Shown here piece by piece: positions 1-63,505 of a DNA stretch of 63,505 bases (positions within the stretch are counted from its first letter, which is position 1; the number at the start of each line of letters is the position of its first letter). Where the stretch lies: positions 1 through 63,505 of the forward strand of contig JACPHN010000190.1 in assembly GCA_016188575.1 (NCBI GenBank). Direction: 5' to 3'. Below the pieces are notes generated by a model, which was given only the letters and a program-made list of their open reading frames with translations, had not been told where the DNA came from and did not search any database. The translations under genes and the position numbers were made by a program. Source of the DNA: Candidatus Schekmanbacteria bacterium (GTDB taxonomy: Bacteria > CSSED10-310 > JACPHN01).

Positions 1-2
1 GC

Positions 3-167
3 GGCCAGGCAATCCTGACGCTGCGCTCATGGAACCAGTCGAATCGATTCGAGGTCGCCTTCCGGGAGCTCCTGCCCCGATTCCAACGCCCATTTACCGT
101 GGACGAGAAGGCAAGACCACCCCGATGGACGCCTGCCAATATTGTGCCAATGGGTCAAAACGGCTAA
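3..167 (+). CDS. C-terminal fragment of an unidentified protein, possibly transposase
   Basis: An open reading frame without any start codon runs in from the left edge and ends at a TAA at 165-167, giving the last 54 residues of a protein. The tail contains ILTLRSWNQSNRF and a basic, proline-rich end (KARPPRWTPANIV). This has the flavour of the C-terminal tail of some insertion-sequence transposases, but I cannot assign a family. It is cut by the window, so its true size is unknown. It is followed by about 500 bases without a convincing gene. Confidence 0.35.
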   Translation, partial: GQAILTLRSWNQSNRFEVAFRELLPRFQRPFTVDEKARPPRWTPANIVPMGQNG

Positions 168-661
168 GTCCCACATTCCGGACGGACACCCGTACCTCTT
201 CCACAACGTAGTGCGGGGGGGGGGACCGAAACCGTCGCCGAATGGTGCAAGGACGGACTATCCATGGTGCCAGGAGAGTTGCTTTTCACTTGTCACTGCA
301 CGGTTGGACGGACCGTGCAATGGCGCAGACGTGAATTCTGCTTTCATCCATATCGCCTCTGAACGCGTCCCGCAACCCGCCCGCAAGTCTTCTTGTCCCG
401 ATCTGGCGAGGGAGCTGCTGGAAAAATCCGCGAGCCTGATCTCCGTTCTCCGTCGACTCACTACGCGCGAATGTCGATCGTGCCCGCTATGGTAGACGCA
501 TTTGTCAACGATGTCATGAAGCCCAATACACGAATAGGCTCATTATCAGACGAAGTCCGTGATTTCACATCGGAATGGGCGAATGTCGAATATCAAGTGG
601 ATCGCTTACGACAGTCGACCGTTTCCTTAAAGCACTTTCATTGGCATTGCAACCAAATACG
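168..661. other. gene-poor intergenic stretch
   Basis: No supported gene is visible. The segment contains a run of ten G (215-224) and becomes AT-richer towards 480-660. A plus-strand frame ending at 665 is open, but it has no recognisable ribosome-binding site or domain and overlaps the end of the sulfotransferase gene. The sequence lies between a partial possible transposase and a lower-GC gene, which suggests an insertion boundary. Confidence 0.4.
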
Positions 662-1867
662 CTAGAGCTCATAACCCCACTGAAGAAGGTAGTCACCGAA
701 CCGCCTGTTGATATCATCAATGACTATCTTAGGCAGCTCATGCTTATAGTGACCATGGCTTCCAAATCGGTAATGCTCTTTTGGGCGGTTCAGATAATCG
801 TTTGGGGCCTTCGCGCGCACCTTGTCAATGTGGTTGTTTTCGATACTCATCGATATTGACTCGCTGGGTATTTCTATGTTCCACATTTTGAAAAGACGAC
901 CGAGCTCGTCAGCCGGTTTATCAATCAATCTTTCATATCTCAGAACGGGAAGTCCCCGAATGGCCAGATTAGCCACATAGTCGACCCACGGATGCCACTT
1001 CGCGTCCGTCATGTACGCCTTTATAAAAAAGTCGAAATAATATGATTCTATGTCATAGTAATGGACTATCGGCGCATTTTTTGCGGATGGGTCTTTGTTG
1101 GCTCTAATCGCGTAGTAGCTCGATACTACTGCATCGCGCAAATCCCTCATGAGACATGCCGACCGCACGATCCTTTTATCGCGAAGATGCTTTTCCTGTA
1201 GCTTTTCGTGAGTAAACGTCACCTTATCAGGAACTCTGACATTCAGACTGTCGCCAACCAAGTACGTAATCCACACGCCGCCATGTCTAGGAAGCCCAAA
1301 AAACAATATGTACTCATCCGTTTCCGAGAAAGCTCGGATGTCAAACGGTCGATGCGGTTGATAAATGATGTCGTTGTGCTCGTGGCAAAAAGCCGAGCTT
1401 CTTCGAGCGCCCGGCGTGGTTTCCTCGGGAGTCGCCAGAGCATCGACACAGCTCGCCGGTGACGGAGTGCTTGCGATTACAGGCGCCACGATCTTCGATA
1501 GATCGGTAATCATCTCCGGGCTCACTCCGAGCGTGCCAATGCCGCTGACGATGTCCGCCGAATATCGTGGCGAGGCAACAAATACTCTGGCGACGTTGCC
1601 CAACATGTCCGGAGTGAAGCCGCCTACTCGCCACGGAAGGCACTTGCTCCGATGGTCACGGTCCAGCACCACGATCCGGGACGGCTCGATTGCCGCGCAG
1701 CTACTCAGGATGAGCAGAATCATCTCGACGACGTCGTTCGCCGGGCAGAGGGCGATCGTGCCAGTCGATGAGAGCGCGGAAACAATGTGGCACGCGGCCA
1801 AGATGTCGTTGGCCGCGTACGAGTGAAAGAGGGGTGATCTGAGCAGCACGGGACTGATTTTGATCAT
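662..1867 (-). CDS. sulfotransferase-domain protein with N-terminal Rossmann-like domain
   Basis: About 401 residues. The C-terminal two thirds look like a PAPS-dependent sulfotransferase: a degenerate 5'-phosphosulfate loop (FFGLPRHGGVWITYLV), a 3'-phosphate-type segment with RDLRDAVVSSYYA, and the typical LRYERLIDKPADELGRLF helix. It would transfer sulfate from PAPS to a sugar or lipid. The first ~150 residues are hydrophobic alpha/beta sequence resembling the Rossmann-like domains of the GSCFA protein just upstream. I chose the ATG at 1867 because it follows the upstream stop by 22 bases; the longer frame to 1960 would overlap that gene and has no better signal. Base composition is visibly lower in GC than most neighbours, suggesting transfer. 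The phosphosulfate loop lacks the usual S/T-G-T, so activity is uncertain. Confidence 0.7.
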   Translation of the reverse strand: MIKISPVLLRSPLFHSYAANDILAACHIVSALSSTGTIALCPANDVVEMILLILSSCAAIEPSRIVVLDRDHRSKCLPWRVGGFTPDMLGNVARVFVASPRYSADIVSGIGTLGVSPEMITDLSKIVAPVIASTPSPASCVDALATPEETTPGARRSSAFCHEHNDIIYQPHRPFDIRAFSETDEYILFFGLPRHGGVWITYLVGDSLNVRVPDKVTFTHEKLQEKHLRDKRIVRSACLMRDLRDAVVSSYYAIRANKDPSAKNAPIVHYYDIESYYFDFFIKAYMTDAKWHPWVDYVANLAIRGLPVLRYERLIDKPADELGRLFKMWNIEIPSESISMSIENNHIDKVRAKAPNDYLNRPKEHYRFGSHGHYKHELPKIVIDDINRRFGDYLLQWGYEL

Positions 1868-1889
1868 GATTCGCGCTCGGGTCTCCGCT

Positions 1890-3536
1890 TCAATCGTAGA
1901 GGCGGACGACTTCGACGCCCGCCAATCTCGTGGGCCGCAGCACTCCATTGTAGATCTCATCCTGGAAGGCTGCAGAGGAAATCACGATCACGTTTGGATT
2001 CAGTCTCATGATCTCGCTTGGATCGATTACAGTGAAGCCTTTTACGGAAGTTCCGATTTTCTTTTGGTCGGAATCCGCTATGGCGACAAGATTCGCCTCA
2101 GAAATGTCTGTCCACTCGAAGAGTCGCACCGTATGCTGTCCCGCACCGAAAAGGATAATGCGCGCGTTGCTCCACTCCCACTCCGGCATGAGCTCTCTCA
2201 CCTTGGCGTACAGGTAACCGCGGTTATACAAGTTCCTGGCACGGTTGCGGTGGCGAAGCGCGTATGAATAGAGCTTTACGATACCTACGCCGCGCGATTC
2301 ATATTCCTGTTTGATGTCCGAAAAAATGATCTCCTGATTCTCAGCGTCCGAGATCAGCACCAGGTCTGGTGCCAGCTTCCACAGGTCCGGTCCAGTGTGA
2401 ACCACATCGAACCCGAGCATGCTCTTTCCGCGGCTGTCTTCGCGGTCGTCGATGATCCCGACGATATTGGCATCGGATATTGCGGTCCATTGCCACAGCT
2501 TCGCGGTATGCACGCCGGCTCCATAAATCGCCACTTTCATCCCGCGATTTCCCGTTCCCCACTTGGCAACGAGGGCGTCAACAACCGGAACTAGATACTC
2601 CTTTGTGCATAGATGCGTGTGCTGGAGGCTTGCCGTGTCCTCGCTCGGAAGCGTCCCGGTGGTTGCGCTCATCCAGGACGTATCGACAACGGGAATCGCG
2701 ATACCGCCTGAATATATGTCCATGAACTGCTGCACGATGTACTCGACGGCGTGGCGGTGTACATGTCTTCCGTCCCGCTGCATGAAGTCGCTTCTCACCG
2801 CCGAGGTCGATACCATTTCGTAGGAATGAAAGTAATGAACGTCGGGGAATTCGCACACGAATTCGGACACCGCCGCGCGGATTCTGCTCTTGCTTTCGCA
2901 GTCGGCGACGCGGATGTCCAGATCCGTGAAAGTCATGGCAAGAGGAATCGGGGATACGGAGATGATGATCTCCATGTTTGTATGCTTCTTCACGAGCGCC
3001 CGAATGGACGTCAAGTCGGAAAGCATGTCCGCGACCGTCAACCTGTAAAATCTCGCCTTCACGCTGTCCAACATGGGCGCATGGTTGAAATGATCCATCG
3101 TTTCGGGTTGTACCCACGCTTCGATATGGCCCAGGGTGATCACGATGATATCCGAGGTTTTGAAGAGCGCCTCTGCCTCCTGGTCCACCTGGTCGACCAT
3201 GGCACGAAGGGCTTCCGGCATCGGCGCAAAGTACTTCTGGCTCTTGAAGGGATGGTACCAGTTTCCGCTTTTCAACCAATACGGTTCGTCGTGATAAGTA
3301 GGCCATTGCTCGAACGCCTTCTGGATTTCCTGGAGGATCGTTCGCGTGGTCATGAACGGCTCACCGGGCACCTGCCTGGCGTTGAGCCTGAGCTCCCCCA
3401 TGGCGTTGGCGAGCTCTCTCGCAAAACAGCTTCCAATGGTTACGAGCCGGGTGGTCGGGCGAATGATGGGCGCGTGTGGCGCCCGAATCTCGTTTCGGCG
3501 CCCTGACCAGAGATGCCAGCGCTTGCGACCTTGCAT
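1890..3536 (-). CDS. GSCFA-domain protein with two C-terminal Rossmann-like domains
   Basis: 548 residues. The N-terminal ~310 residues carry the defining GSCFA signature (LVTIGSCFARELA, about residues 31-43), a family related to SGNH hydrolases and usually found in glycan or surface-polysaccharide loci. Two similar alpha/beta domains follow, each starting with a beta strand and glycine turn: KVAIYGAGVHTAKLWQW (about 335) and RIILFGAGQHTVRLFEW (about 460). These resemble nucleotide-binding or C-terminal methyltransferase-type Rossmann folds. The gene precedes the sulfotransferase by 22 bases, so the two are probably co-transcribed and modify the same surface glycan. Substrate is not known; the GSCFA assignment is firm and the Rossmann reading is by pattern. 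Confidence 0.8.
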   Translation of the reverse strand: MQGRKRWHLWSGRRNEIRAPHAPIIRPTTRLVTIGSCFARELANAMGELRLNARQVPGEPFMTTRTILQEIQKAFEQWPTYHDEPYWLKSGNWYHPFKSQKYFAPMPEALRAMVDQVDQEAEALFKTSDIIVITLGHIEAWVQPETMDHFNHAPMLDSVKARFYRLTVADMLSDLTSIRALVKKHTNMEIIISVSPIPLAMTFTDLDIRVADCESKSRIRAAVSEFVCEFPDVHYFHSYEMVSTSAVRSDFMQRDGRHVHRHAVEYIVQQFMDIYSGGIAIPVVDTSWMSATTGTLPSEDTASLQHTHLCTKEYLVPVVDALVAKWGTGNRGMKVAIYGAGVHTAKLWQWTAISDANIVGIIDDREDSRGKSMLGFDVVHTGPDLWKLAPDLVLISDAENQEIIFSDIKQEYESRGVGIVKLYSYALRHRNRARNLYNRGYLYAKVRELMPEWEWSNARIILFGAGQHTVRLFEWTDISEANLVAIADSDQKKIGTSVKGFTVIDPSEIMRLNPNVIVISSAAFQDEIYNGVLRPTRLAGVEVVRLYD

Positions 3537-3963
3537 GCCTCACTCCCAATTATCGTGGGTGCGACACTCGGTTAGCGGCCCACATCAGCAGACGTATCGG
3601 CATTCCGAGCAGTGCCCTGAAGCGCGGAGTGGTCTATAGGCCGCCAGAAAGTGCCGCCGCGAAGATATGGGGCGTTTCGTGGGAGTGACCTCGTCCACCG
3701 GAAGTGAATAACCGGCAGCTCGCGTGATGTAGCCCTCTGGCGCCAGGATCGCCCGGCGGCGGACGTCAGGCTCTGTATCGGCAGCGCGACCGATACCTTG
3801 AATGAACGGCTCTCGCGGCGCGCGCGCGGTGATATGATTGATCCCATCCCGAGCCGCCGTGCCGGCGGGTCACGGCAACGTTGCGCCGCCTGCGCGGAGT
3901 GCGCGAGACCGGGTGTCGGCACCGTAGCGGCGTGCCGCGCTAACCCTTTTTCGGGGCTCACGC
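3537..3963. other. divergent intergenic region
   Basis: This 427-base spacer separates the divergent GSCFA and FkbH-like genes and must contain promoters for both. I see no convincing sigma70 pair: a TTGAAT at 3798 and a TATGAT at 3833 are too far apart. Open frames here are GC-driven shadows. Confidence 0.4.
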
Positions 3964-5676
3964 TTGCGAACCGCCGACATCCTGAGCTACCTTGCGGCCA
4001 ACCGCGAGCGCATCGCGGCGGCGCCGGGCTTTCGCGTGCTCGTGCTGCGCGATGTCACGGTGGAACCACTCGCCGCGCCCTTGCGTTACTGCTTGGCCGA
4101 GCATGGGCTGCGGGCCGAGGTCACGTTTGGGGGATACGGTACCGCCGTTCAGGACGCGATGCGCGCAACCGGCGCGAAATGGGACTTGGTGCTGGTATTT
4201 TTCGCCCTCGAGGAGCTGGCGCCGGACTACGACGTGACCGGCCTCGACGCCGCTGAGGTCGCCGAGCGGCTACGGCAGGAGCTGGAATCGATCGCCGCGG
4301 CGTGCCAGGCGACGGTGCTGGTCCCTACCTTTCCCCCGCCACTGAGCGGTTACCCGCTCCGTCGCGATCCGGGCCTCGCGGACCAAATCCGCGCCGTAAA
4401 CGATCGCCTTCGCGAGGCGGTGCACGGCGCGCCATATCCGGTGCGGTTGCTGGATCTTGCCCTGGTCCTTGGGGGGCTCGGCTGGGAGCGGGCCCTGGAT
4501 CCCCGGAGCTGGTATCTGCACCGACTACCGTTCAGCGGGGCGGCCTTGCAGCTCATCGCCCGGGAGGCGGCGCTCCTCGGGGCGGAGCAACGCGGGCACC
4601 TCAAGAAGTGCATCGTCCTGGACTGTGACGACACGCTGTGGGGAGGAATCGTCGGGGAGGTCGGGCCAGAGCGGATCGAGTTGCACCCGCGCGAATTTCC
4701 TGGCAGCGCCTTCTACGACTTTCAGAAGCGGCTGGTGGCGCTGTCCAAACAGGGGATCCTCTTGTGCCTTTGCAGCAAGAACGATGAGGAGCAGGTCTTC
4801 GCGGTGCTGGATCGGCATCCACATTGTCGGCTCCGCCGAGAGCATCTGGCAGCGTGGCGTGTGAACTGGCGGCCGAAACCCGAAAACCTCCGCGAGCTCG
4901 CCGAGGAGCTGGGCCTGGGCCTCGACAGCATCCTTTTCGTGGACGATCAGCCTCGGGAGCTCGAGGCCGCGCGGATGCTGTTCCCCGATATCTGCTGCGT
5001 GCTGACCCCCCAGGAGCGGCACGCGCTGCCGGCGCTGCTCGACCGCTTTTTTTCCATCGCCGAACCCCAGGAGGAAGATCTGCGGCGGCTCGTTGCAGTC
5101 CAGGCTGATGCCACCCGGCTCCGGGAGCGAGCCCGCCACGGTGGCTCGCTCGATGCCTACCTCGCCAGCCTCGCGACCGTTGCCTCCGTGCACCGCATGC
5201 GGCGGGAAGAGGTCGCGCGCGCCTGCCGCCTCAGCCAGCGCACCAACCAGTTCAACCTCACGATGCGGCGCTACTCGGAGGGGGAGCTCCTGAATCGCTG
5301 CCAGGACCCGTCGTACGCCGCGTTCACGCTGTCAGTGCGCGATCGTTTCGGCGATCTCGGCCTCGTCGGCGTCCTCGTAGCGAGGCGGGAGAATGCAACC
5401 GCCGAGATCGAAGCGCTCTTTGTAAGCTGTCGCGCCCTCGGTCGCAACGCCGAAGACGCCTTCACCCGCGCGTGCCTGGACGACCTCCGGAAGCAGTGGC
5501 GGCCCTCGCGATGGCGAGCCGCCTACATGGCGGCGGCGCGAAACGGGCAAGTGGAGCGGTTTTGGGAGCGGTTCAACTTCTCCGCCATGCGCACGGACGC
5601 GGGAACCAAGATCCTCGAGGCCGACCAGATCCGGACGGCGGAGGCGCTCGGTCGCCACGTCGAGCTCACGGATTAG
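3964..5676 (+). CDS. FkbH-like protein (HAD-IIIC domain with flanking SGNH-like and GNAT-like parts)
   Basis: 570 residues, the normal size for the FkbH family. The N-terminal ~200 residues form an alpha/beta SGNH-like region. The HAD core begins with VLDCDDTLWGG (Asp220 and Asp222 as nucleophile and acid/base), continues with WRPKPEN carrying the motif III lysine, and ends with the acidic motif SILFVDDQPRELE. The C-terminal part (RTNQFNLTMRRY onward) is the acetyltransferase-like tail typical of the family. Relatives load glyceryl, lactyl or hydroxymalonyl-type short acyl groups onto an acyl carrier protein. An ACP and a GNAT-like transferase follow at 6179 and 6411, which supports that role. 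The start is a TTG at 3964; no ATG lies in a better position, so it is tentative. Confidence 0.85.
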   Translation: MRTADILSYLAANRERIAAAPGFRVLVLRDVTVEPLAAPLRYCLAEHGLRAEVTFGGYGTAVQDAMRATGAKWDLVLVFFALEELAPDYDVTGLDAAEVAERLRQELESIAAACQATVLVPTFPPPLSGYPLRRDPGLADQIRAVNDRLREAVHGAPYPVRLLDLALVLGGLGWERALDPRSWYLHRLPFSGAALQLIAREAALLGAEQRGHLKKCIVLDCDDTLWGGIVGEVGPERIELHPREFPGSAFYDFQKRLVALSKQGILLCLCSKNDEEQVFAVLDRHPHCRLRREHLAAWRVNWRPKPENLRELAEELGLGLDSILFVDDQPRELEAARMLFPDICCVLTPQERHALPALLDRFFSIAEPQEEDLRRLVAVQADATRLRERARHGGSLDAYLASLATVASVHRMRREEVARACRLSQRTNQFNLTMRRYSEGELLNRCQDPSYAAFTLSVRDRFGDLGLVGVLVARRENATAEIEALFVSCRALGRNAEDAFTRACLDDLRKQWRPSRWRAAYMAAARNGQVERFWERFNFSAMRTDAGTKILEADQIRTAEALGRHVELTD

Positions 5677-6178
5677 CGCCCGGCAACGACCCCGCTGGCG
5701 TCCGCTGAAATCGGGAGCGCAGCGTCCCCAAAGCCCTTCGACAGGATGCCGCACAGCTCGACCGAGCAGAGCGCCTCCCCCCTGCCTTCCCCCGCAACCG
5801 GGGGGAGGTGAGGTGGCGGCAGCGCGGATCGTTGGCCAGGCGGAGCAGGCGCAGGATGTGTTGCCAGGAATTGCCGTTGCGAGCTTTGCTGGAAGCGCCG
5901 ATGAGAATGTATAGGGGATTGGGGCAATGCAGAGTCACTTCCACGGCGAGGCCGCGGTTGCCCCGGGCTTTTGCACAGGGGCGGCGGCGGCTCTTCTCTT
6001 GCACTAGATGACTGAGTATGGTATAGTTGTAGTCATGCGTTTCGATCTTGAGCACAAGTCCGACCTTGATGTCGTTTTTTCTTGCAAGGACCATGGTGTG
6101 GTGTCCAAAGTATCGTCGAAGCGTTCTCGTCAGCGGAGTCGATAGCCGGTTGGAAGAAATTGACGAGAGCGATGAGCG
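5677..6178. other. intergenic region with a repeat hairpin and an unassigned minus-strand relic
   Basis: Between the FkbH-like and ACP genes. Around 5775-5815 there is a copy of the dispersed C-rich hairpin (CCCCGCAACCGGGG type) followed by GAGGTGAGG. From about 6110 back to 5840 the minus strand stays open and reads protein-like (for example VLARKNDIKVGLVLKIETHDYNY), but I cannot identify it and it runs into the repeat. It may be a gene remnant. No promoter was recognised for the downstream ACP gene. Confidence 0.3.
5775..5815. repeat. dispersed C-rich hairpin repeat (family B)
   Basis: The segment reads CTTCCCCCGCAACCGGGGGGAGG, an imperfect palindrome flanked by GGTGAGG. Related copies lie at about 17146, 17189, 20486, 23362, 26245 and 46888, so this is a dispersed, intergenic, REP-like element. 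Confidence 0.55.
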
Positions 6179-6427
6179 ATGAACGACGAAGCAGAAATCT
6201 TGCGGCTGGTTGGCCTTGCCCTGGGCCTGTCTCCAGCGGCAGTGCACAAAGGGCTGACCAGCGAAGACGTTCCTGCATGGGACTCACTCGCCCACATCAC
6301 GCTGGTGGGCTTGTTGGAAGAGCACCTCGGTACGCGCTTCCACGAGAACGAGATTGCGGAGCTGGTGAGCATCGAGGCCATCCTCGCCACCATGGCGCGG
6401 AGAGCGCGCGGTGACTGCGACAATTGA
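6179..6427 (+). CDS. acyl carrier protein
   Basis: 82 residues, the usual ACP size. The phosphopantetheine attachment site is the serine in AWDSLAHITL (Ser36), followed by the helix II/III sequence of ACPs (LVGLLEEHLGTRF). It would carry a short acyl thioester made by the FkbH-like enzyme upstream and hand it to the acyltransferase whose GTG start (6411) overlaps its last codons. This small, dedicated ACP within an FkbH cluster points to acyl decoration of a sugar or similar acceptor rather than to fatty acid synthesis. Confidence 0.88.
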   Translation: MNDEAEILRLVGLALGLSPAAVHKGLTSEDVPAWDSLAHITLVGLLEEHLGTRFHENEIAELVSIEAILATMARRARGDCDN

Positions 6428-7469
6428 CCGCTGCGCGAGCGCCGACATCGCCGAAGTCGCGGCCTTCTTTCGCATTGCCTTTCCTTTCAATCCCCGCCTC
6501 CAAGAGCAGGACTATTTGGACTGGCAGTTCCGCGATACGCCCTTCCGCGATTCGGATGACTACAACATCTTCGTGCTGCACCGCGATGGCGCCATTCGGG
6601 GTGTCATGGCCTACGTTCCCGTCATGCTGCGCCTGGGACAGCGCGAGGTCGTGGCCTGCTGGACCGCCAACTGGCACGCACCCGGCCAGGGCGTCCACGG
6701 GCTGCGCTTGCTGGCCGAAGTCAACCGTGTCTCGGACTTCCGCCTGCATGTTGGGCTGACCGAGCGGTCCCTGACGATCTATCGGCGCATGAGCATGCCC
6801 TGCCTGGAGAGCATGGACCGCTGGCTCTTGCCGCTCAATCTCGAAGCGGTGCTCGACATTGCCGGCGTAGCCGGCGGCGCCGACGCGGCGCGCCTGGCCG
6901 AATCGAGTCAGCACGCCCAACCAGGGGACGGTGGAGCTGTCGAGCACCTCGACGAGCTCCCCGCTGACCGCCAGATCGCTTTCGACCACTGGCCTGACCT
7001 GGACTGTGGAGTGTCGAGGCGGACCGACTTCGTCAACTGGCGGTATGTCCAGATTCCACGCCATCACTACAAGATCTTGCGAGGTGACGAGGAGCAGTTT
7101 GCCGTCATCCGATTCGAGACAATAGCGGGTCGCAACTTTGGTATTTGCAGGTTGCTGGAGTGGACGTGCCACGGCGCCATCGGCCGGGCCGTGCTCGGTG
7201 AGATTATTCGCCTCTGCCGGCTGGAGCGAGCGATTCTGCTCGACTTCTATTCCACGGCGCGCTCACTGGCTCAGGAGTTGCGAGCACTCGGCTTCTTGTC
7301 CGAGTCGGAGCTGGCGAAACCCATTCCCCGCCTCTTTCGACCGCTTGGCCCCGGGTGGCCGCTGCGACTCGCGGTTGATCTCCCGCCGCACCGACACGCG
7401 CGGTCGCTCGATTTTGGACGCTGGTATGTCACTCTGGGCGACAGCGACTTGGACCGTGTCAAGCTGTGA
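6411..7469 (+). CDS. GNAT-fold acyltransferase-like protein
   Basis: 352 residues. The GTG at 6411 overlaps the ACP stop by 17 bases, so translation is probably coupled. The N-terminal half has the beta-strand pattern of GNAT N-acyltransferases (for example IRGVMAYVPVMLRLGQREVVACWTAN, split by a typical bend), then a FRLHVGLTERSLTIYRRM helix region. The second half has a further alpha/beta segment that could be a second, degenerate GNAT copy. The likely role is transfer of the ACP-bound acyl group to an amino group, possibly on an aminosugar produced with the DegT-type aminotransferase at 9833. The substrate is inferred from context only. Confidence 0.6.
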   Translation: MTATIDRCASADIAEVAAFFRIAFPFNPRLQEQDYLDWQFRDTPFRDSDDYNIFVLHRDGAIRGVMAYVPVMLRLGQREVVACWTANWHAPGQGVHGLRLLAEVNRVSDFRLHVGLTERSLTIYRRMSMPCLESMDRWLLPLNLEAVLDIAGVAGGADAARLAESSQHAQPGDGGAVEHLDELPADRQIAFDHWPDLDCGVSRRTDFVNWRYVQIPRHHYKILRGDEEQFAVIRFETIAGRNFGICRLLEWTCHGAIGRAVLGEIIRLCRLERAILLDFYSTARSLAQELRALGFLSESELAKPIPRLFRPLGPGWPLRLAVDLPPHRHARSLDFGRWYVTLGDSDLDRVKL

Positions 7470-7526
7470 GCTTGCGGCACCTCCACCGGCCGACGCCCGA
7501 TTTTTTGGACCGTGAGCGTTCGGGTC

Positions 7527-7561
7527 AGGTCGCCCAGCGCGGTAGACGCGGCGGGCGACCT
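7527..7561. terminator. candidate bidirectional hairpin between convergent genes
   Basis: Inverted repeat with arms AGGTCGCCC (7527-7535) and GGGCGACCT (7553-7561) and an inner CGCG/CGCG pairing. It lies between the convergent GNAT and metalloprotease genes. There is no clear T-run on either side, so intrinsic termination is possible but unproven. Confidence 0.35.
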
Positions 7562-7637
7562 CGGCGTGAACGTCCACGCGCCCGCGCGGGTCCGCGACGA
7601 GCAAGCGGGCGTGAGTTAGATTGGCATCCTCCGCTAC

Positions 7638-8801
7638 CTACCAGGTCGCCTCATCGAGGCAATTGGAGTGGATGAGATTTGCGTTGTCGAGCTTTTCGAC
7701 GTCTCCAAACGTTTGCTTCGCATTCCAGTAGAAATCCCAGGCGTTCGACCCGGTCTCGGGCTTGCTCTTGCTTTCCTGGTCCTGTCGGCTGCCTGTGCCC
7801 TTGGCGAAGAAGTTCATCTTGTCCACGAACCAGTAGAACGGCTGGTTCGCCGTGTCGGTCCCGTGGTCATCGTAGAGGTCCCAGAAGTATCGCGAGACGT
7901 TGGATTCGCTCAGCTCGTCGGCGCCGCTGCATGTACCGCCCTCGACGTCGTTTCCGTAGGCCTGGGGGCCGGCAGCGGCCGGTCCGTAGTAGGTGACCGC
8001 GGCCACGAAATTCGCCCATCCTTCCATGAAGGCGCACGTTTCGGTTTCCGACGAGTCCCATGAGTGGCCGCCCTTGCAGGTGTAGTACCAGGTATCGGTC
8101 TCCCATGCGATCAGGTGGATCACGTGCCCGAGCTCGTGGGCCAGAGTGCTCGCGTTGTAGGCGAAGTTGCTGTCAGGCATCTGAACTTCCGTGCGGCTGT
8201 TCGTTCGCCCCGTGCTCGCGGAGTTGACAGGCCAGTAGATCTTCACCGCACCAAACTGCTCAGTGAGATTGTTCGAGGTGTTGGCAGCGTTCTCCCAGAC
8301 GTCAGTCGCCGTCGCGAACATGTTCCCGAGCTTGTGCGGGTTGCTCTTTGTGCCCATCAGCAGACTTCCGAATTTCTTCGTTTCATTCTTGGGCAAGGTG
8401 ACATTCTTGCTGCTGCTGACCCACTTGCCTCCTTCGGGCGGCACGAGCTTGAAGCGCGGCTTGCCGTCGGCGTCCGCATAGGACGATTCGTACCGGAATT
8501 CGACGTGAGCTACGGGCGCGCTCTTGGGCGAGGACCACGCCACGGAGAAGGAACCGCTACCGTCGGTCGCGCCCTTGCCGAGCACGCCGCCGTTCTTTTC
8601 GACGACATAGACCTTCATGTGGCGGGCGCCGACCCAATCGCTCGTCGCGTATGAAAGGTTGAATCGCTTGTCATAGTAACTTACCTTTCCAGATACATAT
8701 CCAGTGTAAGCAACAGCATCGGCACATATAATCATTGTCATGGCGGTTACTGCAGTAATTATAGAGGCATTGATATGGCTACTTCGGCATGTCGTTTTCA
8801 T
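7638..8801 (-). CDS. secreted zinc metalloprotease-like protein (HELGH)
   Basis: 387 residues with an N-terminal signal peptide (about 1-31). Residues ~32-140 look like a beta-sandwich with an SGKV start, similar to a transthyretin/CNA-like domain. The catalytic part has AHELGHVIHL (His222, Glu223, His226) and, 34 residues on, FMEGWANF whose Glu260 is a likely third zinc ligand, as in gluzincins. Cysteines at 242 and 256 could form a disulfide. A paralogue with the same layout (HEIGH, SEGFASF) lies at 28601-30139. It is 42 bases downstream of the secreted 195-residue protein, so the two form one transcription unit. Target unknown; it may mature or degrade surface proteins. Confidence 0.72.
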   Translation of the reverse strand: MKTTCRSSHINASIITAVTAMTMIICADAVAYTGYVSGKVSYYDKRFNLSYATSDWVGARHMKVYVVEKNGGVLGKGATDGSGSFSVAWSSPKSAPVAHVEFRYESSYADADGKPRFKLVPPEGGKWVSSSKNVTLPKNETKKFGSLLMGTKSNPHKLGNMFATATDVWENAANTSNNLTEQFGAVKIYWPVNSASTGRTNSRTEVQMPDSNFAYNASTLAHELGHVIHLIAWETDTWYYTCKGGHSWDSSETETCAFMEGWANFVAAVTYYGPAAAGPQAYGNDVEGGTCSGADELSESNVSRYFWDLYDDHGTDTANQPFYWFVDKMNFFAKGTGSRQDQESKSKPETGSNAWDFYWNAKQTFGDVEKLDNANLIHSNCLDEATW

Positions 8802-8843
8802 GGTATTCCTCGTGTAGTGTTTGTGGTAGTACCCGTAACGACG

Positions 8844-9431
8844 CTATCTGTCTGCGAGCTCGGCTTCGCCGACGAGGCCGCCTGCCCAACGCTCACCGGA
8901 CGCCAGGTCAGGGGTCGGGACCACCGACTCGACGGCGAAAGCCTCCTCGGCGGTCGCGCGGCGGTACTGACCCGTCGCGGCGTCGATCGCGAAGGAGTCA
9001 TTAATTTGGTACCGCGCCACCGTGGCGCCGGAATCGTCGGTGACGACGACGCGCAGGAAAACGTGGCGCATGCTGGTGCGCACGCCTTCATCCGGGACCA
9101 CCACAGTGACGCTATCCTGGGGCAGGATGAGCTGGCTGCGCAAGAGCGGCGCGTCTGAAAGCGGATCGGCACCGTCGGCGTAGACTTCCAACCGGAGAGG
9201 CTGATCGGCGTTGGATTGGATTTCCAGCACAAGCTCGGACCGACCGTCACGATCCTCGATGGCGGTGAGGTGAGCTTCGAGCGGTTCGGCGGGGGACGAG
9301 GCGCGCGCTGCGGGGATGGCGAGGTGAGACGCCGCAAGCAGTGCCAGCGAAGTGATGGCAGCGACCGCGGGGAGGCGCAGACACTGGCGGGTAGCTTGGG
9401 GCCTTGGTGTGACCTGGTGTGAGCCGTTCAT
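8844..9431 (-). CDS. small secreted protein, partner of the metalloprotease
   Basis: 195 residues. The ATG at 9431 is preceded by an AGGAAAC ribosome-binding site; the longer frame upstream has no such signal. After a long signal peptide (to about residue 44, ending AIPAARA) the mature part is beta-rich, with EAHLTAIEDRDGRSELVLEI and FLRVVVTDDSGATVARYQI segments, then an acidic tail. I do not recognise the family. Its position directly before a secreted metalloprotease, and the analogous arrangement at 27953-30139, suggest an accessory, inhibitor or substrate role. Confidence 0.65.
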   Translation of the reverse strand: MNGSHQVTPRPQATRQCLRLPAVAAITSLALLAASHLAIPAARASSPAEPLEAHLTAIEDRDGRSELVLEIQSNADQPLRLEVYADGADPLSDAPLLRSQLILPQDSVTVVVPDEGVRTSMRHVFLRVVVTDDSGATVARYQINDSFAIDAATGQYRRATAEEAFAVESVVPTPDLASGERWAGGLVGEAELADR

Positions 9432-9832
9432 GCCTTGTTTCCTTTCGTGCCTGGAAGTAGCGGGTGTCAGTTGCGGTCCGACTGCCGGACCGCTGCTTCC
9501 ACTTGCGACAATCGTGCCAGAGCGGCTGGTCCTGGCATAACGACGCTCGCAACGCTGGCCGAACGCACGCCAGGTGGGCAGGGGAGACCAGTCGAAGTGG
9601 GCGGACCCCAGGATTTGCGCGCGTATTGGGGCGAACCTTGGCGCAGCGACACAACAACCTCGCCCTCCGTCCCTCCCGCGCTGGCGGCGGGCGGTGCGGC
9701 GGGAGGTCTTCGTGATGTGCTTTCCGCGCAGCTCGCAGGCGAACAGGCGGCGGATTCGGGGCGTTGCGCGCCGCGCTCCTCGGCGCGATACTCCGCACCC
9801 AAAATCCACCTTACCTTACCCGAGACCACCCG
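9432..9832. other. divergent intergenic region
   Basis: 401 bases between the divergent secreted-protein gene and the DegT aminotransferase gene. No known element or convincing promoter pair was identified. Long open frames here are composition-driven. Confidence 0.4.
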
Positions 9833-10990
9833 ATGCGCCGAACCGACTACTTACCCTTTGGCCGACCTGATTTCACGGATGCCGAAATCGACGCCGTTAC
9901 TCGCGTCATCCGCAGTGGGTGGGTCGGCATGGGACCCGAGACGATCGCCTTCGAGAAAGAGCTCACCGCGTTTTTCGGTGCCGGTGACGTGGTCACGGTA
10001 AGCTCTTGCTCGGCGGCGCTGTTTCTGTCCTTGCGCGTGCTCGGCATCGGCCCGGGCGACGAGGTCATCTGCCCGAGCCTGACCTGGTGCAGCTCCGCGA
10101 ACGCGGCCAAGTTTCTCGGGGCGGAGGTAGTCTTTTGTGACGTCGACGCGGAGACGCTGTGCGTTACGGCGCGCACCGTGGCGCCACACCTGACGGAGCG
10201 CACGCGCGCCGTGATCGTCGTTCACTTCGGAGGGCTGCCGGCCGATATCACCGCAATCCGCGCCGGGCTCCCGGACCACGTAGCCCTTGTGGAAGACGCC
10301 GCGCACGCCTTGCCCGCGCGCTTTGCGGACGGTTCGCGCGTGGGAGCTTCCGAGAACCTGACGTGCTTCAGTTTCTACGCCAACAAGAACCTCTCGACCG
10401 GGGAGGGCGGCGCGATCGCCGTGCGCGACGCGGCAGTCGCCCGGCGGCTCCGCTCGCTGCGCCTCCACGGGCTCGACGCCGACGCCTGGGCGCGCTACTC
10501 GCAAAAGAACACGATCGTCGCCGCCGCGCCGCTTTCCGAGCTCGGTTACAAGATGAACTACACCGACTTGCAGGCGAGTCTCGGACGCGTTCAACTGCGC
10601 CGCCTCGCATCGCTTCAGAAGCGCCGCGCCGACATCGCCCAGTGCTACGTCGAGCGGCTCCCCGACGCGCTAGACGGCGTGCGCTTTCAGGCCGGGGTTC
10701 TGGAGGAGCGCCATGCCCGCCACCTCTTCCTCGTCCTGCTCCCCGAGCACCTCCGCGGTGCTCCGCGCCAGCAGCTCATCCGCGCCCTGCGTGAGGAGAA
10801 CATCGGCGTTGCTGTCCATTACATGCCGCTTCACCTCATGCCGCTGTATGGGCCGAGCGCCTCGCTACCCGTAACCGAGGACATCGCGGAGCGCGTGCTC
10901 ACGCTGCCGATCAGCGCCAGCATGGACCTCGGTGACGCGCAGAGCGTCGTGGACGCCATAAGCCGCATTGCCACGGGCAGCCTGTCCTGA
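9833..10990 (+). CDS. DegT/DnrJ/EryC1/StrS-family PLP aminotransferase
   Basis: 385 residues from the ATG at 9833. Hallmarks: the N-terminal FGRPDFTDAEIDAV, the substrate and PLP pocket VSSCSAALFLSL, VEDAAHALPA with the pyridine-binding Asp155, and the Schiff-base lysine Lys185 in FYANKNLSTGEGG. These enzymes transaminate keto-sugars (typically NDP-4-keto or 3-keto sugars) to aminosugars for O-antigen, capsule or glycan synthesis. With the FkbH/ACP/GNAT genes 2.4 kb upstream, the amino group it installs could be the acylation site. The longer frame from 9764 is rejected because the family starts near MRRTDYLPFGRP. Confidence 0.9.
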   Translation: MRRTDYLPFGRPDFTDAEIDAVTRVIRSGWVGMGPETIAFEKELTAFFGAGDVVTVSSCSAALFLSLRVLGIGPGDEVICPSLTWCSSANAAKFLGAEVVFCDVDAETLCVTARTVAPHLTERTRAVIVVHFGGLPADITAIRAGLPDHVALVEDAAHALPARFADGSRVGASENLTCFSFYANKNLSTGEGGAIAVRDAAVARRLRSLRLHGLDADAWARYSQKNTIVAAAPLSELGYKMNYTDLQASLGRVQLRRLASLQKRRADIAQCYVERLPDALDGVRFQAGVLEERHARHLFLVLLPEHLRGAPRQQLIRALREENIGVAVHYMPLHLMPLYGPSASLPVTEDIAERVLTLPISASMDLGDAQSVVDAISRIATGSLS

Positions 10991-11052
10991 CGGGACCCGC
11001 GAGCCTTGCATGGCAACACCCATGCCGCCATCGCGTTTTTTGACATCGGGCG

Positions 11053-11336
11053 CGCGGAGGGGCGCGATTTGTCGCGCCCGGTCGTCGCGGCCGGCAATCG
11101 GGGCGGGTCATTCTCGGCCAGATGAGCCCCGGCCAGGCATTGGGGCGCGATTCATCGCGCCCGGTCGTCGCGGCCGGTAATCGGGGCGGATCATTCTCGG
11201 CCAGGTGATCCCCAGCCCGGCATTGGGGCGCGATCTATCGCGCCCGGTCGTCGCGGCCGGTAATCGGGGCGGATCATTTTCGGCCAGATGATCCCCGGCC
11301 CGGCATTGGGGCGCGATCTATCGCGCCCCTCCGCGC
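11053..11336. repeat. array of an 83-bp palindromic repeat (family A)
   Basis: Three full 83-bp units begin at 11059, 11142 and 11225, and a terminal partial unit at 11308. Each unit has a hairpin of the form GGGGCGCGAT-nn-ATCGCGCCC, then a spacer with a second inverted repeat (GGATCAT...ATGATCC around a 10-base loop). The left boundary CGCGGAGGGGCGCG is the exact reverse complement of the right boundary CGCGCCCCTCCGCG, so the whole array is bounded by inverted repeats. It fills the gap between convergent genes. A one-unit copy occurs at 50024-50137, again between convergent genes. Confidence 0.85.
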
Positions 11337-14300
11337 TCATTCGTGGCCACGTTTCTCACGCGCGCCCGTAAGCTCGGCCGCCAGGTCCCGGCCACTCGTG
11401 TCAAGGGCCGCAAGCAGCGGGGCCACACGGGGGAGCGCGCCAAAGGCGGCCCGCATGCCGGCGGGAACCGCCGCAAGCGCCTCCAGGAACAGTGACGCCG
11501 CGCGCCTTCTGGCCGCCGCCGCCTCTGCCGCACCACCGCCGGCCGCCGCCAAGGCGCGGTGGCGCAACCACTCGAGCAGGTACGCCGACCGCACGTTTCC
11601 ACGCCGGTGCGCCATTTCGTTGGCGCGGCCGAGCAAATCCAGGGCCTGTCGAGCCGCCTCCGGCGCGACCTGCGGCCCGGCCAGCAGGGCTTCGGCCACA
11701 AGGAGCGCGACCTCCACCGAGGTCTCGCTGTCCACCTGTGCCGCGGGCGAATCGAGAAAAGCGAGCAGCGTCGCGAGCGTTCCGGGAGCTGCCTCGGCCT
11801 CGCTGCAATAGAGCCAGGCCAGGGACACCATTTCCACGGAACGGTAGCCAATGGCTGCGGCCGCCTCGCGCGCATGCCGCCAACTGACCACCGCGGCGTC
11901 CCCTTGTCCGGCATTCCAGTGGATTTCCGCCAGCTTTTCGCGGCACTCCGCGGCGGCAAACAGGTCGCCGTGTTGCTCCGCCAGCAAGAGTGACCGTTCG
12001 ATGTCGTCCCGCGCGCCAGCAAGGGCCCCACAATCGGCTCGCAATGCTCCGCGGGTGTAGAGCGACCAGACCAGGTCCCGGGGATGGCGCAGCGCCTCGT
12101 GCCGGGCGACTACGCGCGCGGCGCCGTCGAGCGCCACACGCAGCTCGCCGAGCTCGCGAAGCACGATGGCGCGGTTGTTTTCCTGGCGCAGGCCGGCGAG
12201 CTCGTCGCCGATGGCCAGGCTGGTGGCGGCGGCCTCGTCGAAGGCCGCCAACGCCCGTGGCAAGGCGCCGCGCTCCACAAGCAGCGCGCCGGTATTCCCG
12301 AGGACCGTCGCCAGAGCGCGGCGATCACCGATGCCACGGTAGATCTCGCGGGTGCGCTCGTAAAGGGCCTCGGCATCGTCCAGGTTCCCGGCGCGGAAGT
12401 GGAAGAGCGCGAGGTTCCCCAGAACCGTCGCGGCGCCGCGCCGATCCGGCAGCTTTGCGCAGAGCTCGAGCGCTTCCGCGCAGCGCGCACTGGCCGCTTC
12501 CGTGCGCCCGGTTTCCTGCAACACCAGGACAGAAAACGTCAGGCTCTCGGCCAGTTGCGCGTGGGCGCCCGCCGCGCGTGCTCCCGCGATCGCTTCGTCG
12601 AGGTGCCGGAGGCTCGCCGCGGGATCACCTTGCCGCCAGCTCGCGACGCCGGCGCAGCCGTGTGCGCGATGCCGCGCCGGCGCAGCGGCGTCGTCCGCGG
12701 TGACCGCGATTGCCGCCAGCGCGCTGCGGGACGCGTCGGCGTACTGCTGCACGCGCAGGTGAACGTACGCCGCGTCGAGCAAGCAGCCGATCGTCCCGGC
12801 AGCGTCCCTGGAGTGCTCGGCAATACGCGTCGCCGCCGTCAGGTCGGCGAGCGCCCCCGGCGCATCGCCCGCGAGATCGCGCACCTCAGCCCGCCTTCTC
12901 AGAATGTCCGCGCGCGCTCGCAGCTCGCTGGTCGGGAGAAGCTCGAGCGCCCGCGAGAGATAGCGCTCGGATTCCGCCAGGGCCGCTGCCTCTTGTGCTC
13001 GGGCCGCGGCCTGCAGGTAGGCTTCCCGAGCCTCGGACGCATGACCGCCCAGATCCCAGTGCCGCGCTTGCTCGGCCCAACCGCCGCGCGCCCCGGCAGG
13101 GGCCGCCGCCAACCACTCCGCCACCCCCACGTGCAGCCCCCGCTTCCGTCTCACCTCGATCCGCTCGTACGCGACCTCGCGAAGCTGATCGTGCACAAAG
13201 GTCAGCTCGCCGCCGCCGGCGTCTTCGAGGATAGCGCTGCGGAGCAAGTCGCTGAGCGCCCGATACAGCTCTCCGGAAGTCTGCCCGGCGACCTCTTCAA
13301 GCAACTGAGCATCCACGCGGCGCCCCGCGACCGCCGCCAGCTCGAGCACGCTGGTGGTCTCCGGGGCGAGCCGCGCGAGCCTGCCGGCGATGAGGTCGTG
13401 GAGGCCCCGCGGTATGGGCAACGACGCGTAGGACGTCGCGCGGGCAGCCTCGCCGACCTCGACAACCTCCCAGATCCCCCGACCCGACCGCCTCAAGTAG
13501 CCTTCTTCCACCGCGGCCCGCAGATACTGCGCGGCGTAGAACGGATTTCCTCCCGAAACCTCGCACAAGAACTGCACCAGGTGCCGGGGTTCGTAGTCGA
13601 GGGCCAGCATGTCGAAAACCATCGCGCTCAGCGCCGGAGCATCGATGGCGCGCATGAGGCAGCTATTGACTCCCGGTCTGCGGCGTGCCTCGGCAAGAGC
13701 GGCGGGCTCTTCCTCGAGCCGATACGCCACCGCGACGACCACGCGGGCATAGGAGTCAGTCGGGCTGGCGGCCACGAAGGACAGAAAGGCCAGGGACAAC
13801 TCGTCGAGCCACTGCGCGTCGTCGAGCAGGACGACAAGGGGCCCGTCCTCGGCAAGCGCGCGCAGGAGCTCGCGCAGGGCGAGAAAGAGCCGTGTCCGCG
13901 CGGCAGCGACGGGCAGCGGCGCGGGTTCGCGGTAGCGCGCGAAGCCGGGGACGAGGTGGAGGCGCGGCTCGAATGCCGCGAGAAGTGGCGCCGCGTCTCC
14001 GAGAAGCCGGGCCGTCTCCTCCTGGCCAAGCAGTGCGCACCGCTCGGCGGCGAGCTCCAGGACCGGCCGCCAGGCGCCAAGCAAGGAGCTACCGGCGCCC
14101 GTCCCCGCCCCGGCACCGTCGCCGGCACGGGTGCCTCCGACCTCGTGGCACGGACCGCGCGGCACGCTCGTGCCGACGACCGCAACCCGCTGCTGAGTCA
14201 GCAGGCGCACGAGCTCCAGCAGCACCCGCGTCTTGCCGATGCCGCTCTCACCAGCCAGGAGCGCGAGGGTTCCCGGAGTCGCGACAAGCTGCGCCTGCTC

Positions 14301-15428
14301 ACACAGCGCCATCAGCATGCGCAGCTCCTCCGCGCGGCCATGGAATCCGGTACGGTACAAGTAGGCGCGCGGCTGCGGGTACGGGAGCGGCGGGCGGCGG
14401 CGACCGCCTTGTGCCGCGGCCAGCAAGGACCCCACGTCCCGGCCGTAGCCGATTCGCTCTCGCGGGCTCTTGGCGAGCAGCCGAAGCACGATCGCTTCCA
14501 GCTCCGGGCTGACCCCGCCGACACGATAGCTCGGAGGAACCGGACTGTGGCGCAGGTGCCCCTGGAGGATCTCGTGCGAGCGTGCGCTCCGGAACGGCGT
14601 CGATCCGGTCAGTGCCTCGTACAGGATGCAGCCCAGCGAGTACAGGTCCGCGCGCGCGTCGACGAGCTCGCCGCGAATCTGCTCCGGGGCCATGTAGGGA
14701 AGGGTCCCGACGGCTTGAACCTCCGAAAACAGGAGCTCGCGGTCCTCCGCGCCGGCGAAAAAGCTGGCGATACCGAAGTCGAACAGAACCGGCAGGCCGT
14801 CGGCGCTCACGATGACGTTGGCGGGCTTGAGGTCGCGATGGACGATGCCTTCGCCGTGGACGTATTCGAGCACCTCGCAGAGTGCGATGAAAAGGGAAAG
14901 GACCTCGCTGAGGTTTGCCGGCGAGATCGCCGGTCTGGGAGCGGCGGACGCGAGCTCCGGCGCTCTTGCGGAATCAACGTCGTGGGGGGTCGTTGGGGGC
15001 AGCCCGGCAGCCGGACGGGTCGAGCCGCAGTCGGTAGGCGCCGTCTTGGCGGCAGCGAGGTGTACGAAGTGCGCGGCGAGCGTCTTGCCGGGCAAGAGCT
15101 CCATGGCGTACCACGGCATCCCTTCCTGCTCGCCGGTCTCCAGAACGCGCACGACGCCCGGGTGGCAAACGCGCAAGAGCGCATCTGCTTCCCGGCGGAT
15201 CGCGCGCGCCACCGGCGGTGCCGACACCTTGAGCGTCTTGAGCGCGACCAGGGCGCCCGAACGTACATCGCGCGCCTTGTACACGGCGCCCATGCCGCCT
15301 GTGCCGATCACTTCCAACAGCGCGTAGTGAGCGATGCTGTCCATGTTCGGCCTGGCTGCCCTGCCCACGGCGGCGCCGGTCGCTTCACTCGATTCAGTCG
15401 TAGCGCGATCCTTCCGCGAGAACGTCAC
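11337..15428 (-). CDS. Ser/Thr protein kinase fused to AAA-type ATPase and TPR repeats
   Basis: 1363 residues. The kinase domain (about 30-350) has the glycine loop IGTGGMGAVYKA, catalytic VHRDLKPANV, the DFG motif (LFDFGIASFF) and PYMAPEQIRG; a ~70-residue Pro/Ala-rich insertion lies between the lobes. An AAA/signal-transduction ATPase follows with Walker A GESGIGKTR (about 395) and Walker B VVLLDDAQWLDEL (about 540). The remaining ~600 residues are alanine-rich helical TPR repeats. This PknK-like architecture senses signals through the TPR part and phosphorylates partners. Its start overlaps the end of the upstream NtrC-like regulator gene by 35 bases, so the regulator is the obvious partner. 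ATG15428 is used; the ATG at 15344 just before the kinase fold is an alternative. Confidence 0.9.
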   Translation of the reverse strand: MTFSRKDRATTESSEATGAAVGRAARPNMDSIAHYALLEVIGTGGMGAVYKARDVRSGALVALKTLKVSAPPVARAIRREADALLRVCHPGVVRVLETGEQEGMPWYAMELLPGKTLAAHFVHLAAAKTAPTDCGSTRPAAGLPPTTPHDVDSARAPELASAAPRPAISPANLSEVLSLFIALCEVLEYVHGEGIVHRDLKPANVIVSADGLPVLFDFGIASFFAGAEDRELLFSEVQAVGTLPYMAPEQIRGELVDARADLYSLGCILYEALTGSTPFRSARSHEILQGHLRHSPVPPSYRVGGVSPELEAIVLRLLAKSPRERIGYGRDVGSLLAAAQGGRRRPPLPYPQPRAYLYRTGFHGRAEELRMLMALCEQAQLVATPGTLALLAGESGIGKTRVLLELVRLLTQQRVAVVGTSVPRGPCHEVGGTRAGDGAGAGTGAGSSLLGAWRPVLELAAERCALLGQEETARLLGDAAPLLAAFEPRLHLVPGFARYREPAPLPVAAARTRLFLALRELLRALAEDGPLVVLLDDAQWLDELSLAFLSFVAASPTDSYARVVVAVAYRLEEEPAALAEARRRPGVNSCLMRAIDAPALSAMVFDMLALDYEPRHLVQFLCEVSGGNPFYAAQYLRAAVEEGYLRRSGRGIWEVVEVGEAARATSYASLPIPRGLHDLIAGRLARLAPETTSVLELAAVAGRRVDAQLLEEVAGQTSGELYRALSDLLRSAILEDAGGGELTFVHDQLREVAYERIEVRRKRGLHVGVAEWLAAAPAGARGGWAEQARHWDLGGHASEAREAYLQAAARAQEAAALAESERYLSRALELLPTSELRARADILRRRAEVRDLAGDAPGALADLTAATRIAEHSRDAAGTIGCLLDAAYVHLRVQQYADASRSALAAIAVTADDAAAPARHRAHGCAGVASWRQGDPAASLRHLDEAIAGARAAGAHAQLAESLTFSVLVLQETGRTEAASARCAEALELCAKLPDRRGAATVLGNLALFHFRAGNLDDAEALYERTREIYRGIGDRRALATVLGNTGALLVERGALPRALAAFDEAAATSLAIGDELAGLRQENNRAIVLRELGELRVALDGAARVVARHEALRHPRDLVWSLYTRGALRADCGALAGARDDIERSLLLAEQHGDLFAAAECREKLAEIHWNAGQGDAAVVSWRHAREAAAAIGYRSVEMVSLAWLYCSEAEAAPGTLATLLAFLDSPAAQVDSETSVEVALLVAEALLAGPQVAPEAARQALDLLGRANEMAHRRGNVRSAYLLEWLRHRALAAAGGGAAEAAAARRRAASLFLEALAAVPAGMRAAFGALPRVAPLLAALDTSGRDLAAELTGAREKRGHE

Positions 15429-17076
15429 GGACGCTCAAGCCGGCCCTGCGGAGCGACCACATCAGCGAGTGATAGGTCATGCCGAGCGACTTCGCCGCCG
15501 CGGTGGCGTAGCCGTGGGTGCGAATTGCCTGCTTGATGAGCTCGAGCTCCGCGTTCGCCGGCGGTACGGTGCCGCCGTTGGCAGCCGCCTCGGCCGCACC
15601 GGGCCGGCCGGCAATCTGCGTCCCCGCCGGCAGCACCACCTGCATCGGGGCTGAAGGCTCCGGACGGCGCAGCGACTGGAGCTGCAGATGGCGGTCGTCG
15701 AGACTTCGGGCTCCGGGCGGAGCCAACAACACGGCCCGATTGATCGTCTGCGCGAGGCCGCGGACGTTGCCCGAGCGCGACCAGTCGTGCTGCATCAGAC
15801 GCGTCATTGCGCCATCGGTAAGCGCGTCAATATCACTCCGACCGGCGCGCTCGCGCGCGGCCGCGAGAAACCGGCGCGCCAGCCCGGGGATGTCGGCGGG
15901 CCGGTCACTGAGCGGCGGAAGATCGATCACCACCTCACTGATGCGCCAGTACAGATCCTCACGGAAGGTCCCCGCGGCCACGCGCCCTTCCAGGTCCTCG
16001 TTGGTCGCAGCGATGACCTGGATGTCCGCGGACTCCTCATCGCTGCTTCCCAGCGCCGAGAAGCGCCCCGTTTCGATCAAGCGCAGCAGATGCTGCTGCA
16101 GATCCGCCGGCATCGACCCGATCTCGTCGATGAAAAGCGTGCCGCCGTCGGCGAGCCGCGCCTTCCCCGGTCGCCCCCGCGGCGGCGCGTTGACGTAGCC
16201 CGAGTGCGGGGCATAGCCGAACAGCTCGGCGGAAAGCGTTTCCGCGGAGGCGACGCGAGAGCAGTCCAGGACGACGAAGGGGCCGCGCCCGCGAACACAA
16301 GCGTAGTGGTAAGCCTGCGCGAGAAAGCTCTTCCCGGACCCCGTCGGCCCGAGAAAAAGCAGCCCGACGCGGCTCGACCGTGAGACCCGGCTCAACGGCC
16401 GGAGGACGTTTTCAATGAACCAGGGATCGCGGGATTCGTAGTCGCCCAGCGCAAACCGCGCCGCCGACGCCGATTCCAGATCCCTGAGGCGCTCGCGGGA
16501 AACGTCCAGGTCCCGTTCGACCCGCTGCAGGTAGCGCAAGACGTTCAGGTTGCGCTGGGCAATTTCCGTGATGTCGACCATCAAGTCGACGTCCTCGTGC
16601 GCAAATGGAGCGACGGTAGCGGTGCGGTGAGCGTAGACGCAGCCCGCGAACTGCCTCCCCCGCTGCTCGGCGGTCACGTCCCACCAAAACAGGGGAACGG
16701 CGAGCACGCTACCGACGTCATGCAGTCGCAGGCTGGCCGAGGTGAGCTCCAGAGGCGAGTCCGCCGTGCTCAGCACCGGAGACAGCGAGCTGCGGACGCG
16801 ATCGATGACTGATAGCGACCCGCGCAAGGCGATCTGCCGATGGTTGAGCAGGGCGCCGCCGCTGGCGTAGGCCGTCCAGCTTCCGGCCTCGCCGTTCCAC
16901 AGCGAGACGAAAGCTTCACTTGCCGCGAGGGCAGCACGAGTCATTTCGACGAAGTCGCCGAGCGCCGCCTCCCAGGCGGACCCGGTGAGCAGGTCCCGGC
17001 GCAGGATCGCCCGCAGCGCCGCCAGGTGGCGCGCCGCCGTGCTTGTTTCCATCTCGCCTGAAAAATCGCCTGCCAC
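15394..17076 (-). CDS. NtrC-like AAA+ regulator lacking the GAFTGA motif, with GAF-like and Fis-type HTH domains
   Basis: 560 residues. Residues ~20-180 look like a GAF sensor domain, followed by a coiled linker. The AAA+ core has Walker A GPTGSGKS (243-250), Walker B GGTLFIDEIG (311-320) and the arginine-finger region FREDLYWRI. Where sigma54 activators have GAFTGA, this protein has SGYVNA within ELFGYAPHSGYVNAPP, so it probably cannot remodel sigma54-RNA polymerase in the standard way. The C-terminus is a Fis-type helix-turn-helix (IKQAIRTHGYATAAAKSLGM). Coupled to the kinase gene by overlap, it may be a kinase-controlled DNA-binding ATPase. Alternative start: ATG at 17052. Confidence 0.85.
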   Translation of the reverse strand: MAGDFSGEMETSTAARHLAALRAILRRDLLTGSAWEAALGDFVEMTRAALAASEAFVSLWNGEAGSWTAYASGGALLNHRQIALRGSLSVIDRVRSSLSPVLSTADSPLELTSASLRLHDVGSVLAVPLFWWDVTAEQRGRQFAGCVYAHRTATVAPFAHEDVDLMVDITEIAQRNLNVLRYLQRVERDLDVSRERLRDLESASAARFALGDYESRDPWFIENVLRPLSRVSRSSRVGLLFLGPTGSGKSFLAQAYHYACVRGRGPFVVLDCSRVASAETLSAELFGYAPHSGYVNAPPRGRPGKARLADGGTLFIDEIGSMPADLQQHLLRLIETGRFSALGSSDEESADIQVIAATNEDLEGRVAAGTFREDLYWRISEVVIDLPPLSDRPADIPGLARRFLAAARERAGRSDIDALTDGAMTRLMQHDWSRSGNVRGLAQTINRAVLLAPPGARSLDDRHLQLQSLRRPEPSAPMQVVLPAGTQIAGRPGAAEAAANGGTVPPANAELELIKQAIRTHGYATAAAKSLGMTYHSLMWSLRRAGLSVRDVLAEGSRYD

Positions 17077-17129
17077 CGTCGTTCTCCACTGTGCAGGTTC
17101 TTAGCGCGCCCACGCGGCGGAGGCAAGAT

Positions 17130-17260
17130 GCGAAGACCCCCCAACTCACCTCCCCCCGCTTGCGGGAGGAGGGATGGTGCCGCGACGTCCCCCGCATGCG
17201 GGAGGAGGCACGGAGGGGGACGCTGCCGCCCCGACGCCGAACGGGTGGTGAATTCAGGCA
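17130..17260. repeat. cluster of C-rich hairpins (family B) plus a ~45-bp dispersed element (family D)
   Basis: Two hairpins occur here, CCCCGCTTGCGGGAGG near 17146 and CCCCGCATGCGGGAGG near 17189. They are followed at 17211-17258 by the element containing CGCTGCCGCCCCGACGCCGA and ending GAATTCAGG. Related copies of the latter lie at 23386-23432 and 38522-38570. The cluster sits between divergent genes, upstream of the promoter at 17272. Confidence 0.6.
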
Positions 17261-17271
17261 CAGGAATAACC

Positions 17272-17301
17272 TTGACAATCATTGGCTGAGCCGGTTATAA
17301 G
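17272..17301 (+). promoter_or_regulatory. sigma70-type promoter for the oppDF-exb-tonB run
   Basis: TTGACA (17272-17277) and TATAAG (17296-17301) are separated by 18 bases, a near-consensus pair. The first gene in the same direction starts at 17394, leaving a leader of roughly 85 bases. This is the strongest promoter-like sequence between 17.0 and 17.4 kb. Confidence 0.6.
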
Positions 17302-17393
17302 CCAAGGCCACATTTTGCGTATTGGTGCGATCTCCGGATACGCGTGCAAGCACCGGTGCCATCGCTTTTTCCACTCAACACCCAGTCTGGCCT

Positions 17394-18434
17394 ATGACAA
17401 GCACAAACCCGGCGGGAAAGACTGCCCAAGCACGACTGCTGGACGTCAGTGGGTTGAAAACCCACTTTTTCACGGAAGACGGCGTCGTCAAGGCGGTGGA
17501 TGGCGTCGATATCCACGTCGGTGAGGCGGAAACCGTCGGGCTCGTCGGCGAGTCAGGCTGCGGAAAGAGCGTGATGTCGCTGTCGGTCATGAGACTCATC
17601 GGTCCTCCTGGCAAGATCGTCGAGGGCCGGATCGGGTTCGCCGGCAGGGACCTCGTGGCGCTGCCGGAAAGGGACATGCGTAAGATCCGGGGAAACGACA
17701 TCGCCATGATCTTCCAGGAACCGATGACGTCCCTCAACCCGGTCTTCACGATCGGCAACCAGATCGCCGAGGCGGTGCGGCTGCACCAGGGTCTGGGCAA
17801 GCGCGAGGCGATGGAAGTCGCCGTCCAGTCGCTCAAGGAGGTCGCCATTGCGGACCCCGAACAGCGCGTGAAAGAGTACCCGCATCAATTGTCCGGCGGC
17901 ATGCGGCAACGGGTCATGATCGCGATGGCGCTTTCCTGCAAGCCGAAGCTGCTGATCGCGGATGAACCGACCACCGCGCTGGACGTCACGATTCAGGCGC
18001 AGATACTCGATCTGCTGGCGGGTCTGCAGCAGCGTTTTGGCTTGGCGCTCTTGCTGATCACGCATGACCTTGCCGTGGTGGCGGAGGTATGCGATCGCGT
18101 CGCGGTGATGTACGCGGGCAACGTCGTTGAAGAGGCAAACGTCAAGGACATCTTTGCGTCGCCGAAGCACCCCTACACGCAGGGGCTGCTCCGCTCAGTC
18201 CCGCGAATCGATGTCGGGGCCAAGAAGAAAACCCGCCTGGCGACGATCGAGGGCACCGTCCCCGATCCCTTTCACATGCCGCCGGGCTGTCGTTTCGCGC
18301 CGCGCTGCTCATTCGCCATGGAAAAATGCAACCTGTGCGTCCCGGAGCCGCGCCGCGTCGGCCCTGGTCACACGGTGCGCTGCACTCTCTATGACGATGT
18401 GGCCGTTGGCGACAAGGCCAAGGAGGTCGCGTAG
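17394..18434 (+). CDS. oligopeptide/dipeptide-type ABC transporter ATP-binding protein (OppD/DppD-like)
   Basis: 346 residues from the ATG at 17394. It has Walker [10 protein letters not shown]-loop [14 protein letters not shown] signature LSGGMRQRV, Walker [13 protein letters not shown] and the H-loop [12 protein letters not shown]. The C-terminal oligopeptide-transporter tail with cysteines ([14 protein letters not shown]) is present. It energises uptake of peptides or nickel-type substrates as a heterodimer with the next gene, whose ATG directly follows its stop codon. No permease or substrate-binding gene is nearby, so the transporter must be completed from elsewhere. A GTG at 17322 in frame is an unlikely start. 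Confidence 0.9.
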
Positions 18435-19760
18435 ATGGCCACGGAACCGGGGACAGGCGCGGCAACGGCGGCGGCGGCGGGCGAGGATGGCGACCTGCTG
18501 CTTGGCGTATACAACCTCAAGAAGTATTTTCCGGTCAAAAAGGGGGTGTTCCAGCGTACCGTGGGCCACGTCAAGGCCGTCGACAACATCTCGTTCAGCG
18601 TTAAGTGCGGCGAGACGCTCGGATTGGTCGGCGAATCAGGATGCGGCAAGACCACTGCCGGACGCTGTCTTCTGCGCCTGATCGAGCCCACGCACGGCAT
18701 GGTGCTGTACGAGGTTTCCGGCGAGACCGCAAAGCTGGTTGACCGACTACGCGAAGAAATCGGCAGAACGATTGCGGCGCTATCATCCGGCGACGTGGAC
18801 AGGTTAGTCCACCTGTCCCATGGCACCTGGTCGTATGCGAGTGGGGCGACAAACGGGCGACCTGGCGAGATCGACCTGGGCTGGATCGTCGATTCCCTGA
18901 CAGCCCAGACGCGGGCCACGGGAGCAGCGGAGGCCATTCTGCCCCGCGAGGCCATTGCGGCGTGCAAGCAGCTCACCGAAGTCCGCAGCGCGCATGACGT
19001 GCGCTGGCGCTCGCGCGGTCAGATGCGCGCGATGCGGCGCATGCTGCAGATCATCTTTCAAGATCCGTACGCGTCGCTGAATCCGCGCATGACCGTCGGT
19101 AACATCGTCGGCGAGGCGTTGACCATCCACAAGCTCGCCAAGGGTGAAGCGCGGGAGCAGCGAGTCCGCGAGCTCCTGCAAGTCGTCGGCCTGGATCCCT
19201 CCCACATGAAACGCTATCCGCACGAATTCAGCGGCGGCCAGCGGCAGCGCATCGGCATTGCCCGCGCCCTTGCCGTGAGCCCCAAGCTGATCGTTGCCGA
19301 CGAACCGGTGAGCGCTCTCGACGTGTCCATCCAGGCGCAAGTCGTCAACTTGCTTCAGGATCTGCAGCGCTCCATGGGTCTCACCTACATTTTTGTCGCT
19401 CACAATCTGAGCGTCGTCGAGCACATCTCCAACCGCGTCGCTGTCATGTACCTCGGTAAGATCGTGGAGCTGGCAAGCTCGGCCAACCTCTACGAACGGC
19501 CTTTGCACCCGTACACCAAAGCGCTCCTCTCCAGCGTGCCGATTCCGGACCCGGAGCTTCGCGAGGAGAAGAAGAAAAAGCGCATCATTCTCCAAGGAGA
19601 CGTGCCAACCCCGATCAACCCGCCCACCGGCTGCAGATTTCACCCGCGCTGTCCCATTGCAGAGAAAATCTGCTCGCAGGTGGAACCGCAGTTCCTGGAT
19701 CACGGCGGCGGCCATCTTGTCGCCTGCCACCTGGCCGAAGGGCGACCCGCCGTTTCCTGA
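18435..19760 (+). CDS. OppF/DppF-like ABC ATPase with a ~90-residue insertion
   Basis: 441 residues, about 90 longer than usual. Walker [10 protein letters not shown] (66-74) is followed not by ~45 but by ~137 residues before the Q-loop glutamine in [12 protein letters not shown]. The insertion (about 92-195) contains [15 protein letters not shown] and [15 protein letters not shown] and looks folded rather than low-complexity. The rest is canonical: signature FSGGQRQRI, Walker [14 protein letters not shown]-loop [10 protein letters not shown], and the cysteine-containing oligopeptide tail. Translation is coupled to the OppD-like gene. The insertion lies where ABC ATPases contact transmembrane partners, so it may alter partner choice. 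Confidence 0.88.
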
Positions 19761-19793
19761 GCTTTCCTTTCTTGACGTTACAGGAGGACCTAC

Positions 19794-20471
19794 GTGGACG
19801 TCAATAGCTGGTATGAGACCTTCCCGCTTCTGGACTATTTCGACAAGGGCGGACCGGTCATGTGGCCATTGCTCGCCTGTTCGATCGTGGCGGTGACGTT
19901 CATCATCGAACGCTTCTGGCATTACCACAAGGCCTCGATCGACGCCCCCGAGTTCCTGGATCGTATCGGCAAGGTACTTCAGAAAGGCAAGATCAAGGAA
20001 GCCACCAAAATGTGCGAAGCCTACACTGGCCCCGTCGCCTCTATTCTCAAGGCCGGCCTGCTTCGCTATGATCGCGGTAAGGAGGAAATCGAGCGCGCCA
20101 TCGAGGCCTCCGGCTCGCTGGAAATGGCACGCCTGGAACGTGGTCTGGTGGTGCTCGCCTCAGTCGCCAACCTGGCGCCGCTGCTCGGCTTTCTCGGCAC
20201 CGTCACCGGCATGATCAATTCTTTCGAAGCCATCGCCAAGCAGGGGCTCAACAACCCCGCTCTGGTTTCCATCGGTATCTCCGAGGCTCTGATCACCACC
20301 GCCGGCGGACTCATGATCGCCATTCCGGTGCTGGCCTTCTACAACTACTTCACCAGTCGCGTCAGCAAGATCGTGCTTGACATGGAGGAATCCAGCGCGT
20401 TCCTCGTCGAGTACATGGGTGACTTGGAGTCCGCTTCCAAGGCCGCGGCCGCCCAGGGACAAAGCCTGTAG
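19794..20471 (+). CDS. exbB: MotA/TolQ/ExbB-family proton channel protein
   Basis: 225 residues, typical for ExbB. Three transmembrane segments are visible: MWPLLACSIVAVTFIIERF near the N-terminus, and LVVLASVANLAPLLGFLGTV and ITTAGGLMIAIPVLAFYNYF in the second half. The conserved APLLGFLGTVTGM and the Thr/Gly-rich third helix form the proton path with ExbD. The start is a GTG at 19794 behind a perfect AGGAGG (19783-19788). It lies 33 bases after the OppF-like gene and begins an ExbB-ExbD-ExbD-TonB set that energises outer-membrane receptors or a Tol-like system. Confidence 0.92.
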   Translation: MDVNSWYETFPLLDYFDKGGPVMWPLLACSIVAVTFIIERFWHYHKASIDAPEFLDRIGKVLQKGKIKEATKMCEAYTGPVASILKAGLLRYDRGKEEIERAIEASGSLEMARLERGLVVLASVANLAPLLGFLGTVTGMINSFEAIAKQGLNNPALVSIGISEALITTAGGLMIAIPVLAFYNYFTSRVSKIVLDMEESSAFLVEYMGDLESASKAAAAQGQSL

Positions 20472-20482
20472 CCGCGGCGGCC

Positions 20483-20506
20483 GATTCCCCCCCGCATGCG
20501 GGAATT
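20483..20506. repeat. family B hairpin between exbB and exbD
   Basis: CCCCCCCGCATGCGGG forms a short stem with a GCAT tip. It lies in the 63-base gap between exbB and the first exbD, where it could affect mRNA stability between the two cistrons. It belongs to the dispersed C-rich hairpin family. Confidence 0.45.
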
Positions 20507-20534
20507 GAGCGGCCCGGCGCAAGGAGGAGTAGCG

Positions 20535-20936
20535 ATGCTTGTCAAGAGAACTTCGAAAGTAGAATCGAAGATTCCTGACTCGTCGATGGCGGACATCGCC
20601 TTCCTGCTCATCATTTTCTTTATGGTCACCACGACTTTCAGCAAGGACAAGACCACCGTCAACCTGCCGGCGACCAAGGAGCGCGTGGAGTCGCCGAAGA
20701 CCGGCGTGATCATCTCCGTCCAGCGCGACGGCGCCCTGACCATGGACGGCAAGCCGGCGCAGATGGCAGATATCGCCCCGGTCGCTGCTGGTGAGCTCCA
20801 GACCAACTCGGAAAAGTACTTCATCATCAAGTCGGACAAGGAAGCGCGCTATCGCCACGTCGACATGGTTCTCGATCAACTGAGAGCGGCCAAAGCAAAG
20901 AACATCAGCCTGCTGACTGAACAGGAAGTCAACTGA
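20535..20936 (+). CDS. exbD: ExbD/TolR-family biopolymer transport protein, first copy
   Basis: 133 residues from the ATG at 20535, behind AAGGAGGAG. A short cytoplasmic N-terminus precedes one transmembrane helix containing the proton-accepting aspartate (SSMADIAFLLIIFFMVTTTF), then a periplasmic domain ending in a DQLRAAKAKNISLLTE helix/strand. It works with ExbB to couple proton flow to TonB. A second, clearly different ExbD follows 19 bases downstream; such ExbD pairs occur in some TonB systems and may form heterodimers. The frame beginning at 20496 includes repeat sequence and is not the start. Confidence 0.9.
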   Translation: MLVKRTSKVESKIPDSSMADIAFLLIIFFMVTTTFSKDKTTVNLPATKERVESPKTGVIISVQRDGALTMDGKPAQMADIAPVAAGELQTNSEKYFIIKSDKEARYRHVDMVLDQLRAAKAKNISLLTEQEVN

Positions 20937-20955
20937 GGATTGCGGAGAAAACGGC

Positions 20956-21375
20956 ATGGCCATGAAGCAGAAAAACAAGGCTTCGGACACCGTTCCATCG
21001 TCCTCCATGGCGGACATCGCCTTTCTGCTCATTATTTTCTTCATGGTTACAACCGTGTTCAGCGCGCAAAAGGGAATTGATTTCGCCCTGCCCAAGGAAG
21101 AACAGGAGACGGGCGACCCTACCGAGGCCGTGCACATCGTCGTGCAACCGAGTGGACGCCTGCTTGTTGACAACGCACCCATGAATATGGATGAGATTCA
21201 GGGATACATCTTGCCAAAGCTGCAGGTCAATGCAAACAAATTCGTGATCCTGCAAACGGACGACGAGGCTGCCTACGGCGACATGATCGACGTGCTGGAC
21301 GAGCTCAAGCAGGCCAACGTCCGCAACATTGCGCTGCCCACCAAGGAAGAAATCGCCTCGTGGGGAAACTACTGA
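20956..21375 (+). CDS. exbD: ExbD/TolR-family biopolymer transport protein, second copy
   Basis: 139 residues with GGAG eight bases before the ATG. It has the same topology as the preceding ExbD: the transmembrane SSMADIAFLLIIFFMVTTVF is almost identical to the first copy, while the periplasmic part (PLPKEEQETGDPTEAVHIVV region) has diverged. Such conservation of the helix and divergence of the periplasmic domain suggest a paralogous pair with distinct peptidoglycan or TonB contacts. It is followed 40 bases later by tonB. Confidence 0.9.
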   Translation: MAMKQKNKASDTVPSSSMADIAFLLIIFFMVTTVFSAQKGIDFALPKEEQETGDPTEAVHIVVQPSGRLLVDNAPMNMDEIQGYILPKLQVNANKFVILQTDDEAAYGDMIDVLDELKQANVRNIALPTKEEIASWGNY

Positions 21376-21415
21376 TCGGCCCCCGCTCCTGCGCTATGAG
21401 CGCAGAGGTCGGGTC

Positions 21416-22249
21416 ATGAGCGATAGAGAAACTCTCGGAGCTCCGCGAGGTCGCCGGCAAGATCGCTCGATGGAAGTCACCGACGTGCTCCCGGACCGCG
21501 CGGTCCCCGCGGACAGGCGCAATCCGTTCGAGCGACCGGCGCCGGCCCCGGCCCCGGCTCCCGAAGCAAGTCTGGCCGCCCACTACCTGCGGCGCGACGA
21601 CGCCGAATGGGAGCTTGACCGCAAGCTCATGGACATTGCTGCCCTGATTGCGGTCATTGTCCACGGCGTGCTCATCTACATGGCGTTGCCGGAATTCGGC
21701 CAGCGCCAATTCGTGGCAGCGCAAAAACAAGTCGTCCGTATGGTGCGGATTCCACCCAAACCTACCACGCCTCCGAAACCAAGAGAACAGCAGGTCGTCA
21801 AGAAAAAACCCGCGATCAAGCCCGTTCCGGATCCCACCCCAGAGGAACCCGAGGAATTTCAAGAGCCCGATCCCGAGCCCGAGCTCGACATCCCCATCCC
21901 TGACGACGTCGAGATCGTGTTCGGTGAGCCCGAGGGGCCTCCCGCCCCGGCCGGCCCGGTTCGGCTCACGGCCGAGATGGAAAAGCCGCAGATCATCAAG
22001 AGGGTCCAGCCCGACTACCCGGCGATGGCGCGAAAGGCGGGCATCGAGGGCGTGGTCATCCTCGAGTGCGTCATCAACGTCAATGGCCGGGTCGAGAAAG
22101 TCAAGGTCCTGCGCTCGATGGGCAAGACAGGTATGGACGAGTCCGCGACCTCCGCCGTAAAGCAGTGGGAGTTCACTCCCGCGAAATCGTCGACGGGTGT
22201 CCCCATTCCCGTAATCATGAATCTCACCGTGAGCTTCACGCTGCGGTAG
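21416..22249 (+). CDS. tonB: TonB-family energy transducer
   Basis: 277 residues from the ATG at 21416, with GAGG shortly upstream. A cytoplasmic N-terminal stretch of about 70 residues rich in Pro and Ala precedes the transmembrane helix (DIAALIAVIVHGVLIYMAL). Then come a Lys/Pro and Glu/Pro periplasmic spacer and a C-terminal TonB domain with VQPDYPAMARKAGIEGVV, VNVNGRVEKVKV-like strands and WEFTPAKSSTGVPIPV. It transmits energy from ExbBD to outer-membrane receptors. The long cytoplasmic extension is unusual. No TonB-dependent receptor lies in this window. Confidence 0.9.
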   Translation: MSDRETLGAPRGRRQDRSMEVTDVLPDRAVPADRRNPFERPAPAPAPAPEASLAAHYLRRDDAEWELDRKLMDIAALIAVIVHGVLIYMALPEFGQRQFVAAQKQVVRMVRIPPKPTTPPKPREQQVVKKKPAIKPVPDPTPEEPEEFQEPDPEPELDIPIPDDVEIVFGEPEGPPAPAGPVRLTAEMEKPQIIKRVQPDYPAMARKAGIEGVVILECVINVNGRVEKVKVLRSMGKTGMDESATSAVKQWEFTPAKSSTGVPIPVIMNLTVSFTLR

Positions 22250-22277
22250 CTTCCTCCACCTTCCGGAGAAAACTGCG

Positions 22278-23318
22278 ATGAAAGCTGTCCTCGCCGGCGC
22301 CGCCGGCGTCGGGAAATCCACGCTCTTCAACGCACTGACCGAAAGCACCGCCAAGGGTGGGCGCACGGGTGCGAGCGTCGGCACCGTCCTCTTGCCGGAC
22401 AGGCGCATCGACCAGCTCGTCGAGCTCTACGAGCCGCGCAAGATCACGCCGATCGAGTACCAGATCGTCGACCCGGGGATGAGCACGCGGGCTAGCAAGG
22501 GGTCGGGGCTGCCGGAAATCTACCGGGAAGCCGGGCTCCTGGTCCTCGTGATCGGGGCGTTTGCCGGGCCGCTGGCGGACGGCACCGACGAGGTCGTCTC
22601 CGAGCTCTGCGGGTTCGACGATGACCTCATTCTTCACGACCTCGCACAGGTCGAGCGCCGCCAGGAGCGTCTCGTGAAGGAGGGCAAGGCGAAGAGCCGC
22701 GAGGCCGACATTCTGGGGCGCCTGCGCGCGCTGCTCGAAGATGGCCGGCCGGCGCGAACCGCGGATCTGAGCGAGGAGGATTGGCTGCCCTTCGCTTCCT
22801 TCGTCTTCTTGTCGCGGACGCCGATGCTTGCCGTCATCAACATCGCGGAGAGCGACGTCGCCGCGGCTCTTCCGAACGCCATTCGCGACGCCGCCGGGCA
22901 CCGGAAGATCGCCGTCATCTGCCTGTGCGCGGAGCTCGAGGCAGAGCTCGCAGAGCTCGCAGAGCTCCCGGCGCAAGAACGGGCGGAGATGGCGGCGGGC
23001 GTGGGCATCGAGGAGCTCGCAAAGTCGCGATTTCTCACGACCGCCTATCGCATGCTCGATCGCATCTGCTTCCTGACTGCCGGTGAGGATGAGGTGCGCG
23101 CGTGGCCCATTCGGCGCGGCGCCACCGCGCTCGAGGCCGCCGGCAAGATCCATAGCGATATCCAGAGAGGATTCATCCGCGCGGAGGTTACCTCGGTCGA
23201 GGACTTGCTCGCGCACGGCGACGAAGCGGGCTGTCGCAAGGCCGGGGTGCTGCGGTTGGAAGGAAAGGAATATGTCGTCAAAGACGGCGACGTCATTAAC
23301 TTCCGCTTCGCGGTCTGA
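22278..23318 (+). CDS. divergent YchF/Obg-type GTPase with TGS (DUF933) domain
   Basis: 346 residues. P-loop GAAGVGKSTLFNAL at the N-terminus, a PDRRIDQLVELYEPRKITP segment as in YchF, and the C-terminal TGS/DUF933 block: GFIRAEVTSVEDLL and LRLEGKEYVVKDGDVINF are diagnostic of YchF. The G3 region reads IVDPGM instead of DxxG-like DIAGL, and the G4 position reads VINIAES, so it is a divergent paralogue and may not be the housekeeping YchF. The gene is 28 bases after tonB and shares orientation, so it is probably in the same transcript. Cys-rich CLCAEL lies before the TGS domain. Confidence 0.8.
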   Translation: MKAVLAGAAGVGKSTLFNALTESTAKGGRTGASVGTVLLPDRRIDQLVELYEPRKITPIEYQIVDPGMSTRASKGSGLPEIYREAGLLVLVIGAFAGPLADGTDEVVSELCGFDDDLILHDLAQVERRQERLVKEGKAKSREADILGRLRALLEDGRPARTADLSEEDWLPFASFVFLSRTPMLAVINIAESDVAAALPNAIRDAAGHRKIAVICLCAELEAELAELAELPAQERAEMAAGVGIEELAKSRFLTTAYRMLDRICFLTAGEDEVRAWPIRRGATALEAAGKIHSDIQRGFIRAEVTSVEDLLAHGDEAGCRKAGVLRLEGKEYVVKDGDVINFRFAV

Positions 23319-23721
23319 CGCGAGACCGCGGGAGCTGAATTCACCGTCCCCTCCGTCCATCCACCCGCTTGCGGCGGGAGGGACAGAAGGGGGGCACTGT
23401 CACGCCGACGGCGAGCTGCGGTGGATCCAGGGCGACCTCCTCGCTTGACCATCGCGTTTACATCCCACGCCGGCGTGATCCCTCCCGGCGCGAACCGGGA
23501 TCCTGCCAAGCTGACGGAGAAGACGTCAGCGAAGGGGCGCCCCGCAGGCCATGTCGGCGCCAGGCGTGCCTCGCCTCTGTTGGTCCACGCGGCGCCCTGC
23601 TGGTGCTTCGCAATCAATTGCCGCACGGCCGCCGAGACAATGTAAGGTTTCCCGGCGAGCCGCGACTACTATCCCGTAGGCTCCTCGACGAGCTCGGTTT
23701 TCAGTCGCTTCCGGAGGTCTC
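23319..23721. other. intergenic region with repeats
   Basis: Apart from the repeat cluster at 23340-23432, no gene or promoter is recognised. GC-rich open frames on both strands lack signals. The final bases contain the ribosome-binding site (GGAGG, 23712-23716) of the TlpA-like gene. Confidence 0.4.
23340..23432. repeat. family B hairpin plus family D element
   Basis: A C-rich hairpin (CCCGCTTGCGGCGGG near 23364) is followed by a diverged copy of the element seen at 17211 and 38522 (GCACTGTCACGCCGACGGCG ... GGATCCAGG, 23393-23432). Order and spacing match the 17.2-kb copy. Confidence 0.5.
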
Positions 23722-24714
23722 GTGGTGAATCAGCCCCACGCCCATTCGACCGCTCGCGGCCACACCATGCTGCCGATACTCCTGCTGCTCATGGTGGTGC
23801 CTTCAATGCCGTTCGCCGCCGCGGACATGCCGAGCCTCGCGGCCAACCTCGGCGGTGTGGAGCTGGCGATGCGCTTCGCCCCCGAGCGCGTCGCCGTGGG
23901 GCAGGTCGTAGAGGTCAGCCTCGACCTGACCACGCGCGGTGCGAATCCGGCTCCGCTGGCGATACGAACGCGATTCGGCATGCCGGAGCACGGGCATTGG
24001 CTGGACGAGGCCCAGCGAAAACTGTTTCACGGCGCCGCCATAACTTTTGACTCACGGCTGCCGATGCCCGGTCTGTATCGCCTACGAATCTGGCTCGAAT
24101 TCGAGGACGGCGAGGAGAACCTCGGCGTTGACTTCGCGGTGCCGGGCGAGCTGCAGCCGTACCGGGTCGCCGCCCTGCCGGCGGATCCCGACAAGCGCCG
24201 CCCACCGCGCCCAGTGACGACTTCCCAAATCTGGACCCTCCCAGCGTTGGAAGACGGTAGAAGCGTGGCGATCGGCGCCAGCTCCGAGGGGCCGACCTGG
24301 ATCTCGTTCTGGGCCTCCTGGTGCGGCCCGTGCAGGCAGGAGCTGCCGCAGGTCGCGTCGCTCGCGGAGCGCTGGGCCAAGGCCGGGGTGCGCGTGCTGG
24401 CCGTATCCGTCGACCAGGACCCCGAACTGGCGGCGCGCTTTCTCCGGCGGGTTTCCCCCGGTCTGAGCTCGGCCATCGACGTCTCGGGAAAGAGCTTCGC
24501 GTTTTTCGGAGCGGAGCAGCTCCCGCTGAACGTGCTCCTCGACGCCGGTGGAAAGGTCGTCTGGCGCGAGGAAGGATACCGAGAAGACCTGATTGTAGTT
24601 GCCGATGGAGCACTCGCGCGCCTCAATGCGGATACCCGCGGTGGCGCGCGACCGCTCGCAGGCTCCACGAACCGCGCGGGCACGGAGCACGGGTCGGCGG
24701 GCCAACCCAAGTAG
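23722..24714 (+). CDS. TlpA-like thioredoxin-fold protein with N-terminal beta domain
   Basis: 330 residues, GTG start at 23722 (or the next GTG) behind GGAGG. A signal peptide or anchor is present (TMLPILLLLMVVPSMPFAAA). Residues ~40-150 are beta-rich, resembling a YtkA-like domain. The thioredoxin domain holds the active-site CGPC at 201-204 (WASWCGPCRQELPQV), followed by VRVLAVSVDQDPELAARFL and a LPLNVLLD cis-proline region. It probably acts as a periplasmic disulfide reductase, for example in cytochrome c maturation. The downstream gene encodes a secreted protein with several cysteines that could be a client. Confidence 0.85.
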   Translation: MVNQPHAHSTARGHTMLPILLLLMVVPSMPFAAADMPSLAANLGGVELAMRFAPERVAVGQVVEVSLDLTTRGANPAPLAIRTRFGMPEHGHWLDEAQRKLFHGAAITFDSRLPMPGLYRLRIWLEFEDGEENLGVDFAVPGELQPYRVAALPADPDKRRPPRPVTTSQIWTLPALEDGRSVAIGASSEGPTWISFWASWCGPCRQELPQVASLAERWAKAGVRVLAVSVDQDPELAARFLRRVSPGLSSAIDVSGKSFAFFGAEQLPLNVLLDAGGKVVWREEGYREDLIVVADGALARLNADTRGGARPLAGSTNRAGTEHGSAGQPK

Positions 24715-24747
24715 CTCCACATGGAGCATTGCTCAGGAGACGAGAAG

Positions 24748-25197
24748 ATGAAGAAGACGCGCTCACAAGGAATCATGCTCGCCACGGCCATGTCGCTCTT
24801 GGCGAGTCTCGGTGGCGGCATCGCCCCGGTTGCCGCGGAAGGAAGCGGTTCCAAGGCAGCGATGGCGGCGGAAGCGACGGTCACGGGAACGCTTGTGGAT
24901 ACCAAGTGCTACAGCATGAATGCCATGAACAGTGGCAACGATCACATGACGCCCAATGGCGAGGTAAAGGGCTGCGCGGCGACGTGCGCCGGCATGGGGA
25001 TCCCGGTCGGGCTCGTCGATGATGCCGGCCATTTGCACGTGGTGATCGCGCCGGCGAGCTTGTTTGCGCCCCACATGACCAAGACGGCCCGGGTTACGGG
25101 GATGGTCGCGCCCGACGGGGCGGGAATCGTCGCTAGCAAGGCAGAGGTCAAGGAGGGCGAGAGCTGGGTCGAGGTGAAGCTCGCCACAATGATGTAG
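24748..25197 (+). CDS. small secreted cysteine-containing protein
   Basis: 149 residues from the ATG at 24748 (MKKTRSQG), which gives a clean signal peptide ending near PVAAEG. The mature protein has TGTLVDTKCYSMN, a GCAATCAGMGIPVGLV segment and a C-terminal beta region. The pattern of one Cys followed by C-x3-C before GIPVGL recurs in a family of periplasmic proteins of unknown function. It lies just after the TlpA-like thioredoxin gene, which suggests its cysteines are kept reduced by it. Metal or heme binding is possible but not shown. Confidence 0.7.
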   Translation: MKKTRSQGIMLATAMSLLASLGGGIAPVAAEGSGSKAAMAAEATVTGTLVDTKCYSMNAMNSGNDHMTPNGEVKGCAATCAGMGIPVGLVDDAGHLHVVIAPASLFAPHMTKTARVTGMVAPDGAGIVASKAEVKEGESWVEVKLATMM

Positions 25198-25228
25198 CCG
25201 CGCCCGCGATATCAGAAGGTAGCAATCG

Positions 25229-25327
25229 ATGGAAACCTCGACCGACCTGGCGAAGATGCCTGCCCCGATCGCGCTCGTGCGCTCGGGCGGTGACCTGCCT
25301 CGCAACGCGCTCGCCAGTGCCGAATGA
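25229..25327 (+). CDS. 32-codon ORF overlapping the next gene by ATGA
   Basis: A small frame with AGAAGG about ten bases upstream of its ATG encodes METSTDLAKMPAPIALVRSG and ends in the TGA of an ATGA overlap with the following small membrane-protein gene. The overlap and ribosome-binding site fit a coupled leader peptide or a remnant of a larger gene. There is no homology I recognise. Confidence 0.3.
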   Translation: METSTDLAKMPAPIALVRSGGDLPRNALASAE

Positions 25328-25548
25328 TCTTCCGCAGCCTGTTCACCGCCGTATTCGTGGGCGGGCTGCTCTTCGCCATCAACTCGGGAGGGGCGATCGC
25401 GAGCGCAGGGTTTACCGGCGGCCTCGCGATCAAGCTGCTGTTGACCATGCTGATTCCCTTTGCGGTATCACTGTCGTCCGCGGCACTCACCCGTCACGAG
25501 CTGATCCGGCAGACGGCGGCCGCCGGCGCCGCTGGCAAGTGCGGCTGA
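25324..25548 (+). CDS. two-TM small membrane protein, NrtS-like
   Basis: 74 residues with two predicted membrane helices: FRSLFTAVFVGGLLFAINSG and IKLLLTMLIPFAVSLSSAAL. Size, the AINSGGAI turn and the LLTMLIPFAVS second helix resemble the short nitrate/nitrite transporter family NrtS. The family match is by eye and the substrate is not shown by context. It is followed by a decayed PiT-type permease gene, so the segment may be a remnant of an inorganic-ion uptake locus. Confidence 0.5.
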   Translation: MIFRSLFTAVFVGGLLFAINSGGAIASAGFTGGLAIKLLLTMLIPFAVSLSSAALTRHELIRQTAAAGAAGKCG

Positions 25549-25609
25549 TGTTCACCACCATCGCCCTACCTCCCGCAATCGCCAAGGTCGGCCGAATGTG
25601 CTTTACAAG

Positions 25610-26144
25610 ATGGCGAGCGCCATGACCGTTGATGGTGTGCTCATCGCCGCCGTCGGCGCGGCTCTGGCAGGCGCTAACGGTGCTAACGACGTCTCGAAGG
25701 GGACCGCCACGCTGGTCGGCAGTCGAGGTGCTTCCCTTCGCCGAGATCGGGGCTGAGGGTGGGGCGTCGGCTTTCGGAGCGCCGGCCGGCGTTTCGACGT
25801 TCGTCCTGTTCGCACTCGTCACTGCCGGGATGGTCGCGGGGAGCCTCCTGGCGGGCGGCCGGGTGACCCACGTGCTCGCGGAAGAGGTGACGCCGATGGA
25901 TAATCTCGAGGGCTACTGCGCCAACCTCGTGACCGCGGCTCTCGTAATCGCAGGGGCGGTTCACGGGCTGCCGATGTCGACCACCCACGTGGCGTCGCGT
26001 GCCATCTTTGGTGCCGGCGCGGTACACGGGTCACTGGATACCCGGTCGCTTCGACACATCGCGCTTGCCTGGGTGGTGACACTGCCGGCGGCGGGAGCGC
26101 TCGGCGCCGCAAGCTATTTCGTGACGACGCTTCTGCTGCGGTGA
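25610..26144 (+). pseudogene. truncated, frameshifted PiT-family inorganic phosphate/anion permease
   Basis: Two pieces of one transporter lie in different frames. The frame from 25610 encodes an N-terminal PiT signature (LAGANGANDVSKGTATLVGS) and stops at about 25755. The other frame, open to 26144, encodes the C-terminal signature: MVAGSLLAGGRVTHVLAEEV, TPMDNLEGYCANL, and GLPMSTTHVASRAIFGAG. Full PiT proteins have several further helices between these blocks; here they are missing, and the junction near 25735-25755 is also out of frame. So an internal deletion plus frameshift has destroyed the gene. Confidence 0.75.
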
Positions 26145-26242
26145 CCAGACAAAGCAGGCGCCCATCAAGCCTCGATCCGCCGTCTATCTCAATGATGAGA
26201 TGCGCTGCCAAACCGTTGTTGCGCCATTTCTGTCGCCTCCTC

Positions 26243-26275
26243 TGCCTCCCCGCAAGCGGGGGGGAGGTGAACACG
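26243..26275. repeat. family B hairpin
   Basis: CCTCCCCGCAAGCGGGGGGGAGGTGA is the reverse-oriented version of the C-rich hairpin seen at 46888 and 17146. It lies 100 bases after the decayed permease gene. Confidence 0.5.
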
Positions 26276-26400
26276 TACGCGCGAGCAATCCGCGACGAGG
26301 GTTACCCGGCCACGTCGCGGTGGCGACCAGCACGCCGGGCAGTGTAAGAGTTGCAAGGCGCGCGCGACTATCTGGTATCCCATTGAAGAAAGGAGCAACC

Positions 26401-26855
26401 ATGGCAAGGAACGTCCTGCTCGCGCGCCCCCCCCCTTCATCGTCGGCGAAATGAAGCCGTTTCTCGAGAGCGCCGGCTTTACTGCACTTGGGTTGTCGTC
26501 GCTCGCCCATCTTCGTGCCCAGACGGCTGGCGCCAGCGGAGCGGTGGTATCGATGGCCGTCGCCTCGTCGACCGGCATGGCGGCCGAGGATGTGGTCGCC
26601 GAGCTCCGCAAGCTGGCTCCGCGATTGCCGATCACGATTGCCGGCCTGCTCGAGCTCGACCGGATCGCGGCCTCGATCGAGCGCATGGGCGGGCGCCTCG
26701 GCGCCCCGCCGATCGTGCTCGGCGTCTCCGCGACCGCGGAGCGGCATGGGGCGCTCGGAGCGCCCAATACCTTCCTCTACGTATGCAAGTCCGACCTGCT
26801 GGCGCCCGATCGGCGCGCACAGGCGGCGTGCATGATCCAGCGGCACTTCCATTAG
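26401..26855 (+). pseudogene. small protein gene broken at a C9 tract (possible phase-variable gene)
   Basis: The ATG at 26401 has a strong AAGGAG six bases upstream, but its frame stops at about 26452. The run of nine C at 26427-26435 is the break: with ten C (or seven) the frame continues as PPPFIVGEMKPFLESAGFTA and stays open to 26855, giving about 151 residues. The ATG at 26451 inside the second frame has no ribosome-binding site. The conceptual protein (NVLLARPPPFIVGEMKPFLE, then LPITIAGLLELDRI) has the strand-helix rhythm of a CheY-like fold but no phospho-acceptor aspartate that I can identify. Function unknown. Either a sequencing error, a pseudogene or slipped-strand phase variation. 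Confidence 0.6.
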
Positions 26856-26897
26856 CTGTGGCTCTCGTGGAAAAGCAGATCAGACAGGACCACGCGA

Positions 26898-27518
26898 ATG
26901 AGCAACCCTGAAGGCGCACCCGATCTCGCCGCTTCCGAGGAGCTGCGCGATGGTCCGTTCATCGAGGACTGGCGGCGGCAAATGATCAAGTTCGCCACTC
27001 TGCAGCTCGGCAACGCGCAGTGGGCCGAGGACGCCGTCCAGGAGGCGCTGGTGGGCGCCTACAAAAACGCCGGTGCGTTTCGCGGCCGGGCGGCGCTCAA
27101 GACCTGGGTCTTCGCTATCCTCAAGAACAAGATTGCCGACGCCCTGCGCCACCGCCAGCGCGTCGTCGAGGCGAGCGCCCCACTTCGGGAAGACGACAGT
27201 GCCGACGAGCTCGCCGGACCGTTCGATGAGCGCGGCTTCTGGCGCACCGCCGAGCGGCCCGTCGCCTGGGAAAACCCCGAACGTGCGGTCCACGACCACC
27301 AGTTCTGGCGCGTGTTCGAGGCGTGTCTGGACGCCTTGCCGCCCCAGCAGGCGCGGGTATTCATGATGCGAGAGCTCATCGAGCTGAGCGCGGATGAGAT
27401 TTGCCAGGCCGCGGACATCACCGCCGGCAACTTGCACGTCATTCTGCATCGGGCGCGTCTGCGACTGCGCCGATGCCTGGAACGTAACTGGTTCGGGGAG
27501 GGCGAGCGACCGTGTTGA
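26898..27518 (+). CDS. ECF-type RNA polymerase sigma-70 family factor
   Basis: 206 residues. Region 2 is recognisable in QLGNAQWAEDAVQEALVGAY and FRGRAALKTWVFAILKNKIAD; region 4 in ACLDALPPQQARVFMMRELI, LSADEICQAADITAGNLHVI and LHRARLRLRRCLERNWF. The longer linker with WRTAERPVAWENPERAV matches a proteobacterial ECF subgroup that is paired with a small zinc-finger protein, exactly as here: the anti-sigma gene starts inside the last codons. It would redirect RNA polymerase under a stress signal. No target promoters can be named from this window. Confidence 0.92.
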   Translation: MSNPEGAPDLAASEELRDGPFIEDWRRQMIKFATLQLGNAQWAEDAVQEALVGAYKNAGAFRGRAALKTWVFAILKNKIADALRHRQRVVEASAPLREDDSADELAGPFDERGFWRTAERPVAWENPERAVHDHQFWRVFEACLDALPPQQARVFMMRELIELSADEICQAADITAGNLHVILHRARLRLRRCLERNWFGEGERPC

Positions 27519-27721
27519 CCTGCAACGATGCGACCCGTCTATTGTCCGACTCACAAGAGGACCGCCTGAGCTTCAAGGCGCGCATGAGCCTGACCGCGCA
27601 CCTCATGATGTGCTCGGGGTGCAGGAACTTTGGTCGACACCTGCAGATCCTCCGCGAAGCGGCACGTGCCTTCGCCGCCGGCGAAGACGAGCGGACCGGC
27701 GAGGAACAAGGGCAACCCTGA
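27512..27721 (+). CDS. zinc-finger anti-sigma factor (zf-HC2 type)
   Basis: 69 residues, GTG start overlapping the sigma gene by 7 bases. It carries an N-terminal Cys (LTCNDATRLLSDS) and the HxxxCxxC cluster LTAHLMMCSGCRNF, which together form the zinc site of ZAS-domain anti-sigma factors. It has no membrane helix and is therefore a soluble, probably redox-responsive anti-sigma factor that binds the ECF factor made from the same transcript. The acidic C-terminal tail is short. Confidence 0.88.
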   Translation: MLTCNDATRLLSDSQEDRLSFKARMSLTAHLMMCSGCRNFGRHLQILREAARAFAAGEDERTGEEQGQP

Positions 27722-27952
27722 CGCCCATTGTCGGCCCGAAACGATCATCGAGGCCCCAATCCGGCCGGCCATGGGTCCCGAAAGGCCAACCGACGTAGGT
27801 CGCCATGGCGACGCCATACGCCGTCTCCAGCGCCGCCGTGCTCCCCTTCTACCTCACCATCATACGTTGCTCCGCACCGTCCCCTGAGCTTGTCTCTGGC
27901 ATAAGCCTTGCTGCTCTCCCAGAAAACCTCGTCACCGTCCATGGAGCCCGAC

Positions 27953-28552
27953 ATGATCCTGCACACCAAACCCCATCTCCTGTTCGCTACCACGATGCTG
28001 CCTCTCAGCATCGCCGTCACTTCCTGGGGCCTGGCGCACGCCCCCCCCACTGCCACCGCTCCCGCGCCCGTGCTCCACCGCCTCACGCTCGCTCCGCCGT
28101 CACCCGAGCAATCCGAGGCCGGTGATGCCGCCTCGGGCTCGCCGAAGGCTCCGGCAGGGCCGGCCGCGGAGCAGGTCGAGCTCGGTGCTCAGCGCCATGT
28201 CTCCGCCCAGCACTTGCCCGCGGTCGAGGACGATGAGCTGGTCCAACCTTGGCAGCGCGCCATCTTTGCGGGCTCCGACCGCGACGAAGCCGCCAATGAG
28301 CCAGAGCTCATCCAGGAGGCCGCCGACCTCGCGCGCATGGTGACGATCCTCGAACGTACGCCCCGCGCGACTCTCCAGGAATGGATCAGCCAAGGCCGCA
28401 TTGCCCTTCCCGGCGTGGCGTCCGTGGACGACCTGCGCGCATACGTGCTCGCCCTCCGCCAAGAGGTCCAGGGCGAGCGCTCCCGATTCCGCGCCCAGGT
28501 GACCTACCGCCCGCGCTCCGGACCGCGCCCACTGGCCGAAGTCGTTCAGTAG
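27953..28552 (+). CDS. secreted protein of unknown function, partner of the second metalloprotease
   Basis: 199 residues from the ATG at 27953, which has GGAG six bases upstream. A signal peptide (about 1-30, ending WGLAHA) is followed by a Pro/Ala-rich stretch and an acidic helical region (ELIQEAADLARMVTILERTP, LRAYVLALRQEVQ). No family is recognised. It lies 48 bases before a secreted metalloprotease gene of the same family as the one at 7638, which is also preceded by a secreted ~195-residue protein, though the two partners are not obviously similar in sequence. Confidence 0.6.
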   Translation: MILHTKPHLLFATTMLPLSIAVTSWGLAHAPPTATAPAPVLHRLTLAPPSPEQSEAGDAASGSPKAPAGPAAEQVELGAQRHVSAQHLPAVEDDELVQPWQRAIFAGSDRDEAANEPELIQEAADLARMVTILERTPRATLQEWISQGRIALPGVASVDDLRAYVLALRQEVQGERSRFRAQVTYRPRSGPRPLAEVVQ

Positions 28553-28600
28553 CCGCTCGCCGTCTACTGCCTGATCTCGTATCAGATTGGAGAAAAAAAG

Positions 28601-30139
28601 ATGAGCTCGCGCCACCTATTCGTTCTCGCCTGCCTGGCCAGCCTCTTGACGACAGCCTCGGCCCATGCGTTCACCCTGCAGGGCCGCGTTACCCTGGACA
28701 TCGACACCCGTTATGGCACCCACACGATCGGGTGGCGGGACGGCGCCGTACGCGTGGCCGTATATGACTGCTGGGTCGAGGACTGCTCCGTCTACACTCC
28801 CTTCCCGGCCAGCTATGCCGCACAGACCTCGAACGGCGGCTGGTTCTCCATCGAGGACGATCGCTCGCTGCTGGGCATCTATAAGGTGAAGGTCAACATC
28901 TATAGCGACGCACAAGAAATCAGCGAAAGCTTTGATGACGACGTCTATGTAGAGAATGAAGACGGAGAATACTACTACTGGACAACATATCGAAACAAGT
29001 AAGACTTATCATCATGCGGCGATCAATGCTGGAATATCAATCGCGACATCGTATTCACCAGCTCTGATAACGTAGTAAATATGGCGATCCGCCTATATGG
29101 CATGGCAACCTATATTATTGACCAGATGGAGGAGAGCTCCAATTTGTTCGCGAATACTTCCGATGGAAGCTCGCTGCCTCGGCTAAAGATCGTATTCCCG
29201 GATACGGACAAAGAGTGGTGTTTTCTTTCCGGCGGCCACATCGAAATGCACCAGAGTTGCTTCCGATTCAGCACGATGGCGCACGAGATCGGTCACCTTC
29301 TCCATTGGGACGCCTGGGACGAGTCGGACATCTCCCCTGGGAAGACTCTGTGCAGCCGCGATGAGACCGTCGGCGGGCAGAATGGCTGGGAGAGCTGCGG
29401 CAGCCACAGCTCCCGATCCATCAAGTACGGCGGACGCGCCTTTTCCGAGGGGTTTGCGTCGTTCATCGGCGCCCGCATGGAAGACTATCTCTGGTTCGGT
29501 GCCGACGGTTCCGCCGCAGACTGGCGCCATAACGGTCAGCTCGGCCTGGCGAGCTGGCGCATCGACGGCTCAGGGTGCTCGCGCGATCCCGCTAACTGCG
29601 ATGTCACGACCGCCGAGTGGGATCCCGCCACGTGCACCGGTGTCGGCCGCTGCAAGATCTTCGCCGGCTCCAATGATGACTTGGACGCGGATGGCGAAGA
29701 CGAGAACCGCTGCTGCTCTCAGCACAACTGTCTCGATCCGTCTGATCCCTTCGAGACGAGCTGCGACACCGACAAGCTCGGCTTTCGCTCCTCGGGCAAC
29801 TGCTACGGCGTCTGGCATACGGCGGTCGATCAGACTTATTCGTGGAATCGCGAGTCGGTGGTAAGCGCGGCCTTGGTGAACCTGCACGACCAATACAACG
29901 AGAATGACGCCGCCGCGCCGTTCGCCACCTACTATCCGACCAACGATGCCTACTCGATGACCATGGGCTACATCTACAACACGCTCGAGGCGAGCGAGTC
30001 GCAAGACGACAACTTCCGCGGCTTCATGGAGCAGTTGTACGAAACCACCCAATACGGCTCGGCGATCACCAATGCACTGGGGAACCAGTGCATGATCCAC
30101 CGCACGTCCTCGCCCTCAACGGATTACGAGAGCCACTGA
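28601..30139 (+). pseudogene. secreted zinc metalloprotease-like gene with one in-frame TAA
   Basis: Two frames, 28601-29002 and 29081-30139, are the same reading frame separated by a single TAA at 29000-29002; no other stop intervenes, and the 26 codons between read naturally (DLSSCGDQCWNINRDIVFTS). Joined, they give a 512-codon protein like the one at 7638: signal peptide (to ASAHA), a beta domain beginning LQGRVTLDI, the zinc motif AHEIGHLLHW and a downstream AFSEGFASF with the probable third ligand Glu. Many cysteines suggest disulfides. Composition around the stop is AT-rich. The second ORF has no signal peptide, so as read it would make no secreted enzyme. It is either a recent nonsense mutation, an assembly error or a readthrough site. 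Confidence 0.75.
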
Positions 30140-30371
30140 CCGGTGGCCGAAGCCGAGGTCGTCGCTGCACGGGTGAGCTCAGGTGGCAACACCGGAGCTC
30201 ACCTGCTGCGGCTTCCGTCGAGCAGGAGTGCGGGGAGTAGGTGACCCAAACCTGGCGAAGCTGCTACGCCTCGCCAATGGGGTAGCTGCGGTACCTGCGA
30301 GGGAGCATCACTCGGCATTCTGCGCCGCAGAGGTGGTGGATTCAGGGGAGGCGACCGCTTGCGGCCATCGC

Positions 30372-32141
30372 CTACAGGCGGCGATCCACTTCGTCCTGGG
30401 CCTGAATCTGCGTCCAGAGCGCGATGGCCTCGGGCTCCGCGGACACGGTCAGGGTCCGGTCGCGCTCGACCCGCACCAGCCCCTGATGATGCCGCGACAC
30501 GGGGTGGACGTGCTTGGCGCGCGTCGCCATGACCGGCACCGCGCGCTCGCCGCGCGCCGAGCTGTAAAACGCGGCAAGTTGTGCCGCCTCCGCGAGCACC
30601 TCGTCAGGAGCCGAGGCGGCGCCCTCCCAGCGCACCACGACGTGCGCTCCGGGTCGATCGCGAACGTGCAACCAGCAATCGTTCGGGCGCGCGTATCGCC
30701 GGATCAGCAGATCGTTGCCCCGAGCGTTTTTTCCGCAGAGGATCTCCTGCCCCGCCGTACCGACAAACCGCCGCACCCCGGCGAGGACGGCAGGCGCTGC
30801 CGAGCGCTTACCGGAGCGATCGCCTCCGGCGGCAAGGCTCGGCAGGGCGGCCGCGGCGAGCTCGCCGTATTCCCCCAGTAGCGCGTTGACGCTTGCCCCG
30901 TCCGGAAGCTCGTCCAGCCTCGTTGTCAGCTCACGCAGTGCCTCCAGTCGCCGGGTTGCAACGGCACGCCGCTCCTCGGCGATGGCCAGGCCGCGCCGCC
31001 CCTTCTTCGCGCGTCGAAAGTACTCGTTCATGTTTTCCACGGGGCCGAGTGCGGGATCGAGCGCCACCGCAACCGTCCGCCCTTCCGGATCGTAAAAGTC
31101 GACCGTCTCCAGGCGAGTCATGCCGCGACGCAAGCGCCCCATGTTCGCCTTGAGCAGCTCGCCAAGGCGCTCGCACCGAGTCCCCTCCCGCAAGCGCTCG
31201 AGGTCGCGGCCGATCGCCGCGATTCTCCGCTCGAGTCTCTTGAGCTCCTTGCGAATCTCGGCCTGAACCGAGCTCCGTTCCGCGCCGCGCCGGGCCGCCT
31301 CGAAGCGCGGCCAGAAAAGGCGCAACGATGCTTCCAGGAAGGCCGGCGGAGAGTCGGCGGCCGGGCTGCGCCCGGGAAAAGGCACCGCGGACAGGGTCCA
31401 GCCGCCGCGCGCACTTCCGTACAGGCGCGGCGCCAGCTCACCGGCGGCAGCAGCGTTGACCCAGCTCGCCAGCAGGCCTGCCACCGCCTCCGGCGTGCCG
31501 TCGGTCGCCGCAACCGCGGCGCTCGCGAGGTGTGGGCCGAGGCCACGCACCGCGGCGGAAAGCTGTTCCGCATCGATTCGTCCCGCCCCCGCGGCCAGCG
31601 CGCGCAGGACCTCGCAAGTCGCCTCCGGCAAGGCCACCGTGCCGGGCAACGCCGGCGGCTCGCGATAGTGCTCGCCGGGAACGAGCAGGCGGAGCTCTGA
31701 CTGGCTCTTCCCCACCGGGACCTGGACGGCGGCAATCGTTCCCGTGGAGTCCACCAGCACGACGTTGCCGTGCCGCCCAAACAGCTCGATATGCAGCTCC
31801 AGCTCGAGGGTGTCATGCGGCTGGTGGCCCTTCTGAAAACGCAGCACCAGCATGCGATCCAGGCCTGGTTGCACCGCCTGGATCAGGTGGGAGCCACCGA
31901 GATGCTTGCGCAGCGCCATCGCAAAAGGCGCAGGGGAAGCTGGACGCTCCATGTGCACCGGCAGGCAGACGATGCCCGGCGCATGCGACTCGGTCGAGAT
32001 GAGCAGATCGCGTCTCCCGGTGCCTGCCAGGCGCAGCGGAATCACCACGAGACGTTCCCCGGGCACGAAGATCTTGCCGACGAAAGCACCGCGCAGCGCG
32101 TCGAGCTCGCGCGTCAGCCCCGAAAGGACAAAGACATCCAT
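30372..32141 (-). CDS. NFACT-family protein (RqcH/Rqc2/FbpA-like)
   Basis: 589 residues from the ATG at 32141. The NFACT-N domain has VFVLSGLTRELDALRGAFVG and a conserved Asp-Arg in QPGLDRMLVLRF, the dyad used by RqcH in tRNA-Ala-dependent C-terminal tailing. Coiled-coil helices fill the middle (LERRIAAIGRDLERLREG), followed by GPVENMNEYFRRAKKG and the NFACT-R domain (GNDLLIRRYARPNDCWLHV, ending in MATRAKHVHPVSR). Relatives rescue stalled 50S subunits by alanine-tailing nascent chains. The gene is the last of three overlapping minus-strand cistrons; its start overlaps the upstream gene by 28 bases. Confidence 0.85.
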   Translation of the reverse strand: MDVFVLSGLTRELDALRGAFVGKIFVPGERLVVIPLRLAGTGRRDLLISTESHAPGIVCLPVHMERPASPAPFAMALRKHLGGSHLIQAVQPGLDRMLVLRFQKGHQPHDTLELELHIELFGRHGNVVLVDSTGTIAAVQVPVGKSQSELRLLVPGEHYREPPALPGTVALPEATCEVLRALAAGAGRIDAEQLSAAVRGLGPHLASAAVAATDGTPEAVAGLLASWVNAAAAGELAPRLYGSARGGWTLSAVPFPGRSPAADSPPAFLEASLRLFWPRFEAARRGAERSSVQAEIRKELKRLERRIAAIGRDLERLREGTRCERLGELLKANMGRLRRGMTRLETVDFYDPEGRTVAVALDPALGPVENMNEYFRRAKKGRRGLAIAEERRAVATRRLEALRELTTRLDELPDGASVNALLGEYGELAAAALPSLAAGGDRSGKRSAAPAVLAGVRRFVGTAGQEILCGKNARGNDLLIRRYARPNDCWLHVRDRPGAHVVVRWEGAASAPDEVLAEAAQLAAFYSSARGERAVPVMATRAKHVHPVSRHHQGLVRVERDRTLTVSAEPEAIALWTQIQAQDEVDRRL

Positions 32142-33244
32142 CGCGGCGCCCTCTCCCAACTTCGGACATACAGCCCCGCCAACACGAGGACGGCGGCGGC
32201 CCAGCACGCAAAAAACACGGGATCCGCCGCTACCCGGCGCGCCAGCCGCTCGCCAAAGGTGCCAGGCTCAACTTCGGGCTCCGGGCCAGGCAGAAGCTGC
32301 ACATTGTCCAGGTAGAAGCTCAAGGCGCCGCCGCCCTGAATCGTCGGCTCATCGTTGGTCATGACGAAGAGCTGCTCCAATGTCTTACCTGCGAACACGC
32401 CGAGTGGAATCTCACGGTGGCACCACCTTGCCACGAAGCAGTCGTTGAGGTCCACTTCCCAGCTCGCCGCGGTCCCATCGGCGGCGCGCACCGGGTTGTC
32501 CCAGGTGAACGCCCCGCCGGTAAGGCGGCCCTGGACGGAAACCCGCAGCGTGCTGCGCTGTGCGCCGCGGATGTCGTAGCTCAGCGTGCTCTCCCTGGTG
32601 AGCTGCGCCGCCAGTCCGTCCGCGATGACGATGGCCTCATTGGTGAAGTGGTCCATGGGGGAATCGGCGAGCGCGATGCGAAGGCGATACATCGCCCGGC
32701 CAAAGGCGGGGCGCACCGCCCCATCCTGCTCGACGGGCAGGAGCGACCAGGACTCGACACCGAACCCGGTGCGGCCGGAGCGGGCGGCAGACTCGCGGTC
32801 GCTGCCCGCAGGTGCCGGGATGCTGCCCGCGGTCCCCCCGTGCACCAGATAGTAGGTTCTGTCCTCACCTGCGCGCAGTGCGTCCACCTGGAACCTGACA
32901 ATCGTCTCGACGGTCCCGAGTGTGGCCGCATCGACCGTGGCCGGGACGGCGGCGCCTGTCGCGTCCAGGATGCGCACGTCGCTGCCATCCGTGCGCATCT
33001 TGCCCTGCTGAATCGCGTGCCAGGAATCGAAGGCGACGCGCGCCACATAGACCGGGAACGCGACGCCGGCGCGCTCCCGCACGTGCACGCTGGAACTGCC
33101 GGCGAATTCGGCGAGGCGTACCGGAGCGCCGTCGCGACAGCCCGCCGCGCCGCCGCCCGCGCCGCCGAGGAGCGCAACGCCAAGCAGTAGAACCGCGCAC
33201 GCCGCCCACCGGCGGCACCATCCGGTGGCGAAGACGTCACGCAT
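32114..33244 (-). CDS. membrane-anchored extracytoplasmic protein, DUF2341-like
   Basis: 376 residues from the ATG at 33244, which overlaps the upstream stop by 8 bases. An N-terminal signal anchor (WAACAVLLLGVALLGGAGGG), a large beta-sandwich region containing RVAFDSWHAIQQGKMRTDGS and DVRILDATGAAVPATVD, and a C-terminal transmembrane helix (FFACWAAAVLVLAGLYVRSW) before a short basic tail. The SDVRILDATG pattern resembles DUF2341 domains found in secreted or surface proteins. It is sandwiched between a polytopic membrane protein and the NFACT gene. Role unknown; surface-glycan binding or envelope assembly is a guess from context. Confidence 0.6.
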   Translation of the reverse strand: MRDVFATGWCRRWAACAVLLLGVALLGGAGGGAAGCRDGAPVRLAEFAGSSSVHVRERAGVAFPVYVARVAFDSWHAIQQGKMRTDGSDVRILDATGAAVPATVDAATLGTVETIVRFQVDALRAGEDRTYYLVHGGTAGSIPAPAGSDRESAARSGRTGFGVESWSLLPVEQDGAVRPAFGRAMYRLRIALADSPMDHFTNEAIVIADGLAAQLTRESTLSYDIRGAQRSTLRVSVQGRLTGGAFTWDNPVRAADGTAASWEVDLNDCFVARWCHREIPLGVFAGKTLEQLFVMTNDEPTIQGGGALSFYLDNVQLLPGPEPEVEPGTFGERLARRVAADPVFFACWAAAVLVLAGLYVRSWERAPRWMSLSFRG

Positions 33245-34556
33245 GGTGCGCATCGACCTTGTCTCCAATGCCCAGGGCGCGCCAGGACGTCCAGGCGATC
33301 GCGGCGCAACACGCGGCGAGCCCCGTGCGCACCAGATCCAGAAGCTTGCCCGCGTCATAGAACGTGCCCAGCAGCTCCATCGGCGCGGGCCATCGAAACG
33401 CTTCGTACGGCAAGATCGGAGCCAGGAGATTCCCCGCGGTCGCCCGTCCCCACTGGCAGGAGTAGAGAACCGCGCACGCCGTGAGCAACGCCAGCAGCCA
33501 CCGACACCGCGTGTCGTCGCGGGCCACGACCACCCCGCACGGGACGATCCAGACCAGCGATTCCAGGGTCACCGGCGCGAGCGCGACCCGCACGGTCAAG
33601 GCGAAGAGCACGGCGAGCATCCCGGAGCGCTCCCCGGCTCCGTTGCGCGCGCCCCCGGCCCGCAGCAGCAAGGCCGTCGCCGCAATTGCGAGCAGAAATG
33701 GATACAGCGGCAGATGATCCTGCAAGCGCACGAGCTCGTGCTCGTTGATTGTGATGGCGGCGCCGAGCTCGGATTGCGCGACCGAAAGGGCGGCCATGAT
33801 CTCCTTCCAGCTCGCCGCACCAAGCGCCAGCGGCAGACCGAGGCGGAGCACCGCGCCGGCCACGGCTGCCAGCACCAGCCGCGCCTTGTGGCGCCCCGAA
33901 TCGAAGGTCACCTGCGCATAGAAAAACGTGAGCACAATCGTGACTGGCGCGAGCGCGCCGGCGACGACCAGAGCGACCGCTGCAAGGGTAGCGCCACCCT
34001 GCCCCCGCCCGGTCAGCGAAAGGCCGGTCAGGAAAGCGGCCACAGCAAGCACTTCGGTGCTCCCGAGGACGTACACGGTGAGAATCAAGACGGGATTGAG
34101 CACCCAGGCGGCAGCGAGGCGGCGTCGCGCCTCGAGGGGAAGCGCGCCTACCGCGGGCAGCGCCAACAATGCCACCAGTGCGATGGCGTCGGCCAGGAGC
34201 AGCGGAACCTTCAGCAGAAACGTGGCGCGGGGAACCCAGTCGCCCTGGCTGGCGGTCTGCCAGGTCACGGCCGGCTCCCCGGCGACCACCTCGGCAGTCC
34301 TGCTACCCGCGACCAGGCTCGCAGCGCCCGCCACCTTGTCGCGCAGCGTCTCGAGCGGAGTTGCTGGCCCGCCACCGCCTCCCGGGCGCGCCACGGCAGG
34401 CGCTCCCCGCCGCGCTAGCGCTGCGGTCCACTCTCCACCCAGGAACAGCGGCATGAGCAAGAGGCGAAGGAGCAGCCCGAGCAGCAGCGCAGATCGCCCC
34501 GGGAGACATTCCCGGAGTGCCTGGATCAATTGCCGCCGTGGGGTCACCATGTCCAT
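33237..34556 (-). CDS. polytopic membrane protein, GT-C glycosyltransferase-like
   Basis: 439 residues from the ATG at 34556 (AAGGG upstream). About ten transmembrane helices are visible, including ALLLGLLLRLLLMPLFLGGE, FLLKVPLLLADAIALVALLA and VLNPVLILTVYVLGSTEVLA. The LLRLLLMPLF start, an extracytoplasmic loop, and the WVLNPVLILT helix resemble mannosyltransferase/GT-C membrane proteins that use polyprenyl-phosphate sugars. A catalytic acidic motif cannot be pinned down. It leads a tight operon with the DUF2341-like and NFACT genes. Confidence 0.6.
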   Translation of the reverse strand: MDMVTPRRQLIQALRECLPGRSALLLGLLLRLLLMPLFLGGEWTAALARRGAPAVARPGGGGGPATPLETLRDKVAGAASLVAGSRTAEVVAGEPAVTWQTASQGDWVPRATFLLKVPLLLADAIALVALLALPAVGALPLEARRRLAAAWVLNPVLILTVYVLGSTEVLAVAAFLTGLSLTGRGQGGATLAAVALVVAGALAPVTIVLTFFYAQVTFDSGRHKARLVLAAVAGAVLRLGLPLALGAASWKEIMAALSVAQSELGAAITINEHELVRLQDHLPLYPFLLAIAATALLLRAGGARNGAGERSGMLAVLFALTVRVALAPVTLESLVWIVPCGVVVARDDTRCRWLLALLTACAVLYSCQWGRATAGNLLAPILPYEAFRWPAPMELLGTFYDAGKLLDLVRTGLAACCAAIAWTSWRALGIGDKVDAHHA

Positions 34557-34890
34557 CTGCCCTTTTTCTTGTCTGGCGCGACAGCCCCGGCGCTGCGCGC
34601 GTTTCTCATCACAGGCATTGTACGCACAACGGCGGCGGCGGTCTACCAGGCGCCCGGCGAAGCGTGATATGATGCCTGTCCCATCACGGGAAGAGCCCAT
34701 GCCGCCGCCGGTGAGCCGCACGCGACACGGACCTGACCCGAGCAATAGTATGCCGGCCTTCAGGCGAGGGTTCGGGAACACTTCCACCGTCTGCGGCGGC
34801 GGGCGCCGCCGTGGACCTCGCTGCGTTCGGTTCCGCGGCGATTCTGCCCTGAACGGCGGGGTTTCGGACCGCTGACGAATGGATGACCCG
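34557..34890. other. divergent intergenic region with repeat
   Basis: A 334-base spacer between the divergent membrane-protein and cyclase genes. A TATGAT at about 34669 could be a -10 element but lacks a -35. The segment 34800-34890 contains a GC-rich palindromic stretch and a family C repeat directly before the cyclase gene. Confidence 0.4.
34838..34888 (+). repeat. family C element directly upstream of the cyclase gene
   Basis: GCGGCGATTCTGCCCTGAAC, then GGCGGGGTTTCGGACCGCTG and ACGAATGGATGAC match the sequence at 44529-44580 with only a few changes. The internal GCCCTGAACGGC forms a small palindrome. Both copies end at the start region of a plus-strand gene. Confidence 0.65.
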
Positions 34891-36738
34891 ATGACCGTTC
34901 CAGTCCTCAAGTATCGCTGGACGTGGGAGCTGGCGCCCTCCCCCGAAGCGCTGTGGCCACTGGTTGCGAACACGGATCGCTTCAATCGCGATGTCGGGCT
35001 TCCCGCGGTCGGCCCCGCCCGCCGTGAGGTACCGCGGACCAGCCCGCTGAGTCGCGCCCTGAGAGCGCGGCTTCCCGTTGGCGGCATCGAGTGGGAGGAG
35101 CACCCCTTCGAGTGGGTCCGCCCGGAGCGCTTTGCTGTGACCCGCCGCTTTGCCGGCGGCCCCCTCGCGTTCATGACCGTGGACGTCAGGCTGCGAGCGT
35201 CTTTGGCTCACGGGACGCTGTTGTCCTACGCGGTCGACATTCAGCCCCGGAGCTGGCTCGGCCGGGTCGTCGCGCAGGCACAGGTGGGCGTGCTAATGAG
35301 GCGCCGGTTTGGCGACGTGTTCCGCCGCTATGCCCAAACGGCAAACGCCACGGCCGGGCAATCTGAGCCGCGCCAGGAGGCCCTACTTTCGTGGCGGGCG
35401 CGGGCGCACCTCGAGGAGGCTGGCCGCAAGCTGCGGGCACTTCGGCTCGACCCGGGCCTCGTCAACCTGCTGGTGGATGTGGTGGCGGGAAGCGATGAGG
35501 AGCTGCTGTCACCACTCCGCCCGTACGTCCTGGCGGCGCGCTGGGCGGCTTGCCGTCGCGATGTCCTCGAACTGTGCCTGCACGCCACGCGCACCGGTCT
35601 GGTGGTGCTCGAGTGGCAGCTCCTGTGCCCGCATTGTCGCGGCGCTCAAGAGGCCAGACCAGCGCTCGCGGAAATCCCGGCGAGAGCGCGGTGTGAACCC
35701 TGCGCAATCGACTTTTCCGCGCGCCTGGATCAGTCGGTCGAGCTGGTTTTTCGGCCGCATCCCGCGATCCGCAACGTGGCGCGGCGATACTATTGCGTCG
35801 GCGGGCCAGAACTGACCCCGCACGTCGTCCTGCAGCAAATCCTGCGCCCGGGCGAGCACCGAGCGGAGCGCGCGGTGCTGCTCCCCGGGACCTACAGGCT
35901 GCGCGTCAGGGGCGACCAGGACGGTCGCCTCGTGCAAGTTTCGGAAAACGCGCGCACGAGAACCGTCATCGACGTCGCCGGCGCCCCCTGGGAAGCAGTG
36001 GACCTGACGCTCGGAACCGTGGCGGAGCTCGCGCTGACAAACTCCGGCACGCGTGAGGAGCTTCTGGTGCTCGAGCGCGCCGCGTGGAGCGACGGCGTGA
36101 CGCCGGCCGCAGACGTGTTCGCGCTGCAAACATTCAGAGACCTGTTCAGTCGGGAGGCCCTGCGCGAGAACCAGCGGGTGGAAGTAGGAACCCAGACCCT
36201 GCTGTTCACGGATCTGTGCGATTCGACGCGTCTGTACTGTCGCGTCGGTGACGCCCCGGCGTTCGGCTTTGTAATGCGTCATTTTCAGATTCTCCACGAC
36301 GTCATCGCCAGGAACGACGGCGCCATCGTGAAAACGATGGGCGACGCGGTAATGGCCGTTTTCCGGCACCCGCTCGGCGCGTTGCGCACTTTCGTGGAGG
36401 CCGACCGCCTGCTCGCGCGTGGTGATGCGGACGCCCCGCCGCTCGGCCTCAAGGCCGGCATCCACGAAGGCCCGTGCATTGCGGTCACGCTCAACGAGCG
36501 GCTGGACTATTTCGGTTCGACGGTGAACATCGCAGCGCGGCTGCAGGGCCTGGCGCAGAGCGGCGAGGTGGCGCTCTCCGAGGACGTTTTTGCGAACGCC
36601 GAGATCGGTGGCCTGTTGCGGGACCTGGCCGGTACACACGACATCGAAAGCGGCGAGGCCGAGCTCAAAGGGTTCGAAGGTCAGGCGCGGCGGATCTGGC
36701 GGGTTAGGCGCCGGCAGCAGGCGGCGATCGCGCTATGA
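34891..36738 (+). CDS. class III adenylate/guanylate cyclase with START-like and zinc-ribbon regions
   Basis: 615 residues from the ATG at 34891; the upstream in-frame ATG at 34879 lies inside a dispersed repeat and is disfavoured. Residues ~1-150 resemble a SRPBCC/START-like fold. A central region holds a four-cysteine knuckle (CPHC about 245, CEPC about 268) and a beta domain. The C-terminal cyclase domain (about 435-600) has the metal-binding aspartates in LLFTDLCDSTRLY and KTMGDAVMAVF, the lysine in VKTMGD, and YFGSTVNIAARL at the active site. It would make cAMP or cGMP in the cytosol. Its stop overlaps the next start (ATGA), so it is translationally coupled with a B12-binding radical SAM gene. 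Confidence 0.85.
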   Translation: MTVPVLKYRWTWELAPSPEALWPLVANTDRFNRDVGLPAVGPARREVPRTSPLSRALRARLPVGGIEWEEHPFEWVRPERFAVTRRFAGGPLAFMTVDVRLRASLAHGTLLSYAVDIQPRSWLGRVVAQAQVGVLMRRRFGDVFRRYAQTANATAGQSEPRQEALLSWRARAHLEEAGRKLRALRLDPGLVNLLVDVVAGSDEELLSPLRPYVLAARWAACRRDVLELCLHATRTGLVVLEWQLLCPHCRGAQEARPALAEIPARARCEPCAIDFSARLDQSVELVFRPHPAIRNVARRYYCVGGPELTPHVVLQQILRPGEHRAERAVLLPGTYRLRVRGDQDGRLVQVSENARTRTVIDVAGAPWEAVDLTLGTVAELALTNSGTREELLVLERAAWSDGVTPAADVFALQTFRDLFSREALRENQRVEVGTQTLLFTDLCDSTRLYCRVGDAPAFGFVMRHFQILHDVIARNDGAIVKTMGDAVMAVFRHPLGALRTFVEADRLLARGDADAPPLGLKAGIHEGPCIAVTLNERLDYFGSTVNIAARLQGLAQSGEVALSEDVFANAEIGGLLRDLAGTHDIESGEAELKGFEGQARRIWRVRRRQQAAIAL

Positions 36739-38510
36739 GGTTCCTCTTTGTCCCGTACTACAGCTTCTTTCAGGACACGCGGTTCGCGCCGAGCAAGCGG
36801 AGCCGCTTGCTGGCCCGGTTCACACCGCTCGGCATCCTGCAGCTCATGGCGTCGCTCGCGCGGGTCTTCTCCCCGAGCGACGACCAAAAGCTCATCGACG
36901 TCAATGGCTCCTGTGCCGAGACCGTTCCCGCGCTCCTCGCGGACACCATTGGAGAGCTTTCCCGGCACATCGCCGGGGACGGCAGCGGGGTAGTCGTCGG
37001 CTTTCAGACGATTGCCAATTCACTCGACTTGTCGGTGCACCTGGCGGGTCAGATCAAATCCGCGTATCCGCGGGCCGTGGTCGTGCTTGGCGGGCCGGGA
37101 ACTGCCGCGACCGCGGCGCCAATCATGGAACGCTTCGCGTGGATCGATGCAGTGCTCACGGGAGAAGCCGACCACTCCATTGCCCAGCTCTACGAGCTCG
37201 TCACCGGCAGGCGCGCGGCGGTCGAGGTCACGGGGCTACTCTGGCGAACGGATACCGGAGCTGTCGTCAGCGGCCCCCCGGCGCACCATGTCGACAATCT
37301 GGACGAGCTGCCGCTTCCCCTGTATGCGGCATTTCCGGATCTCGCCGAGGTTGCCGCGGTCGGCATCGAGGCTGGCCGCGGGTGTCCGTACAACTGCTCG
37401 TATTGTTCCTCAACTCAGTTCTTCCAGCGCCGCTATCGCACCAAGTCACCGGAACGCATCGTCGCCGAGGTGCGCGCGCTGCGCTCGCTGATCCCGGTGC
37501 GCGTGGTGCACTTCGTGCACGACAACCTGCTGGCGAATCGCCACTGGATGGAAGGCTTTTGCCGGTACGTCGGCGGCCTGGACGCGGGCGATCGTTTTCT
37601 CTGGACCTGCGATGGACGGCTGGACAACATCCCGGGCGAGCTGGCGACGCAGATGCGCGCCGCCGGCTGCATCCGACTCTACTGCGGGATCGAGTCCGGC
37701 TCGGCGCGCATGCATCGGCTCATCGGCAAGCGGCTGGACCTGCCGCGCGCTTTCATGGCGCTGGCCAAGGTGCTCGATACGGGCATGGAGCTCGTCACCA
37801 GCTTCATGTACGGCTTTTCCGACGAGACTCCCGAGGATTTGGAGCTTACTCTGGAGCGCATGCGCGAGGCGGCGGTTGCGGGCGCAGAGGTCCAGTTCCA
37901 CGCGCTCGCGCCGATCCCCGGCACGGCCGAGACGCGCGCGCTCGGACCGCGCCTGGTATTCGACGAGGAGATGCGCTCCAATCTCGTACAACGGCCCGGA
38001 TTCGGGCAGATGACCGAGCTCATCGCCGCGGATCCGGAGGTCTTTTCGGCGCATTATCGATACCCGCCGGCGTACTTCACGCGCGACGATTGCCGTGCAC
38101 TCGAGCAACTGCTGGTGCCTTTCCTACTCAGCACGCCCTGGACCGCGCTGCTGCTTCGGCCCTATTTCGGCGGTAGTTACCTCGCGCTCCTGGAGCCGTT
38201 GCGCCGCGTTTGCGCGGCCAGCCCGGCGAGTGGCGGGCGGCTACCAGCGTGGAAGCTTCTGGCCTGGATCGACGAGCTGGCTCCGCTCATCGCCGACACG
38301 CTCCTGTACGAGGTCCGTCATGGGCGAGGTGGCGCGCGCGGCCGTGTGGGAGTGCCAGATCTTCGCGCCGCGATCCGCATCCGCACCCCGCGCGGCGACC
38401 GCGAAAGGTGGTTGCGATTCGATGTTCCCGCGCTCATCGCCGACCTGCGCCGCGGCATCGCGGTTACGGACGAGGCCCGCTACCTGATGTACGGCCGCGG
38501 AGATTCGTAG
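36735..38510 (+). CDS. B12-binding-domain radical SAM protein
   Basis: 591 residues. Residues 1-160 look like a cobalamin-binding Rossmann region (LGILQLMASLARVF, VVVLGGPGTAATAAPIMERF). The radical SAM core carries the [4Fe-4S] ligands Cys217, Cys221 and Cys224 in AGRGCPYNCSYCSS, followed by FVHDNLLANRHWMEGF and GIESGSARMHRLIGKR. The C-terminal ~180 residues are unassigned. Enzymes of this type methylate or rearrange unactivated carbons in lipids, cofactors or peptides. The ATGA overlap with the cyclase gene is tight coupling of a second-messenger enzyme with a radical SAM enzyme. No peptide precursor gene was seen nearby. Confidence 0.88.
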   Translation: MRFLFVPYYSFFQDTRFAPSKRSRLLARFTPLGILQLMASLARVFSPSDDQKLIDVNGSCAETVPALLADTIGELSRHIAGDGSGVVVGFQTIANSLDLSVHLAGQIKSAYPRAVVVLGGPGTAATAAPIMERFAWIDAVLTGEADHSIAQLYELVTGRRAAVEVTGLLWRTDTGAVVSGPPAHHVDNLDELPLPLYAAFPDLAEVAAVGIEAGRGCPYNCSYCSSTQFFQRRYRTKSPERIVAEVRALRSLIPVRVVHFVHDNLLANRHWMEGFCRYVGGLDAGDRFLWTCDGRLDNIPGELATQMRAAGCIRLYCGIESGSARMHRLIGKRLDLPRAFMALAKVLDTGMELVTSFMYGFSDETPEDLELTLERMREAAVAGAEVQFHALAPIPGTAETRALGPRLVFDEEMRSNLVQRPGFGQMTELIAADPEVFSAHYRYPPAYFTRDDCRALEQLLVPFLLSTPWTALLLRPYFGGSYLALLEPLRRVCAASPASGGRLPAWKLLAWIDELAPLIADTLLYEVRHGRGGARGRVGVPDLRAAIRIRTPRGDRERWLRFDVPALIADLRRGIAVTDEARYLMYGRGDS

Positions 38511-38521
38511 AGGCAAAGCAA

Positions 38522-38570
38522 CGGAGGCGGGCGCTGTCGCCCCGACGCCGAGCAGGCAGCGGATGCAGGA
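38522..38570. repeat. family D dispersed element
   Basis: CGGAGGCGGGCGCTGTCGCC followed by CCGACGCCGAGCAGGCAGCG and GGATGCAGGA aligns with 17211-17258 and, more distantly, 23386-23432. It begins 12 bases after the radical SAM stop codon. Confidence 0.55.
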
Positions 38571-38707
38571 ACAAGTCGTCTCTTGATGGTCGGGCTGGAT
38601 TCGTATACAGTGGGTCGTGGACTGGTGGGCAAACCTCTTCGCCTGCTTTCGGTCTCTGGTTCACATTGTAACGGTCAAGGTTGACGCTACGGTACAGGAG
38701 CGGTCGA

Positions 38708-41002
38708 ATGAAGACGACCAGTCGCCACCTCAGGTTACTTCACGGCGTAGCTGGAGTAGGCGCTGCTGCGGGGCTAGCCCTGTCGCTGTTCTACCTGGCC
38801 GCCGTCGGCGTGCTCAAGGAAAACGCCAGTCTGGCCGTCGCTGTCCACGGTATCGGCGCCGTGCTCGTCTTCCTCGCCGTCGCCATCCGCCTGCGGCTAC
38901 TGAGCTCCCCGCTTGCCGCACTGGCTGACGCGCCACAGCCTCCTGCCAACGATGGCAACGTCTCCGGACCGGCTGCGGATGAAAGTGGCGCAGCGAAGAG
39001 GACATCGGCAGCGGACGAAAGCGGCAGCTCCATGGCGCCGGGCAACGGCAATGCGCGGGCGGTGGAAGCAATCTTCCGGCTGCCGATGGCGCTGCTCTGG
39101 CTCTGTCCGGGATTTGTGCTTACCACGGTGCTGGCTTCTACGGTGTCGGTCGCCTGGACCGACGTCGCCGCCACTGCCCTGCACGTCGCCGTTTGCGCCG
39201 TCCTTGCCGGGGTCGTACCCGCCGCAAGTGCTTTCCTTCTCGCCGAACGCCAGACCGAGCAACTGGCGGCGACGCTGCCGCTGGAGGAGGTTACGGGGTA
39301 CCTGCAACAGCGCTCCTCGATCGCGATCAGACTGGACACGCGCCTGCGCTGGCTCCCGGTCCTCACGCAAGCTGTCGCCATGGCGATGTTGATGGCGGCC
39401 GTGGCGCACGTGCAGCGGTCCGGACCGTCGACCGCCAGTGTCCTGCTCGCAGTGGCGATCACAGTCGCGGCATTCGCCTTCGGAGCCTTCGCCGGCGGCC
39501 TGCTGTCGCAGGGGATTTCGGCATCCGTCCTGCGCCTCGTCGCTACCCTGGGTGAGGCCAAGGAAGGGAGCTTGCGCGTTCGCGCTCAGCCGCGTTCGTC
39601 GCACGAAATCGGCATGTTGGCGGCGCATTTCAATCTCGTGTTCGAGAACTTCGAGAAGATCTTCGAAAAGGTAAAGACAGTCTCCGAGAGCGTGGCAGCG
39701 GTCGCCGACCGGCTGACCGCGGCGGCGCAGGAAATGAGCGACGGCGTCGAGCTCCAGGCGACGAGCACCGAGACGACATCGAGCTCCATCGAAGAAATGA
39801 GCGTCTCCATCAACCAGGTAGCGGCCAACGTAGAGCACCTGTCGCATGAAACGGAAATCTCGTCCAGCTCGACCATGGAAATGACGCTCTCCATCGAGGA
39901 GGTCGCCAAGAACATCGAGAGCCTGAGCACGAGCGTTGACGCGACGAGCTCTTCCATCGAGGAGATGACGGCCACTGTAAAGGAAGTCGCCGCCAACGCA
40001 GAACGACTGGCCTTCAGCTCCGCCCAGGTCGCCGAGGCCATGGAAAGCATCGACCACGGTCTGGGCCAGGTCGAGGAGTACTCCAAGGAGTCCTCCAAGC
40101 TCTCCGGCAAGGTTTCCGAGGATGCCATGCAGGGCGCCGCCTCCGTTGCGGAGACCATCAACGAGATTCAGAAGATCCGGGAAGCAGTGCTGTCGTCACA
40201 GGAGGTCATCGAGGCTCTCGGTGGGCGTAGCGAGGAAATCGGCAAGATCCTCAACGTCATTGATGACGTGGCCTCGCAGACCAACCTGCTGGCGCTCAAC
40301 GCCGCGATCATCGCGGCGCAGGCGGGCGAGCACGGCAAGGCATTCGCGGTCGTGGCCCAGGAAATCCGCGATTTGGCGGAACGGACGGCCGCCTCGACGC
40401 GCGAGATCGCCGCGCTGATCAAGACGGTGCAGTCCGAGGCCGTGACGGCCGTCGCCCGCATGGGACAGGGCGCCAAGACGGTCGAAAGCGGCGTGACGCT
40501 CAGCGAGCGCGCCGGCAACGCACTGCAGAAAATAATCCACTCCACCGAACAGTCGTCCGGCATGACCTACAAGATCGAGAAGGCGACGATCGAGCAGACC
40601 GAACGCTCTCGAGAAGTTACCGAGGCGGTCCACAACTTTCAGGTCATGGCGCGGCAAATCGCCAAGGCGACGCGCGAGCAGACCATCGGCATCGAACAGA
40701 TCATGCGCGAGAGCGAGAACATCCGGGACATGGCCGAGCACGTTCGGCGCGCCACGATCCAGCAGGCGCAGGGATCAAAGCAGATCTCGACGACCGTAGA
40801 GCACGTTACCGAGATGACGCAGGAGATCGTGAAAGCAACCCAGCAGCAGAAGAAGGGCGCCCATCAGATCGTTGAGGCGATCGAAGTTTTCAAGGAAATC
40901 ACGCTCAAGAATCTGGACACGGGCATGGAGATGGAACGGGCCGTCGACGCCTTGGGGCGCGAGGCCACGTCCTTGAGCGCGGAGATCAGTCGCGTGAAAT
41001 AG
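38708..41002 (+). CDS. methyl-accepting chemotaxis-like receptor with a six-helix membrane domain
   Basis: 764 residues from the ATG at 38708 (AGGAG upstream). The N-terminal ~290 residues contain about six hydrophobic helices ([56 protein letters not shown] among them) and no large periplasmic domain. A HAMP-like segment ([20 protein letters not shown]) leads into a long signalling coiled coil with repeated SSSIEEM and the hairpin tip [31 protein letters not shown]. The tip departs slightly from the canonical AAIEAARAGE. It probably reports to a CheA/CheW system encoded elsewhere. Its end overlaps the convergent epimerase gene by 17 bases. Confidence 0.88.
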
Positions 41003-41954
41003 CCGCGCCACGCGCCGCTGCTTGCGCCGCCAGTTGGCCGCGAAAATACTCCAAGGTCCGTCGAATGCCCTCTTCCAGAGCGATCTTGGGGCTCCACTCC
41101 AGGATCTCGCGGGCGAGCCGAATGTCGGGCTGGCGCACGCGCGGGTCGTCGACCGGGAGCGGCTTGAAGACGATCGGGCTGCGGGCGCCCGTGAGGCGGC
41201 GGATGGTCTCGCCAAACTGCAATACCGTCATCTCGCAATCATTGCCGAGGTTCACCGGTCCCGTATGGTCCACCGACATGAGCTGCAGGATCCCGTCTAC
41301 GAGGTCGTCGACGTAACAGAAGCTGCGCGTCTGACTGCCGTCACCAAAGACTGTCAACGGTTCGCCGGACAGCGCCTGGGAGAGAAACGCGGGGACGACG
41401 CGCCCGTCATCGATGCGCATGCGGGGACCGTAGGTATTGAAGATCCGGGCGATGCGCACGGGCAGCCCGTGAAAGCGATGGTAGGCCATCACCATGGCTT
41501 CGGCGAAGCGCTTGGCCTCGTCGTAGACCCCGCGCGGCCCGACCGGGTTGACGTTGCCCCAGTAGCTCTCCGGCTGCGGATGAATCAGCGGATCGCCGTA
41601 GACTTCCGACGTCGACGCCAGAAGAAATATCGCGCCCTTCGCCCGGGCGAGACCCAGCGCCTTGTGCGTTCCCAGGCTGCCGACCTTCAGCGTCTGGATG
41701 GGCAGCTTGAGGTAGTCGACGGGAGACGCGGGCGACGCGAAATGAAGAATCGCGTCGAGATTGCCCGAGACGTGCACATACTCCGTGACGTCCTGCTTGA
41801 CGAACGTGAAGCGGTCTCCGAACAGGTGCTCGATGTTGGCGAGCTTCCCCGTAAGCAAGTTGTCCATACAGGTGACTTCGTGACCGAGCCCGAGCAGTCG
41901 CTCGCAGAGATGGGAACCGATGAAACCGGCTCCTCCCGTAATCAAGACGCGCAT
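40986..41954 (-). CDS. NAD-dependent epimerase/dehydratase, UDP-glucuronate decarboxylase-like
   Basis: 322 residues. Rossmann [14 protein letters not shown] at 7-20, catalytic Tyr144/Lys148 in [25 protein letters not shown], and [20 protein letters not shown]. The [13 protein letters not shown] and [13 protein letters not shown] segments match UDP-xylose synthase-type enzymes (extended SDR family), which oxidise and decarboxylate UDP-glucuronate to UDP-xylose. It likely supplies a nucleotide sugar for surface glycans, together with the DegT, GSCFA and sulfotransferase genes elsewhere in the window. It converges on the receptor gene, with the two stop codons overlapping. Confidence 0.85.
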
Positions 41955-42081
41955 TGTCGATCAGGCCTCCTCGCCGTTGGCCGTGCGGGCGGTACTCGCC
42001 GTTGCTGGGGGAGCGACCACCGCACCCAAGTCCGCCACCGCTGCCCACTTGCCTGCTGCTGCTTAGCATCAAGCTCCGTCC

Positions 42082-42123
42082 TTGACAACCCGCGGGTGCA
42101 TCATTATCATGACGCATAGCGTC
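42082..42123 (+). promoter_or_regulatory. sigma70-type promoter with adjacent palindromic operator
   Basis: TTGACA (42082-42087) and TATCAT (42105-42110) are 17 bases apart. A perfect inverted repeat GACGC-ATA-GCGTC (42111-42123) follows at once and would cover the transcription start, as a repressor site would. The acyl-CoA dehydrogenase gene begins 56 bases further on. Confidence 0.6.
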
Positions 42124-42178
42124 GAGAAAACTCCCAAAGCAGCCTGGGGCAACCGCAACCCAACACCGTGGAGCAGTC

Positions 42179-44113
42179 ATGAGCGGCACTAATGGCAGGC
42201 AAGTGAGCGAGGCCGAATCGAGGGAAGTCGCAGAATCGTCGCGCCAAACCGAATGGAAGGAGCCGAGCTTCCTCAAGGAGCTCATCCTGGGCAATTTTCG
42301 GTTCGACTTGGTTTACCCGTTTCCCGGCATCACCGGCCTACGGAGACCCGAGTTTGTCACCTTCTACGAGAATCTCCAGAATTTTCTCGCGGAGAAAGTG
42401 GACCCCGTCCAGATTGACACAGAGGGCGATTATCCTGCCGAGGTGTTGGACGGCCTGCGAAAGCTCGGCGCCTTTGGTATGAAGATCCCCGTCGAGTACG
42501 GGGGAATCGGGCTCTCGCAGGTGGAATATAACCTGTGCATGGAGCTCATCGGAAGTTGGGACGCGAGTCTTGTCGCCTTGCTCTCGGCCCACCAGTCCAT
42601 TGGCGTCCCGCAGCCGCTGAAGATGTTCGGGACGGCGGAGCTCAAGCAAAAATACTTGCCGAGGTGCGCCGCGGGCGCCATCAGCGGTTTCGCCCTGACG
42701 GAGGCAGACGTGGGTTCGGACCCGGCGCGCCTGGCGACGACGGCCGAGCTCACGGACGACGGCGATGCCTACATTCTCAACGGCGAGAAACTTTGGTGCA
42801 CCAACGGGACGCTGGCAGAGCTGCTCGTGGTAATGGCGCGTAACCCGAAAACGAAGAAGATTTCCGCCTTCGTGGTCGAGACGGCGTGGGCAGGGGTCGA
42901 GGTCATTCACCGCTGCCGCTTCATGGGCCTACGGGCGATCTCCAATGCGCTCATCCGCTTCACCAACGTGCGCGTCCCCAAGGAGAACCTGGTCGGCAAG
43001 GAAGGTGCGGGCCTCAAGATCGCTCTCGTCACGCTCAACACCGGGCGACTGACGGTCCCGGCCGCGGCGGTTGGCGGCGCGAAGCAGTGCGTCGAAGTCT
43101 GCCGGAAATGGGCCTCCGAGCGGGTGCAGTGGGGTCATCCAGTGGGCAAGCACGAGGCGGTCACCCACAAGATAGCAGATATCGCAGCAACGACCTTCGC
43201 GATGGAGGCGATTAGCGACCTGACGTCCGAAATGGCCGACCGCGGTGGCTACGACATTCGCCTGGAAGCGGCGGCGGCCAAGGAATGGTGCACCGCCGAG
43301 GGCTGGAAAATCATAGACGACGCCCTTCAGGTGCGCGGCGGCCGCGGCTACGAGAACGAAACCTCGTTGCGCGCGCGGGGGGAGTGGCCCGTCGGCATCG
43401 AGCGCATGATGCGGGATTGTCGCATTAACCGCATCTTCGAGGGCTCCAGCGAGATCATGCACCTCTTCATGGCGCGGGAGGCCGTCGACACCCATCTGCA
43501 CGTCGCCGGCGATCTGGTGAACCCGAAGGCCGGGGTCAGCACCAAGGTCAAGGCGCTACCCAAAATCATCGGCTTCTACGCGTCCTGGTACCCGACGCGC
43601 TGGCTGGGCTGGGGTTTCTGGCCGCGATACAACGAGTTTGGCCGCCTCGGCGCCCACCTTCGGTTCGTCGAGCGCAGCAGTCGCAAGCTGGCACGCCAGG
43701 TCTTTCACGGCATGGCGGCGTACCAGGCAAAGCTCGAGCGGAAGCAGGGGTTCTTGTTCCGCGTGGTGGACATCGCCAACGAGCTGTTCGCCATCACGAC
43801 TGCGATATCACGAGCGCTGACAATGGCGGACAGCCACCAGCCGGATGCGGCACGGGCCGAGGAGCTGGCGGACTTGTTCGCGAGAACGTCGAGGCGCAAG
43901 GTGCGGAAGCTGTTCCGCGATTTGTGGCGAAATGATGACAACCTGAAATACCGCGTCGGCCTGCGGGTGCTCGACGGCACGCACGCGTGGCTGGAAGAGG
44001 GCACGATGCCGCTGCCGACGGCTCCGGCCCGACAAATCGTGGCCACCAAGGGGCCGGCGGCCGGCGCGACGGTACCGAACGGCGAGGAGAAGAAAGAGCC
44101 GGTGGTCGCTTAG
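42179..44113 (+). CDS. acyl-CoA dehydrogenase, long/very-long-chain type
   Basis: 644 residues, longer than the 380-400 of classical acyl-CoA dehydrogenases and close to VLCAD/ACAD9-type enzymes with a C-terminal extension. Features: the N-terminal helical domain, [15 protein letters not shown] and [11 protein letters not shown] of the beta domain, and [18 protein letters not shown] whose FEG glutamate is the usual catalytic base; [13 protein letters not shown] binds FAD. The C-terminal ~190 residues are helical ([20 protein letters not shown]). It catalyses FAD-dependent alpha,beta-dehydrogenation of acyl-CoA in fatty acid degradation, passing electrons to ETF. It is a single-gene unit under its own promoter with a terminator after it. 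Confidence 0.92.
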
Positions 44114-44197
44114 GCGCTTTCGATCTCGCTGACGGCGCGGTGGGTGTTCCCCACCGCCCGCGGTTCGGCAGGCAGGGAGCCGGACCGCGGTCACGGC

Positions 44198-44238
44198 GGA
44201 AGCGGAGGATGCTCCACCCTCCGCTTCCTTCTCACTTT
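44198..44238 (+). terminator. candidate intrinsic terminator after the acyl-CoA dehydrogenase gene
   Basis: Perfect 11-bp arms GGAAGCGGAGG (44198-44208) and CCTCCGCTTCC (44218-44228) with a 9-base loop, followed by TTCTCACTTT. It lies 85 bases after the stop codon. The T-tract is interrupted, so efficiency is uncertain. Confidence 0.6.
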
Positions 44239-44604
44239 GCCGCCTGCCCACCACACTGTGGGCGAAGCGGTTGTCCCTTCGAGCCGATCAGGCGGGCGGT
44301 TCGCGTTTTCGGCGATCGCCCCAGGGGCGTTGCTGCGCGGATCAGTCTCTGAGACCGACACCCCGAGCATCGCCCGCACCGCCGGGCTATGATTGCTGCG
44401 CAGCCTACGGGCTGCCGCGCCCAGCGAGCTGGCGCCCAACATGCGGCCTTCTGGACGCCGCGCCGGCCAACGCGGGCGGCAATTGCGTACCAATATGAAT
44501 GCCGGCCCCCAGGCCGGGGTTTCAGCGGCGATTCCGCCCTGAAGGGCGGGGTTTCGGACCGGCTGACGAATGGATGACTCGCGTGCTGTAGAAAGACCAA
44601 CGCC
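44239..44604. other. intergenic region upstream of the RND exporter
   Basis: No gene is supported. It contains several GC-rich short palindromes, AATGCCGGCCCCCAGGCCGGGG near 44498, and the family C repeat at 44529-44580. A promoter could not be identified. Confidence 0.4.
44529..44580 (+). repeat. family C element directly upstream of the RND exporter gene
   Basis: GCGGCGATTCCGCCCTGAAG, GGCGGGGTTTCGGACCGGCT and GACGAATGGATGACTCG correspond almost base for base to 34838-34890. The central CCGCCCTGAAGGGCGG is a perfect hairpin here. Confidence 0.65.
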
Positions 44605-46881
44605 GTGAACATGCTATTCCGCCTTCGCTACGCTGCACTCGCCTTGGTCATACTGACGACGGCACTCTTTGCTCCCTACGTGCCCCAGGCGATGAAACCG
44701 AATAACTCGCTTCGCATCTGGTTCTACGAAGACGATCCAAACCTTCAGGCGTATGACCGAGCCCAAGACGAGTTTGGAAACGATGAGATTATCGCGATCT
44801 TCTTCGAACCGCCGGGCCACGTGCTGGACGCCGCCAACATCGCGCTCGTGCGCAAGCTGTCCGAGGAGCTTGAGCGTCTGTCACTCGTTGACGAAGTTTT
44901 TTCGCTGACCACGGCAGATGACATGCGGAACGAAGGGGACCTGCTGGTCGTCGAGGATCTTCTCGCGAAGGATGAGTATACCGCGGAGGAGCGGGCGCGC
45001 ATTCTCGAAAAACTAAAGCATGATCCCATGTTGGAGGGGTTTTATCTGTCAAATGATGACAATGGGACCATGATCACCGTTCAGCTCGAAGCCCGGAGAG
45101 ACATAGACGAGTTGCGGGGAGAGGTCATAGCCGATGTCAAGAAGATTCTTGACGAGCACCTTGGAGCGATTGGCACGCCTTACCATCTTGGTGGTACCGG
45201 GGTTATTTACACTGATCTTAATCGCCTTACGGATGAAGATGTATATACGTTCGCGACTCTCGCATACCTTGCCATGTTCGCGATCATCGCGGTTCTTCTA
45301 AGAAGTCTCTGGGGTCTGGTGTATACAGTTCTGTGTTTGACAATTTCTGTTATCATCACCATGGGAGCCTTTGGCATGCTCGGTCATCGCATCAATATGA
45401 TGACGATGATATTGCCAACCATGGTTATAATACTTAGTATTTCGGACTGTGTACACATCATTATACACTACAGGATGGAGCTAAAGGAGCGCTCGATAAA
45501 TCACGATCACATCAAGAGCACTCTTTCTTTTATTGCGGTTCCATGTATCCTCACGTCTTTGACGACATTCGCTGGGATTGGTTCTCTTTATACGGCCAGG
45601 ATGCAAGTTGTCGGTGAGCTTGGAACATTCTCCGCGCTTGGGGTCGCGGTCGCGCTTTTCGTAACCTTCGCGATTGCTCCGTCTTTCCTTAGCCTCGTCA
45701 AGCTGAAACCGCTCAAGCACGAGAATCCGAAGCTTTTCGACATAGCCATTCGTAAGCTACTATTCCATCTTGATGAGTTCGCTATTGCAAACCCTGGAAA
45801 GGTTTCGATAGCCTTTGTAACTATCATGATTGCCGCGACTGCGTCCTTTAGTTTGATAAGCGTGGACATACATTTGTTCCGCTATTTCCCAGATGGTTCC
45901 CGCGTTCTTCAGGACCACGATGCAATTAATGATCGCTTCGGGTATTACTTGCCGCTCGAATTTACATTGCGAACACCAGATAAGGACGGCGTAAAGAATC
46001 CGCAGTTCCTTAAAGATATGGAACGCTTTCAGCAACGAGTGGAGGCACTAGAAGACATCGGAGAGTCCATTTCTATTGCTAATCTTGTATTTAAGATCCA
46101 TCGAGTTCTTACAGATTCAGTAGATACATCCTATCCAGATAGCATAGATATGGTTGCTCAGGAGATGCTTCTATATTCATTTTCCGATCCTGAAGGCATT
46201 GATCGGTACATCAATCCAGATGGAAACTACACTCATTTGTATTTCAAGATGACGTTTGTTTCTGGAAACGTGGCACGGAAGATGATTCACGAAATAGAAG
46301 CAATTGGAAGAGATGTATTCGGTCCAGCAATTGAAATCCGGCCTGTAGGATACTGGCCGCTATATTTCAAGCTCGTCGATTATGCGCTGGACGTGCAAAT
46401 ACAAAGTTTCTCAGTTGCATTCATTGCCGTATTCTTTCTCATATTCTTGATGTTGCGGGACATTCGCCTTACGTTGTTGGCGATTCCACCGAACATATTC
46501 CCGATTTGTATTACGGGTGCGCTGCTGGCAGCAACCGGCATCGATCTGGATTTCGGCACCGCCAGCATTGCCGCCGTCTTGCTAGGTCTGGCGGTGGACG
46601 ACACCGTTCATCTCCTCTATCGAACCAAGACGGAGCTCGGCCTCGGGGCGCCTACCGTACAGGATGCCGTGCGTATCGCCATGCGGGATTCGGGGCACGC
46701 GTTGGTCGGCACGACGCTGGTGCTGTGCTTGGGGTTTTCGGTCTTGTTGCTCGCTCAGGTCAAAACCGTCATCTATTTTGGCGGATTGCTGGCCGTGTCA
46801 CTTGGTACGGCCCTTGTTGCTGAGCTATTGTTTATGCCTGCGCTGCTGTGTCTGTTTTATCGGAAACGGAACGTAACGTAA
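44605..46881 (+). CDS. RND-superfamily (MMPL-type) exporter
   Basis: 758 residues. It has two RND halves, each with a membrane helix, a periplasmic loop and a five-helix bundle: helices include YTFATLAYLAMFAIIAVLLR and VVILSISDCVHIIIHYRMEL in the first half, and IQSFSVAFIAVFFLIFLMLR and SIAAVLLGLAVDDTVHLLYR in the second; ISDCVHIIIHY and LAVDDTVHLLY are the proton-relay helices. It probably exports lipids, hopanoids or hydrophobic compounds. Start GTG 44605 or ATG 44611. Composition is mosaic: the ends are GC-rich, while about 45.2-46.5 kb is much more AT-rich. No membrane-fusion partner is adjacent. Confidence 0.85.
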   Translation: MNMLFRLRYAALALVILTTALFAPYVPQAMKPNNSLRIWFYEDDPNLQAYDRAQDEFGNDEIIAIFFEPPGHVLDAANIALVRKLSEELERLSLVDEVFSLTTADDMRNEGDLLVVEDLLAKDEYTAEERARILEKLKHDPMLEGFYLSNDDNGTMITVQLEARRDIDELRGEVIADVKKILDEHLGAIGTPYHLGGTGVIYTDLNRLTDEDVYTFATLAYLAMFAIIAVLLRSLWGLVYTVLCLTISVIITMGAFGMLGHRINMMTMILPTMVIILSISDCVHIIIHYRMELKERSINHDHIKSTLSFIAVPCILTSLTTFAGIGSLYTARMQVVGELGTFSALGVAVALFVTFAIAPSFLSLVKLKPLKHENPKLFDIAIRKLLFHLDEFAIANPGKVSIAFVTIMIAATASFSLISVDIHLFRYFPDGSRVLQDHDAINDRFGYYLPLEFTLRTPDKDGVKNPQFLKDMERFQQRVEALEDIGESISIANLVFKIHRVLTDSVDTSYPDSIDMVAQEMLLYSFSDPEGIDRYINPDGNYTHLYFKMTFVSGNVARKMIHEIEAIGRDVFGPAIEIRPVGYWPLYFKLVDYALDVQIQSFSVAFIAVFFLIFLMLRDIRLTLLAIPPNIFPICITGALLAATGIDLDFGTASIAAVLLGLAVDDTVHLLYRTKTELGLGAPTVQDAVRIAMRDSGHALVGTTLVLCLGFSVLLLAQVKTVIYFGGLLAVSLGTALVAELLFMPALLCLFYRKRNVT

Positions 46882-46885
46882 CGGT

Positions 46886-46915
46886 TCACCTCCCCCCCCG
46901 CTTGCGGGGGTGACT
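46886..46915. repeat. family B hairpin between the exporter and protease genes
   Basis: CACCTCCCCCCCCGCTTGCG followed by GGGGTGA forms a G/C stem closed by a CTTG tetraloop. It lies five bases after the exporter stop and could act as a 3' mRNA boundary. Confidence 0.55.
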
Positions 46916-46944
46916 ACTGTGCAGCTCCGCAAGAGGAGAGCTCG

Positions 46945-48783
46945 ATGACTCGTGCGCTCGTTATGATTGCAAGCGTTTGCCTCGGCGTCACGGCCGCGCG
47001 CGCCGCGGATCCACATGACACCCTCGAAAGGGCGAAGGCCGCTTCCGGCGGCCGGGCTTGGGATGCGATCCGCACCCTCTACACGAGGGTAAGTGTGTCC
47101 ACGGCGGGCCTTACCGGGGTCTCGGAGTCGTGGGAAGACGTCCAGTCGGGGCGCCACGCCGATAGCTACAGACTGGGCCCGGTCGCCGGCGCCGGCGGTT
47201 TCGATGGGAAGGTGAGCTGGTCGCAGGATACCTCGAAGCAAGTCCTGACGCACGGCGACGGAGAGGATTATGAGGCGGCCGTGAACGAAGCATACCGGCG
47301 GTCGCTGGCCTACTGGTTCCCGGAGCGTTGGCCGGCGGCGGTCACCGATGGGGGCGAGCACAGTGAGGGTGAGCGCCGATTCCTGCTCGTGCGGATCACT
47401 CCCCGCGGCGGGCGCCCTTTCGAGATGTGGTTCGACGCCCAGTCACTCTTCCTCGATCGGATTGTCGAGAAAGGTGCGACCAACACCCGCACAACCTTTG
47501 CATGGGACTATCGCCGGGTTGGTGGAGTGATGATCCCCTACGCCCACCGGTCGACGAACGGGGACACCAAGTACGACCAGCTCACCACGACGCAGACGAC
47601 GGAGCTCAACCCGAGCATCGACAGAGCGAAGCTCGAGGTGCCAGCGCCGCCGCCGCGAGACTTCGAGCTCGCGAACGGTGCAGCCGCGGTTTCCCTGCCG
47701 TTCGAGCTGGTGAACAACCATATCTTCCTCGCCGTCAGGGTGAATGGCAGGGGTCCATTCCGCATGCTCTTCGACACGGGCGGCGCCAACGTGTTGACGC
47801 CGACCATGGCCAGCGAGCTCGGAGTCGCCACCGAAGGTGCGCTGCAAGGGCGTGGCGTCGGCGAGCAGTCCGAGGATATCGGTCTGGCACACGTCGACAA
47901 GGTGGAAGTCGGCGACCTCACCATCAGGGACCAGGTATTCTACGTGATTCCACTCGAAAACCTGGAAAACGTGGAGGGCGTCGGCCCCTTTGGCCTGATT
48001 GGCTACGAGGTCTTCAAGCGCCTGGTAGTGCGGCTCGACTATGAGCGCCATCTCGTCACGTTTACGCTACCCGAGAGCTTCGCGTACCGCGGCGGCGGCA
48101 CCGTCGTGCCCTTCACGTTCAAGGATCAGATACCGCAAGTAGACGGGGAGCTTGAAGGGTTGGCGGGCAAGTTCACAATCGACACGGGTAGCCGAGCATC
48201 GCTGGATCTGCACGGGCCTTTTGTCGAGATGCATAACTTGAAGAAAAAATACAGCCCGAAGGTTGAGGCCGTAACGGGTTGGGGCGTCGGGGGCGGCGCC
48301 CGCTCCGCAGTCACCCGTGCCGGCGCGCTCAAGCTCGGCGCGGTCGTCGTTGCGAGCCCCGTCACCGCGCTCTCGCTGCAGACCAAGGGTGCTTTCACCG
48401 ACACCTATGTCGCAGGCAACGTGGGTGCCGGAATTCTCAAGCGCTTCAACGTGACGTTCGACTATGGCCGGCAGCAGATCATCTTCGAACCCAATGCGAA
48501 CCACGACAACGTGGACACTTTCGACCGCGCCGGCATCTGGATTAATCTGGATGGAGCGGCTTTCAGCGTCGTGGACGTCACGAGCGGCAGCCCGGCCGCA
48601 GAGGCCGGCCTGAGACCCGGTGACCGGATTACGGCGATCGACGGGAAGAGCGCGGTCAGCGTTACCCTGCCTGCAGCTCGCTTGAAGCTCCGCAGCGATC
48701 CGCCGGGAACGAAAGTCAAGCTGACGGTACAATCCGGTCATGAGACGCGCGCCGTCGAGCTCGTCCTTCGGGACCTCATCTAG
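46945..48783 (+). CDS. secreted double aspartyl-protease-like protein with C-terminal PDZ domain
   Basis: 612 residues, signal peptide 1-21 (ARAAD). Residues ~25-240 are a beta-rich region of unknown role. Two retropepsin-type motifs follow, MLFDTGGANVLTP (about 280) and FTIDTGSRASLDL (about 415), so both catalytic aspartates of an aspartyl protease may be in one chain. A PDZ domain closes the protein (SGSPAAEAGLRPGDRITAID). Such proteins are periplasmic processing proteases. GAGGAG lies before the ATG. It follows the exporter by 63 bases and could share its transcript. Confidence 0.82.
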   Translation: MTRALVMIASVCLGVTAARAADPHDTLERAKAASGGRAWDAIRTLYTRVSVSTAGLTGVSESWEDVQSGRHADSYRLGPVAGAGGFDGKVSWSQDTSKQVLTHGDGEDYEAAVNEAYRRSLAYWFPERWPAAVTDGGEHSEGERRFLLVRITPRGGRPFEMWFDAQSLFLDRIVEKGATNTRTTFAWDYRRVGGVMIPYAHRSTNGDTKYDQLTTTQTTELNPSIDRAKLEVPAPPPRDFELANGAAAVSLPFELVNNHIFLAVRVNGRGPFRMLFDTGGANVLTPTMASELGVATEGALQGRGVGEQSEDIGLAHVDKVEVGDLTIRDQVFYVIPLENLENVEGVGPFGLIGYEVFKRLVVRLDYERHLVTFTLPESFAYRGGGTVVPFTFKDQIPQVDGELEGLAGKFTIDTGSRASLDLHGPFVEMHNLKKKYSPKVEAVTGWGVGGGARSAVTRAGALKLGAVVVASPVTALSLQTKGAFTDTYVAGNVGAGILKRFNVTFDYGRQQIIFEPNANHDNVDTFDRAGIWINLDGAAFSVVDVTSGSPAAEAGLRPGDRITAIDGKSAVSVTLPAARLKLRSDPPGTKVKLTVQSGHETRAVELVLRDLI

Positions 48784-49137
48784 AACCGGGAGCACCGCGC
48801 GCACGTCCGCGCATCGGCATGAATCTACCGCCGGGAATGGCCGAAGCCGTGACTCCTGTCCTTGCGGCGACATCCCGGCTTCGCCGGGAGCAATCCAGGA
48901 TTGGCGCAACTCGGACTCGGCCCCGGCTTGCCCCGGAGTGATGGACAAGACGTCCGCGGCTGCCCGGTCCAGCATCGGTCGATATGGCCGTTTCGTGCCG
49001 GCGAGGCCTGAGCGACAGAACACTGACAAGAAGATCATCATGGAAGTGCACGTCGAAATCGAAACAGAGACTCCTCCAACATCAAATAACATCTAAAAAA
49101 TATCCACGCCGACGGTTTTTCTTCAGGAAGAGATCGA
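48784..49137. other. intergenic region with a small hairpin
   Basis: No gene is supported. CCCGGCTTCGCCGGG (48874-48888) is a perfect short hairpin, possibly a transcript end for the protease gene although no T-run follows. The last 30 bases become AT-rich and contain AGGAAGAG, the ribosome-binding site of the next gene. Confidence 0.4.
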
Positions 49138-50010
49138 ATGATCCAGGAATACATGCACCACCTCGAACGCAAGAACGGCCTGCCGCAACTACACGCTGCG
49201 TTCCTCCAGACGTCGCTGCCGCGGCTGCAGGCCGATGAGCGGATCGTGGCCGTCGCCGCGGCCGGCTCGTTTCTCACTGGCGACATCGACGAGTACAGCG
49301 ACCTGGATCTCGTCATCGTCGTCGAACCCGCCGCCGCGCCGCAGATCATGCAGGAACGTCGGGAAATCGCGGCACCCCTCGGGCCCTTGCTCGCGGCCTT
49401 CACCGGCGAGCACGTCGGCGAGCCGCGCCTGCTGATCTGCCTCTATGGCCCGCCGCTGTTGCACGTGGACCTGAAGTTTGTCTCCTTGTCCGATGCGGCG
49501 TGCCGCTGCGAAGACCCGGTGATCCTGTGGGAGCGCGCGGGGCGGCTGACCGCAATGTTCCGGCAAGCCGCGGCCGTGGCACCGACCCCAGATCTGCAGT
49601 GGCTCGAAGATCGGTTCTGGGTATGGGTGCACTATGTGGCAGCCAAGATCGGACGGGGCGAGCTGATGGAGACCCTCGATGCCCTCGCCTTCCTCCGGCG
49701 GCTGGTGCTCGGTCCGCTCGCGCTCCATGCGCAGGGATGTCCTCCAGCAGGCGTCAGGAAGGTGGAAACCCGCGCCAAGCCCTACGTTGAAGACTTGCTA
49801 CTGACGACCGCCCCCAATGATCGGCCGGCATGTATCGGCGCGTTGAGGGCCGCCGTGAGCTTGTATCGCAGGTTACGGGGCAGACTGGCCACAGAGGCTC
49901 TGACTGTCCACACAGCAGCCGAAGAGGCGGCGTTGAGTTACGTGGCGGAGATTGAAAACCTCATGGCTTCATCAGCCGGTCCGAAACCCTTCGACGCTCA
50001 CGTGAAATGA
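49138..50010 (+). CDS. nucleotidyltransferase-fold protein
   Basis: 290 residues. AAGSFLTGDIDEYSDLDLVIV holds the pol-beta-type nucleotidyltransferase signature: Gly43-Ser44 and the two metal-binding aspartates Asp55 and Asp57. The remainder (LRLLVLGPLAL-like helices) is similar to helical C-terminal regions of aminoglycoside adenylyltransferase-like proteins. It would transfer a nucleotide to a small molecule, protein or antitoxin-like target; substrate unknown. It is a single gene converging on the methyltransferase operon, with a family A repeat in the gap. Confidence 0.7.
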   Translation: MIQEYMHHLERKNGLPQLHAAFLQTSLPRLQADERIVAVAAAGSFLTGDIDEYSDLDLVIVVEPAAAPQIMQERREIAAPLGPLLAAFTGEHVGEPRLLICLYGPPLLHVDLKFVSLSDAACRCEDPVILWERAGRLTAMFRQAAAVAPTPDLQWLEDRFWVWVHYVAAKIGRGELMETLDALAFLRRLVLGPLALHAQGCPPAGVRKVETRAKPYVEDLLLTTAPNDRPACIGALRAAVSLYRRLRGRLATEALTVHTAAEEAALSYVAEIENLMASSAGPKPFDAHVK

Positions 50011-50023
50011 CAGGAGCCGCCAC

Positions 50024-50137
50024 GCAAGGGCGCGATTTATCGCGCCCGGTCGTTGCGGCCGGTAATCCGGGCGGATCATTCTCGGCCCGATGATCCCCGG
50101 CCCGGCATTGGGCGCGATGATTCGCGCCCCTCCGCGC
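50024..50137. repeat. single unit of the 83-bp palindromic repeat (family A)
   Basis: GGGCGCGATTTATCGCGCCC, then the spacer GGTCGTTGCGGCCGGTAATC with GGATCAT...ATGATCC, then GGGCGCGATGATTCGCGCCC and CTCCGCG. It matches the units at 11059-11336 at roughly nine positions in ten. The locus again separates convergent genes. Confidence 0.8.
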
Positions 50138-50365
50138 CGAACGTGCGGCGTGAAGAAGTGTAATGGACGAAACCAGACATTCGGTCGATGCCGCACTTTG
50201 GGACGAAATGACAGTATCGAGTCTTTTGCCGGTACGCACTTGCGACAACGGCTCCCCGATCGGCCGTCTGTGTGGGATCACAAGGCGCCGCGATGACGTG
50301 CGGAGAAGGCGTCCGCGGCGTACCGGCCCCAGGGTGCCGCAGCATGCTCGGCGGTGCGCAGGTGT
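50138..50365. other. intergenic sequence after the repeat
   Basis: About 230 bases follow the repeat before the convergent methyltransferase gene ends. I see no gene, terminator or known element. Confidence 0.35.
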
Positions 50366-51733
50366 TCACTCTCTGTCGCGGCGGAATAGCGCGAAGGCCC
50401 GCTCGTCTACGGCGTAACCGTTCGCAGCGAGCGTCGCGAAAAATCGCTCCGGCTCGGGGCCAAAACTGGAGAAGTCGAAGAGACCGAGCTGGCGCAGCGA
50501 TTCGTCGAAGGCCTGTTGGCGGGCGTATCCGTCCTGGTCCGCCGCCATGAATCGCGACTTGAGGTAGAGGATCGGCGCTGCCGGCCGCCCGGAGTAGTCA
50601 TAGCAGTCGATATCCTGCGCGCGCAGGTCGATCTTGATGCGCTCTCGCAGCCGGGGTAGCGGCGAGCTGTCGAACTGGTCGTAGGTCATCAGCGATACTT
50701 TTCCCGAGCGGATGTGGATCTTGAGCAGGTGGGCCGTTTCCACGTCTCCGTAGAGCTTCGCCGCGCAGCCCACGTAACAGCGCAGCGCCGCGGGAAGTCG
50801 CGTCAGGAGCTCGGTGGGAAGCTGCAGGTATTCACCCTCCGCCAGCCATCCCACGCCATGCTCGTGCGCGGCGCGGCAAGCGGCGTCGATCACCGGCCCC
50901 TGTCCAACCGAGAACAGGAGCTCGCGGGCCGCTTCCTGGGCGCGCGCGTGACTGCCAAAGAGCGCCTTCACGTCGCGCCGCAGCTCGGGCGGCAGCTCCG
51001 CGTAGCGGGTGCGCCTCGCGAACAGGTTGAGCGCGAAGTAGACGAGAAGATCATCGCGACGCTGTCGCGACGAGGCCGCGAGCGCCGCAGGATCGAGCTG
51101 CCTCCGGGCCGGGCGCTCCGCGCGGCGCGGCGAGCCGACCCCGACCGGCACCACCGCCGCCGCCTCGCGACGCTGTTGCCGCTCCAGCAGGAACCGCTGC
51201 TCGAGCAACTTGTCCGGAAACACGAAGAAGACCCCATGGGCTACGGCGATCGCTTCTTCGCCAAGCACCTCCGCGATGAACGCGCCGAGCTCGTCTTGCC
51301 GGAAGTACTTCTGGAAAGTGCCACGCCTGGTGAGAAAGCCATCCTTGAACGGCTGCAGACCGGTCGTGTCACCCTTGCCCACGACCAGTCCCGCCACCGC
51401 CAGGCACTGTCGCGCCAACCCGTAGGCCCGGGCGAGCGCTTCTCGACGTTCCACTCTGTCTTCGATCACGTTGAGCACAAAGCCGAGATTGACGATGTCG
51501 GCGGGCTCGAGCGGCACGTCCGCCGCGAAGTACGGGTCCCACCCCACGGCGCGAATCCCGGCTGCCACCAACGCGCGGACGTCGTCCCCTTGGCCGCAGC
51601 CGTAGTCGAGCACCGAGCGGTCCTCCGCAAACAGCCCATGCCGGTCCAGCGCTTGCATCGGGGCCGACAAGCGATCGCGCGAGATCGCCGTCCGGTGCCG
51701 GTCGATGGGCCACGGCCCGTCCGCGAGGTCCAT
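50366..51733 (-). CDS. DNA phosphorothioation-associated methyltransferase, C-terminal half
   Basis: 455 residues from the ATG at 51733. It begins with DRHRTAISRDRLSAPMQALD and a SAM-binding motif VLDYGCGQGDDVRALVAAG, then ADIVNLGFVLNVIEDRVERR, as in the putative methyltransferases often found near dnd DNA phosphorothioation genes. Later segments (LLVYFALNLFARRTRYAELP, RIKIDLRAQDIDCYDYSGRP) also match that family. The upstream frame, in the same reading frame, ends with TAG at 51742-51740 only two codons before this ATG, and contains the family's usual N-terminal domain. So the full protein appears interrupted by one amber codon. No dndBCDE genes are in the window. Confidence 0.72.
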   Translation of the reverse strand: MDLADGPWPIDRHRTAISRDRLSAPMQALDRHGLFAEDRSVLDYGCGQGDDVRALVAAGIRAVGWDPYFAADVPLEPADIVNLGFVLNVIEDRVERREALARAYGLARQCLAVAGLVVGKGDTTGLQPFKDGFLTRRGTFQKYFRQDELGAFIAEVLGEEAIAVAHGVFFVFPDKLLEQRFLLERQQRREAAAVVPVGVGSPRRAERPARRQLDPAALAASSRQRRDDLLVYFALNLFARRTRYAELPPELRRDVKALFGSHARAQEAARELLFSVGQGPVIDAACRAAHEHGVGWLAEGEYLQLPTELLTRLPAALRCYVGCAAKLYGDVETAHLLKIHIRSGKVSLMTYDQFDSSPLPRLRERIKIDLRAQDIDCYDYSGRPAAPILYLKSRFMAADQDGYARQQAFDESLRQLGLFDFSSFGPEPERFFATLAANGYAVDERAFALFRRDRE

Positions 51734-51739
51734 CGCCGC

Positions 51740-52351
51740 CTACGGGCACGGCCCGCGATCGCTGCGGCACACCTCGTGGCCGACGATCTCGATCCCGTGC
51801 ATCGCCAAGAGCTCTTCCCACCGCTTCCGAAGGCCGATTCGCCGGCTATCCGCGAACAGGCCGAACGCCTCGAGTGCCGTCGTCAGCGCCGCGAAGCGGG
51901 GACGATCGGGGTGCTCGGGCGGCAGCAAGAGCTCCTTGCGGTGGAGAATGGGGGGATTGGAGGAATGCCGAAAGCTCCGCACCGCAACGCTCCGCTTCGC
52001 CAGATCGACCGCGATGCTTTCCAGCAGCGCGGGAAACGCCGTCTCGGCGAACCGCGGATACACGAGCAGCGTCACCCGCTCGGGCCGCGCCGGCTCGAGC
52101 TTGATGACGTTCCACTCGTCCGCGCCGGCGCCCGGCCGGCCCGCGACGGCAGCGGCGGCGATCTCTCCCGCCGCCGTGATCGCTTTCCGCTGTTGCTCAT
52201 CGAGCAACGGCACGGCGTCGCGGTGCACGTAGAGCGCGCCATGGACCCGCTTGCCGACCGCTGGCCGTCTCTCCTTGCGGTTGGGCTCAGGTCGCTGCCC
52301 GCCGGGTTCGCGTTGGCCGTCTCGATTCGAGCTTCCGCACCTCACGCTCAT
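51740..52351 (-). CDS. DNA phosphorothioation-associated methyltransferase, N-terminal half
   Basis: 203 residues starting in an ATGA overlap with the upstream gene. It contains VGKRVHGALYVHRDAVPLL, NVIKLEPARPERVTLLVYPRF and NPPILHRKELLLPPEHPD, which correspond to the N-terminal domain of the same methyltransferase family. The frame stops at TAG 51742-51740 and resumes two codons later as the methyltransferase half. Either the gene is broken by a nonsense mutation, the two halves are made separately, or the stop is read through. The first ~30 residues are low-complexity and the true start could lie further in. Confidence 0.6.
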   Translation of the reverse strand: MSVRCGSSNRDGQREPGGQRPEPNRKERRPAVGKRVHGALYVHRDAVPLLDEQQRKAITAAGEIAAAAVAGRPGAGADEWNVIKLEPARPERVTLLVYPRFAETAFPALLESIAVDLAKRSVAVRSFRHSSNPPILHRKELLLPPEHPDRPRFAALTTALEAFGLFADSRRIGLRKRWEELLAMHGIEIVGHEVCRSDRGPCP

Positions 52352-53433
52352 GGCGCCTCACCGCGATGTAGTTGCCCGGCGTCCCTGGCGCCGGTCAGTA
52401 CCATCGACAGCTCTTTGAGCATGGCCAGGCGACCTTGAAACGCGTCGCGATCCGCTGCGTACCGACCGGAAAGACCTGCGTGAGCGACGACGACGACGGG
52501 GCGGCCCAAGGCCTCTGCCTGTCGTGCGAGCCGATCCGCGTGGGCAGCACCCAGCACGAGCACGTCCGCGTCGAGCTCCGCGAAATATCGATCCCGACGA
52601 GGATCTACCTCATCCAGGAGCTTCGTCCAATACCTGAGGTACCTCCCAATGGCGCTTGTGGCCTCCGCAGCGGTGTACCGTTCACCGGCTTGCAGGACGA
52701 TGCCGGCCGGTCTGCCCGTGGTCTCGTCCAGCTCGACCGTAGCGCCCCCCGCGGCCAGGATGCGGAGAACGACGGGCGAAAAAGGCTCCCGACTCGTCGC
52801 GAGCTCGGCGACCTCATCGAGCAGCCGGGGGTCCTCGGTACCCGTGATGACCACCGTCTCCGGCAAGCAAGCGACGAGGATGTCGCTGAGACTACCCTCG
52901 ACATGCCGCCACGACGCGAGCGTCGCCGCCAGATGGTCTCGGTGCGCCAGGATGCGCGAGCAGTCGGCGGAGGGGCTCAATAGACGTGCGAGCCACGGCC
53001 GGCGAAACCGTTCATCGCTCGGTCCCCCTTCCATGGCGATCCGTTTGACACCAAACGTGTCCACGAGGACAGCACTAGCGCGGAGGACGGTCCAGTAGGA
53101 GTCGGAGGTGTCGGCCCGCATAGCTTCGCCACCGCTCCCGTGCTCCATACCGAACACGATGAGCGGCGGCGCGCTGCTGGGTTGCGGTCCGGACACGAAG
53201 ACCTCGGTGTGAGGCAGAGCCGCAAGCTGCGCCTGAATTTCAGGCAGCCGATCGGCGCCCAGCACGCGCGCGGGCACCTGCGTGATCGGGACGCGGGTAA
53301 CGGCACCCGAATACAGGATCAGGCCGAACATGAGAACTGTGGCCGTCCCGACCAGCACGCGGCTGACTGGCCCCAGCTTGGCACGCGGCGGCTTCCGGTT
53401 CCGCTTCCGCCGCGGTGCTGCGTGATGCGACAT
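52348..53433 (-). CDS. membrane-anchored TraB/ChaN/Tiki-superfamily-like protein
   Basis: 361 residues from the ATG at 53433 (GGAAAG upstream). A basic N-terminus is followed by one transmembrane helix (RVLVGTATVLMFGLILYSGA), then an extracytoplasmic alpha/beta domain. Spaced motifs VFGMEHGSGGEAM, IAMEGGPSDERF and VLVLGAAHADRLARQ resemble the G-x-x-H/E clusters of the Tiki/TraB/erythromycin-esterase/ChaN superfamily of putative metal-dependent hydrolases. The match is by pattern only. The gene is translationally coupled to the methyltransferase N-terminal half. Confidence 0.5.
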   Translation of the reverse strand: MSHHAAPRRKRNRKPPRAKLGPVSRVLVGTATVLMFGLILYSGAVTRVPITQVPARVLGADRLPEIQAQLAALPHTEVFVSGPQPSSAPPLIVFGMEHGSGGEAMRADTSDSYWTVLRASAVLVDTFGVKRIAMEGGPSDERFRRPWLARLLSPSADCSRILAHRDHLAATLASWRHVEGSLSDILVACLPETVVITGTEDPRLLDEVAELATSREPFSPVVLRILAAGGATVELDETTGRPAGIVLQAGERYTAAEATSAIGRYLRYWTKLLDEVDPRRDRYFAELDADVLVLGAAHADRLARQAEALGRPVVVVAHAGLSGRYAADRDAFQGRLAMLKELSMVLTGARDAGQLHRGEAP

Positions 53434-53589
53434 CTGCTTTCCGTGCTTGGGATCACAAAGACAGACCATCGTTCCGGGAAGGTCATCTCGGATCGTAGCA
53501 CAAGGGCGGCAGACAACGCCAAGCTCCGGCGCAGAGACGGTTTCGGACAGCGAAGCCTGTCCCGGTCGATCCCGGCTGCGGCGTGGCGC

Positions 53590-54010
53590 TCATTCATCGC
53601 GGCGAACGAGCGAGCAGGTTCAAGACACAACGGCACCTGGCGGCGGATCAACGACACCATACGCGGCATGGCACGGACGGCGGCTGGCCGCGAGGAATCG
53701 CTCAGTCTGGGCATCATCGATACCCCCGGGGGTTGCTGATCGTGGTGGCGGTGCACGCCGCCGACATTCAGGATCGCGACGGGGCGAGGTAGGTCTTCGC
53801 CAAGCTCCTGGGGTAGCGACTGCCGGGACTGCAGGCGGTGCTGGCAGATGGAATCTACAACGGCGACATCGGTCCGTGGCTCCGTCGCACCCGTCGCTTG
53901 CAGTTGCACGTGGTGGAGCGGCCCCCGGGCACGAAGGGGATCACAGTGGTGCCCAAGCGCTGGGTCGTGGAGCGCACCTTCGCCTGGGTGGGGCGCTGCC
54001 GCCTGACCTC
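53590..54010 (+). pseudogene. degraded IS5-family transposase
   Basis: Several frames carry pieces of an IS5-type DDE transposase: WRRINDTIRGMARTAAGREE, then after a gap VVAVHAADIQDRDGAR, two in-frame stops, QAVLADGIYNGDIGPWLRRT, and PKRWVVERTFAWVGRCR, the C-terminal signature containing the catalytic Glu. The usual ~40 residues around the first DDE aspartate are missing. Terminal inverted repeats were not found. It is an old, inactive remnant in the spacer between two gene blocks. Confidence 0.8.
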
Positions 54011-54352
54011 GCCATCGCAGCCTCTATTCACAGGGCATGTGCGGCGAAGCCCAGGCGCCACGGCGCCGTCCGGAACATGTGTCTGGCGCAGACAACATGT
54101 GACTCCACGCACATTCCACGGTCGGGGCCGTGCCCCCCCCGCGGCTCGCGAAGCGCTCCTGAACCGCTTCTTGCCCTTCATCGGTGCGTTCTCCTCGCCT
54201 CTCTGGTCGTTGGCATGTCGCGTGCTACCTAGTTCCGCATGGACGCTACCAGCCGGGCAGAGCGGCAAGGAAAAACAGTCAGCTTCCGCGGTGGTGGTAG
54301 GTAAAGTGTAAGGGAACCGAGCTTTTTCGAGCAGCGAAAGGAAGCGTTGGAT

Positions 54353-55612
54353 ATGGGACGCCTGTTTGAGATCACTTGTAACGCGGGATTGGCGGTAGCA
54401 CGTCTTGGCATGGCGATTGCGGCCTGGAGTCTGTTGGCGACGCCGGCAGTGGCGGCGCCAGCACCGGCCGCACCGGTGTCGTGGGAGTTTCTGGCGGAGA
54501 TCAAAGAACAGGCCTGGGCCTGGGGTAGCGAAGCCGACCCTGCCTTGGATGGAAATCGCCTCTACATCCCACTGGGAGGTGGCGGACTCGCTGTCTACGA
54601 TGTCGCCGACCCCTCCAATCCCGAGCGGCTGTTCCATGGCGATGACTCGTATTTCGGATCGCAACCCGGAGCGATTGCCGTACGCGGCAACGTCGGTTAC
54701 CTGGCGCTTCCCCCGGATGGGCAGATTGTCGAGCTCGATTTCAGCGACCCCTCGAACCCTCGACTGGGTGCTCGGTTTGCCAACATCGAGCTCATCGAGC
54801 AGCTTTCTCTGGTCGGCAACCGGCTGTACGTCGTGGAATCAAGCAACGGGAGCGCCCCCGGCGGCGTCAGCGTCTTCGATACCACCGTGACGCCCCCGGC
54901 CCTGCTTGGGGCGTATTATGTCGATCTCCTCGACCCCGGCTTCTTCGTAACTGAAAACCACCAGGTCCTGCTCGCCCGGACGCCTGCCACCGGTGACGAT
55001 ACGCCGGGGATCCAGGTCGTCGACATGGCGACGCCGTCGTCGCCGCAGGTCGTCGGAAACTGGACCTCGAAGCGCCCCGGCAATATTACCGACATGGCTG
55101 TGGCAGGCACGCAGCTCATGTGCTCAGCATATTGGGGCGGGCTGTGGGTGCTGGATGCCACAGATCTGGCCAACATGAAGGCCCTCGACTACTACGATCT
55201 CGATGCGGTTGAGGCCCATGCCGATGCCGTCGCCGTCTGGTCTCCCTACGTCATCCTCGCGCGCTCGGCACCATCCAGCTCCAACCGACAGTTCGAGGTG
55301 GTGCGCATTGACGCAGGCAAGGTCGAATACGAGGACCGAATCGCGGCCGAACGGTGGCCCACAAGCGTTCACGTCGCGGGTGACCTCGCGGTTCTCGGGG
55401 ATTCTGCCGATGTGGATGGCGACGGATGGTTCGACGAGAAGCACCTGCGCCTGTACCGTGTTTCCGGCGGCGTTTCCGGCCCCGTCCCGGGACTCGGTGC
55501 GGCAGGGGCGCTCGTGTTGGTCGGCGGCCTGGCTACCGTGCTCCTTCGGGGCTCCAGGAGGCGCGCGGTGTCCCTCGCCCCAGCAGCGCGTGGCGCAGGG
55601 CATGGATGGTGA
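54353..55612 (+). CDS. secreted LVIVD-repeat beta-propeller protein with C-terminal sorting-like helix
   Basis: 419 residues from the ATG at 54353 (AAGGAAG nine bases upstream; the in-frame TTG at 54347 is too close to it). Signal peptide to about ATPAVAAPAP. The body is a string of blades with LAVYDVADPSNPERLF, IVELDFSDPSNPRLGARF and IQVVDMATPSSPQVVGNW, characteristic of LVIVD propellers. The end has GPVPGLGAAGALVLVGGLAT followed by a basic tail, like exosortase-type C-terminal sorting signals. It is probably surface or outer-membrane associated. No sorting enzyme is in the window. Upstream lies the IS5 relic. Confidence 0.75.
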   Translation: MGRLFEITCNAGLAVARLGMAIAAWSLLATPAVAAPAPAAPVSWEFLAEIKEQAWAWGSEADPALDGNRLYIPLGGGGLAVYDVADPSNPERLFHGDDSYFGSQPGAIAVRGNVGYLALPPDGQIVELDFSDPSNPRLGARFANIELIEQLSLVGNRLYVVESSNGSAPGGVSVFDTTVTPPALLGAYYVDLLDPGFFVTENHQVLLARTPATGDDTPGIQVVDMATPSSPQVVGNWTSKRPGNITDMAVAGTQLMCSAYWGGLWVLDATDLANMKALDYYDLDAVEAHADAVAVWSPYVILARSAPSSSNRQFEVVRIDAGKVEYEDRIAAERWPTSVHVAGDLAVLGDSADVDGDGWFDEKHLRLYRVSGGVSGPVPGLGAAGALVLVGGLATVLLRGSRRRAVSLAPAARGAGHGW

Positions 55613-55696
55613 GTTAGAAGCGTAGAGGCTCAGTCAGGTAGAGATCGGACCGCCCTTGCCGCGCTCCCGCAGGTTAGGCGCGGCAGCGGGAGGATC

Positions 55697-55870
55697 ATGA
55701 CCGCGCCCCCGCTACGCGTGCTGGCGGGCGACGACGAGCCGAATATCGATCGGACTTTCACGGTCTGTTTCGAGTTTTCTGATGAGGAACCGCCTGGCGC
55801 CGATAGTGTAGACACCCTCCAAAGGCCGGCACCGTTATTGGTCATTGCTGAATCTCGATTCTTGTTGCCT
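55697..55870 (+). pseudogene. relic of an NtrC-type response-regulator receiver domain
   Basis: The plus frame from the ATG at 55697 reads LRVLAGDDEPNIDRTFTVCF, close to the first strand and helix of a receiver domain in which VVDDEPN is usual; the acidic pair DD is retained. The expected continuation to the phospho-acceptor strand is absent and the frame ends at 55927 without further homology. It is probably a short remnant left between the propeller and porin genes. Confidence 0.4.
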
Positions 55871-55945
55871 TGCGCCTGCCATGACTCTCTCGAGTGTGAG
55901 GCTGAAGACGTGCGAGTATGGCGGTGAAGTCAACGTTTAATCCTC

Positions 55946-55986
55946 CAAGCCAAAAACGAAGGGCGGCCCGGGTACCCGGGCCGCCC
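55946..55986 (-). terminator. intrinsic terminator for the MtrB-cytochrome operon
   Basis: GGGCGGCCCGGGTACCCGGG followed by CCGCCC (55961-55986) is a perfect 26-base palindrome. Reading the minus strand it is followed by TTCGTTTTT, so it fits an intrinsic terminator about 90 bases after the MtrB stop codon. Confidence 0.75.
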
Positions 55987-56076
55987 CGCGCTCAATCCCC
56001 GCGCCCCGGTCAGGCGAGGCGCGCGGGGTGACGACCTGAACCTCCTTGTGCGTTCTGCCCTTGAGCGACGGCCCTC

Positions 56077-58581
56077 CTAGAGTCGATAGCTCACCGTGGC
56101 AAGGACAACGTGCGTCTCGTAAGAAGGCGCGAGCAGACTGCCCAGATTGACCAGGCGGTTGCCCCACTGGTTGGAGGTCTCGGAGGAAGTATCGCGCACG
56201 AAAAACTCGCTTCCGACTGACTCGAACCAGGGGGCGTTCGCGAGTTGCATCCAGTCGCTCACCTCGTACCGATCGAATCGGTAGTGCAGGCCGAGACCCC
56301 ATTTCTCCAGCAGTTGATAGAGTACGGAAGCCCCCGCCGAATGCTGATCGTGCTCGACTGTCGGCGGCGTCCGAAAGGCGAACTGGTAGTTGTCCGGCAG
56401 CGTATTGTCCGGATCCACCCCCGACTGCGTGCCGAAGCCGCTGTACTCGACGTCGACGCTGCCGCTGGAGAAGGCGTAGTCGCCGAGCACGCGAAGCTTG
56501 TCGGGAACGGCCTGCAATTCGACGCCGAATCCGATGCTATCGAGCGTGTCATCAGTATTGGCCATCCACTGGCTCGACGCACGAGTCCAGGAGCCAAGCT
56601 CCTTGGTGTTGATGTTAGAGCTGACAGGGTCGAGTTTGTGATTCTCGTCGAACTCCAGCCCCCGTTGCTTCGAATCCATGATCTCCCGGCTGCCGAAAGC
56701 CGTAAAAGTCACCCAGTCGGTCGGCACGTAGGCGATGTCGAGCGCAAATCGCTGGGTCTCCCTCTCCAAGAGGCCGAGCTGGTCGCCTGGAGTGGAGGCT
56801 AGACGATCGGCGTCCGACGCGGCAAACGGGTTGTTGAGCAGCGGCTGAGTGGGCTTGACGTCGGAATCGAAATCGTCATCCCGCAACAGAATGGAAGCGC
56901 CGAGGTTCAGCGTGCTGGTCGGCATGACCGTGGCGTTGAGCTCGAGCTGGTTCCGTCGCCGGTCGGAAACGTCGGACTTGCGCATGTCCGGGTGGTCGGT
57001 GAACGAGACCTTCGGATTGTCCTTGTCCTTGCCGGTCGGGTCGTACCAGTAGCTTGAGCTGGTGACGAAGGTATTGTAGCTCTCCCCTTCCCGATCGCCG
57101 AAAAGTGCTTCACCCCGCAGGGTCAGCCAGCTCGCCGGTCGGGTCCTGAGGGTTGCCTTCGCGGTGTTTTCCGCGGTGTTCGCCTGGCGGAAATCGCGAT
57201 CGATCTCGTCACGCGCCAGACTGAGGCCAACGCTTGTGCGGGAAGCGAAATTGTAGAACGTATCCACGCCATACCGCATCTGGTCGTAGGAATAGGCCAG
57301 ATTGGTCCGTTGATTCTTGAACGTCGGCCTGGTAACATCGGCACCGGAGACGCCGGGCATGGTGTCGTCCGTAACGTACCACCAATTGTCCTGAGGGGTT
57401 TGGTTGTCCAGCTCGTAGAAACGGAGGAACGCTTGCAGGTTCATCCGGCTGACGGGATTGATCGTGTAGTCGAGGTTTAGAAGGGTAGTCTTGATCTCGG
57501 CGTCGGCTCGCTGCCGGGGCAACGCGGCGGTGGAATCGAGGTCGACCGCGGTGCTGCCGAAATCGCTCGTGCTGTAGGGCAACAGGTCGCTGTCCTGCTT
57601 CATCCACCCATAGGCCGCCGTGGCGGCCAGGCGGCTGGCTCTCGGGAGATCGAAACCCAAGGTGAGCGTGGCGTTGTGGTAGAGGCTGTCCGGAGCGAGG
57701 GCCCGTTGTCCAAAGGTCGCCATGCGGTGATCCGCCCACTGATCGTAACCGGAGGTGGCGTTGGAAAGGTCGGTGTAGATGTTCTGCCACCGCAGCGTCT
57801 CAGTGTCGTTGGCGAAATCCGAGAGCGAGTAGGTGAATGCAGCCTGGTACTTTGGACGAATGAGCTCGGCCTCGAGCTGCGCCTCGACGGAGGCGAAGTC
57901 GATCGGCTGGGCGAACTGGATATTGAGGGTACGCGGCGGCCGGTCGCCGATTGGCCCGTAGGCGAGCCTGGAACCGCTTTTGCTCTCCCTGGCGGCCGTG
58001 AGGCGGAACTTGAGCGACTCGGTGGGTGTGGATTGCACAGTTGCCGAGGTCCGACGCCGCTGGGGCCCGAGGTCGGTGTCCCGAAGGGCCGTGCCCAGCC
58101 AGGCGGCTGTCGCCGAATCGTTCTGCAGGAGCTGGGCCGCATTGGGTGTGAGGTCGCGATTGGGAAGCGGCACCGTGCTTGGCACGGTAAAAAGCCCGCT
58201 CCCCTCGTTGACGAACGGGGTCCTGGCCTTGTTGCTCAAGTCGTGAGGAATTTCGTTGTGGCCGGCAACGACCTTCCAGTTGCCGTAGTCGCCCAGGCGC
58301 AAGCGGAGCGACTGTTCGTCGCGGGCCAGGGCGGCACCGTTCAGGTCGAAGAATAGCCCAGATCTGGTATTCAGCAAGTCCAGGGACAAGTCCCGCACCA
58401 CGAGGCCATCGCGCGTGTCGCGGTACTCGTCGAATTTGGCGGAATCCGTGTCGTTCTCGACAGATTGACCTCCGACCGTGATCTCTCCCGACCACTGCAG
58501 CGTCGGTTTCTCTGCCTCCTGGGCTTGAAGCGTCAGCGGCGCCAGAAGCGCGAATGGCACCAAGAACCGAATTGCCTTCAT
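56077..58581 (-). CDS. mtrB: MtrB/PioB-family decaheme-associated outer membrane beta-barrel
   Basis: 834 residues with a signal peptide (to about LTLQAQ). The rest is an alternating-hydrophobic barrel with many aromatic-ended strands and ends in a C-terminal strand SYETHVVLATVSYRL terminating in Leu; typical MtrB-family segments include DLSLDLLNTRSGLFFDL and GDYGNWKVVAGHNEIPH. It should sheath the periplasmic decaheme cytochrome encoded just upstream and carry electrons across the outer membrane. The short CXXC found near the N-terminus of Shewanella MtrB is absent, as in PioB-type proteins. AGGAGAC lies before the ATG, 12 bases after the cytochrome stop. Confidence 0.9.
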   Translation of the reverse strand: MKAIRFLVPFALLAPLTLQAQEAEKPTLQWSGEITVGGQSVENDTDSAKFDEYRDTRDGLVVRDLSLDLLNTRSGLFFDLNGAALARDEQSLRLRLGDYGNWKVVAGHNEIPHDLSNKARTPFVNEGSGLFTVPSTVPLPNRDLTPNAAQLLQNDSATAAWLGTALRDTDLGPQRRRTSATVQSTPTESLKFRLTAARESKSGSRLAYGPIGDRPPRTLNIQFAQPIDFASVEAQLEAELIRPKYQAAFTYSLSDFANDTETLRWQNIYTDLSNATSGYDQWADHRMATFGQRALAPDSLYHNATLTLGFDLPRASRLAATAAYGWMKQDSDLLPYSTSDFGSTAVDLDSTAALPRQRADAEIKTTLLNLDYTINPVSRMNLQAFLRFYELDNQTPQDNWWYVTDDTMPGVSGADVTRPTFKNQRTNLAYSYDQMRYGVDTFYNFASRTSVGLSLARDEIDRDFRQANTAENTAKATLRTRPASWLTLRGEALFGDREGESYNTFVTSSSYWYDPTGKDKDNPKVSFTDHPDMRKSDVSDRRRNQLELNATVMPTSTLNLGASILLRDDDFDSDVKPTQPLLNNPFAASDADRLASTPGDQLGLLERETQRFALDIAYVPTDWVTFTAFGSREIMDSKQRGLEFDENHKLDPVSSNINTKELGSWTRASSQWMANTDDTLDSIGFGVELQAVPDKLRVLGDYAFSSGSVDVEYSGFGTQSGVDPDNTLPDNYQFAFRTPPTVEHDQHSAGASVLYQLLEKWGLGLHYRFDRYEVSDWMQLANAPWFESVGSEFFVRDTSSETSNQWGNRLVNLGSLLAPSYETHVVLATVSYRL

Positions 58582-58593
58582 GACCTGTCTCCT

Positions 58594-59505
58594 CTACCGG
58601 GTAAACTTGGCGCCGGATGGGTGATTGGAGCCGTGCTGCGTGGAATGACAGTTCACGCACCCCTGCCCGTAGGGGTTGCTGACCCGATTGTACCGCGGCA
58701 AGTTGATGTGCCCGCCATAGGAATGGCACTGCATGCACAGGAACGCACCCTTGGCATTGAGCAGGTCAGCGTTGTTCGAACCGTGCGGGGTATGGCACGT
58801 CGCGCAGTCCTCCCGAGCCACCGGATGTTCCCAGAGGAAGGGGCCACGCTTTTCCTGATGGCAATCAAAGCAAGTCTCGTTGACCGTCGACTTCTGCAGG
58901 AGGCTCCTGCCGACAGAACCATGAGGGTCATGGCAGGACGAGCAGCTCATCTTGCCTTCCCGAACCGGGTGGTGGGACGCCTTCAGCATCTGGCTCTGGA
59001 CATCGGCATGGCATTCGGAGCACGTCGCCAGCTCTGTGCTCTGGTTCAGCAGCCCGTTGACTCTCTGCGGCTCCATCACGCGGTGGCAAGAAACGCACTG
59101 GACATCGGTCGCCGCGTGAAGGCTGCCCTGCCAGTTGAGTCGGGCGCCGTCCTGATGGCACTGCAGACAGACCTGCGAGGTCTGTGCGGGTGTCAGCGCG
59201 AGGCTGTCATCCGGGTCATCGGCCTCTGCGTGCTTGTTGCGCGGTCCGTGGCAGGCCTCGCAATTGCGCTTTTGAAGCTCCCCCTTGGGACCGTACGCAA
59301 AGGCCCGGCCATGCTCGGTGTGCTGGTAGGTCAGCATCGCGTCGTCATGGCACTCCTCACAAGCTCCCGCGTCGTTGACAAAGGTCGCTCCGGCGAAACC
59401 CGGATTGAGCGCTGTCCAGTCCACTTCTTCGGCGGCCGCCGTCGCAAGCAGACCCGTCCAGACCACGACCATGAGAGCGCGCTTTCTCAGAAGCGTTCGC
59501 ATCAT
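58594..59505 (-). CDS. DmsE/MtrA-type periplasmic decaheme c-type cytochrome
   Basis: About 303 residues from the ATG at 59505, which has AAAGGA six bases upstream; ATG 59520 and 59502 are alternatives. A signal peptide (LMVVVWTGLLATAAAEE) precedes ten CXXCH heme motifs: CEECH, CEACH, CLQCH, CVSCH, CSECH, CSSCH, CFDCH, CATCH, CMQCH and CVNCH. Order and spacing match the DmsE/MtrA family. It moves electrons across the periplasm into the MtrB porin encoded next in the same operon. No outer-surface cytochrome (OmcA/MtrC), DMSO reductase or CymA-like quinol dehydrogenase is visible here, so donor and acceptor are unknown. Confidence 0.92.
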   Translation of the reverse strand: MMRTLLRKRALMVVVWTGLLATAAAEEVDWTALNPGFAGATFVNDAGACEECHDDAMLTYQHTEHGRAFAYGPKGELQKRNCEACHGPRNKHAEADDPDDSLALTPAQTSQVCLQCHQDGARLNWQGSLHAATDVQCVSCHRVMEPQRVNGLLNQSTELATCSECHADVQSQMLKASHHPVREGKMSCSSCHDPHGSVGRSLLQKSTVNETCFDCHQEKRGPFLWEHPVAREDCATCHTPHGSNNADLLNAKGAFLCMQCHSYGGHINLPRYNRVSNPYGQGCVNCHSTQHGSNHPSGAKFTR

Positions 59506-60443
59506 CGCCATTCCTTTCATTGGTGTTTCGATTTTCGCGCCGTTCGTGGCCCTGCTCATACCCGCGTCGGTGGCGAGCGTGAGCACCTTCGACAACGATG
59601 CCGTACAGGCAGTCCGGAATCAGTCGGGCAACCGCCGGATGCCCTGATTTCCAGGAAGCAGGCCCCAGAACGGAGCGGCACTGAGGGAAAAGAGGACGGG
59701 TAGGCGAAATTCACCCATCGAACACTCCTGTCTCGCACCCACTGTGCAATAGTCCCATGTTTGTACTGCCCCAGGATGGGCCGAGATGTCCCGAGGTTGG
59801 CGGCACCAACAGTGCTCTCGAGCGACGATGCGGCCTGGATCCGGGGCTGCGGACAGAAAGGCCGATGTGGCACGGGCCGCGGCCTTGCGCACAGGCGGGA
59901 AGCAAGAAGTGAGCCAGGTTTCGGCCGAAGTGGAATTGAGTGCCCAAGCGCCAGAGAGGATCGCGGCCCCTGGCGAACTGTCGCAGGTCCGCCACAGTGG
60001 CGCGCGACAGTGGAGCGCGGCCTCGGCTTCGGTCCCCGGGCTCTCGGCGGAGTCGCTGCCAACGCTCGAGATCGCCGCCTTTCCCCCCGTAGGGCCCGAC
60101 GCGCAGAGCTTCGTCAGCCGTGTCCTGCTGGTTGGCGAGCGCGAAGGCGAGCGGACCGAAAGCGGTCTCACCGCCTGCGAACAAAGTGGCGTCGCCGGGC
60201 CATCTCGTCAATCGGAGAGCGAAACGACCAGCACAATCCCATCGCAAGATGACCGCAAGGTGATCCGTGGGCGGGCCGCCGAAAGGGGCTCGATTGCACC
60301 ACAGGTCGGGGAAAACGCTGGGGAAAGGCCATGATCAGGTTTGATCAGGTTTAAGGAAACAGTCGCGCACGACCTGCCCCAGGCGCCACGGCACAGAGGT
60401 GTCCTCTGCCCCGGGGCGCCGGCTCCCAAACCGTCTGCGACGG
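59506..60443. other. 938-base gap with no supported gene
   Basis: Open frames cover both strands between 59620 and 60330 but none has a ribosome-binding site or recognisable domain, so I do not call them. A direct repeat TGATCAGGTT occurs twice in tandem at 60332-60351. A GC hairpin around GGCACAGAGG/CCTCTGCC within 60381-60420 lies just after the phosphoesterase stop (minus strand) and may mark its transcript end. Confidence 0.4.
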
Positions 60444-62426
60444 CTAATAGGTGATTCCCTTTAGCAGAATCTGGTAATAACCATTCCCATCCTTATCATC
60501 TTCCCAGGCTACCAAGAAGTTTCTATGATTGCCGCTAATGCTCACCGAGGGTTCATATTGCTGACCGTCAGAGCACACATTAATAGTCTTGTCAGCGAAC
60601 GCCTGGCTGCCGCTACTTAAGAATCCTCGCGCCATGACTTGATAAACACTGTTCTTATTTTGGTCATCTTCCCAGGCGACTACGAAGTTGCCGGAATCAT
60701 CCATGGCGATGGCGGGCTTGAGCTGCTGTCCGGCATCGACGCTGTTGACCGTCATCTGTCCGAACCGTTGACTGCCGCTGGCACTAAACCCCCGGGCCAT
60801 GACTTGGTAGTACCCGTTCTCGTCTTGATCATCCTCCCAGGCGACGACGAAGTTGCCGGAATCATCGATGGCCATGGCGGGTTTGAGCTGCTGCCCGTCG
60901 TCGACGCTGTTGACCGTCATCTGGCCGAACCGCTGACTGCCGCTGGCATAGAACCCACGGGCCATGATTTCATAATAACCATTCTCGTTTTGGTCATCCT
61001 CCCAGGCGACGACGAAGCTGCCGGAATCATTCATGGCGATGGTTGGCTTGCGTTGTTGTCCAGAGCTTACGCGGTTTACGGTCATCTGACCAAACTTTTC
61101 CGTGCCATCGGCAAAAAAACCTCGCGCCATGATTTCATAATAGCCATTGTCATTTTTATCATCCTCCCACGCAACCACGAAATTGCCAGACTTATCGATG
61201 GCCACGGCGGGGTTACGTTGTTGTCCACTGCTAACACTGTTAATGGTGATATCAGAAAAAGCTTCGAATCCGTGCAAATCAAGGCCGCGGGCGTGAATCT
61301 GGTATACGCCATTCTCATTGCTGTCGTCTTCCCATACGACTACTACGTTGCCGCTGTCGTTTGAAGCAACTCTCGGTCTGAGCTGTTGTCCGTCACTGAC
61401 GGTATTAACGGTCATATCGGAGAAACCGGAGTACGGTGACGATCTTACGTAAGTGATCGGGCTTGTCATGTCATAAGTGAATGAGTATTTATGGTCAGAA
61501 TGGCTTGAGCTTGAATTGTAACTACTGTGTGTAAACGACGAAGCGCCTGTAGCGGATATGCTTTCAACATCAACCAGGTTATCCTCGGGATGAAAGGTGA
61601 TTAGCCGCAACCAACCGTTGCCTCCATTTACTTCGCTTTGATAGTCGGTGAGAATCTCATGCACCGGATTTCGTGATCTACCTAGTCGCTGTTTGTACTC
61701 TGAGTCTGATATGTGACCGGATAGCACCATGAATATATTGCTGTGTAGCTTTACAAACTCATCCCACAGGACGTCTCCGCAACTGCCGGTTATATCGTAG
61801 TCGCATGCGCAATCGGTACGATGTTCGCCACCAGAATCTTGATAGCAGTGAGTGACTACGATTACGCGGCGTTGTGGATAGCTACCTACAACGTCGTGCG
61901 CCCATTCTAATACGTCCTTATCTGGGGCGAAGGAGATGCTGATCACCAAGAATTTCAGATTGTTTGATTCAAAGAAAGCGTAGTTATTATCATTGGTCTG
62001 TCCCATGTGTCCACCATACCAGGACTCGCCGGAAAAGCGTGAAGGTCCGAAATATGTATTATAAAGCGATGTGTCTCTCACTCTTCCGTAGTCTGGATAA
62101 TCATGGTTTCCAGGCACCATGCTATATGGAATTCCGCTGTCGTCCAAGGTTGCATGAGCACTATCGGCAACTTCCCATTGTGACACTGTATTATTGTTAG
62201 TGATGTCACCTACATGCGCCGCAAACGCAATGTTATACTTTGAACGATTATCGACAATCCATTGAGTTTGCTCATAGTATGTATCGGGGTATGATTTTGA
62301 ATAGTACTGTGTATCAGGTAGAACGACGATTGAAAATGGATCGGCGGCATATGAAGGAGTACCAAAACAGAACGGCAGTAGGCCGAAAATATATAGTGCT
62401 GTCCTGATTTCTTTGATGCGTCTCAT
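60444..62426 (-). CDS. secreted calcineurin-like phosphoesterase with six 55-residue repeats
   Basis: 660 residues; signal peptide ending PSYAAD. The first ~300 residues are a metallophosphoesterase: VVLPDTQYYS, AAHVGDITNNN, VPGNHDYPDY, VVTHCYQDSGG and VLSGHISDSEY supply the metal-binding motifs. Residues ~330-660 are six tandem repeats of 55 residues (165 bp), each with GQQLKPAMAIDDSGNFVVAW, an Asp-box-like core, then EDDQDENGYYQVMARGF. They probably form a beta-propeller that binds glycan or protein. Composition is lower in GC than the neighbours. It stands alone between the cytochrome operon and an insertion sequence, so it may be acquired. Confidence 0.85.
   Translation of the reverse strand: MRRIKEIRTALYIFGLLPFCFGTPSYAADPFSIVVLPDTQYYSKSYPDTYYEQTQWIVDNRSKYNIAFAAHVGDITNNNTVSQWEVADSAHATLDDSGIPYSMVPGNHDYPDYGRVRDTSLYNTYFGPSRFSGESWYGGHMGQTNDNNYAFFESNNLKFLVISISFAPDKDVLEWAHDVVGSYPQRRVIVVTHCYQDSGGEHRTDCACDYDITGSCGDVLWDEFVKLHSNIFMVLSGHISDSEYKQRLGRSRNPVHEILTDYQSEVNGGNGWLRLITFHPEDNLVDVESISATGASSFTHSSYNSSSSHSDHKYSFTYDMTSPITYVRSSPYSGFSDMTVNTVSDGQQLRPRVASNDSGNVVVVWEDDSNENGVYQIHARGLDLHGFEAFSDITINSVSSGQQRNPAVAIDKSGNFVVAWEDDKNDNGYYEIMARGFFADGTEKFGQMTVNRVSSGQQRKPTIAMNDSGSFVVAWEDDQNENGYYEIMARGFYASGSQRFGQMTVNSVDDGQQLKPAMAIDDSGNFVVAWEDDQDENGYYQVMARGFSASGSQRFGQMTVNSVDAGQQLKPAIAMDDSGNFVVAWEDDQNKNSVYQVMARGFLSSGSQAFADKTINVCSDGQQYEPSVSISGNHRNFLVAWEDDKDGNGYYQILLKGITY
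60560..61425. repeat. tandem 165-bp coding repeats inside the phosphoesterase gene
   Basis: The same GGCGACNACGAAGTTGCC-type block recurs at exactly 165-base spacing: positions 60676, 60841, 61006 and 61171 mark the same codon in successive copies. The central copies are near identical at DNA level and the outer ones diverge, as expected from unequal crossing-over. Confidence 0.85.
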
Positions 62427-62915
62427 CTTTTTCTAGCTCCCGGCTGGTTAGTGGCTGACACCCGATTGCATGCAAACTTCGTGCCGCAACTGGCGGTAGC
62501 TTCCCCTGACTCGGGAGAGCCCGGGCATTTTCTTGGCAGCCGCCCACGGATAGCAGCGGAGACACTTTCCGCTTCGCTTTCGGGGTAACGCAAACGGCCT
62601 TGAGACCGATTCGCGCCGGCCATGGATCGATCCGAGCAAGAAACCGCGGCGCCGCGCCGCCCCCAGGGCATGGTATTTGCCGCCATAATGGAGACGCCTG
62701 CCGAGCGCGCTCTACACCACGACCAGCCCAATGCGCGTGGACACTCGCAAAGAAGCATCACCCAACATTCGGCCGACGCCCATTTCCTCGCTCGTTTCGG
62801 TGCCCGTGAGCGGGACACTATTGCCCCGCGACCGCCACGGTGTTGTCGTCAGGATTGCGATCGATGAGCTTGTTGAGCGGAGCGATGCCGGCGCGGGCCG
62901 GCCGCTCCCTGACCA
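62427..62915. other. upstream region of the phosphoesterase and insertion-sequence boundary
   Basis: 489 bases with no supported gene. The minus strand upstream of the phosphoesterase start forms GC-rich inverted repeats (for example CCCGGGCTCTCCCGAG around 62505-62525), but no known riboswitch core was recognised. The right part is likely insertion-sequence remnant. Confidence 0.35.
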
Positions 62916-63505
62916 TCAGCGCAAACTCCTCGCGCGGCTGCGAAACGTGCCGTTTTTCGAGCAGCAAGACGCGGTCGGTACCGGCTTCGCCGTCCGCGAG
63001 GACGCCGACGTCAATCCAGTCGTCGACGGCACCTGAAGTCTCTCCGCCCACCGCTCGAAGGCCCCCAGCTTGCTATCGGGGACGCTCAGGCGGTTGGCGA
63101 CCATGGCGAGGATCGCGCGCTCGTAGGCAACCTGCGTGTCGGTGCGCGCGAACACACCCCGTAGGCACTCAACGAGGCCAAGCCGTTCCCAGAGTGCTTC
63201 GATGGCATGGACGGTTCCGAGCTCCCGAGTGCCGACGATGGTGAGGTTGGGAGGCAAATCCGGTGGCCGACGACGTTTCTCGACGACGTCGAGCGCGCAG
63301 ACCCGAGCGATCGATCGGCAAAGCCGGACGAGGGCTTCACGATCGACTTGGTCCGCACGGCCAAAGTTGTGAATGCCCTTGGCGGTGGCTCGCTTGCTCT
63401 CGGGGTCCCACAGGTTGTGAGCGAGCCGAAGATAGTGAACGGCGGACCCGTCCTTGTTCGTGCGCCTGGTAGATCGGACCTCTGGTCCGCATTCCGCAGT
63501 CCGCA
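62916..63505 (-). CDS. partial IS1634-family transposase, N-terminal part, running off the right edge
   Basis: The minus frame is open from the right edge and reads RRTNKDGSAVHYLRLAHNLW, then KRATAKGIHNFGRADQVD and LTIVGTRELGTVHAIEALWE, matching the N-terminal part of IS1634/IS1549-type transposases. It stops at 62916 after about 196 residues, whereas full proteins exceed 450, and the last ~40 residues no longer look like transposase. So it is a truncated copy whose true start lies outside the window. The internal start at 63257 is a TTG within the frame and not the gene start. Confidence 0.75.
   Translation of the reverse strand, partial: RTAECGPEVRSTRRTNKDGSAVHYLRLAHNLWDPESKRATAKGIHNFGRADQVDREALVRLCRSIARVCALDVVEKRRRPPDLPPNLTIVGTRELGTVHAIEALWERLGLVECLRGVFARTDTQVAYERAILAMVANRLSVPDSKLGAFERWAERLQVPSTTGLTSASSRTAKPVPTASCCSKNGTFRSRARSLR

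Follow-up and report, generated by a model that had tools for sequence, protein, structure and literature searches.

The window, the 63,505 nucleotides of Candidatus Schekmanbacteria DNA analyzed here, contains a hairpin array between a DegT aminotransferase gene (plus strand, stop at 10990) and a convergent minus-strand gene for a Ser-Thr kinase-AAA-TPR protein, whose stop codon (11337–11339) directly adjoins the array. A related single-unit copy lies between a nucleotidyltransferase-like gene (plus strand, stop at 50010) and a weakly methyltransferase-like gene (minus strand, ending at 50366); these gene calls agree with an initial annotation of the sequence, which had placed both loci in convergent gaps. 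The annotation had missed a third element near the end of the window. Features are as follows, with MITE denoting the non-autonomous DNA transposon to which we assign them below.

11052–11336, plus strand: tandem array of the putative MITE core, three 83-bp units and a closing hairpin; the outer MITE ends of full-length copies are missing
11059–11141, plus strand: unit 1, with hairpin A at 11059–11079 and hairpin B at about 11105–11128
11142–11224, plus strand: unit 2
11225–11307, plus strand: unit 3
11308–11336, plus strand: closing hairpin A (11308–11329) and inverted end
50016–50192, plus strand: single-unit MITE copy; the left ~30 bp are lost and the right terminal repeat, GGCATCGACCGAATGT (minus strand), is at 50177–50192
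62693–62780, minus strand: MITE of an 88-bp sub-family, compared by eye with other 88-bp elements; the terminal repeat at 62765–62780 is intact and the other end is degenerate

Structure of the array

The array has the organization first described for it: unit starts at 11059, 11142 and 11225 give an exact 83-base period, and a half unit closes the series, and the array has three units and four hairpins. The units are 90–91% identical (over 104 nt). The ends (11052–11079 and 11309–11336), previously recognized as reverse complements, are 28-nt inverted repeats with 89% complementarity, the left edge repeating the right flank in inverted orientation. Folding of the array is far more stable than that of shuffled sequences (z = −7.0). 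Since a GGCCAG variant is present in all three units and in only 2 of 30 other aligned copies, the units appear to have arisen by local duplication. This is the only place in the genome where we saw tandem expansion of the core. The single-unit copy, reported at 50024–50137, is also real, with homology extending across 50016–50192 and ending in a terminal repeat.

The 83-bp unit is part of a larger element with terminal inverted repeats

We searched the genome (9.2 Mb in 275 contigs broken at repeats, 94% complete) with a 24-nt core pattern, allowing up to three mismatches, and obtained 50 matches compared with none for the reversed control. The unit is therefore not limited to two places; at least 50 core copies were counted, and the genome-wide number is roughly 50–60. 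Reading outward from these copies revealed a conserved full element of ~208 bp, in the order GGCGTCGGCCGAATGT-GC-TTTACACCTGAGGCCGCCACGCA, hairpin A1, a middle of ~62 bp containing the central hairpin B, hairpin A2 and TCCGCGCCGAACCTGCGGCGTGAAGAAGTGTAAAGGACGAAACCGGACATTCGGCCGACGCC. The outer 16 bp form terminal inverted repeats (GGCGTCGGCCGAATGT) that match across independent copies, and inside the repeats is a TTTACA box, about one helical turn deeper on one side than on the other. Hairpins A1 and A2 are an inverted pair of ~20-bp, REP-type palindromes; the final hairpin of the array has a loop of the A1 type.

Several observations support mobility, one of the possibilities raised by the initial annotation. 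At 17 of 70 candidate end pairs the flanking 8 bp are identical at seven or more positions, compared with none at other offsets, and the duplicated target has the A/T-centered consensus SRAWWTYS. Three pairs of neighboring elements lie exactly 8 bp apart, and no pair shows any other distance within 100 bp; such spacing is expected when a later insertion uses the duplicated target left by an earlier element. These elements thus have the hallmarks of MITEs, namely shared terminal inverted repeats, a target duplication of fixed length, and a short, non-coding, multi-copy sequence. Size classes run from about 88 to 212 bp, far shorter than a transposase gene. We consider it very likely that such a non-autonomous transposon has the 83-bp unit as its core, a degree of confidence that applies jointly to this assignment and to the explanation presented here as a whole.

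The 16-bp end alone, with up to two mismatches, occurs at 294 genome sites (7 in the control). These ~290 end sites thus belong to several sub-families, of about 88, 127, 150 and 208 bp. One sub-family of 127–128 bp (L058, L080, L092, L311, L314 and L049) has the same ends around an unrelated, non-REP interior, GCATCCCAGGCGGCTTTTGGGC, indicating that these ends mobilize different cargo. The end-plus-TTTACA pattern occurs 129 times in this genome and 0 times in seven genomes of the same phylum; outside the phylum, there were two matches, each with three mismatches (385 other genomes searched, these seven included). Core copies and ends alike are essentially absent from these 385 genomes. Among the genomes searched, the MITE is species restricted. 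Plasmids contained no match to the element, viral contigs contained no match to the end pattern, and an Rfam search returned no family at the gathering score.

Unit number varies between loci

The proposal that unit number differs between loci also held, with 0, 1 or 3 units present. Elements of 125–128 bp (L047, L076 and L089) have one hairpin and no 83-bp unit, while those of ~208 bp have two hairpins and one unit; the difference in length is about one unit. Probably A1 and A2, as near-identical palindromes 83 bp apart, permitted slippage or unequal recombination, leading to loss of the unit in certain copies (125 bp) and to its multiplication at 11052–11336. Three features of the array do not fit easily: it lacks the outer terminal repeats, simple slippage does not account for its inverted left end, and its last hairpin has the A1-type loop.

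What enzyme moves the element? We infer that a DDE-type transposase, acting in trans, recognized the ends; the responsible gene may have been lost or may lie in unassembled sequence. Transposases of the ISL3, IS1595, IS256 and IS240/IS6 types are absent from the assembly, which is 94% complete and broken at repeats. MITE ends were found at none of 10 DDE_Tnp_1 genes, and no end pairs 0.5–6 kb apart had matching 8-bp flanks. The window itself contains a degraded DDE_Tnp_1 remnant (53724–54005, plus strand) with two in-frame stops and no MITE ends nearby.

Relationship to REP and BIME sequences

The locus had been described as REP/BIME-like, a description that fits the core, which is an outward-tagged dimer of REP-type hairpins, but not the whole, which is bounded by terminal repeats and 8-bp duplications. 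Hairpin A falls within the size range of REPs (a 20–40 bp palindrome with a short loop) and resembles GTAG-type REP palindromes. Free GTAG-CGGCGCGATTCATCGCGCCG copies occur outside the MITE at tens of sites in this genome, often as tail-to-tail pairs, and GTAGGGGCGCGATNNATCGCGCCC pairs in opposite orientation are found in other, unrelated phyla. Judging from this likeness, hairpin A may descend from these GTAG REPs or may only look like them.

Could the element be a REP/BIME (REPIN) element proper, in which the hairpin pair is itself the mobile unit, moved in single-stranded form by a RAYT? The palindromes described above and the arrangement of A1 and A2, a dimer with its tags facing outward of the kind known from many REP families (PMC3733652), are consistent with such an origin. 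However, copies bounded by MITE terminal repeats and 8-bp duplications are not expected from a Y1 transposase. Moreover, REPs carry a conserved GTAG/CGTC tag, whereas the tag within the MITE is mostly GCAG or GGAG, with true GTAG found mainly outside it, and the S. maltophilia enzyme examined in PMC8266576 hardly cut GCAG. A search of the genome for a REP-associated tyrosine transposase yielded no RAYT: the hairpins of the MITE flank none of the eight Y1_Tnp genes, and the three Y1 genes that we scored are all of the IS200 type, far below the RAYT cut-off. Movement of the hairpin pair by a RAYT is thus very improbable.

Under the MITE explanation, it is possible, although we think it rather unlikely, that the MITE took up a GTAG-type REP dimer, which it now disseminates without a RAYT, with the expansion at 11052–11336 representing a step toward a BIME-like array. 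If so, the REP-type palindromes of this genome would ride on a DDE transposon.

Genomic position and possible function

Statistics on position were compiled from 1.25 Mb of tiles and 40 regions using a simple codon-usage gene caller, so that calls are approximate. All 17 paired elements in the tiled DNA are intergenic, although only 14% of this DNA is non-coding. Since the target octamer is not denser between genes (0.80 per kb, compared with 0.90), the bias does not arise from commoner targets. It probably reflects the loss of insertions that hit genes, as opposed to insertion directed at convergent gaps or selection for a role in termination.

For orientation, we counted copies of the core sub-family with both neighbors known, leaving out loci at contig ends. 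Of these, 18 lie between codirectional genes, 10 between convergent and 9 between divergent ones, compared with 475, 117 and 134 such gaps in the background; this refutes the earlier proposal that the element is confined to convergent gaps. The convergent share (10/37, against a background of 16%) gives p = 0.08 by gap count and 0.17 by length; orientation is therefore near background, with room for a mild convergent excess.

The element had also been proposed to act in bidirectional termination. That it is a functional terminator, or an mRNA-stabilizing structure, kept between convergent genes would be in keeping with its very stable fold, the convergent setting of both window copies first noted, and the slight excess just described. 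However, no T-tract follows any hairpin (0 in 10900–11450), as an intrinsic terminator would have, most copies lie outside convergent gaps, and covariation, whether in the local hairpins or the long-range stem, does not rise above that in shuffles. We regard this function as very improbable. Less probable still is a BIME-2-like role for the array in binding gyrase or nucleoid proteins, with unit number under selection; the inverted hairpin pairs and tandem arrangement are BIME-like, but we saw just a single tandem array genome-wide, all other copies found having one unit or none.

Most likely, the element is a selfish mini-transposon with a REP-type dimer inside, and its local amplification is incidental; it probably does not serve as a dedicated intergenic switch. 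The functional role in convergent gaps, plausible but wrong, had been drawn from two loci only and is corrected here.

Comparison with known elements

The family is new but of a familiar kind, its best parallels being bacterial MITEs generally and BrickBuilt. Like bacterial MITEs of the RUP, Correia/NEMIS, ERIC and Nezha type, it falls within the range of 70–300 bp, has terminal inverted repeats and a target duplication, lacks an ORF, and is high-copy and intergenic, with a long self-complementary fold. It differs in that, of the genomes searched, this one alone yielded its ends, its core is a REP-type dimer, and its transposase is at present putative. BrickBuilt and 464/PgRS of Porphyromonas gingivalis are species-restricted intergenic MITEs containing a minisatellite (PMC4596501). 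They too have tandem repeats inside a MITE, with units from one upward between copies; however, the unit here is 83 bp with hairpins (theirs is 23 or 41 nt), only one expanded copy was seen, and the 8-bp target duplication is consistent. GTAG-tagged REPs and their head-head dimers (PMC3733652) share the 20-bp GC-rich palindrome with a 2-nt loop, inverted with tags outward, and REP dimers nested in longer palindromes are known, such as GTAG-15 in Anabaena variabilis (PMC3733652). By contrast, the tag here is degenerate (GCAG/GGAG), insertion occurs via outer terminal repeats, and no RAYT was found.

A poorly sampled bacterial lineage thus gains a well-defined family of MITEs, whose ends, target rule and sub-families are clear, and a REP-type hairpin pair is shown to be able to reside within an unrelated transposon and undergo tandem expansion there.

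Other repeats and mobile elements

About 20 loci (L363–L388) carry a second repeat family, in which tail-to-tail GTAG palindromes are followed by a conserved tract, ...GGGGTTTCAGACCGGCTGACGAATGGATGAGGCATCGTTGCGG; this is possibly a separate element. Ends of group II introns (Rfam RF00029) map to MITE arms or to loci that contain MITEs, at points where contigs break (L083:59–137, L090:144–222, L096:553–631 and L338:3716–3794), which suggests that the palindromic MITEs serve as insertion sites for group II introns. In addition, L018, L028, L029, L082 and L087 share an unrelated insert inside hairpin A2, which starts with CCCACGAGTTGCGCAACGAGCGGCAG or the reverse of it. Hairpin A2 thus also serves as a target for some other mobile element.
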